The translations under genes and the position numbers were made by a program. DNA of 34,394 nt from NCBI GenBank assembly GCA_028819845.1, contig JAPPKS010000010.1, positions 1 to 34,394 on the forward strand. Direction: 5' to 3'. Source of the stretch: Candidatus Poribacteria bacterium (lineage in GTDB: Bacteria; Poribacteria; WGA-4E; PCPOR2b). Shown one piece after another: positions 1 to 34,394 of the stretch. Below the pieces are notes generated by a model that did not search any database, was not told the DNA's origin, and saw nothing but the letters and a program-made list of their open reading frames with translations. Position 1 is the stretch's first letter; every line of letters begins with the position of its first letter.

Positions 1-8
1 TTACTCAT
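1..8 (-). CDS. Possible start of a truncated downstream gene (first codons only)
   Basis: Reading the minus strand, an ATG at 8-6 (ATGAGTAA up to the edge) is preceded by AAGAAGGA with a 7-base spacer after the GGA, a good ribosome binding site. This could be the first codons of another gene downstream of lpd in the same direction. Only two full codons are visible, so nothing can be said about the product. The start could be chance. Confidence 0.25.
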
Positions 9-93
9 TATAAAATCCTTCTTAGCTCACTGTCCAGTTTTTAGGGGTCATTCCAAGAAACCTAAGTAGAACCCCTACAGGGCGAGGACAACG

Positions 94-1512
94 TTACTTA
101 GGCCGGTACATATGCGAGCTGTGTCCAAAAAAGGTTTCGGCGGATTCCATGACTGTTTCCGATAGGGTTGGGTGCGGATGAATTGTCCATTGGAGGTCGG
201 ATGCCGTCGCCGCCATTTCGATGGCGAGTACGCCTTCTGCAATTAACTCGCCAGCGCCGGCGCCGACAATCCCCACTCCCAATATCCGCTCGGTCTCTGG
301 ATCAATGAGCAGTTTGGTGAGGCCGTCATTACGCCCCAACGTCGCCGCCCTACCGGAAACACGCCAATGGAATCGGACGACCTCTGCGGAACGATTCTCG
401 CTTTTCGCCTGCGTCTCGGTCAAGCCGCACCATGCAATCTCCGGATCCGTGAAAACAACAGCGGGTATCGACCGGGGCTCGAACGCAACTTTGTGACCGG
501 CAATCGCTTCCGCCGCAATTAAACCTTCATGAGATGCCTTGTGGGCAAGCATTGGTTCGCCAGCCACATCTCCGATGGCGTAGATTGTAGGCTCCTTCGT
601 CCGCCTTTGCGCGTCTACGACGACAAATCCCGCCCCATCAATTTCGACGCTTGTATTTTCCAAACCCAAACCGCTCGTGTTGGGCTTCCGTCCGACGGCG
701 ATGAGAATCGTCTCGAATACTTGTTCCGACGCTTCGATGTCCTCACCTTCAAGTCGTACCCGAATACCTTCTGGGGTTTCTTCCATGTGCGCAACCTTGG
801 TATTGGTAACGATGGATTTGAACAACTTTTCCAGCCGCTTGGAGATGACATTGACGAGATCACGGTCAACGCCCGTTAGCAGACCGGGTAACATCTCCAC
901 GACAGAGACATCTGTTCCGAGTGCCGCGTAAACACTCCCCAGCTCAAGTCCGATGTAGCCGCCGCCCACCACTAGCATGTTTCTTGGAACTTCATTTAGT
1001 TCCAAGGCGCACGTTGAGTCGAGAATGCGAGACCCTTGTAGGGGCAGGTTAGGTACGGTGGCGGATCGGGAGCCGGTTGCTAAAATTGCATGGTCGATCG
1101 ACAGTGTGTTTTCTGCACCCAGATCGGTCTGAATTCTCAGATTCTTGGCATCCAAAAAGCTGGCTCTACCTTGGATATAGTTGACATTACGATGCTGACA
1201 AAGTTCCGCAAGCCCCGCCGTCATTTTCTGTACCATACCCTCTTTCCAGGTGCGCACCCGATGGAGGTCAATTGCCGGCTTAGTAAATTCAATTCCCAAT
1301 TCAACCGCTTCACGTGCGTCTGTAAGCACCCTTGCAATATGTAATAGGGCTTTGGACGGAATGCATCCTCGGTAAAGACAGACGCCGCCAGGATTGGGCT
1401 CCAAATCAATCAGGGCAACTTGCATCCCCAAATCTGCAGCCCTAAATGCGGCGGCATATCCACCAGGTCCTGCACCAATTACAGCAACTTGCGTTGAACT
1501 ATCGTAACCCAA
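94..1512 (-). CDS. lpdA: Dihydrolipoyl dehydrogenase (E3 of pyruvate dehydrogenase complex)
   Basis: Cytoplasmic FAD enzyme that reoxidises dihydrolipoyl groups of the E2 protein and reduces NAD. The 472-residue protein is full length for the family. It has an N-terminal FAD dinucleotide motif (GAGPGG, residues 13-18), the redox-active disulfide pair C45 and C50 in GGVCLYRGCIPSKALL, a second dinucleotide motif (VVGGGYIGLELG) for NAD near residue 180, the FAD site TIYAIGD, and the C-terminal HPHPTLSE motif with the catalytic His-Glu pair. The start is probably TTG at 1512, placed 6 bases after GAGGA. The disulfide loop reads CLYRGC instead of the more usual CLNVGC, a known minor variant. It lies 112 bases downstream of aceF on the same strand, completing an E1-E2-E3 set. 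It could also serve other lipoyl systems such as glycine cleavage. Confidence 0.96.
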   Translation of the reverse strand: MGYDSSTQVAVIGAGPGGYAAAFRAADLGMQVALIDLEPNPGGVCLYRGCIPSKALLHIARVLTDAREAVELGIEFTKPAIDLHRVRTWKEGMVQKMTAGLAELCQHRNVNYIQGRASFLDAKNLRIQTDLGAENTLSIDHAILATGSRSATVPNLPLQGSRILDSTCALELNEVPRNMLVVGGGYIGLELGSVYAALGTDVSVVEMLPGLLTGVDRDLVNVISKRLEKLFKSIVTNTKVAHMEETPEGIRVRLEGEDIEASEQVFETILIAVGRKPNTSGLGLENTSVEIDGAGFVVVDAQRRTKEPTIYAIGDVAGEPMLAHKASHEGLIAAEAIAGHKVAFEPRSIPAVVFTDPEIAWCGLTETQAKSENRSAEVVRFHWRVSGRAATLGRNDGLTKLLIDPETERILGVGIVGAGAGELIAEGVLAIEMAATASDLQWTIHPHPTLSETVMESAETFFGHSSHMYRPK

Positions 1513-1624
1513 TTTCTATCCTCAAGGACTGTGAAAAGCGCAGTGGTGAGTGGAGGCTATCGCCTTCGCTATTCACTCGGTTGATCGTTAGCTTTTCTCT
1601 CGTTTCATCTGCTTGCTTAGTTGC

Positions 1625-2950
1625 TCATTTCAAATCCAGAGCAAACGAGAAAGGTTCTTCAAGCATTTCCGCTATTGAGCGCAAAAATCGAGCCGCATCC
1701 GCACCGTCAATTAACCGGTGATCGTACGACAGTATGAGCGGCAACAACAACCGCGGTTGAAACGCATCGTTAATCAGAACTGGCTCAATACGGCCGCGGG
1801 CAACCCCGAGAATCGCGACCTCAGGGTGATTCACAATCGGAGAAAAGTGAGTGCCGCCAATACCCCCAAGATTCGTAATGGTGAACGTTCCGCCCTGCAT
1901 GTCTTCAGGAGTCAGTTTCTTGCTGCGCGCCCTTTCGGCAATCTGGCTTATTTCGGCAGAAAGTTCGATGATGCTCTTCCGATCCACATCCCGAATGACC
2001 GGTACTAGAAGTCCACGATCCGTATCAACCGCTACGCCGACATGGTAATATTTCTTATAGATAATTTCTCGCTTCGCCATATCGACGCTTGCGTTAAATT
2101 GCGGAAACCGTTGCAAAGTGCAAGCGGCAATCTTGAGCAGTATAGCGGTAATCGTCAGTTTTCCGCCCGCTGTTTCTGTTCTCGCGCGGAATTGCTTGCG
2201 CAGTTTATCTAATTCGGTAATATCAGCCTTATCGGATTGAGTCACATGGGGGATAGCCGACCAGGCAGTCGCCATGTGCGCCGCGGTCGCACGGCGCACA
2301 CTGCTCATCGGCTCTCGTTCCACCTCGCCCCATTTCGAGAAATCCGGAAGCGGCGGCGCGGGAATTTGGTTCGCAGCACCCGGGGAAGCTGTCCTGTGTG
2401 CCGCTGGCTCAGCATTAATCTGATATGCATGATTCTTAATGTCCTCAACAGAAATTCGTCCACCAGGTCCTGAACCAGTGACCTGATTGATATCAATTCC
2501 AATTTCACGCGCAAATCGGCGAACGGATGGCGATGCCGGCGCAATGTCACGAGGAATTACCTCTGTCGGCGGCGTATCGGGGATGCGGCGTGCGGCTTCC
2601 AATGCGACTACCGGCGCTGCCTCCGGAGGTGATTCTTCAGGCGTAATTGTATCTTCATCATCAGCTACGCTTGTCGCCGTAGGCGCTTCGACCTCAACGG
2701 CTTTACCCTCACCCATCGTCTCCACAGTCAGGATGGGGTGTCCAACTTTAGCCTTACCACCTTCTTCTACATGAATCGCTTTGACAACACCGCTAACCGA
2801 GCACGGAACTTCAATGGCTGCCTTGTCCGTTTCGATTTCCAGTACCGGCTGCTCTTCATCAATGGTATCCCCCACTGATACCAAGATGCTCAAAACATCG
2901 CCATCTTCTATATTTTCACCAAGTTCGGGAAGCAAAAATTGTTGTTCCAT
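1625..2950 (-). CDS. aceF: Dihydrolipoyllysine acetyltransferase, E2 of pyruvate dehydrogenase complex
   Basis: Core of the pyruvate dehydrogenase complex; transfers acetyl groups from lipoyl to CoA. The 441-residue protein has one N-terminal lipoyl domain (residues 1-76) with the lipoylated lysine K43 in ETDKAAIEVP. A linker rich in Pro, Glu and Ala is followed by a peripheral subunit-binding domain (about 137-174, SPSVRRFAREIGID and GSGPGGRISVEDI). The C-terminal acyltransferase domain (about 210-441) carries the catalytic DHRLIDG motif with His near 411. Many E2 proteins from gammaproteobacteria that pair with homodimeric E1 have two or three lipoyl domains; this one has one. It sits between aceE (103 bases upstream) and lpd. 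The pairing with a homodimeric pyruvate-type E1 argues for acetyl rather than succinyl transfer. Confidence 0.95.
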   Translation of the reverse strand: MEQQFLLPELGENIEDGDVLSILVSVGDTIDEEQPVLEIETDKAAIEVPCSVSGVVKAIHVEEGGKAKVGHPILTVETMGEGKAVEVEAPTATSVADDEDTITPEESPPEAAPVVALEAARRIPDTPPTEVIPRDIAPASPSVRRFAREIGIDINQVTGSGPGGRISVEDIKNHAYQINAEPAAHRTASPGAANQIPAPPLPDFSKWGEVEREPMSSVRRATAAHMATAWSAIPHVTQSDKADITELDKLRKQFRARTETAGGKLTITAILLKIAACTLQRFPQFNASVDMAKREIIYKKYYHVGVAVDTDRGLLVPVIRDVDRKSIIELSAEISQIAERARSKKLTPEDMQGGTFTITNLGGIGGTHFSPIVNHPEVAILGVARGRIEPVLINDAFQPRLLLPLILSYDHRLIDGADAARFLRSIAEMLEEPFSFALDLK

Positions 2951-3053
2951 CTCTTTTCACCAAGCTGTTACAGGTTTTTGTTCAGTGGTAAGTTAAGGCG
3001 TTTGCTCATCACCATCCACGAATCGCTGCCTTTACACCCGTCACTAATCACTA

Positions 3054-5750
3054 TTAAACATCCATAGGATTGAGTTTTTTCGAGTCTATCTCCAATTCTT
3101 GCATCGCAGCTTTTACGACGTCAAATGAAATCTTGCCTTCGCAGGCAAGCGCATTTAGCGTCGCCAGCGTAATGAACTTGGCATCCACTTCAAAAAAATC
3201 TCGCAGTGCGGCTCGGTCATCACTTCTGCCGAATCCATCTGTACCCAAGGTAACAAGCGGTCTAGGTATCCATTGAGAAATCGAATCCGGAAGCGCTTTG
3301 ACATAATCCGAAGCCGCCACAAAAACACCGGGGGCATCTTCGAAACATGCGGTTACATAAGGAATCTTCGATGACTCGGACGGATGCAGCATATTCCAAC
3401 GTTCGACAGAGTCTCCATCGCGGTACAACTGTTTATAGCTCGTAACACTCCACACATCCGCAGCGACGTTGTAGCGATCTTCAAGAATCTGCCCCGCCTT
3501 TAGAACTTCATTCAAGATAGAACCGCTCCCCAAAAGTTGAGCATGCAGGTTCGCCCCTTTTAACTTTGTCCCTTTGTACTTGTACATCCCCTTGAGGATG
3601 CCATCCTTAACTTCCTCATTGGGCAAAGGCGGCATAACGTACGGTTCATTTCCTACGGTTAGATAGTAGAAGATGCTTTCCTGTTCTTCATACATCCGGC
3701 GGATACCGTCTTGGATGATGATAGCCAGTTCGTAAGCGAAAGCCGGGTCATATGTGAGGAGGTTTGGGACGGAATATGCCAGCAGATGGCTATGTCCGTC
3801 CTGATGCTGCAGCCCCTCGCCAGCGAGCGTGGTACGGCCTGAAGTTGCACCGATAAGGAACCCCCGGCAACGCATGTCGCCAGCCGCCCATATAAAATCG
3901 CCAATCCGCTGAAGCCCAAACATGGAATAGAAGATGAAGAAGGGGATAGTGTTGATGCCGAAGGTCGCATAAGCAGTGCCCGCGGCCATGAACGAAGACA
4001 TAGAACCCGCTTCGGTAAGTCCCTCTTCTAGGATTTGTCCATCTCTGCTTTCTTTATAGTAGAGCAGCGTGTCGGCGTCAACAGGTTCATAAAGTTGCCC
4101 GACGGACGAGTAAATGCCAACCTGGCGGAACAGGGCTTCCATTCCGAAAGTGCGAGCTTCATCAGGCACGATCGGCACAATTAGCTCGCCAATCTCCTTA
4201 TCCCGCAGCATTTTCGTTAGCATCCGCACAAACGCCATTGTCGTGGAAACCTCCCTACCGTCCGATCCTTTGTAAAACTCTGCAAACAGAAGTTCCGGCG
4301 GGCGTTTAAGGGGTGGTGCCATTACCGTACGCCTAGGTACGTAGCCGCCGAGTTTCCGCCGGCGTTCGTGCAAATACTGAATTTCCGGACTATTGTCCGG
4401 CGGCCTGTAAAACGGCGCTTCGGCAACTTCATCGTCCGAAATCGGGATATTAAAACGGCTTCGAAATTCACGAAGCTCCTCCTCGTTCAACTTCTTCTGT
4501 TGATGAGTGATATTCTTGCCTTCACCGGTTTCACCGAGGCCGTATCCTTTTATTGTTTTCGCCAAAATAACAGAAGGGGCGCCCTTGTGATCGAATGCGG
4601 CTTTATATGCATTATACACTTTTTTGGGATCGTGCCCGCCCCGCCTCAACTTGTAGAGCTGTTCATCGGAAAGGTGCTTAACGAGTTCCAGTAAGCGAGG
4701 CGCCTCACCAAAAAAGTGTTGGCGGATATACCGTCCGGATTCTGCCCCGGAACCCGTCTTGTACTTTTGGTACTGCCCGTCAACAACCTCTTCCATCCGC
4801 TTTAACAAATGCCCTTCGTGGTCTTCAGCGAGCAGCGGGTCCCAGTCGTCCCCCCAAATAACTTTGATTACATTCCACCCAGCGCCCCGTAGGACAGTTT
4901 CTAGTTCTTGTATGATTTTGCCGTTACCCCGCACGGGACCATCCAACCGCTGTAGGTTGCAGTTAATTACAAAGATTAGGTTGTCTAATTTTTCTCGGGA
5001 AGCCAGAGAGATTGACCCGAGGGATTCCGGTTCGTCCATTTCGCCATCGCCAAGGAAAGCCCACACTTTTGCATCGCTCGGCGCCTTTAATCCCCTATCC
5101 TCAAGATAGCGTATAAACCGAGCTTGATAAATCGCCATAATCGGCGTAAGTCCCATGGAAACTGTGGGAAATTGCCAGAAGATGGGCATCAACCACGGAT
5201 GAGGATACGATGAGAGGCCGCCCCCGGGTTGTAGTTCTTTGCGAAAGTTCTCCAAATCTTGTTTGGACAGACGGCCCTCCAAAAACGCCCTAGCATAAAT
5301 CCCGGGTGAGGCATGTCCCTGAAAATAGATCAAATCACCTTCATGGTCTTCACTCTTAGCACGGAAAAAGTGGTTAAAACCAACCTCATATAATGTAGCC
5401 GCGGACGCATAGCTTGAAATATGTCCTCCGACGGAACTGTCATCGCGGTTGGCACGCACCACCATCGCCATTGCATTCCAACGGATGATGTTCTTGATTC
5501 GCCGCTCAATTTCTCTATTCCCCGGAAATTGAACTTCCTGCTCTGCCGGGATGGTGTTGATGTAGGGTGTATTGGCCGTGAAAGGAAATCGAACGCCCTG
5601 CTCAAACGCATGGATGTTTAATGTACGTAATAGACGCTGGACACTCACCGGCCCATGACGCTGCAAGACATAATCCAAGGAATCGAACCATTCGTGCAGT
5701 TCAGCAATTTCCATTTCCGATGATTCATTGTCTATAACTTCACAATTCAT
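3054..5750 (-). CDS. aceE: Pyruvate dehydrogenase E1 component, homodimeric type
   Basis: Thiamine diphosphate enzyme that decarboxylates pyruvate and reductively acetylates the lipoyl group of AceF. At 898 residues it matches the single-chain AceE type (E. coli AceE is 887), not the alpha/beta type. The ThDP motif runs from GDGEMDE (234-240) to NCN (263-265). Likely active-site histidines lie in VGGH (H110) and QGHASPG (H146). The N-terminal segment with NTPYINTIP is typical of the family. The called start at 5750 has no strong ribosome binding site; M13 (MEIAELHEW) is an alternative. The gene opens a new unit after the terminator at 5861-5898, so it should have its own promoter in 5751-5860, though I see no convincing one. 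Confidence 0.96.
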   Translation of the reverse strand: MNCEVIDNESSEMEIAELHEWFDSLDYVLQRHGPVSVQRLLRTLNIHAFEQGVRFPFTANTPYINTIPAEQEVQFPGNREIERRIKNIIRWNAMAMVVRANRDDSSVGGHISSYASAATLYEVGFNHFFRAKSEDHEGDLIYFQGHASPGIYARAFLEGRLSKQDLENFRKELQPGGGLSSYPHPWLMPIFWQFPTVSMGLTPIMAIYQARFIRYLEDRGLKAPSDAKVWAFLGDGEMDEPESLGSISLASREKLDNLIFVINCNLQRLDGPVRGNGKIIQELETVLRGAGWNVIKVIWGDDWDPLLAEDHEGHLLKRMEEVVDGQYQKYKTGSGAESGRYIRQHFFGEAPRLLELVKHLSDEQLYKLRRGGHDPKKVYNAYKAAFDHKGAPSVILAKTIKGYGLGETGEGKNITHQQKKLNEEELREFRSRFNIPISDDEVAEAPFYRPPDNSPEIQYLHERRRKLGGYVPRRTVMAPPLKRPPELLFAEFYKGSDGREVSTTMAFVRMLTKMLRDKEIGELIVPIVPDEARTFGMEALFRQVGIYSSVGQLYEPVDADTLLYYKESRDGQILEEGLTEAGSMSSFMAAGTAYATFGINTIPFFIFYSMFGLQRIGDFIWAAGDMRCRGFLIGATSGRTTLAGEGLQHQDGHSHLLAYSVPNLLTYDPAFAYELAIIIQDGIRRMYEEQESIFYYLTVGNEPYVMPPLPNEEVKDGILKGMYKYKGTKLKGANLHAQLLGSGSILNEVLKAGQILEDRYNVAADVWSVTSYKQLYRDGDSVERWNMLHPSESSKIPYVTACFEDAPGVFVAASDYVKALPDSISQWIPRPLVTLGTDGFGRSDDRAALRDFFEVDAKFITLATLNALACEGKISFDVVKAAMQELEIDSKKLNPMDV

Positions 5751-5860
5751 ACTAAAATACCCGCGTAAGTAGAAGTATTGACTAGCAGTTGATGGTTAGT
5801 AAAGACGCTTTTGCTGGCAACAGGACACACGCCACTGGCACTGTCTTAAGGCTTTTCCCA

Positions 5861-5898
5861 CAAATAAAAACAGCCCCAATCAGCAATCGGGGCTGTTT
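5861..5898 (-). terminator. Intrinsic terminator after korB
   Basis: On the minus strand, AAACAGCCCCGAT pairs with ATTGGGGCTGTTT (arms 5886-5898 and 5868-5880, one G-T mismatch, 5-base loop), followed by TTTTTATTTG. This is a textbook rho-independent terminator 60 bases after the korB stop. It should end the transcript that comes from korA/korB and possibly from the whole nuo operon, and it insulates the downstream aceE operon. Confidence 0.88.
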
Positions 5899-5959
5899 CG
5901 GAGAAAACAAGACAAATTCTCGCACTTGCTCAAAAACCTGACTAGCTAGCGCACTCGGA

Positions 5960-6859
5960 TTACATCATCTTTCTGATGATGGCATCTCCCTGCTCCTTTG
6001 TAATGCCGAGTTGCTGATGTGCAAGCGGAACACCTTCATGAAGGACTGGCTCCAGTTCTTCAAGAGACGAACGACTCGTGTCGTGATAAAACAGCCCGAT
6101 GGGGATTTCCTCGTCCCATGTCATGGCTTGCGTAATCGCTGCTTGCATATCATTGGGATCATGGTCAGTTTCTTCGAGTTTCCTCACACGTTGTTTGAAA
6201 TATGCGAATGTGTTGTCTCTGTTGAAGGTAATACACGGGCTGAAAACATCTACAAACGCGAATCCTTCGTGTTCCATGCCTCTGTACATCAGTTCGGTGA
6301 GATGCTTCGTGTCACCGCTAAATCCTCTCGCAACGTAGGTTGCGCCTGAAACAATCGCTAACGCGAGCGGATTGATAGGTTGTTCGACGGTGCCAAAGGG
6401 GGTACTCTTTGTCTTCATTCCCATTCGGCTCGTGGGTGAGGCTTGACCGATTGTCAATCCGTAAATCTGGTTATCCATCACAATGTATAGGAGATCGATA
6501 TTGCGGCGCATGGTATGCATAAAATGGTTGCCGCCGATACCAAAACCATCGCCATCCCCGCCGGTCACGATTACTTTGAGATTGTGGTTGGCGAGTTTGA
6601 CGCCGGTAGCCACAGCAAGCGATCGGCCGTGAAGCGTATGCATTCCATAAGTATTAAAAAAGCCGGGCAAATTGGAAGAACATCCGATTCCACTTATCGT
6701 CACAAACTCGTGCGGTTCGCGTCCGGTTTTCGCGCACGCCATCTCAAGCGCCCTCAATACCCCAAAATCACCGCAGCCTGGACACCAATCTGGGGATACA
6801 CTTCCCTTAAAATCCTTCGCTGTTGGTGCGGCTTTAATGGGTTTATCATCCTTTGCCAT
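5960..6859 (-). CDS. korB: 2-oxoacid:ferredoxin oxidoreductase, beta subunit
   Basis: Carries the thiamine diphosphate and one [4Fe-4S] cluster of an oxygen-linked or ferredoxin-linked 2-oxoacid oxidoreductase, which converts a 2-oxoacid plus CoA to acyl-CoA, CO2 and reduced ferredoxin. The 299-residue protein has cluster ligands at C26 and C29 (WCPGCG), C60 (GIGCS) and C209 (SPCITFN), and a ThDP site from GDGDGFGIGG (101-110) through MDNQIYGLT. The ATG at 6859 follows a strong GGAGGA with a 6-base spacer, 11 bases after korA. Together with the fused gamma-alpha partner this is the KorAB architecture; 2-oxoglutarate is the most likely substrate because a pyruvate dehydrogenase complex is encoded next door. 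Substrate specificity cannot be read from sequence alone. Confidence 0.93.
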   Translation of the reverse strand: MAKDDKPIKAAPTAKDFKGSVSPDWCPGCGDFGVLRALEMACAKTGREPHEFVTISGIGCSSNLPGFFNTYGMHTLHGRSLAVATGVKLANHNLKVIVTGGDGDGFGIGGNHFMHTMRRNIDLLYIVMDNQIYGLTIGQASPTSRMGMKTKSTPFGTVEQPINPLALAIVSGATYVARGFSGDTKHLTELMYRGMEHEGFAFVDVFSPCITFNRDNTFAYFKQRVRKLEETDHDPNDMQAAITQAMTWDEEIPIGLFYHDTSRSSLEELEPVLHEGVPLAHQQLGITKEQGDAIIRKMM

Positions 6860-6870
6860 GTGATTCCTCC

Positions 6871-8652
6871 TTATACCACAATTTCTTGATACGGTACATA
6901 CAAATCTGTTTTACCAGCCTCAATCTCTTTAACACCATCCACTACATGGTGCGGCATAAACGGCTCTCCGTCATACTTGCGAATATGCCCATCAGCTTTG
7001 AAGCCGGTTTCACCACGCAAGAAGCGTGCAAATTGGCCTGTGTAGTTACATTCCACAATAATTGCTCGTTTACATTTGGACAGTACCTGGTTAGTCCTAT
7101 CTTCATTTATCGGGTAAAGCCATTTGAAATGCACATGATTGACGCTGTATCCTGCCGTTCTCAACAAGCTGGCGGCTTCCTCAATAACATCTTCCGTAGA
7201 ACCCCAGCCAATTAATGTGATATCGGCGTCTTCAGCGCCTATGAGATCCGGCGGCGGCATTAACGCACTAATGCCTTCCATTTTGCGCTGCCGTTTTTCC
7301 ATAATCTCTCGGCGTATGTGCGGGTTTGTAAATTCATCAGTAATCAAGCCGCCATCTTCATCGTGTTCGTCAGTTGCTACGACATGTACGTGTCCAGCTG
7401 TCCCCGGCAATGCGCGCGGAGAGATTCCGCTCTCAGTAACCTTGAAGCGCAGGTATTTTTCGCCGCTGACGTTGTCATCGGCGATGAGTTCGCCTCGGTC
7501 TATTTCCGGATTCCAATTGATTTCTTCAGGATCTATGGTCGTGTATCCCATAGAAAGCGTGAGATCGGAGATGATCATTCCCGGACACTGGAATTTATCC
7601 ACTAAATTAAAAAGTTCGGGAATTGTGTGGAAACCATCGGCAATACTGGTCGGCGCGACAATTATCTTTGGAAAATCTCCCTGACTGGCGCCGAGCATCT
7701 GCCATAAATCGCCCTGCTCCGTCTTGGTCGGTAACCCGGTTGAAGGACCGCCGCGCTGCACATTTATAAAAACAGTTGGTATCTCCATCATACCCGCACT
7801 GCCGACGGCTTCACTCATCAAAGCAAATCCGCCGCCCGAAGTTGCGCACATAGCGCGGCAGCCCGCATGGGCGGCACCAATCGCCATATTAGCAACCCCG
7901 ATTTCATCCTCAACCTGACGAACCATAATGCCCAAATCTCTCGCGTTCGCCGCCATCCAGTGTAGAACGCCTGTCGACGGACTCATCGGATAAGCGCAGT
8001 AAAATTTGACTCCCGCTGCCGCACCGCCCATCGCCATCGCCTCATTGCCAGTCGTCACGGCGAGCGGCTTATCTTGATATGGGAACGGTGTTGAAAACGG
8101 GGTAAAATGTTCGGCAGCATGATTATAACCGGCGCGGGCAATACCAATGTTCTCATCAACAACTTCCTGGCCCTTTCGCTTGAATTGAATTGTCAAGATG
8201 TCTTCAAGTTCTTCCAAGCCAGCGCCTGTTATGTAGAGCGTAGCGCCAAGCATTAGCGTATTTAGCATAACTCTATTTCGGCTGTTATTGCTCAGTTCCT
8301 TAAAGGAGAGTGCGCATAGCTGGACATCTTCGGGAGTATTATTTGGCGGGGAGGTATTATCGCTGTTATAAAGAATCACCCCGCCCGGAGCAATATTCTG
8401 AAGGTGTTTATCCATCGCATCCTGATTCAATGCAATGACCATATTTATCCTATCACCATGGTTAGCGACCGGTTCCGAACAAATTCGGATGGTCAAAAAG
8501 GTATGACCGCCGCGGATCAGCGACTGATACGCGCTGTAAGCGAATGCAGAAAGCCCGCGGCGAGCGCAAATCCTTATCAATACGGGACCTGCACTTTCAA
8601 GTCCCTGACCCGGCGCGCCGCCCATAGCAATTACAAAATCAAATTTTGACAT
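6871..8652 (-). CDS. korA: 2-oxoacid:ferredoxin oxidoreductase, fused gamma-alpha subunit
   Basis: Partner of KorB. The N-terminal part (about residues 1-190, FVIAMGGAPGQGLESAG) is the gamma domain that binds CoA. The rest (from about 200, AVTTGNEAMAMGGAAAGVKF) is the alpha or pyrimidine-binding domain, with YPMSPST in place of the common YPITPST and a conserved GGPSTGLPTKTEQGDL stretch. I chose ATG 8652 (MSKFDFV, 593 residues) because GAGGAA lies just upstream; an upstream in-frame ATG at 8679 has no such site. The stop is 11 bases before korB. A 363-base spacer separates it from the HEAT gene, so it may have its own promoter as well as read-through from nuo. No ferredoxin gene is visible nearby. 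Confidence 0.92.
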   Translation of the reverse strand: MSKFDFVIAMGGAPGQGLESAGPVLIRICARRGLSAFAYSAYQSLIRGGHTFLTIRICSEPVANHGDRINMVIALNQDAMDKHLQNIAPGGVILYNSDNTSPPNNTPEDVQLCALSFKELSNNSRNRVMLNTLMLGATLYITGAGLEELEDILTIQFKRKGQEVVDENIGIARAGYNHAAEHFTPFSTPFPYQDKPLAVTTGNEAMAMGGAAAGVKFYCAYPMSPSTGVLHWMAANARDLGIMVRQVEDEIGVANMAIGAAHAGCRAMCATSGGGFALMSEAVGSAGMMEIPTVFINVQRGGPSTGLPTKTEQGDLWQMLGASQGDFPKIIVAPTSIADGFHTIPELFNLVDKFQCPGMIISDLTLSMGYTTIDPEEINWNPEIDRGELIADDNVSGEKYLRFKVTESGISPRALPGTAGHVHVVATDEHDEDGGLITDEFTNPHIRREIMEKRQRKMEGISALMPPPDLIGAEDADITLIGWGSTEDVIEEAASLLRTAGYSVNHVHFKWLYPINEDRTNQVLSKCKRAIIVECNYTGQFARFLRGETGFKADGHIRKYDGEPFMPHHVVDGVKEIEAGKTDLYVPYQEIVV

Positions 8653-9015
8653 TTTATTCCTCTTTATTGCAGACTTCAATTATCTGAAAATATGAGGCGT
8701 TTCATTTTTGTGTTCTGTTTTTATCTGAACTTCTCAATCTTGAGCGGCCCTCGAAAAGCCGCGAAATTTCAGGACATAAGATGAAAAATAGTTCAGCAAA
8801 CCACTGACTCTTTATCCAATCAAATCTCGGAATTCGTCAGTACCGCTGAACATTTTTAAAATTCCTGGTATTCGCCAACTGCTGCGTCGCGTCTATATTT
8901 TCAGGTCTGGGTAAAAACAATAGGTAGGACATTTTGGAATACATTCACAAAAGGATACCACAAAAAGCCTTTTTTTTCAAATGAATTCTATTTTGCACGT
9001 AAAACCCTCCAATTT
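8653..9015. other. Gene-less spacer between HEAT gene and korA
   Basis: No open reading frame with coding character is visible. A small inverted repeat GCGGC/GCCGC (8744-8748 and 8758-8762) lies about 90 bases before korA. The AAAAAGGCTTTTT stretch near 8965-8977 has no usable loop and is not a terminator. The spacer could hold a korA promoter, but no site with both good boxes was found. Confidence 0.5.
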
Positions 9016-9627
9016 TTACAACTGACTCAACGCTTTTTCTGCTTCCGGGCTTCTGGTCTTTTGCAGTGCAAAAGCCGCGTGCTGGCAGACGCGCTCGGAC
9101 TCATCGCGTAACGCGCCAATCAACGCGGGGATTGCATCTTTCGCAAACTCACCAATATTTGCGAGTGCGACCGCTGCATAAACGCGAACCTCTGTGTCAT
9201 CATCGCGCAACGCCTGAATTAAAGCCGGCACCGCTTCATTCGCAGGTTTACCAATTAAACTCAAGGCGCGAACCGCATTTTCTCGCACAGGCTGGTACGT
9301 ATCGCTGAGCGCTTCAATTAACGCCTGCACTGCCGGTGCACCGATTCGACTTAGTGCATCCGCGGCATTTAGCCTCACATTCTTTTGTTCATCTGCAAGT
9401 GCCTCTATTAGTGCGGGGATGGCAGGGACGCCGATCTGAGCCAATGCATCAGCAGCGCAATCGCATACATCCCAAATGACATCGGCTAATGCCTCTATCA
9501 ATGCGGGTATAGCGGGCTCACCAATTTCAACCAGTTCTGAAACCGCAGTAGATTGGGTTTCTGTATCTGCTTCACCCAGTTGTTCAATTAACTCGTCTAT
9601 CTCACAATTGTCTGCCACACCGCTCAC
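9016..9627 (-). CDS. HEAT-repeat protein of unknown function
   Basis: A 203-residue soluble protein with no signal peptide or membrane segment, made almost wholly of six helical HEAT repeats of 27-33 residues (about 11-37, 38-67, 68-97, 98-128, 129-161, 162-193). The repeat core reads PAIPALIEALAD followed by VR.NAADALSRIG. Such repeats form a curved protein-binding surface; they also occur in bilin lyases, but there is nothing phycobilisome-related here. The start is GTG at 9627 with a weak GAGA upstream. It begins 40 bases after nuoN on the same strand and is followed by korA, so it is probably cotranscribed with the complex I genes. A role in assembly or scaffolding of complex I or Kor is possible but only inferred from position. 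Confidence 0.85.
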   Translation of the reverse strand: MSGVADNCEIDELIEQLGEADTETQSTAVSELVEIGEPAIPALIEALADVIWDVCDCAADALAQIGVPAIPALIEALADEQKNVRLNAADALSRIGAPAVQALIEALSDTYQPVRENAVRALSLIGKPANEAVPALIQALRDDDTEVRVYAAVALANIGEFAKDAIPALIGALRDESERVCQHAAFALQKTRSPEAEKALSQL

Positions 9628-9667
9628 TCTCTGCCGTGCAAGTTATAAAGTACAAACCCTTATCCAC

Positions 9668-11152
9668 TTAAACAAGCGTATCCACCGCCACCTTTATCAC
9701 GCGCATCAACGTCGCTGGATACACCCCCAACCAGACTATAAGTAGCGTGAGACCCGCCAAAACTACGCCGCCAATCAACGGCAAAGAGGCAGGCGTAGTC
9801 GGTGATTCCGCAGCCGTTAGCCCGGTCGCTGCCTCACCCGCTTTGTCTTCTGGGGTTCGGTACATCGCAACAACAATTCGCAGGTAATAGTAAAGCCCAA
9901 TGGTACTATTCACCACGAGCAGCACCAACAACAGCCATAAGGCGGATCCAACACCCGCAGCCACAACGTAGAATTTTCCGACAAAGCCCGCCGTGAGCGG
10001 GATACCAGCCAGAGACAACAGCACCGCCGTAAATATACCGGCGAGCCACGGCCGATGCCAAGCGAGTCCTCGATAATCATCAATGGCATCCGCCTCCCTG
10101 TCACCCGGGGATAACACTGTGATAATACCAAAGGCGCCTAAGGTAGTCACAGAGTAAGCTACCAGATAGAATGTTACCGCCGTTACCGCCATCATTTCGT
10201 CTGCTCGGAAAGCAATAAAGGCTACCAACACATAACCCAAATGTGCGATCGACGAGTAAGCCAAGATACGCTTGACATTATTCTGGAGTAACGCCATCAG
10301 GTTTCCAGCAAACATCGAAGCGATAGCGATGACAGTAAATACTTGGAATAATGAACTGTGGGCGTAGCTGTCCGCTGTAGCAAAGTATCGCATGAGTAGT
10401 GCGACCACGGCGCCTTTGGAAGCCGTTGCAACGAAAGCAGTTACCGGCGCCGGCGCACCCTCGTACACATCCGGTGTCCAAAGGTGAAAAGGCACTACTG
10501 CGAGCTTAAACCCTATGCCGACGACCATCAGCCCCATGCCCGCGAGCAACAACATGCTATGATTGCCGGCATTAGCATGAGACGCCATTTGAGTGAATTC
10601 CATTGTCCCAAGTTCAGCATAAACCAGCGCCATTCCAAAGAGGAGAAACGCCGAAGAAACTGCAGCCAGCACCAAGTATTTTAGCCCCGCCTCAATACTC
10701 CGCTCATCGGTGTACAAATATGCAATCAAAACATAAAGGGAAACGCTGAGGATTTCCAATCCCAAGAAGAGAGATGCAAAGTGGCTGCTCGCAACTAATA
10801 CTGCGCAACCCAACGTCGCCAGGAGTACAAGAATATAAAACTCTTCGTGATTGCCTTGGCGTTTCTCAAGGTAGCCATGGGCAATCAGAATCACAACAAA
10901 ACTCACCGCAAAGAGAAGCCCCATGTATAACAGGGCGTAACCGTCGAGGATGATAAGTTGTGTTACCGTAAATGGCAGTGACACCTCGGAGGAAACCATT
11001 GGAAGTGACGCAAATGCTAGGGCAATCCCCATCAATGCCAATACGGCAATTACCTTGTGATTTCTGTAGAAGGCAGTCACTAACAGAAGCACGACTGAAG
11101 CAGCCGATAAAATAATGAGGGGAGTTATCGCTAAGAGGTCTGTCGTCGTCAC
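9668..11152 (-). CDS. nuoN: NADH-quinone oxidoreductase subunit N
   Basis: Antiporter-like proton-pumping membrane subunit of complex I. The 494-residue protein has about 14 hydrophobic helices. Family signatures include the conserved lysine/glutamate region HLWTPDVYEGAPAPVTAF and ASKGAVVALLMR, and the broken-helix region ILAYSSIAHLGYVLVA. The start is GTG at 11152, preceded by AAAGG; the gene begins 21 bases after nuoM. It is the last gene of the nuo set and is followed by the HEAT-repeat gene. Confidence 0.95.
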   Translation of the reverse strand: MTTTDLLAITPLIILSAASVVLLLVTAFYRNHKVIAVLALMGIALAFASLPMVSSEVSLPFTVTQLIILDGYALLYMGLLFAVSFVVILIAHGYLEKRQGNHEEFYILVLLATLGCAVLVASSHFASLFLGLEILSVSLYVLIAYLYTDERSIEAGLKYLVLAAVSSAFLLFGMALVYAELGTMEFTQMASHANAGNHSMLLLAGMGLMVVGIGFKLAVVPFHLWTPDVYEGAPAPVTAFVATASKGAVVALLMRYFATADSYAHSSLFQVFTVIAIASMFAGNLMALLQNNVKRILAYSSIAHLGYVLVAFIAFRADEMMAVTAVTFYLVAYSVTTLGAFGIITVLSPGDREADAIDDYRGLAWHRPWLAGIFTAVLLSLAGIPLTAGFVGKFYVVAAGVGSALWLLLVLLVVNSTIGLYYYLRIVVAMYRTPEDKAGEAATGLTAAESPTTPASLPLIGGVVLAGLTLLIVWLGVYPATLMRVIKVAVDTLV

Positions 11153-11173
11153 GAATTACCTTTTTCAGCTAGG

Positions 11174-12796
11174 TTAGGTGAATTCACAGGTACGGAATTC
11201 AGGTGGTGATGATTGTACAGATTGCACAGAATTTCGATGAGTCCAACGGCCCATGAAGCGCTTTTCCAACTTCGTACCGTCCATCTCACGGTTTGGCAGT
11301 AATCCGTTTCTTTGAGATGTTTTTTCCTGAAGTTCTTCTAGCGCGGGTTTAGTTGTGTTGAGTACCGGCTGGGGATAAAGCCCCAACCAAACGATTGCAA
11401 CGATTAAAGCCAACATCATCGCCATATCGCGGGCTGAAAGATCCGGCAGTTTCAAATCCTCCTGAATAGGACCGTGGAAAGCACGCTGCATTATCCACAG
11501 CGAATATACCGTAGCAAAGACAAGGCCGACCGCCGCCAGTGCAGTCATTGTGATGTTGACTTGGTAAGCTCCCATCAACACCAAAAACTCACCGACAAAG
11601 TTGCCTAATCCCGGCAACCCAAGTGACGCCATGGCGAAGACCATCCCCACTGCGCTCATACGCGGGACTGCTGCCCAAAGACCGCCCATTCGATTTAAGT
11701 CACGAGTATGAATCCGCTCGTAAAGTGCACCTACGAGAATAAAGAGTGCGCCGGTACTGATGCCGTGACAAATCATCTGTATCACGACGCCCTGCAGCGC
11801 CAATTCATTCCAGGCGAAGACGCCCAAAAGTACAAATCCCATGTGGCTCACGCTCGTGTACGCCACCAACCGCTTCAGGTCGGTTTGCGCAAAGGCGAGG
11901 ATGGCGCCGTACAAAATGCCAATCACGCCAAACAGCATCGCTATAGGAGCAAAGTCGCGGGCAGCATCAGGAAACAACGGCACCACAAAGCGCAGCAGCC
12001 CATAGGCGCCGGTCTTTAACAGAAGCCCGGCGAGAATAACGCTGCCCGCCGTGGGTGCTTCAGTATGCGCATCAGGCAGCCAGCTATGCACCGGAAAGGC
12101 AGGTAGTTTCACAACGAAAGCGACGAGGAAACCCAGCATCAACCACTTCGCTGTAGACGCTGATATCGAGTTGTCAAGCAACTGTGTATAATCAAACGTA
12201 TAGGTGCCGCTGGCACCCCCGTGAATGAAATACAATCCCACAATCGCCAACAGCATAAATAAGCCGCTCGCCTGCGTAAAAATGAAGAATTTAACTGCCG
12301 CGTAGATGCGGTTCTCATGTCCCCAGATACCAATCAAGAAATACATTGGTATCAACATCATTTCCCAGAAGAAATAGAAGAGCACAAGATCCAGCGCGAG
12401 GAACACGCCCATAATCCCCGACACTATCCACATCAGGTTAAAGTGGAAAAAGCCAACGCGCTCCTTAATCTCGGTCCACGAGGCGCCTACACTCACAATT
12501 CCCAAGAAAACGGTGAGCGCAATCATTACAAGGCTCAGACCGTCCATACCCAGGTGGAAGTGGATTGTGCCTTTGTGAATGGGAATCCATGGTGCATCTA
12601 ATTCAACCAACCAATCAGAACCGCCCGATAACGCAACCTGATCAGAATGTTGTACCCAAAGCCCCAATACCAAAACCAGGTCTATCGCTAGAGCAAGCAG
12701 GCAAATCCAGCGTGGTAATGAAGAATTTTGGCGAGCCAAAATCCACGCCAGAACACCGCCGATAAGTGGAATGACAATGAGCCACGTTAATATCAT
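11174..12796 (-). CDS. nuoM: NADH-quinone oxidoreductase subunit M
   Basis: Second antiporter-like proton-pumping subunit of complex I, with about 14 membrane helices. Recognised by FFFWEMMLIPMYFLIGIWG, HSWLPDAHTEAPTAGSV and LVAYTSVSHMGFVLLG. The usual fold ends near YPQPVLNTTKPALEEL; after it the protein continues for about 45 hydrophilic residues with no membrane segment, making 540 residues against about 509 in E. coli. The tail is rich in Arg, Ser and Gln and looks unrelated to other NuoM proteins I know; it may be an extension acquired by loss of the original stop. A 135-base spacer separates it from nuoL. Confidence 0.95.
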   Translation of the reverse strand: MILTWLIVIPLIGGVLAWILARQNSSLPRWICLLALAIDLVLVLGLWVQHSDQVALSGGSDWLVELDAPWIPIHKGTIHFHLGMDGLSLVMIALTVFLGIVSVGASWTEIKERVGFFHFNLMWIVSGIMGVFLALDLVLFYFFWEMMLIPMYFLIGIWGHENRIYAAVKFFIFTQASGLFMLLAIVGLYFIHGGASGTYTFDYTQLLDNSISASTAKWLMLGFLVAFVVKLPAFPVHSWLPDAHTEAPTAGSVILAGLLLKTGAYGLLRFVVPLFPDAARDFAPIAMLFGVIGILYGAILAFAQTDLKRLVAYTSVSHMGFVLLGVFAWNELALQGVVIQMICHGISTGALFILVGALYERIHTRDLNRMGGLWAAVPRMSAVGMVFAMASLGLPGLGNFVGEFLVLMGAYQVNITMTALAAVGLVFATVYSLWIMQRAFHGPIQEDLKLPDLSARDMAMMLALIVAIVWLGLYPQPVLNTTKPALEELQEKTSQRNGLLPNREMDGTKLEKRFMGRWTHRNSVQSVQSSPPEFRTCEFT

Positions 12797-12931
12797 AAGT
12801 AATCGCTAATTACGAATCCAACAGATTGGTTCAATAGGGGAAACACCGAATAAAAGACATGTTAGGTAGTTGGCTGATCAAATCTATCAACGTAACCTAC
12901 GTTACCTCATCCGCATACCATCCACGCGCAT

Positions 12932-14839
12932 TTAAGACAACACAACCATCGCCACAATGACGACGGCGCCAAACGCGATTCCAACCGCATACCATCGTAC
13001 ACGCCCGGTTTGCGTGAGGCAAAAAATAAAGTGGAAAATCTGTATAATTCCCGCGAATAAACGATAGATAAAATCAATGATGTCATTCTTGTTGATGCGC
13101 GCTGCCCAGACCACGGGCTGGACGAATACCTTGTCATATAACCAATCAAAGCCCCATCCCGCAAACCAAAAACGGTGCACGGCAACGCCGACGGACGAGC
13201 CTGCAACACCCTCAACGAAGATTTGTTTGCGCAGGAAGAACAGGTACGCCAAGGATATGCCCACGACTGAAACGACAACAGCGATGCCCTGTAGAATCAA
13301 TTCCGCCGCCGCTTTGCCGTGTCCACCATGCTCAACTGAGGCAGTCAATGGGAACGCGGATTCCATGAACTTCGAGAACGGCTGCCAATTTCCCCACGCA
13401 TGAGGTAGTTCGATTAAGCCTCCGATAATTGCTAACGCCGCCAAAATCGTCAGCGGAATCTTCATGCAAGCACCCGGCTTTTTGACCACATGGCTTTTCG
13501 CCTCGCCAAAGAAGGCGATGAATACCAATCGGAAAGAGTAAAGAGCGGTGAGCAGCGCCCCGCCCAGCCCCACTATATAAAGCCACGGTTGATGCGCTGA
13601 CCACACCTTCCAGAGAATCAAATCTTTACTGTAGAAACCGGCGGTAATAAATGGAAAACCGGCTAACGCCGCGGCGCCGATAATAAACGTTTTGGAGGTT
13701 AAAGGCAGCGCACGCCGCAAGCCTCCCATGTTAAAGATGTCCTGTTCATGATGTAGCGCCAATATCACCACGCCAGCGCCAAGGAAGAGGAGCGCCTTGA
13801 AAAAGGCGTGCGTCATAAAGTGGAACATAGCGGCAGACCAAGCACCCACCCCGAGCGCCAGGAACATGTAGCCGATTTGACTGATGGTGGAATACGCCAA
13901 AATTCGCTTCATATCGCGCTGCGTCAGCGCGCTGCATCCTGCAACAAACAGTGTTATCGTTCCAATCAACGCCACGGCGAATTGTACGGCTGGGGCAAGT
14001 TCAAAAAGGACATAGGTGCGAGCGATAAGATAGACACCCGCGGTTACCATGGTCGCTGCGTGGATAAGCGCACTCACAGGTGTCGGGCCTGCCATCGCAT
14101 CAGGCAACCACGTCTGTAATGGAAGTTGGCCAGACTTGCCCAGCGCCCCGCCGAGTAGCAGTGCCGCCGCCGCAATAGCTAAACCGGAACCCTCCATCCA
14201 CTGCGACATTGCCAACGCCAAAATGCCTCCATCCCCGTGGATGTTTAGCGTTCTCAAGTGGGCAAAAAGAAGAAAAAGACCGAGCGCCATCGCCGTATCG
14301 CCTACCCGAGTAATCGTGAAGGCTTTCCGAGCCGCAAGCCCATTGGCGGGGTCTTTATACCAAAAACCAATCAGCAGGTAACTACAGAGGCCGACCCCTT
14401 CCCAACCCAGATAAAGCAGTATCAGATTATCGGCGAGTATCAAGGTCAACATCGAGCCGACGAACAGATTCATGTAAGCGAAGAACCGGCTGTATCCATC
14501 CTCGTCGTTCATATACTCGGTCGAATATAGGTGAATAAGGAAACCAACAACCGTTACGACGAGGGTCATGAGCAGAGAGAGCGCATCCAGATGAAAGGTT
14601 ATCCCCGGCGCAAAACTGCCGACCTTCATCCAGGTCCAGAGCGTTTGTGAAAAAGCATCGCCCGGCGGCGGTGAACTCATAAAGCTAAAGCCACACAGCA
14701 AAGACACTACCGCCGATATCCCTATCGAGCCCACGCCGATAGCTGCAACACCCGCGCGGGAAAGTCGAGTGCCGATTAACACCAACACCAGAAAACCGAT
14801 GAATGGCAAAATTGGAATCAGCCACAATAATTCCAGCAT
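12932..14839 (-). CDS. nuoL: NADH-quinone oxidoreductase subunit L
   Basis: Distal antiporter-like proton-pumping subunit of complex I, with the long lateral helix near its C-terminus. The start is set at ATG 14839 (MLELLWLIPILPF, 635 residues), one base after the nuoK stop; the longer open frame to 14926 would overlap nuoK and its extra residues are not NuoL-like. Family motifs are LLYLGWEGVGLCSYLLIGFW, TWLPDAMAGPTPVSALIHA and ILAYSTISQIGYMFLALG. A hydrophobic C-terminal helix ends the protein. It lies between nuoK and nuoM in the standard order. Confidence 0.95.
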   Translation of the reverse strand: MLELLWLIPILPFIGFLVLVLIGTRLSRAGVAAIGVGSIGISAVVSLLCGFSFMSSPPPGDAFSQTLWTWMKVGSFAPGITFHLDALSLLMTLVVTVVGFLIHLYSTEYMNDEDGYSRFFAYMNLFVGSMLTLILADNLILLYLGWEGVGLCSYLLIGFWYKDPANGLAARKAFTITRVGDTAMALGLFLLFAHLRTLNIHGDGGILALAMSQWMEGSGLAIAAAALLLGGALGKSGQLPLQTWLPDAMAGPTPVSALIHAATMVTAGVYLIARTYVLFELAPAVQFAVALIGTITLFVAGCSALTQRDMKRILAYSTISQIGYMFLALGVGAWSAAMFHFMTHAFFKALLFLGAGVVILALHHEQDIFNMGGLRRALPLTSKTFIIGAAALAGFPFITAGFYSKDLILWKVWSAHQPWLYIVGLGGALLTALYSFRLVFIAFFGEAKSHVVKKPGACMKIPLTILAALAIIGGLIELPHAWGNWQPFSKFMESAFPLTASVEHGGHGKAAAELILQGIAVVVSVVGISLAYLFFLRKQIFVEGVAGSSVGVAVHRFWFAGWGFDWLYDKVFVQPVVWAARINKNDIIDFIYRLFAGIIQIFHFIFCLTQTGRVRWYAVGIAFGAVVIVAMVVLS

Positions 14840-14840
14840 A

Positions 14841-15149
14841 TCACCCCCGCATTTTGCTTGCTGCGTCGACATCCAGCGTCTTGAATCGGCGGTACAGTTG
14901 AAGTACCAACGCCAAACCGACAGCAACTTCTGCTGCCGCCATTGTCAAGATGAATATAAACATCACCTGTCCATCCGCCGTTCCCCAATTAGATCCGGCG
15001 ACGACAAACGCTAAGCCCGATGCGTTTAACATGACCTCAATCGACATTAGCATAAAGATAATATTTCGGCGCACAAGGACACCAATAAGCCCTAACGCAA
15101 AGAGGACGCCTGCCAAAATTAATCCATGTTCCATAGAAACTGCCGCCAT
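14841..15149 (-). CDS. nuoK: NADH-quinone oxidoreductase subunit K
   Basis: Small membrane subunit of the proton-translocating arm, 102 residues with three helices. It shows the family core [13 protein letters not shown], the conserved membrane glutamate in [13 protein letters not shown], and a second glutamate in [11 protein letters not shown]. The ATG overlaps the TAA stop of nuoJ (TAATG), a sign of translational coupling. nuoL follows one base after its stop. Confidence 0.95.
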
Positions 15150-15661
15150 TACGACTCTTCCTCCTCGCTTCTATCGCGCCGACCGAGATGATATGCGCCG
15201 ACCAGTCCGGCTAGCAGCAGAATAGACGCCAGTTCAACGCCCAACAGATAGGTTTCGAAGAGTGACATCCCCACCTGTTTCGCACCTACAGGTTCGCCCG
15301 TTATGATCTCTATACCACCGCCGGCGAAAATCGCATACCCCAACTCAATCATTAGGATGGCTGCCAAAATTGCCGGACCTATCATCATCCGCGGTTTTAA
15401 CCATTGACGCTCCTGCTGGGACGCCCGCGCGCCTAAGTTTAACATCATGACCACGAAGATAAAGAGCACCATTATAGCGCCGGCATAAACGATTACTTCC
15501 AACGCCGCAACAAAGGGAGCCCCCAGCGAGAAAAAAATCACTGCCATCGCCAACAGCGACACGATTAAATAAAGCAGCGCATGTACCACATTGCGCCGTG
15601 TAATGACCATAACAGTCGAGATGACAGTAACCGCAGCGGATATCCAGAATACAACGGTCAT
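15149..15661 (-). CDS. nuoJ: NADH-quinone oxidoreductase subunit J
   Basis: Membrane subunit of complex I, 170 residues with five predicted helices. The family signature is the helix [19 protein letters not shown], which contains the pi-bulge and moves in the coupling mechanism. [17 protein letters not shown] precedes it. The C-terminus is charged ([10 protein letters not shown]). The gene overlaps nuoK by one base and lies 61 bases after nuoI. Confidence 0.94.
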
Positions 15662-15722
15662 ATGTTTTCCATTCTCTAATTCGCGCTTTACGCAACGGCC
15701 AAAACTGTCACGTTATCGCGCA

Positions 15723-16238
15723 CTATGGCATGAGACTATGCACATCCACGGGCGGGTCTTCGTTCTCCGCTTCACCCTTATCTTTCCCGCCAATCGACAT
15801 ACCGGCGAACCGATAGAAGTTGTAATCGGGATACTTGCCGGGACCATTGATTAACAAATCTTCCTTCTCGTAAACCAAGCTCTGCCGATTGTATTCAGCC
15901 ATCTCAAAATCAGGAGTGAGTTGTATAGCATAGGTAGGACATGCATCTTCGCAGAAGCCACAGAAAATACAACGCGAGAAGTTAATACGAAAAAAATCGG
16001 GATAACGCCTGCCATGATTATCCTCCGTCGCTTGAAGAGCAATGCAGTCAACAGGACACGCCACTGCGCATAGATAGCAGGCAACACAACGTTCCTCGCC
16101 GTCAGGGTCTTGCGTAAGGACAATACGGCCTCTCCACCGAGGCGGCAAATTCGGTTTTTCATCAGGGTACTGAATTGTTACCCGTTTCCGAAACATGTGT
16201 AAGAAGACAAGCCAAATACTCCTAAGCAAGCTAATCAT
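15723..16238 (-). CDS. nuoI: NADH-quinone oxidoreductase subunit I, two [4Fe-4S] ferredoxin-like subunit
   Basis: Peripheral-arm subunit that passes electrons from the NuoG clusters to N2 in NuoB. The 171-residue protein carries two eight-iron ferredoxin motifs: C51, C54, C57 with C61 ([12 protein letters not shown]) and C90, C93, C96 with C100 ([12 protein letters not shown]). Clusters N6a and N6b are therefore intact. An amphipathic N-terminal helix ([14 protein letters not shown]) would lie on the membrane. The ATG at 16238 follows GGGGA. Spacer to nuoH is 135 bases with no evident gene. Confidence 0.95.
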
Positions 16239-16373
16239 GATAATTCCCCACTACACATCACCTTAAACATAATGTGTAACCTCAATCGGTACACCTAATT
16301 CTCGGTTCGTTCCCGTAAAATTTGTCAAGTCAACCCCAAGTTGAGAACTTGAAATCCTTGCCACCCAAATATT

Positions 16374-17339
16374 CTAGCCAATTGCAAGAATAATTCCGCC
16401 GGTGACTATCAGATTCGCCAATGCCAGTGGCAGCATTACTTTCCATCCGTACGCCATAAGTTGATCGTAGCGCGGACGTGGAAGAGAGGCGCGGAGCAAT
16501 ATGAAAAAACAGATGAAGACGAATGTTTTAAGAATGAACCAGACAATCGGAGGGAGGAAGCTAGGCCCCAGCCACCCCCCGAAGAATAGCGTGGTAATAA
16601 ACGCTGAAATGAGCGTGACGCCAAGGTACTCTCCGACGAAAAACATGCCAAACTTCATCCCGGAATATTCGGAATGATACCCCGCGACTAATTCGCTCTC
16701 TGCCTCCGGCAAGTCGAACGGCAATCGGTGCGTCTCGGCAATGCCGGCAACCATGAAGACCACAAGTCCAAAAATCTGCGGAATGAAAAACCACATTCCC
16801 TTTTGCGTTTCTACAATCTCGCGCAAATTAAACGAACCCGCCATCATCACCACGCCCATGAGCGACAGACCCATAAAAACTTCGTAACTCAACATCTGCG
16901 CGGCAGCCCGCATACCTCCGAGGAGGGAGTATTTGTTGTTGGAAGCCCAACCAGCCAACACCACGCTGTAAACGCCCATTGACGACATCGCTAAGAAAAA
17001 CAGCAGCCCGATATTGAGATCTACAACCCAGATATCTGGTGAAAATGGGATGACAGCGAACGACATCAGGACCGCGACGACTATCACCGCCGGAGCCAAG
17101 ATAAACACCGGTTTATCGGCAAACGGCGGCACCCAATCTTCTTTCGTGAAAATCTTAATCATATCCGCAAGAACCTGTAAAAGCCCGAATGGTCCGACGC
17201 GGTTGGGCCCGTACCGATCCTGCCAAAGCGCCAGCAGCCGCCGCTCTAACCAGATAAGCAGAGCAGCAGTGTTCACCACAACAAATAAAATACCTATCGT
17301 GATAATGAGCGGATGAATACTTTGGATCATATCGTGCAC
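16374..17339 (-). CDS. nuoH: NADH-quinone oxidoreductase subunit H
   Basis: Membrane subunit that forms most of the quinone-binding chamber with NuoB and NuoD, 321 residues with eight helices. Signatures include [19 protein letters not shown], the acidic loop [33 protein letters not shown] and [13 protein letters not shown]. The start is GTG at 17339 or the in-frame ATG three codons later; neither has a strong ribosome binding site. It follows nuoG after 96 bases. Confidence 0.95.
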
Positions 17340-17435
17340 TTCATCTATAGAAGAATAGAACTACAAGAGATTGTGGAAGTTTTTGAAAAATGATGAACGC
17401 TTATCGTCCTCTGCCAATGTCTCAAATCGAGAATT

Positions 17436-20165
17436 TTATTTCTTGACGCGGCTCCACGCTGGCAGGGTAACCCCGCATAGCCCAGGTAAACCGACAGGCA
17501 ACCCGGCGGTGCCTTCGGGCAACTCCGGTGATATCTTGGCAGGTAAACGTTGGGCAACGCCGTCCAAGGTGATTTCAACAACTTCCCCATCACGCACCTG
17601 AAGACTAGCAGCAGCATTTGGGTTAAGCGCCAGATAAGGTTGCGGTGACCGCTCGGCGACGGCGGGGGCGAGGATGCTCAACTCATCGGATCCGAAAATG
17701 TGGTAAAGCGGCATAATTAACAATTCCCCGTCCCGCGGTTTAAACGAGGCAGGAACATCGTTTAAGTATTCGGGTTTCGCATCATCCGATGGTTCGATGA
17801 GACGACGCCCGGGGTCGCCGCCATGCAAGTGGCCGCCCACCTCAATCTGGAATTTGTTAATCGCTTGAGGCGAATTCCAGCCCGGCGACCAGAAGCGTGA
17901 GATTAGCGCAGAAGGCGGCGCACCCGTGTAACCTTCCATTGAGAAGGAAAAAGGTGAATCCGAATCCGCCGGCGGTTTGGGTTCGCTGACATTCACATCT
18001 GCCAGTACGGATGTCCGCCCACTGTGCCGAGGCGACTGGCGCGGTATCTTCTGGCCTACAACCCGAAATCCTGCAGGCGGGGCAATCTTTGGAATGGCTT
18101 CAAAAATCGGGTAGGCTTGTGCCAGCCCGGCGGTGATGTCATCCAGATTTTCCCACGCTGGCGCTTCAAGTTGACCGGCGGCTCCCATCAATTCCTGCAG
18201 CCACCGCCAACTCTCCTGTTCGTCCCCGTTAGAAACAAACACCTGATAAAAACGCTGTGCGCGTCCCTCGCTGCTTACGAACGTTCCATCCGACTCCGCG
18301 AATGTCCCCGCGGGAAGCACCGCTTCGGCCTTTTCAGTCGTTCGGTGCGTTTGATGGTCGATCGCGATGACATGCTCGGCGGTATCAAGGAGTGTATCAA
18401 CTGATGTACCTGCCGCTCGTCGGTAGAGGTCGTTTTCCAAGACAATGACAGTATCTGCCTCGTTCGCCTGCACTGCCTCAATTGCGGCATCGACATCGCG
18501 CTCCGCCATGAGTCTTACACCGGTGCTATTACATTCGGGTACGACAAAATAGACCTCTCCGGCACGCTCGTCTTGGCACAACGCCCACGCTACATTCGCC
18601 GCAGCTCGCATGACCGCTTCGCTTGCACAACTGGTGCCCGAGATAACCAGTGGGCGTTTTGATTCCTTGAGCGCTTGTGCGATGCTATCGGCGAGTTGAG
18701 CGACATCGTCAGGTAAGTCCGTAACGGACGGTGCAGCAGGGTCAAGCGCATGAGCGACCGCAAACCCCAAACGCGCCAAATCGTCGGGAGTTGCACGGTA
18801 AGTCTGGGTGGCAATATTGTCCAGTTTTGTCGGGTTTGGCGTAGCAATGAAAAACGGACCTTTTTCATCTTGAACAAGTTCGCGCACCGATGCATCGTCC
18901 CACTCTGGAATTCTAAGCATAGCCGCACGCTCAATAGGTTTCCGGCGCACCGATTGTTTAACTGCCAAATCCAGCCGTGGTGCTGTGTTCGTCAAATCTT
19001 CTCCGAGCACAAATACGGCATCCGCAGATTCTACTTCCCGAAGCGTGGGTGTACGCGCAGGTCCCTCTTGAAGAATTCGGATTGCACTTGCCACCAGCCG
19101 GGAATCGTCCGCGGACATGCCGTTGTAGAATCGATCCGCGCCCACCAGCGTTCGCAATGCAAAATTGGCTTCCAGCGATGCACGCGGCGATCCAATCCCA
19201 ATCATCTTCGCTCCATTCGACAGAAAGCTCGCGAGCTTATCGCCTACAGCCTCCGGTGTGCTCGATTCTAAGCCGCCTGCATCGTTGCGAATCAGGGGTT
19301 GGCGAATGCGCCGGCCGCTATTCACAAAACCGTAGCCGAAACGCCCGCGGTCACACAAGAAATAGCCGTTGACCTCCCCGTTGTATCGGCTAAGAATCGT
19401 CCGAATTTCGCCGTAACGCTCGCCGGGTATGGTGTTGCAACCAAGGCTGCAATGTAAACAGATAGACGGTGCAGTCTGAAGGTCCCATTTCCGCGTATAG
19501 TGTTCCTTGTACGTTTTGTCGGTAAATACGCCGGTGGGGCACACCTCAACCAAGTTGCCGCTAAACTCGCTTTCCAAAACACCGTCCTCGAAGCGGCCAA
19601 AATAAACCTCTCCGCGCGACGCCATCACTGACAAGTCATCCCCGCCGCCGTAATCCCGATAGAAACGGACACACCGGTAGCAGGCGATACAGCGATTCAT
19701 CTCATGGTTGATAAAGGGGCCGAGGTATTGATTCCGGTGGGTGCGCTTTTTAAATCGGTAGCGCCGATAATTGTGTCCCGTCATCACCGTCATATCCTGA
19801 AGATGGCAACTTCCGCCCTCATCGCACACCGGACAATCGTGCGGGTGATTGACCATCAGCCATTCGATGACGCTCTCTCGAAAATGTTCCGCCTCTTCAT
19901 CATCGACGGAAATACGTGTCTCATTGAGCGGAGGAATGAGGCTCTTGGAATTCACCGGCGTCATACAAGCCATGACTATCTTGCCGCGCGAATCCTCTTC
20001 ATCACGAAACTGCTTTATTGCGCACTGGCGGCACGCGCCAACCGAACCCAATGCAGGATGCCAGCAAAAGTAGGGGAGATTCAGCCCCAAAGAAAGCACC
20101 GCCTGCAGCAAGTTCTGGTCATCGGCAACTTCAAAAGGTTTATTGTCAATATAAATCGTCGCCAT
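17436..20165 (-). CDS. nuoG: NADH-quinone oxidoreductase subunit G, iron-sulfur subunit
   Basis: Large peripheral-arm subunit that conducts electrons from NuoF to NuoI. At 909 residues it matches E. coli NuoG (908) closely in sequence as well as length. Clusters visible are N1b [2Fe-2S] (C34, C45, C48, C67), N5 with its histidine ligand (H107, C111, C114, C120), N4 (C159, C162, C165, C209) and the off-pathway N7 (C236, C239, C243 and C271, spacing C-x2-C-x3-C-x27-C). N7 is absent from most complex I lineages and is present in the E. coli type. The remaining two thirds is a molybdopterin-oxidoreductase-like fold without evidence that it binds a cofactor. It lies between nuoF and nuoH. Confidence 0.96.
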   Translation of the reverse strand: MATIYIDNKPFEVADDQNLLQAVLSLGLNLPYFCWHPALGSVGACRQCAIKQFRDEEDSRGKIVMACMTPVNSKSLIPPLNETRISVDDEEAEHFRESVIEWLMVNHPHDCPVCDEGGSCHLQDMTVMTGHNYRRYRFKKRTHRNQYLGPFINHEMNRCIACYRCVRFYRDYGGGDDLSVMASRGEVYFGRFEDGVLESEFSGNLVEVCPTGVFTDKTYKEHYTRKWDLQTAPSICLHCSLGCNTIPGERYGEIRTILSRYNGEVNGYFLCDRGRFGYGFVNSGRRIRQPLIRNDAGGLESSTPEAVGDKLASFLSNGAKMIGIGSPRASLEANFALRTLVGADRFYNGMSADDSRLVASAIRILQEGPARTPTLREVESADAVFVLGEDLTNTAPRLDLAVKQSVRRKPIERAAMLRIPEWDDASVRELVQDEKGPFFIATPNPTKLDNIATQTYRATPDDLARLGFAVAHALDPAAPSVTDLPDDVAQLADSIAQALKESKRPLVISGTSCASEAVMRAAANVAWALCQDERAGEVYFVVPECNSTGVRLMAERDVDAAIEAVQANEADTVIVLENDLYRRAAGTSVDTLLDTAEHVIAIDHQTHRTTEKAEAVLPAGTFAESDGTFVSSEGRAQRFYQVFVSNGDEQESWRWLQELMGAAGQLEAPAWENLDDITAGLAQAYPIFEAIPKIAPPAGFRVVGQKIPRQSPRHSGRTSVLADVNVSEPKPPADSDSPFSFSMEGYTGAPPSALISRFWSPGWNSPQAINKFQIEVGGHLHGGDPGRRLIEPSDDAKPEYLNDVPASFKPRDGELLIMPLYHIFGSDELSILAPAVAERSPQPYLALNPNAAASLQVRDGEVVEITLDGVAQRLPAKISPELPEGTAGLPVGLPGLCGVTLPAWSRVKK

Positions 20166-20219
20166 AATCGATTCTTCAATCAGCTTAGGATATGAAAGGT
20201 ATACGTCAACTGTTAGCCG

Positions 20220-21518
20220 CTACGACGCGTAGGGGCACCGTTTCTCACCGATATGTTGCTCAAAATCATCTCGGAAATACTTCAACCCGCTCTGTAGTGG
20301 CTCCACGGCGCCCGGCGCAAAAGCGCAAAACGTGCGCCCAAGCATTCGAGTAATTGTATTAATAATGAAATCAAGGTTGTCGATATCTTCAGGCTTTCCG
20401 TCCCCCGTTTCGATGGCATCCAATAGACGATGCGTCCAAGGTATGCCATCACGGCACGGAGTGCAAAAACCGCAAGATTCACGCGTGAAGAAGAGCTCAA
20501 GGTTGCGAATCATACCCACGGGACACGTCTTATCGTCGAGAATAACCATGGTACCGGTCCCCAATCGGCTTCCCGCTTCCATCACGGGTTCGTAGTCCAT
20601 CGGCAAATCCAAGTGTTCTTCGACCAAGAAATCCGTGGAGGCACCGCCGGGCAACACGCCGCGAAACTTCAATCCATCCTGCATTCCACCCGCATGTTCC
20701 TCCAGTAGCTCTCGCATCGGCGTTCCAAGGGGAAGTTCCCAAATCGCCGGCCGCTTAATTTTGCCGCTTGCGCCAAAGAGTTTTGTTCCGCCGTTGCCGC
20801 TATAACTCAAACTCTTATACCAATCAGCACCATTGGCAACAATATGCGGTACGTTGCAGAGAGTCTCTACATTTTGTACAATCGTCGGCTTGCCCCACAA
20901 TCCGCTGGTCTGTGGAAAGGGCGGTTTGGTACGGGGAATCGGCCGCTTGCCCTCCAATGCATTCATGAGCGCTGTCTCCTCGCCGCAGATATAGCGGCCA
21001 GCGCTTGTGTGTAGGTAAAGCTCTAGATTGTACCCCGATCCCAGGATGTTTTTACCGAGGTATCCCGCCTCGTACGCTTCAGCGATTGCTTTTCCCAATA
21101 ACGCTTCCGCCTTTTTGTAAGCCCACCGAAGAAAAATGTAAGCAACGTCCGCTTGGATTGCATAAGCGGCTAGAATCATCCCCTCAATGAACTGATGCGG
21201 GTCGCCTTCTAGAAGAAGTCTATCTTTAAAAGTCCCCGGCTCCATTTCATCGGCGTTGGCAACGAGATACTTGCGCTTAGGCGCCCTATCCCCCATAGGA
21301 ACAAAACTCCATTTCATGCCCGTCGGGAATCCCGCGCCGCCGCGGCCCCTTAAATTCGCCTCTTTGACAACCCCGGTAACGTCCTCTGGAGCCATCTCCG
21401 TCATTGCTTTGCGGACAGCCTGATAACCGCCGCCGCTCTCATATTGTTTCAAATCGAACGGCGCCTCGCCCGGTGAAAAGTTTTTCGTAAGCGGTTTTTC
21501 CCTGATAGGTTCACTCAT
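20220..21518 (-). CDS. nuoF: NADH-quinone oxidoreductase subunit F, NADH- and FMN-binding
   Basis: Entry point of electrons: binds NADH, FMN and the N3 [4Fe-4S] cluster. The 432-residue protein has the nucleotide/FMN glycine motif GRGGAGFPTG (58-67), the FMN loop ICGEETALMNALEG, and N3 ligands C349, C352, C355 (CGFCTPCRDG) with C398 (TFCAFAPGAVEP). ATG at 21518 is 5 bases after the nuoE stop and preceded by GGGGT. Presence of E, F and G means the complex oxidises NADH and is not the ferredoxin- or F420-dependent short form. Confidence 0.96.
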   Translation of the reverse strand: MSEPIREKPLTKNFSPGEAPFDLKQYESGGGYQAVRKAMTEMAPEDVTGVVKEANLRGRGGAGFPTGMKWSFVPMGDRAPKRKYLVANADEMEPGTFKDRLLLEGDPHQFIEGMILAAYAIQADVAYIFLRWAYKKAEALLGKAIAEAYEAGYLGKNILGSGYNLELYLHTSAGRYICGEETALMNALEGKRPIPRTKPPFPQTSGLWGKPTIVQNVETLCNVPHIVANGADWYKSLSYSGNGGTKLFGASGKIKRPAIWELPLGTPMRELLEEHAGGMQDGLKFRGVLPGGASTDFLVEEHLDLPMDYEPVMEAGSRLGTGTMVILDDKTCPVGMIRNLELFFTRESCGFCTPCRDGIPWTHRLLDAIETGDGKPEDIDNLDFIINTITRMLGRTFCAFAPGAVEPLQSGLKYFRDDFEQHIGEKRCPYAS

Positions 21519-21523
21519 GCCGA

Positions 21524-21991
21524 CTACCCCTTATAACGCTCAATGATTCCGTCAATCTTGTCTTCATCCAAATCCCTGTGAAGCGTTTCATCAATCATCA
21601 TCGCTGGTGCATGATCGCAGGTGCCGAGGCACTGCATCGGCAACAACGTAAACTCATTGTCCTCACTCGTCTCTCCGAAATCAATGCCCAAGCGTTTTGT
21701 GAAATGCGCACGCATCCGATCGCACCCCATGACCCAACAACTCACGCTATCGCATAGCAGAATCACATGCTTTCCGACCGGCTTGCGGTAAATTAAATTG
21801 TAAAATGTAGCAACACCATCCAACTCTGCCGGGGACATTTCCAAAAGTTCAGCGATGTCCTTGATGCTTTCATCCGATACCCAGCCCCGATGTTTTTGGA
21901 CAATCTTCAATGCATCAACACTTACCGCCTGCTTATAATCAAAATGCTCAAACTCTTCCTCGATTTCTCGCCGTTCTTCTTCTGTCAGCAT
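21524..21991 (-). CDS. nuoE: NADH-quinone oxidoreductase subunit E, thioredoxin-like [2Fe-2S]
   Basis: Carries cluster N1a beside the FMN of NuoF. The 155-residue protein has an N-terminal helical region and a thioredoxin-like C-terminal domain, with the four ligands C80, C85, C121 and C125 (CDSVSC and CLGTC). Length is normal. It follows nuoCD after 57 bases and is nearly contiguous with nuoF. Confidence 0.95.
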   Translation of the reverse strand: MLTEEERREIEEEFEHFDYKQAVSVDALKIVQKHRGWVSDESIKDIAELLEMSPAELDGVATFYNLIYRKPVGKHVILLCDSVSCWVMGCDRMRAHFTKRLGIDFGETSEDNEFTLLPMQCLGTCDHAPAMMIDETLHRDLDEDKIDGIIERYKG

Positions 21992-22048
21992 TGCGTTATC
22001 TCAATACGGAATGGCAAGTTATTATCTTGCCCGCTAAAATTTCTATCG

Positions 22049-23791
22049 TCAACGGTCAATGTCCGCTAACACAAAATCCATAGCGCCCAATATCGCCAAT
22101 AAATCCGGAACCATCGCACGCCGGCTAATTAGCGGCAGCATCTGCATGTGAGGAAACGACGGCGCGCGTATCCGTACGCGATACGGGATAGTGCTGCCAT
22201 CGCTAATCAGGTAGTAGCCGTTATTCCCTTTGGTCGCTTCAATACCGAAAAAAGCCTCGCCTGCTGGGATAACCGGACCCCAACTCACATTCAGGAAATG
22301 GTTAATCAGAGTCTCAATATCCTCCATTGTGTGCTCTTTGAGCGGGGGCGTTGTCAGTGGATGGTCAGACTTGTACGGCCCCGAAGGCATATTGTTCATA
22401 CATTGTTCGATAATCCGTAAACTCTGGCGAATCTCTTCAATACGGACAACTGCTCTATCATAGCAATCCCCGGCTTGGGCGGTCGGTATATCGAATTCGA
22501 ACTGGTCGTAACCGGAATACGGGCGTTTCTTTCGGAAATCCCACTCAAAGCCGCAGGCGCGCAGCCCCGGTCCTGTCACACCCCATTCAATCGCTTCATC
22601 CACGGTATAAGCGCCAACCCCTTGCGTCCGTTTCTTGAAGATACGGTTCCGCATTACCATCTTGTCATATTCATCGAGTCGGCGCGGTAAATAGTCCAAA
22701 TATTCTCGAATCAAGTTGTCCCAACCATTGGGCAAATCTTGCGCCACACCTCCAATGCGAAACCAACTGGGATGCATCCGCCCGCCGCAAATCGCTTCAA
22801 CAATTTCAAAAATGCGTTCGCGGTCGTTAAACATATAGAACACCGGTGACAGTGCACCTATATCTTGAGCAAACGTGCCGTACCAGACCAGATGGCTCGC
22901 TATACGGAATATTTCGGACATCATTATGCGCACAACTTTGACTCTTTCAGGCACCTCAATCCCCGCCAATTTTTCCACTGCCAACACATAGGCGAGGTTA
23001 TTCATGACGCCGCCGAGGTAGTCAATGCGATCCGTGTACGGGATGAACGTGTGCCAAGATTGGCGTTCGCCCATCTTCTCCGCCCCTCGATGGTGGTAAC
23101 CGATATCAGGAACCACATCAAGAATCTCCTCCCCATCGAGTTGAAGCGCAAAGCGGAGCACGCCATGCGTACCCGGATGCTGGGGACCGAGGTTAAGGAA
23201 CATAAAATCCCCGTTTTCCCCCTGCGGATCCATTCCCCAATCCTCTGGTCGGAATTGAAGCGCCTCTTGTTCTAAGTCCTGTTTTTCATCCGGCAATTCA
23301 AACTCGCCCATCTCGGTAGCGCGCGCAGGGTGTTCCTTGCGGAGTGGATGACCCTCCCAAGTTGGAGGCATTAGTATTCGTCTCAGGTGGGGATGCCCTT
23401 CAAATGTAACGCCAAACATATCCCAAACTTCGCGTTCGTACCAATTTGCAGAGGGCCAAATATCGGTCACCGTCGGGATGGAGGGATATTCATCTTGAAG
23501 TGCAACTTTGAGACGAATGTCTTCGTTGCGTTCATAGGAAAGGAGGTGATATACAATCGTGAAGTCGCTATCCGGCTGATCTTGGCGGTTGGTTCGGACG
23601 CGCTCGTCAATAGCCGTGAGATCGTACAGCGTGCGGTACGGCTTATCCACCTCTGTTTTGAGATAGCGCAGAACATCGCAAATTGTATCTTTCGACGCCC
23701 AAAGGAGCGGCACGCCGTCAGCCGTTGCTTGTGCTGAAACAGTTCCGAATTTGCCTTGAAGTTCTTCAATAAGGAGGGGTGAATCGCTCAT
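22049..23791 (-). CDS. nuoCD: NADH-quinone oxidoreductase fused subunits C and D
   Basis: A single 580-residue chain. Residues 1-185 are the 30-kDa NuoC domain (motifs [19 protein letters not shown] and [11 protein letters not shown]); residues from about 195 are the 49-kDa NuoD domain, which forms the quinone site, with [10 protein letters not shown] (201-210), [13 protein letters not shown] and [13 protein letters not shown]. The hydrogenase-type nickel ligands are absent, as expected. The C/D fusion is characteristic of the E. coli-like branch of complex I. The frame is continuous through the junction, so this is a real fusion, not a missed stop. A 133-base spacer separates it from nuoB. 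Confidence 0.96.
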
Positions 23792-23838
23792 CGCAGTTAT
23801 AGTCTATTCCATTCATATTTACACACGTCACGGCAGTT

Positions 23839-23853
23839 GCGGATTCCAACCGC
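23839..23853. repeat. Small hairpin in the nuoB-nuoCD spacer
   Basis: GCGG (23839-23842) pairs with CCGC (23850-23853) around ATTCCAA. The loop resembles that of the dispersed hairpin family at 25033-25056 and 25490-25646, but only the minus strand shows a related flank (ATAGG). A second perfect inverted repeat, ACTATA/TATAGT (23886-23891 and 23897-23902), lies 23 bases before the nuoB stop. Membership in the family is uncertain. Confidence 0.35.
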
Positions 23854-23924
23854 GCCTATGGACTGCATAAATAATTTTTGGTTTTACTATAAATTCTATA
23901 GTCGGGATTCCGCGCCGTATGTGG

Positions 23925-24569
23925 TTACCGCACTTCATTAGGGGAACGCAGCACATCAACTTGCCGCCGCTCATCGCGTTTCAAATCACGTCGAGCGGGC
24001 ATGTCCGGCTTTACCACACCCTGCGGACCAACAAACCAACTCAGCGGCCGCTGTTCCGACCCAACTGCACCCCGCAACTCGACTATCCCTTCCATGAAGG
24101 CGTCAGGCCTTGGTGGGCAGCCCGGTACATACACATCAACCGGCAGTATCTTGTCAACGCCCTGAACCACGCTGTAGATATCGTACATTCCGCCGGAATT
24201 GGCGCATGAACCCATGGAAATAACCCAGCGCGGTTCCATCATCTGTTCGTACAACCGCTTTATTATCGGCGCCATTTTGATAAACGGGGTGCCGGCAATC
24301 ACCATGACATCGGCCTCGCGAGGCGTGCCGCGAATCACTTCCGCGCCGAACCGTGCAATGTCGTATTTGCTCGTAATGCTAGTTGCCATCTCTACGAAAC
24401 AGCACGACAGACCGAAGTTGAAGGGCCACATGGAGTTCTTGCGCCCCCAAGCCAGCAAATCCTGTAAACGCGCCAAAAGCAAATTGCGGTGGACAGCCTC
24501 TTCGAGGGACCCGCTCTGAATTTCAGGGGATTGACGTAAATCAGTCGATTTGCTAAACCACCATCGCAT
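23925..24569 (-). CDS. nuoB: NADH-quinone oxidoreductase subunit B, N2 cluster subunit
   Basis: Holds the terminal [4Fe-4S] cluster N2, which reduces quinone. The 214-residue protein has the unusual adjacent cysteines C56 and C57 ([11 protein letters not shown]), plus C122 ([10 protein letters not shown]) and C151 (VPGCPPRPD). All four ligands are present. ATG 24569 starts four bases after the nuoA stop. Length and motifs are typical. Confidence 0.96.
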
Positions 24570-24573
24570 AAGC

Positions 24574-24984
24574 TTAATTCTCTTTCAGACCGCTTTTCAT
24601 CTCGGTAGGGATTTGTATCCGCGGTCTGCTGCCCCAGTCGAGCGCACCCATTCGCCACAGATATACAAGACCCGCAAACAGAACACCGATGAAAATTATG
24701 ACTTCTATATAACCCGGCCATCCCAAGTCGCGAATGGCAACCGCCCAGGCGAAGATGAACACGGCTTCCAAATCGAAAACTACGAAGAACATTGCAACAT
24801 GGTAAAACTTGGCGGAAAGGCGGATTCGAGCCGTTCCTTGCGACATGATGCCCGATTCGTACGGTTCACCGGTCGCCCTATCCTTGTGACGCTGCCCCAA
24901 CAGGAAAGACAGGCCGACCATGCCAAGTGCCACCAATAAAATAACACCTGCAAAATATACCGCCAGCGGCCAGAGGGTGTTCAC
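24574..24984 (-). CDS. nuoA: NADH-quinone oxidoreductase subunit A
   Basis: Membrane subunit next to the quinone chamber, 136 residues with three helices. The signature is [15 protein letters not shown], with ESGI in the preceding loop. Start is GTG at 24984 after GAGGGA with a 6-base spacer. It is the first gene of the nuo operon, so the promoter should lie in 24985-25200 on the minus strand; I could not pick out a clear pair of boxes. Confidence 0.94.
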
Positions 24985-25032
24985 CTTTTATCCCTCACTC
25001 CAGTGTTATGTCACGCTGCTTGGTGCTTCACC

Positions 25033-25056
25033 GTAGGAGCGATCTCCGAATCGCGA
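25033..25056. repeat. Single copy of a GTAGG-flanked hairpin element
   Basis: GTAGGA is followed by the stem GCGAT (25039-25043), the six-base loop CTCCGA and the complementary arm ATCGC (25050-25054). The layout matches the tandem units at 25490-25646 (same GTAGG flank, similar NTCCNA loop), but the stem sequence differs while pairing is kept. It lies about 50 bases upstream of the nuoA start, so it may fall in the 5' leader of the nuo transcript. Confidence 0.6.
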
Positions 25057-25378
25057 CATATTCGCTCAAGCGAATCTCAATCCTAACAAAAAACTGCAAT
25101 CAACGGCGCTACTACCAATCGTGTTAATCCTATATGTACTATTTTTGGTTGAATTAGCCATACCTATCCAATTCTTGAGGGACGCCGTTCGTCGTTGGTA
25201 ATGTGGTGCAGTTGAGGCAACGGCGCAAACATTGAAGCATTCAGTACCATATCAGCTATCAGAACAATCAGTTTAACCGCATAAGGCAAACGCTTGTTTC
25301 TGTAGCAATTGCCATCCCCACACTTAATCCTGCGGGCCCTAACTTCGATGTTCAGTTAGAACCCTGCCTACGCCTAGC

Positions 25379-25427
25379 TTGTATCTTTTTGTCACAAAGT
25401 CAAGTGGATAGTATATAACAGATACAA
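25379..25427 (+). promoter_or_regulatory. Candidate promoter enclosed by an inverted repeat
   Basis: TTGTCA (25389-25394) and TATATA (25412-25417) are 17 bases apart, a good sigma-70-like pair pointing toward the Mo-hydroxylase operon; TATAAC at 25414-25419 is an alternative -10. The short palindrome TTTGTCACAAA (25388-25398) overlaps the -35 box. The whole site is bracketed by TTGTATCT (25379-25386) and its exact complement AGATACAA (25420-25427). This could be an operator-controlled promoter, about 630 bases upstream of the first gene, with the tandem repeat in its leader. It is unproven. Confidence 0.4.
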
Positions 25428-25489
25428 AAAAGAAGCAAGCGTTTTTTGCACACTCCCCGGCTACCGCACCGGCCTAATCTTATCTCTTA

Positions 25490-25646
25490 GGATTTGTAGG
25501 CGAGGCGTCCTAACCTCGATTGTACCATCGGAATTGTGGGAGAGGCTTCCTAGCCTCGATTGCACCATCGGATTTGGTGGGCGAGGCTTCCCAGCCTCGA
25601 TTGCACCATCGGACCTGTGGAAGAGGTTTCCTACCTTCGATTGTCA
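25490..25646. repeat. Tandem array of four 40-bp hairpin-containing units
   Basis: Four adjacent units begin at 25490, 25530, 25570 and 25611 (40, 40, 41 and about 36 bases). Each starts GGA, contains GTRGG and a small hairpin, and the first three end ATTGYACCATC. Stems are CGAGG/CCTCG, GAGGC/GCCTC, CGAGGC/GCCTCG and AGGT/ACCT. In the fourth unit both arms change together so the pairing is retained. There are no unique spacers, so it is not a CRISPR array. Confidence 0.85.
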
Positions 25647-26046
25647 GTCAGTCGATTCCTCAATGACTACAAAGAAAGAATAAGCAGGCTAGAACCCACG
25701 CCGCTTTTGTTGTTGATATAAATCGCCGGTTTATGATACAATGCACCGAATTCAGATAGAGTACTTACCATTGAAAATCCCGCGAAAATATTTGTCAATT
25801 ATAGCGTATGCCCGCACATAGCTTTGGCGGTTAATGTGCAAGGAAATAGAGGATCTTAAAGGTTTTTTATCATTTGGCCAAACCAGAAACTTGCTTCTCT
25901 GTGGGTCACTCAACGAGCCATAACATCTTTTTGTGTCAGCCAAAACAGTACCCTAAATTATGCGGTGAAGATTGCAAATTCGGTTTTTGGCGTAATTCAA
26001 AAACTCGTTCACTGGAGACATATCGGAAAGAAAGTGAGGTTAGAAA

Positions 26047-26520
26047 TTGAGTAAGAAAGTCATTAACACGAAAATTAATGGGACGAACTACACCGCTGAG
26101 GTTGAACCTCGAATGTTGTTAATCCACTTCATCCGAGACGTTGCCGGCCTGACCGGTTCACACATTGGATGTGAAACCAGCATATGCGGCGCATGCACAG
26201 CCATCGTGGATGGCATGGCTGTCAAAACATGTGCAATGCTGGCAATTCAGGCGGACGGCGCGGAAATCAACACCATTGAAGGCTTGGCGGAAAACGGAGA
26301 TTTGCACCCAATCCAAGAAGGATTTTGGGAATGCCACGGTTTACAATGCGGTTTTTGTACACCCGGCATGATTATGGCGGCAAGTCAGTTGCTTGAGCGT
26401 AATCCCAATCCCACGGAATCCGAGATTCGGCACGGATTAGAAGGAAATCTTTGCCGCTGTACCGGTTATCAGCATATCGTTAATGCTGTTCAATATGCTG
26501 CACAGAAAATGCAGAGTTAA
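26047..26520 (+). CDS. Molybdenum hydroxylase small subunit, two [2Fe-2S] clusters (CoxS-like)
   Basis: Electron-transfer subunit of a xanthine oxidase-family enzyme, passing electrons from the molybdenum site to FAD. The 157-residue protein has a plant-type ferredoxin domain with C42, C47, C50 and C62 ([10 protein letters not shown]) and a helical second domain with C101, C104, C136 and C138 (CGFC and CRC). Start is TTG at 26047, with GTGAGG seven bases upstream. It is the first gene of an S-L-M-G cluster, the order usual for form II 'Cox-like' enzymes. No twin-arginine signal is present, so the enzyme is cytoplasmic. Confidence 0.94.
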
Positions 26521-26545
26521 TGAAGAATGAAAGGAGGTTTTGCTG

Positions 26546-28897
26546 ATGGCGACTCTAGCAGGACCCAGCCGGTTGATTGGCGCTCCCATTAAGCGGCGCG
26601 AAGATCCAAGGTTAATCCAGGGATTATCTCATTATGTCGATGACCTAAAATTGGTAAATACGCTGCACTGTGCATTTCTCCGCAGCGACTACGCGCACGC
26701 AGAAATCGAAAATATTGATACGGAAGCAGCGAAGCGTTTGTCCGGTGTTGTTACGGTAATCACCGGAGAGGATATTAGGGAAAAAGTCAGTTCAGTTCCC
26801 TGCGCCGCGGAAATTGAGGGTCTTAAAATTCCCAATCACCCCGCTCTAGCTGTTGGACGCGTGCGATTCGTTGGTGAACCTGTTGCAGCGGTCGTAGCAA
26901 CTGACCCCTATATCGCCCGAGACGCGTTGGATCTGATTGAAATTGAGTACCGAGAGTTACCCGTTGTCGTAGATATGGATAAAGCTATCGAACCAGACTC
27001 GCCAGTCATTTTCGAAGAATTTGGTGACAATATCGCTTTTACCATGCCATTGGATGCCGGCGATGTTGACAAGGCTTTTGCCGAAGCAGACCACGTAATT
27101 TCGCATCGCCTTGTGAATCAACGACTTATCCCGATTGCAATGGAACCACGTGGTGTTTTAGCCGAATACCTTCGCGGAGAAGGGACATTGACTGTCTGGT
27201 CGTCAACCCAAATCCCGCATCATCTCAAAACATTCCTGTCGCTTCTTGTAGATTTTCCTGAACACAGAATCCGCGTCATCGCGCCTGAGGTAGGCGGCGC
27301 CTTCGGCAGTAAACTCAATGTGTACGCGGAAGAGGCAGTGGTAGCATATTTGGCGATTCAACTCGGCAAACCTGTGAAATGGATTGAAAAACGCGGCGAG
27401 AACTTCACATCAACCATTCACGGGCGGGATCAAATCAACTACGTTGAAATCGCAGTCAATAACGATGGGACCATCACAGGGCTTCGCGCCAAACTGCTCG
27501 CCAATATGGGAGCCTACTATCAGTTGCTCACACCGATTATTCCTGTTTTGACATATCTCATGATTCCGGGGGCTTATAAGATTCCGAATATCAAATTGGA
27601 ATTGATTGGCGTCTTAACGAACAAAATGGCGACAGACGCCTATCGCGGTGCAGGGCGTCCGGAAGCGACCTACATCATCGAACGCATGGTAGACCTTGCC
27701 GCACAAAAACTGGGAATGGATCCAAAAGATATCCGATTCAAGAACTTCCCGCAGCCGGACGAATTTCCATTTGAAATTCCGACTGGAATCATCTACGACA
27801 GCGGTAATTATCAGGAAACCTTCAACAAGGCGTTGGGAATTATCAATTATGACGACCTGCGTGACCAGCAGTCGGCGCGTCGCAAGCGGGGAAAATACGT
27901 CGGAATTGGTATCTGCACCTATGCGGAAATCAGCGGATTTGGGCCGTCAATCGGCGTAGCCGGCGGCGGCTGGGAAAGCAGTACCGTTCGAATTGAACGC
28001 ACCGGAAAGGTAACTGTTTTGACAGGTGTTTCGCCGCACGGGCAAGGGCAGGAAACCAGTTTTGCCCAAATCATGGCCGATGAGTTGGGAGTTGATATCG
28101 ATGATATTGCGGTTATCCACGGCGACACAGGCCGGCAGCCTCAAGGAATCGGGACGTTCGGCAGCCGGGCAACCCCCGTCGGCGGAACAGCAATGCTTAT
28201 CGCGGGGCGCCAAGTGAAGGATAAAATGGCAAAACTCACGGCGCATTTGCTTGAAGCGAATCCCGACGATCTTGTGTTCGAAAATGGAAAAATTTTCGTC
28301 CAAGGTTCGCCCGCGCAAGCTGTCGAGTTCGCAACTGTTGCTGCTGCGGCTCACAACGCCGTGAATCTACCGCCGGATATCGAGCCCGGACTTGAAGCGA
28401 CGCATTTCTTTGAACCGGAAAAATTTACAAACCCGTTTGGTGCCCACATTGCGATTGTTGAGGTTGACCCCGACACTGGGGAAATCGACATTCAGAGGTA
28501 TGTTGCAGTGGATGACATCGGACATATCATCAATCCGCTGCTGGTTACCGGACAAGTACATGGCGGCATCGCACAAGGGTTAGGCCAGGCGTTGTACGAG
28601 GGCGCGGTTTACGATGAAAACGGTCAACTCCTGACCGGATCGCTGATGGACTACGCTGTCCCTAAAGCCACACAAGTGCCAAGTGTTGAAAATGACTACA
28701 CCGTGACACCATCTCCCGCAAATCCAATGGGCGTCAAGGGAGTGGGTGAAACCGGAACAATTGCATCAACGGCGTGCATCGTCAATGCAGTTGTGGACGC
28801 CTTGTCTCCATTGGGCGTTAAGGATATTGAGATGCCTTTGACACCGAATCGCGTGTGGCAGGTGATTGAAGACGCAAAGAAAGGAGTGAGTGAGTAA
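26546..28897 (+). CDS. Molybdenum hydroxylase large subunit, form II CoxL-like
   Basis: Catalytic subunit binding molybdopterin cytosine dinucleotide or a related cofactor; hydroxylates an aldehyde or N-heterocycle with water. I chose ATG 26546 (MATLAGPSRLIG, 783 residues) because AAGGAGG lies 8 bases upstream; the open frame starts earlier at a TTG that is too close to that site. Motifs are GGAFGSK (250-256), MEPRG (199-203), the active-site loop AYRGAGR (365-371) and the catalytic glutamate in KGVGETGTIAS (about E735). True aerobic CO dehydrogenases have AYxCSFR with the copper-binding cysteine in that loop; its absence makes CO oxidation unlikely. Substrate is unknown. A TAATG overlap links it to the FAD subunit. 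Confidence 0.93.
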   Translation: MATLAGPSRLIGAPIKRREDPRLIQGLSHYVDDLKLVNTLHCAFLRSDYAHAEIENIDTEAAKRLSGVVTVITGEDIREKVSSVPCAAEIEGLKIPNHPALAVGRVRFVGEPVAAVVATDPYIARDALDLIEIEYRELPVVVDMDKAIEPDSPVIFEEFGDNIAFTMPLDAGDVDKAFAEADHVISHRLVNQRLIPIAMEPRGVLAEYLRGEGTLTVWSSTQIPHHLKTFLSLLVDFPEHRIRVIAPEVGGAFGSKLNVYAEEAVVAYLAIQLGKPVKWIEKRGENFTSTIHGRDQINYVEIAVNNDGTITGLRAKLLANMGAYYQLLTPIIPVLTYLMIPGAYKIPNIKLELIGVLTNKMATDAYRGAGRPEATYIIERMVDLAAQKLGMDPKDIRFKNFPQPDEFPFEIPTGIIYDSGNYQETFNKALGIINYDDLRDQQSARRKRGKYVGIGICTYAEISGFGPSIGVAGGGWESSTVRIERTGKVTVLTGVSPHGQGQETSFAQIMADELGVDIDDIAVIHGDTGRQPQGIGTFGSRATPVGGTAMLIAGRQVKDKMAKLTAHLLEANPDDLVFENGKIFVQGSPAQAVEFATVAAAAHNAVNLPPDIEPGLEATHFFEPEKFTNPFGAHIAIVEVDPDTGEIDIQRYVAVDDIGHIINPLLVTGQVHGGIAQGLGQALYEGAVYDENGQLLTGSLMDYAVPKATQVPSVENDYTVTPSPANPMGVKGVGETGTIASTACIVNAVVDALSPLGVKDIEMPLTPNRVWQVIEDAKKGVSE

Positions 28898-29754
28898 TGA
28901 TTCCGGGAAGTTTTGAATACATTGCACCTTCGTCGGTTGATGAGGCCTTGGCGCTCTTGAAAGAAAATGGAGAGAGCGCAAAGCTGCTCGCCGGAGGACA
29001 TAGTCTAATTCCAACCATGAAGTTGCGGTTGGCTGAGCCCGAAGTAATAGTCGACCTAAATCGAATCGGCGCCTTAAAGGGGATATCCGAGTCGAGCGGC
29101 ACATTGATTATCGGCGCACTCACGACGCACTATGAACTTGAGACGTCAGATTTAGCGCATCGGAAGATTCCGCTGCTTGCACAAACCGCGGCTGCGATTG
29201 GCGATGTTCAGGTTCGCAATAAAGGCACCATCGGGGGCAGCCTAGCGCATGCCGATCCGGCTGCCGATTGGCCCGCTGCGATTCTCGCGCTCGACGCTGA
29301 AATTAAAGCCGTCGGCCAAGGTGGTGAACGCTCAATTAAAGCGTCCGATTTCTTTGAAGATTTGTATACGACCGCCATTGACCCGGAAGAAATTATTACC
29401 GAAATTCACGTGCCCATACCCGGCGCAAATACTAAAGGGACATACCTCAAGCTCCCTCAGATCGCATCCGGATTTGCCCTCGCAGGAGTTGCGGTTATTC
29501 TCACGCAGGTTGAAAATATCTGCCAAAACCTTGCTGTCGGCGTTACCGGTGTCTCTAGTGTTCCTTACCGGGCGGCGGGCGTTGAATCAGATTTGAGGGG
29601 TAAAGCCTTCAGTTCTGATAACATTGCCGCAGCCGCAGAAAAAGCTGTCGATGGTATAGATGATGTTTTAGAAGATATCCACGCCAGCGAGGCATACCGC
29701 AAGAATTTGGCGAAAGTATATACCCGTCGCGCAATCGAAAGCGCCGCCTCTTGA
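28897..29754 (+). CDS. Molybdenum hydroxylase medium subunit, FAD-binding (CoxM-like)
   Basis: FAD subunit that hands electrons from the small subunit to the acceptor. The 285-residue protein has the two FAD motifs of the family, AGGHSLIPTMKLR (32-44) and TIGGSLAHADPAADWPA (111-127), and the C-terminal CoxM-type domain. The start overlaps the stop of the large-subunit gene (TAATG), indicating translational coupling. It completes the heterotrimer. Confidence 0.94.
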   Translation: MIPGSFEYIAPSSVDEALALLKENGESAKLLAGGHSLIPTMKLRLAEPEVIVDLNRIGALKGISESSGTLIIGALTTHYELETSDLAHRKIPLLAQTAAAIGDVQVRNKGTIGGSLAHADPAADWPAAILALDAEIKAVGQGGERSIKASDFFEDLYTTAIDPEEIITEIHVPIPGANTKGTYLKLPQIASGFALAGVAVILTQVENICQNLAVGVTGVSSVPYRAAGVESDLRGKAFSSDNIAAAAEKAVDGIDDVLEDIHASEAYRKNLAKVYTRRAIESAAS

Positions 29755-29909
29755 TATTTGTACTGCCCTATCCACCGGTAAAGCCGATAACTTTAGCAGT
29801 ATGAGAATGCACTAGCAGTTCCCCGCCAAGCTAGATACAATCTAGTGAACTTGGATGAACCGGTGCCAGTACCGGTATCAGTTGCAGTGCCGGTTGAGGC
29901 AATGTAACC
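29755..29909. repeat. Spacer with inverted repeats between CoxM-like and CoxG-like genes
   Basis: Contains the perfect hairpin CTAGAT-ACA-ATCTAG (29831-29845), with outer complementary hexamers CACTAG (29810-29815) and CTAGTG (29842-29847), and a short GGTRCCRGT-like periodic stretch near 29862-29895. No U-tract follows, so it is not an obvious terminator; it could attenuate transcription or stabilise the upstream message. Confidence 0.4.
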
Positions 29910-30374
29910 ATGAAAATCAAAGGCGAATACACAGTTTCTGCGGCTCCGGCAAGAGTTTGGGAGTATCTTACACATCCTGAATACCTGCAGCAGTGTATCC
30001 CAGGATGTGAAGGACTCAAATCGATTGGCGATGACGCTTACGAAGCGGTACTCAATGTCGGCGTTGCTGGAATCAAAGGCGTGTATACCGGCATTGTGAA
30101 GATGGAAAACAAACAACCGCTTTTAGCATATCGGCTTGTCGTCGAAGGCGCAAGCAAGATTGGATTCATCAACGGTTTCTGCGATTTTACACTGAAGGAG
30201 AACGAACAAAATCAGACCGGAGTCAAACTTGATGGAAAATTGAATGTAGGCGGAAAACTTGCCCGCGTGGGTCAACGAATCATCACTGGGGCAGCCAAAA
30301 TGACGATTGGCAAATTCTTTAAAGGCGTTGAGAAACTGGCAAAATCGGGCGCAATACCTTTAGAATCTATTTGA
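29910..30374 (+). CDS. coxG: CoxG-like SRPBCC-domain protein
   Basis: A 154-residue protein of the CoxG family in the SRPBCC/START-like fold, with a hydrophobic ligand cavity. It shows the typical N-terminal MKIKGEYTVSAAPARVWEYL and the PGCEGLK motif near residue 31. CoxG proteins accompany molybdenum hydroxylases; work on mycobacterial CoxG indicates it binds menaquinone and couples the CO dehydrogenase to the respiratory chain. By analogy this protein may link the enzyme encoded just upstream to the quinone pool. Ribosome binding site is weak (GAGGC about 13 bases upstream). The C-terminus (GKFFKGVEKLAKSGAIPLESI) is short and amphipathic, as in other members. Confidence 0.88.
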   Translation: MKIKGEYTVSAAPARVWEYLTHPEYLQQCIPGCEGLKSIGDDAYEAVLNVGVAGIKGVYTGIVKMENKQPLLAYRLVVEGASKIGFINGFCDFTLKENEQNQTGVKLDGKLNVGGKLARVGQRIITGAAKMTIGKFFKGVEKLAKSGAIPLESI

Positions 30375-30403
30375 AAATTCATTTTATACAGCCCCAGATG
30401 GAG

Positions 30404-30613
30404 ATCAACTGAGCGAATAGCGAAGGCGATAGTAAATCCCGTGCGCGTGCGATAGAGATCTTCCTTGCCCCGCGTGTGCCACCACGCCTTGTAGGCGGGG
30501 CATCTTGCCCCGCACGCGCCAGCACGCCCTGTAGGCGGGGCATCTTGCCCCGCGCAATGCTGGAGTAAGGGATTTGGTGGAATCAAGCGACCGTATAGTA
30601 TCGACTGAGCGAA
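30404..30613. repeat. 40-bp hairpin repeat array flanked by 14-bp direct repeats
   Basis: Two 40-bp units (30464-30503 and 30504-30543) and the start of a third (from 30544) carry a hairpin, GCGGGGCA-TCT-TGCCCCGC, after a GTAGG flank. The stretch is bracketed by AAATCCC (30434-30440) and its complement GGGATTT (30569-30575), and then by direct repeats ATCAACTGAGCGAA (30404-30417) and ATCGACTGAGCGAA (30600-30613), which differ at one base. The arrangement suggests an inserted repeat element with duplicated flanks. Confidence 0.75.
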
Positions 30614-30656
30614 CTCTGTTCAATTTGCGTAATTCCTCATAATCTTAAGGAATAAG

Positions 30657-31664
30657 ATGAAACTGATACAATTCTATCAACCTGGCCTTGGCAAACGCGT
30701 CGGCATCGTAACGCGAGGCGACTTGGCTACCGACATCGCCAGCGACGGCGATCGCGGCTTGATGACGCGGCGGTTAGAGCCGGACGAAGTAATTATTGAT
30801 GTTACCAGCGGCGAAGCGCCGGATGTCCTTGAACTGATTAAACTCTCCTACAAAGAGGGAGTCAGCATGGGCGTTCTGCTGGCAGATATTCAAGATCATT
30901 TCGCTAGCGGCTCAACGGAAGCCGTTCTTCCTAACCGGGCTAGCCGCGATAAAGATACGCTCAAACTATCAGATCTCAACACCACGCCAGATTTGAACGT
31001 GCCTCACCTCTTGCTGCCGATTGATCCGCCAGAGGTGTGGGGTTGCGGTGTGACCTACAAACGCAGCGCCGAAATGCGCGATGATGACAGTGAACAGGAC
31101 ATTTACAGCCGCGTCTATCACTCAGACCGCCCGGAAATCTTCTTTAAAGGAACGAAGTCCCGATGCGCCGGCCCGAACGACTTTATCGCTATTCGGAGCG
31201 ACTCTAAACTCACTGCAACCGAGCCTGAATTGGCTTATATCCTTGGCGCGGACGGAGAAATCGTCGGATATACAATCTGTAACGATGTCTCCGCTTGGGA
31301 CATCGAACGTGAAAATCCGCTTTACCTGCCTCCATCGAAGGTATTCTACGGTTGCTGCGCGCTGGGTCCCATGTTCGTCACACCATCGGAAATCGACGAC
31401 CCTTACAATCTGAATATCAAATGCACCATTATCCGCAGCGGCGAGTTGCTCTACGAGGGCGGCGTGAACACGTCTCAAATCAAATGGAAGTTTGAAGAAC
31501 TAACCGAATTTCTCTGCCGAGACAACCCCATCCCTATCGGCACCGTAGTCTCTACCGGCACCGGCATCATCGTCCCGAATGAGTTGCCGTTGGCGCCCGG
31601 CGATGTCGTTCAAATCGAAGTTGATGAACTCGGCGTACTCTCCAATCCCGTTAAACAGCTCTAA
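30657..31664 (+). CDS. FAH-fold hydrolase/dehydratase, AraD1-like 2-keto-3-deoxy sugar-acid dehydratase
   Basis: A 335-residue member of the fumarylacetoacetate hydrolase superfamily. The C-terminal domain holds the divalent-metal ligands in TEPELAY (E189, E191) and GYTICNDVSAWDIE (D210). The distinctive strings GVTYKRSAEMR (131-141), ENPLYLPPSKVF and CALGP fit the AraD1 group, which dehydrates 2-keto-3-deoxy pentonates or related acids to a 2-oxo semialdehyde. Ribosome binding site AAGGA precedes ATG 30657. It is followed, 12 bases after its stop, by the PLP enzyme gene, so the two form an operon. Exact substrate is inferred only; FAH-fold enzymes are diverse. Confidence 0.85.
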   Translation: MKLIQFYQPGLGKRVGIVTRGDLATDIASDGDRGLMTRRLEPDEVIIDVTSGEAPDVLELIKLSYKEGVSMGVLLADIQDHFASGSTEAVLPNRASRDKDTLKLSDLNTTPDLNVPHLLLPIDPPEVWGCGVTYKRSAEMRDDDSEQDIYSRVYHSDRPEIFFKGTKSRCAGPNDFIAIRSDSKLTATEPELAYILGADGEIVGYTICNDVSAWDIERENPLYLPPSKVFYGCCALGPMFVTPSEIDDPYNLNIKCTIIRSGELLYEGGVNTSQIKWKFEELTEFLCRDNPIPIGTVVSTGTGIIVPNELPLAPGDVVQIEVDELGVLSNPVKQL

Positions 31665-31676
31665 GGAGACGAATTG

Positions 31677-32789
31677 ATGTCGTCACCGCATCTCGATACA
31701 CTCATTGGCGCCCCCAAATCGGAAATTGACACCCCGGCGCTGCTAATTGATTTGGACATTATGGAGGCGAATATCCGGAAGATGGCGGACTTCTTCAAAT
31801 CCGTCAATGCAGATCTCCGCCCACACGCAAAAACGCACAAGACCCCAATCATCGCACACAAACAGATCGAAGCGGGCGCGATCGGTATAACCTGCGCCAA
31901 ACTCGGTGAAGCTGAAGCCTTGGTCCACGCAGGCATCCGCGATGTGCTCATCGCTAATCAGATTATTGGCGCGGCGAAGATTGCCCGGCTGGTCAACCTT
32001 GCCGGCCACTCGGAGATTATGGTCGCTGTCGACGATCCGTATAACGTCGCTCAACTCTCTGAAGCGGCGGAAGCAAAAGGCGTAACGCTGCGAATACTAA
32101 TCGAAGTCGATACCGGTATGAACCGCTGCGGAACGGAACCCGGGAAACCCACGCTCGACTTGGCGCGTCTCGTCCTAAAATCCAAGGGGCTTCAATTTGA
32201 AGGGTTGATGGGTTACGAGGGGCATACCGTCGCCATACCGTCATTCACTGAACGGAAAAAACAGACGGACGAATCCGTCGATTTACTCGTCGAGACCAAA
32301 GACGTGCTCGAACGGAACGGCGTACCGGTCAAGATTATGAGCGGCGGAGGCACGGGCACCTATGCAATTACCGGCGCACACCCTGATATGACCGAAATCC
32401 AAGCGGGATCTTATATCTTCATGGATTCGACTTACGGTGATGTCGAAGGGATTGGCGACCGCTTCGCCAGTTCGTTGACGGTGTTGACCGCTGTCGTGAG
32501 TCGTCCGAATCCGTCGCGCGTAGTTGTTGATGCCGGGCTGAAAGTCCTGGCTAAAGAGTTCGGAATCCCGCAGCCCGCAGGGATTGCAGGCTTGGAGATG
32601 ATTGGGCTTTCCGAAGAACACGGAAAAATGACTGCGCAAGGGGACGTCAATCTCCAACCCGGCGACAAAATCGAGATTGTACCCACCCACTGCTGCACTA
32701 CCGTAAACCTCCACAACCGCTACTACGCCCTCCGAAACGACACCGTCGAATCCATCTGGGAAATCACCGCCAGAGGCAGGTCTCAATAA
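31677..32789 (+). CDS. DSD1/D-threonine aldolase-type PLP enzyme
   Basis: Fold-type III PLP protein of the alanine-racemase-like barrel family that includes D-threonine aldolase and eukaryotic-type D-serine dehydratase. The 370-residue protein (ATG 31677, with AAGGAG 8 bases upstream) has the PLP lysine in RPHAKTHKTP (K52), the phosphate-binding loop SGGGTGTY, and a C-terminal metal site PTHCCTTVNLH (H338 and C340). The His-x-Cys pair resembles zinc-dependent D-serine dehydratase as well as D-threonine aldolase, so the reaction could be cleavage of a beta-hydroxy-D-amino acid to glycine and an aldehyde, or deamination. It is coupled to the AraD1-like gene. Confidence 0.88.
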   Translation: MSSPHLDTLIGAPKSEIDTPALLIDLDIMEANIRKMADFFKSVNADLRPHAKTHKTPIIAHKQIEAGAIGITCAKLGEAEALVHAGIRDVLIANQIIGAAKIARLVNLAGHSEIMVAVDDPYNVAQLSEAAEAKGVTLRILIEVDTGMNRCGTEPGKPTLDLARLVLKSKGLQFEGLMGYEGHTVAIPSFTERKKQTDESVDLLVETKDVLERNGVPVKIMSGGGTGTYAITGAHPDMTEIQAGSYIFMDSTYGDVEGIGDRFASSLTVLTAVVSRPNPSRVVVDAGLKVLAKEFGIPQPAGIAGLEMIGLSEEHGKMTAQGDVNLQPGDKIEIVPTHCCTTVNLHNRYYALRNDTVESIWEITARGRSQ

Positions 32790-33102
32790 GAACAATTGGA
32801 CTTTGATTCACATCCTGTTTTTCGTCAAAGCGATGATTCCCTTGTTTCCTGATATTGTCGCGTAGTCCTCCCCTTTGCAAAGGAGGAAGCTGGAGGAGCC
32901 CCAAAAAAATCCTCCCTCTTGATAAGTGATCAACCGCCCGAATAATGAGGGCGAGAGTTTTGTAGTTTTTCATTTGAATCTTTGGCGATAGGCTTCTAAA
33001 ACTAATGTGCTCCCTGTCCAGCCACTTAGTTGTCAAGTATCATCGTTGATTCAATCCAACTTAAAACCTTTAACTTGTAAATCCATTGGAGACTAATTCA
33101 CT
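32790..33102. other. Spacer with REP-like inverted repeats
   Basis: No gene visible. The region 32866-32914 contains the near-palindrome TCCTCCCCTTTGCAAAGGAG (centre CCTTTGCAAAGG) followed by GGAGGA and its complement TCCTCC separated by an A-rich loop. This resembles common dispersed palindromic elements in intergenic DNA. The A7 run lies inside the loop, not after the stem, so it is not a normal terminator on either strand. Confidence 0.5.
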
Positions 33103-33558
33103 ATGACCTCAATAAAAACAAGAACGAAATTCGGATATACGGCGTTTGGCGCTTTTTTGATGCTCATTGGAATGTTATGCGCGACCTTAATTGTACCACT
33201 CAATGCGTATAGAGATACGTTTGACGAAATTAAGTGTAATAAACTAACCGTTGGCGATAATAAAATAGTCATGGGTAGCGATGGACATTTAGCTGTCTCA
33301 GGAAACATTATGGCTAAAGGCAATATTGTAACTTTCAATGGCGGTTTATTTGTGGATGACGTCATCGCCTTATCAAACACAATAAATGGCGGTGAGATAC
33401 ATGTTTTAAGCACAGACAAGAAAAACTCGGTAATGCTCAATATTCTGTCTACAGGTCCATCTGTAGCCATCATATCTAACAAAAAGCAGAAAGCCGCATT
33501 AGGTGTAAAACCTAACGGCGACGGCGTAGTCTACACATGGGATAAATACGGACGATAA
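33103..33558 (+). CDS. Small membrane-anchored protein of unknown function
   Basis: A 151-residue protein with a positively charged N-terminus (TSIKTRTKFG) and one hydrophobic segment (about 12-33, YTAFGAFLMLIGMLCATLIV). This is either an uncleaved anchor or a signal peptide. The exported part is rich in short beta-strand repeats (KLTVGDNKIVMGSDGHLAVS) and ends GVVYTWDKYGR. From memory it resembles a family found in many copies in poribacterial genomes, with no known function; I could not test this. ATG follows TTGGAGA by 11 bases. A related sequence follows at 33712. Confidence 0.7.
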   Translation: MTSIKTRTKFGYTAFGAFLMLIGMLCATLIVPLNAYRDTFDEIKCNKLTVGDNKIVMGSDGHLAVSGNIMAKGNIVTFNGGLFVDDVIALSNTINGGEIHVLSTDKKNSVMLNILSTGPSVAIISNKKQKAALGVKPNGDGVVYTWDKYGR

Positions 33559-33711
33559 AACGCTTGGAATAGTAAAGTGGTTTTTTTGCAATTCATGAAT
33601 CTAGTGGGCCTTATTTTCATACTAATGGACAAGGATATGAACAGATAACCCTTAACCCGCGGTGGGCGGTTCGCTGTTACTGCATCACTTTATACAAATG
33701 AGATTCTTAAA

Positions 33712-34044
33712 GTGGAAAAGCAAAATTTTGAGCATGTTGAATGTAACAAACTAACTGTCACAAACAATGATGGTGCTGTTATTGAAATGTCATTTGCTCC
33801 AGACGGTCGCCCATTCATTAGCGTATCACGAGATGGGAAAGGCTCCGTATTGATTCACGTAGATAAATACGGTGGTGGAGTATGCGTTTTTGCGAATGAC
33901 GGTACTGCGAGGATTGAACTTCTTGTTGCATCTGACGATCATGGATATGTGCTTTCCGGTTCTCGGGAAGAACGTCGGCCTTACATTCCTCCTGTTGGAA
34001 CACCTGTGGCTGGCAGTTTTGTCCACGAAAACCCTAAAGACTAA
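33712..34044 (+). CDS. Paralogue of the 33103-33558 protein lacking the membrane anchor
   Basis: A 110-residue frame beginning at GTG 33712. Its first part, NFEHVECNKLTVTN, aligns with TFDEIKCNKLTVGD of the neighbour at its residues 39-52, and it continues with the same kind of repeated short strands (HVDKYGGGVCVFANDG). The hydrophobic N-terminal segment is missing: the in-frame sequence upstream (to a stop at 33646) does not encode one, and no ribosome binding site precedes the GTG. It is either a 5'-truncated pseudogene or a cytoplasmic relative. The C-terminus is PIPP-like and charged (YIPPVGTPVAGSFVHENPKD). Confidence 0.5.
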   Translation: MEKQNFEHVECNKLTVTNNDGAVIEMSFAPDGRPFISVSRDGKGSVLIHVDKYGGGVCVFANDGTARIELLVASDDHGYVLSGSREERRPYIPPVGTPVAGSFVHENPKD

Positions 34045-34132
34045 CCAGGCCGCCTTGTACAAAATATTGACCGCAGCTAATCCGACTTTTGTAATGAAAA
34101 TCTTGAGTTTCCTCCAAAGATTCCGTAACTAG

Positions 34133-34394
34133 GTTTTGTTGACATTTGTTTATAAGGCTGTGGCATAATGTTAAGAATGAAGCCGATAACCTTACCTGAT
34201 TACCAATGGGAAAAGATTTACCAATTTCTTCTAGGTTGTTCCAACATTTATGTCCACAACGAAGCCGGAACTCGACGATTCGTCGAAGCCGTCCTGTGGG
34301 TGGCTCGCAGTGGTGCGCAATGGAGATTATTACCAACTACTTATGGCAATTGGAACTCCATCTACAAGCGGTTTAGTAACTGGTGTGACATAGG
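34133..34394 (+). mobile_element. Left end of an IS5-family insertion sequence (cut by window edge)
   Basis: A transposase gene begins at 34168 and runs off the window. Upstream, GTTTTGTTGACATTTG from 34133 is the probable left inverted repeat, next to a CTAG at 34129-34132 that may be the target. The right end is not visible, so the exact boundary and inverted repeat are inferred. Confidence 0.6.
34168..34394 (+). CDS. IS5-family transposase, N-terminal part
   Basis: Partial gene with 75 codons in the window, open at the right edge. The translation begins MLRMKPITLPDYQWEKIYQF and includes VEAVLWVARSGAQWRLLP and WNSIYKRFSNWCD. This is the N-terminal helical domain (DUF4096-like) of IS5-group transposases, many of which are expressed by frameshift between two frames. 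The DDE catalytic residues lie beyond the edge. Start may be ATG 34168 or 34177. A TTGACA at 34138-34143 lies in the presumed inverted repeat. Confidence 0.85.
   Translation, partial: MLRMKPITLPDYQWEKIYQFLLGCSNIYVHNEAGTRRFVEAVLWVARSGAQWRLLPTTYGNWNSIYKRFSNWCDI

Follow-up and report, generated by a model that had tools for sequence, protein, structure and literature searches.

REPs, short palindromes tagged with GT[AG]G, act as non-autonomous mobile DNA. The discovery of the REP-associated tyrosine transposases (RAYTs), their coevolution with REPs and the GA insertion of the latter have been described (PMC2817692), and GTAG REPs have been reported from eight phyla, with heterodimers and tandem groups among them (PMC3733652). 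RAYT subclasses and the geometry of the cognate REPs have been set out (PMC6006769), and group 3 RAYTs are described as strand-specific on perfect palindromes (PMC8266576). In Pseudomonas fluorescens SBW25, tandem REP arrays run forward near 2 Mb and in reverse near 4 Mb (PMC3116915), and replication-coupled spread has been documented for two IS200/IS605 elements (PMC6006769).

Here we analysed a 34,394-nucleotide stretch of a Candidatus Poribacteria genome (hereafter, the window), and conclude that its GTRGG hairpins are very probably REP elements, organized in families with cognate RAYTs, that is, a known kind of mobile DNA. As in the GTAG REPs served by group 3 (subclass 2.5) RAYTs of Pseudomonas, Xanthomonas and Stenotrophomonas, a GT[AG]G foot precedes a short perfect palindrome, RAYTs are flanked by their own REPs, and RAYT and REP coevolve. 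In one class of hairpins (type I, comprising families A, C, E, F and others), GA lies between foot and palindrome, as in the REPs of Pseudomonas and Xanthomonas (PMC2817692). Foot plus stem measure 12 nt, within the 10–13 nt given for subclass 2.5 (PMC6006769). The system differs from those described in its poribacterial host, in its stems and loops, in the presence of several families side by side, and in the 40-nt direct arrays of family B. What is added here is Poribacteria as a host and the strand coherence of the units; the REP/RAYT kind itself is known. A literature search covering titles and the beginnings of abstracts returned no earlier report of REP/RAYT systems in Poribacteria, and a term search found no mention of Poribacteria in the main text of two REP surveys (PMC3733652, PMC6006769).

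Hairpin units of the window

All units in the window lie on the + strand. Read as probable REPs, they are the following.

25033..25057, + strand: family A REP unit with foot GTAGGA, stem GCGAT/ATCGC and loop CTCCGA, followed by the tail GAC
25490..25643, + strand: entire family C array; four units head-to-tail with a period of 40–41 nt
25496..25519, + strand: C-array REP unit 1; both loop-side pairs broken
25536..25559, + strand: C-array REP unit 2; stem GAGGCT/AGCCTC intact, with loop TCCT
25577..25600, + strand: C-array REP unit 3; stem CGAGGCT/AGCCTCG intact, with loop TCCC
25617..25640, + strand: C-array REP unit 4; stem decayed
30451..30473, + strand: family B REP unit whose 5′ arm is eroded; its position fits the 40-nt period
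30491..30513, + strand: REP unit of family B; GTAG, 8-bp stem GCGGGGCA/TGCCCCGC, loop TCT
30531..30553, + strand: second intact REP unit of family B, 40 nt after the unit at 30491; 8-bp stem GCGGGGCA/TGCCCCGC, loop TCT

The order of GTRG, stem, short loop and stem complement given in the preliminary description is indeed present at 25033–25057, 25496, 25536, 25577, 30491 and 30531, whereas position 30464, taken there as the start of a unit, falls inside the eroded unit at 30451–30473. The likeness of the loops holds within families (TCCY in C, CTCCGA in A, TCT in B) and is weaker between them. Unit 4 of the C array had been credited with a C-to-T change in one arm offset by G to A in the other; compared with unit 2, it shows C to T in its 5′ arm and two changes, C to T and G to C, in its 3′ arm. 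Read in the register of the family, these leave one broken pair and one wobble, and the 4-bp AGGT/ACCT stem previously read here forms only by a one-base slip. The supposed compensation is absent, and unit 4 is a decayed unit. Under a fixed rule, the window holds five GTRGG hairpins versus a mean of 0.69 in 300 first-order Markov windows, one of which reached five.

The family A unit and the C array, in which the sequence between units is also repeated, are located between NADH dehydrogenase genes on the − strand and a molybdenum hydroxylase operon on the + strand. The B units are flanked by this operon and by a fumarylacetoacetate hydrolase-family gene, in an interval that includes a 154-aa reading frame to which no known family was assigned.

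Dispersal across the genome

The source genome, a draft assembly, comprises 4.61 Mb in 35 contigs, and the genome-wide search bore out the earlier notion of a dispersed family. Family A was found at 78 places at up to two mismatches, type I as a whole at 126 places with a pattern that fixes only the tag, the loop core and the outer pair and leaves the inner pairs free, and B-like units at 159 places with an analogous pattern, inner pairs again free; the controls, a reversed pattern in the case of family A, gave none in each case. The units are scattered over many contigs and are frequently solitary. Of 1108 GTRGG sites in a 412-kb sample, 104 (94 per 1000) lead into a perfect hairpin of 6 bp or more; for six control words, the rate is 3.7–7.2 per 1000. 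When GTRGG 13-mers were chosen solely by recurrence of the 5′ half, 8 of 21 had a hairpin of this kind in most copies, compared with 1 of 81 for nine control words. Another 13-mer, GTAGGTTGGGTAG, occurs 17 times in the same sample with no short hairpin under the rule used and may represent a further repeat family with a longer loop.

In 101 pieces, mostly picked around units and hence not a random sample, 422 of 431 units lie outside predicted genes (our own ORF model, 77% coding). A GT[AG]G foot on a short palindrome, high copy number and extragenic location, the attributes of GTAG-type REPs, are thus all observed. Adjacent units of family B are direct in 60 of 60 pairs, mostly 40 nt apart. 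One direct array of about 21 B units, mostly with 40-nt spacing, occupies positions 12337–13289 of locus L021 (C26:252337-253289). Some type I units on contigs C20, C11 and C32 form close inverted pairs with two different stems (e.g., C20:194522+/194549- and C11:137770-/137809+).

Covariation between families and decay within them

The pairing tests used 100 listed type I places (of the 126), which correspond to 36 distinct sequences. Over the inner five pairs, 155 of 180 cells are paired, whereas 2000 shuffles of whole 3′ arms averaged 107 and never exceeded 124; a pair counter returned 88.4% paired for type I versus 66.5% after shuffling. The covariation score is 0.567 versus 0.184 ± 0.027 in shuffled sets, none of 500 being as high, and falls to 0.02–0.20 (maximum 0.195) in slid registers; two of the five covariation measures, double-change pairs and further pair types, were not above the shuffles, of which 444 and 445 in 500 scored as high. 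Since the search pattern fixes the outer pair, that pair is uninformative on covariation. Nine perfect arm types cover 67 of the 100 listed places: GAGGCT (30), GGGACA (11), GCGATT, GGGAAA and GGGAAT (6 each), and the rarer GAGGCA (4), GCGTCC (2), GGGAGA (1) and GGGGCT (1).

The proposal that stems differ in sequence yet remain complementary consequently stands for comparisons between families, whereas within them changes are mostly uncompensated. Among the deviating stem pairs of the 431 units, 189 are uncompensated, 30 are wobbles and 21 are compensated, in a set collected at up to three substitutions from the consensus, which permits one compensated pair and disfavours more. The compensated changes are mostly recurrent, marking small sublineages. 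Because single-arm changes dominate within families, pairing seems to be needed in the copy that spreads rather than maintained at each site, with free decay afterwards.

Cognate RAYTs in the source genome

Three loci of the source genome match Y1 transposases. L002 and L003, with 132.2 and 124.8 bits, exceed the NCBIfam cut-off of 80 for REP-associated tyrosine transposases, and L001 is IS200-like; one further weak match to the RAYT model, on contig C6, is below the cut-off. The marks of a RAYT, namely, the HUH motif, the region of the Y1 catalytic tyrosine and a profile score over the cut-off, are all present. By sequence, the nearest solved structure to L002 is E. coli TnpA-REP (4er8). Among its GTAG-contacting residues, W, Q and R are kept and D replaces E100, a pattern described for subclasses 2.5 and 2.7 (PMC6006769); judged by alignment against that description, the RAYT would belong to subclass 2.5 (group 3), the D being common to subclass 2.7 as well.

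L002 is flanked by hairpins of families F and A in inverted pairs, among them a hairpin matching the window unit at 25033..25057, and L003 is flanked by B hairpins, all direct. RAYT–REP pairs (REPtrons), in which the RAYT is flanked by its own REP family, are accordingly found for A/F and for B. For families C, D and E, searches with Y1 and RAYT profiles revealed no evident RAYT in the source draft, and no RAYT of the draft is flanked by C hairpins, such that no REPtron was found for that family. The preliminary description had named a TnpA-REP-like gene as one to be sought, and had suggested that the units are copied by a hairpin-recognizing enzyme, such as a REP-associated Y1 transposase; with two RAYTs over the cut-off in the same genome, cognate to these hairpins and flanked by them, this suggestion is strongly supported.

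The IS200-like transposase of L001 (positions 900–2500) is surrounded by another hairpin repeat, of type AGCCCCAGCGGGGC, which lacks the GTRG tag.

RAYT–hairpin pairs in relatives

RAYTs over the cut-off are encoded in 38 of 58 genomes, the source genome included, and 71 such loci were examined with flanks of up to 1.5 kb. Core RAYTs (n = 44), a group defined after inspection of the proteins, share the motif M/I-P/S-D-H-x-H. A GTRGG hairpin is present within 800 bases of 41 of these 44, compared with 5 of 27 other RAYT-like loci and 0 of 30 IS200-like controls from the same genomes; the remaining three core RAYTs lack one at that distance. On the tree of the 44 core RAYTs, the two hairpin architectures require three changes each, versus 13.8–13.9 when shuffled, although L115, nested in the type I clade, has type II hairpins. 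The distances between RAYT proteins and those between their hairpins are correlated (r = 0.60; 0 of 10,000 permutations) over 39 loci, which omit from the 44 the three hairpin-less loci and two near-copies. The correlation persists within type I (r = 0.54; 0 of 5000) and type II (r = 0.45; 39 of 5000). Part of it may reflect common descent, because a RAYT and its flanking hairpins share a locus.

Individual families can be followed in this set. L003 is sister (support 99/97) to L092, from G001 in another genus of the same family, and L092 is flanked by the exact B hairpin of the window (unit 30491). GAGGCA and GGGAAA hairpins, the nearest to families C and E, flank the RAYT of L068, and variants occur at L109 and L113, all from the same taxonomic family; the hairpins of L068 and L113 are nearly identical to those of family C. 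A RAYT-alignment scan of named genome contigs retained 80 loci, 30 of them from Poribacteria, all within the first 33 listed.

Within the reading frame of the L092 RAYT (1450–2004), minus-strand REP units at 1802 and 1841 lie in frame between the HUH and tyrosine motifs, producing the repeated peptide GQDAPPTG. REP insertions inside RAYTs are described as unique to subclass 2.4 (PMC6006769).

The paired hairpins resemble REPINs and heterodimeric or dimorphic REP pairs (PMC3116915, PMC3733652, PMC2817692): around L002, families A and F are arranged tail to tail, and the inverted pairs around L068 consist of GGGAAA and GAGGCA in alternation. In contrast to those systems, the partner stems are distinct, and the window contains no inverted pair, its A and C units being without a partner there.

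Strand orientation and base skew

Base skew was calculated from third codon positions with correction for gene strand and called clear beyond 3 standard errors; this cut-off, like the gene model and the selection of pieces, was chosen in the course of the analysis. Where the skew is clear, the C-rich strand carries 32 of 33 clusters of family A, 38 of 47 of B, 19 of 21 of C, 14 of 20 of D, 4 of 6 of E and 4 of 7 of F; over all pieces, the counts are 55/66, 61/81, 33/47, 22/29, 13/22 and 9/20, respectively. When signs were flipped by contig 20,000 times, results as extreme arose 1 time for A, 14 for B, 42 for C, 1419 for D, 3105 for E and 17,474 for F. Families E and F thus show no strand bias, and neither does D by the contig sign-flip test. 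F units share the strand of A units in 6 of 34 pairs and are opposed otherwise, as expected of inverted partners.

Gene direction as the cause of the coherence is unsupported. The relation to skew persists for skew derived from + genes alone (A, 38 to 5; B, 42 to 4), as it does for skew derived from − genes alone (A, 35 to 7; B, 31 to 18). Genes of the skewed pieces are on the G-rich strand in 263 of 561 cases, as are the nuo genes of the window. On contig C10, the genes for ribosomal protein L2, an EF-Tu-domain protein and an ATP-synthase alpha/beta-family protein are on the + strand, which there is the C-rich strand bearing the REP tag, and the best match to RNA polymerase beta is on the + strand of C25; 16S rRNA was not found in the draft. 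For the units listed in the first 1.5 Mb of G040, a single-contig relative, 40 clusters fall into 7 runs of orientation, and 1 of 20,000 shuffles had as few. In G005, a single-contig relative from the same family as the source genome, skew in 20 pieces of 20 kb gave no clear picture.

Discussion

One of the two alternatives in the preliminary description was selection for pairing in RNA or single-stranded DNA, and hairpins held in this way at each site could be RNA elements, such as terminators, mRNA end stabilizers or small structured RNAs. Their intergenic location would be compatible with such a role, and for REPs in other organisms, partial transcription and action at the RNA level are presumed (PMC3733652). 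However, the uncompensated decay in place, at 189 changes versus 21 compensated, argues against pairing being selected site by site. Neither do the units clearly follow the strand of co-directed neighbouring genes, the same and opposite orientations being near even for A (16/13) and B (34/26) and weakly uneven for C (22/13). A search of the window against Rfam gave no match at gathering scores, and the sequence 3′ of its units contains no T run. RNA regulatory elements were therefore rejected as the general explanation, which we hold to be very unlikely, even if secondary use in RNA may occur at some sites.

Enzyme-free origin as simple tandem repeats, through replication slippage and recombination, would readily yield direct B units at 40-nt spacing and arrays in which the sequence between units repeats too, and slippage may well lengthen arrays after their arrival. 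As an account of the whole it is highly improbable, given that units are found on many contigs, often alone, and that the same hairpins flank RAYT genes. The regular 40-nt spacing also recalls a CRISPR or an array of protein-binding sites, to which we assign almost no likelihood: units are single at many places and the spacers repeat, for which reason a CRISPR array was rejected. Among the observations that sit less easily with REPs mobilized by RAYTs are that B units form direct arrays and not the inverted pairs usual for REPINs, and that the source draft lacks an evident RAYT for families C, D and E.

Under the REP/RAYT interpretation, the tagged strand of DNA in the single-stranded state would fold into a hairpin, of which the foot, stem and loop would be recognized by a cognate RAYT, an HUH enzyme with a single tyrosine, apparently one per REP type here. 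By cutting and joining the single strand, the RAYT could deliver units, pairs or arrays to new intergenic places. RAYT and hairpin would change together, giving rise to the compensated stem differences between families, and copies already inserted would decay freely. The RAYT of L002 probably serves family A and its partner F, and that of L003 family B. For family C and its probable partner E, the RAYT may have been lost or may be missing from the draft, because RAYTs with such hairpins occur in sister genera. The copy number, tag, pairing and intergenic location of the hairpins, their place beside RAYTs and the RAYT–REP correlation are observed directly; cutting, copying and the need for single strands are presumed by analogy with other RAYTs (PMC8266576).

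The tandem GI–GIII REP arrays of P. fluorescens SBW25 (PMC3116915) are likewise direct, with orientation differing between two sides of the chromosome; unlike here, where one unit type recurs every 40 nt, they comprise GI and GIII units with 112/72-bp spacing (PMC3116915). A further likeness may lie with IS200/IS605 elements (IS608, ISDra2), in which single-strand HUH transposition at subterminal hairpins is tied to the lagging-strand template (PMC6006769), although REP units are gene-less and the IS200-like loci in our set lack the GTRGG hairpin. Whether REP insertion in Poribacteria is tied to replication in the same sense, with RAYTs acting on one strand of the fork and families A, B and C keeping one orientation per replication arm, is a proposition for which we judge the chances to be even. 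The literature search, over titles and the beginnings of abstracts, yielded no earlier report of a strand bias of REPs.

Collectively, these results place an abundant multi-family REP/RAYT system in Poribacteria, and the many RAYT–hairpin pairs within one order offer a panel for studying hairpin recognition by an HUH enzyme. Should the strand bias hold, the orientation of REPs would provide a test of replication-coupled spread from genomes alone, and, if the link to replication is true, both replication direction and past inversions would be recorded in this orientation and could be read from it.
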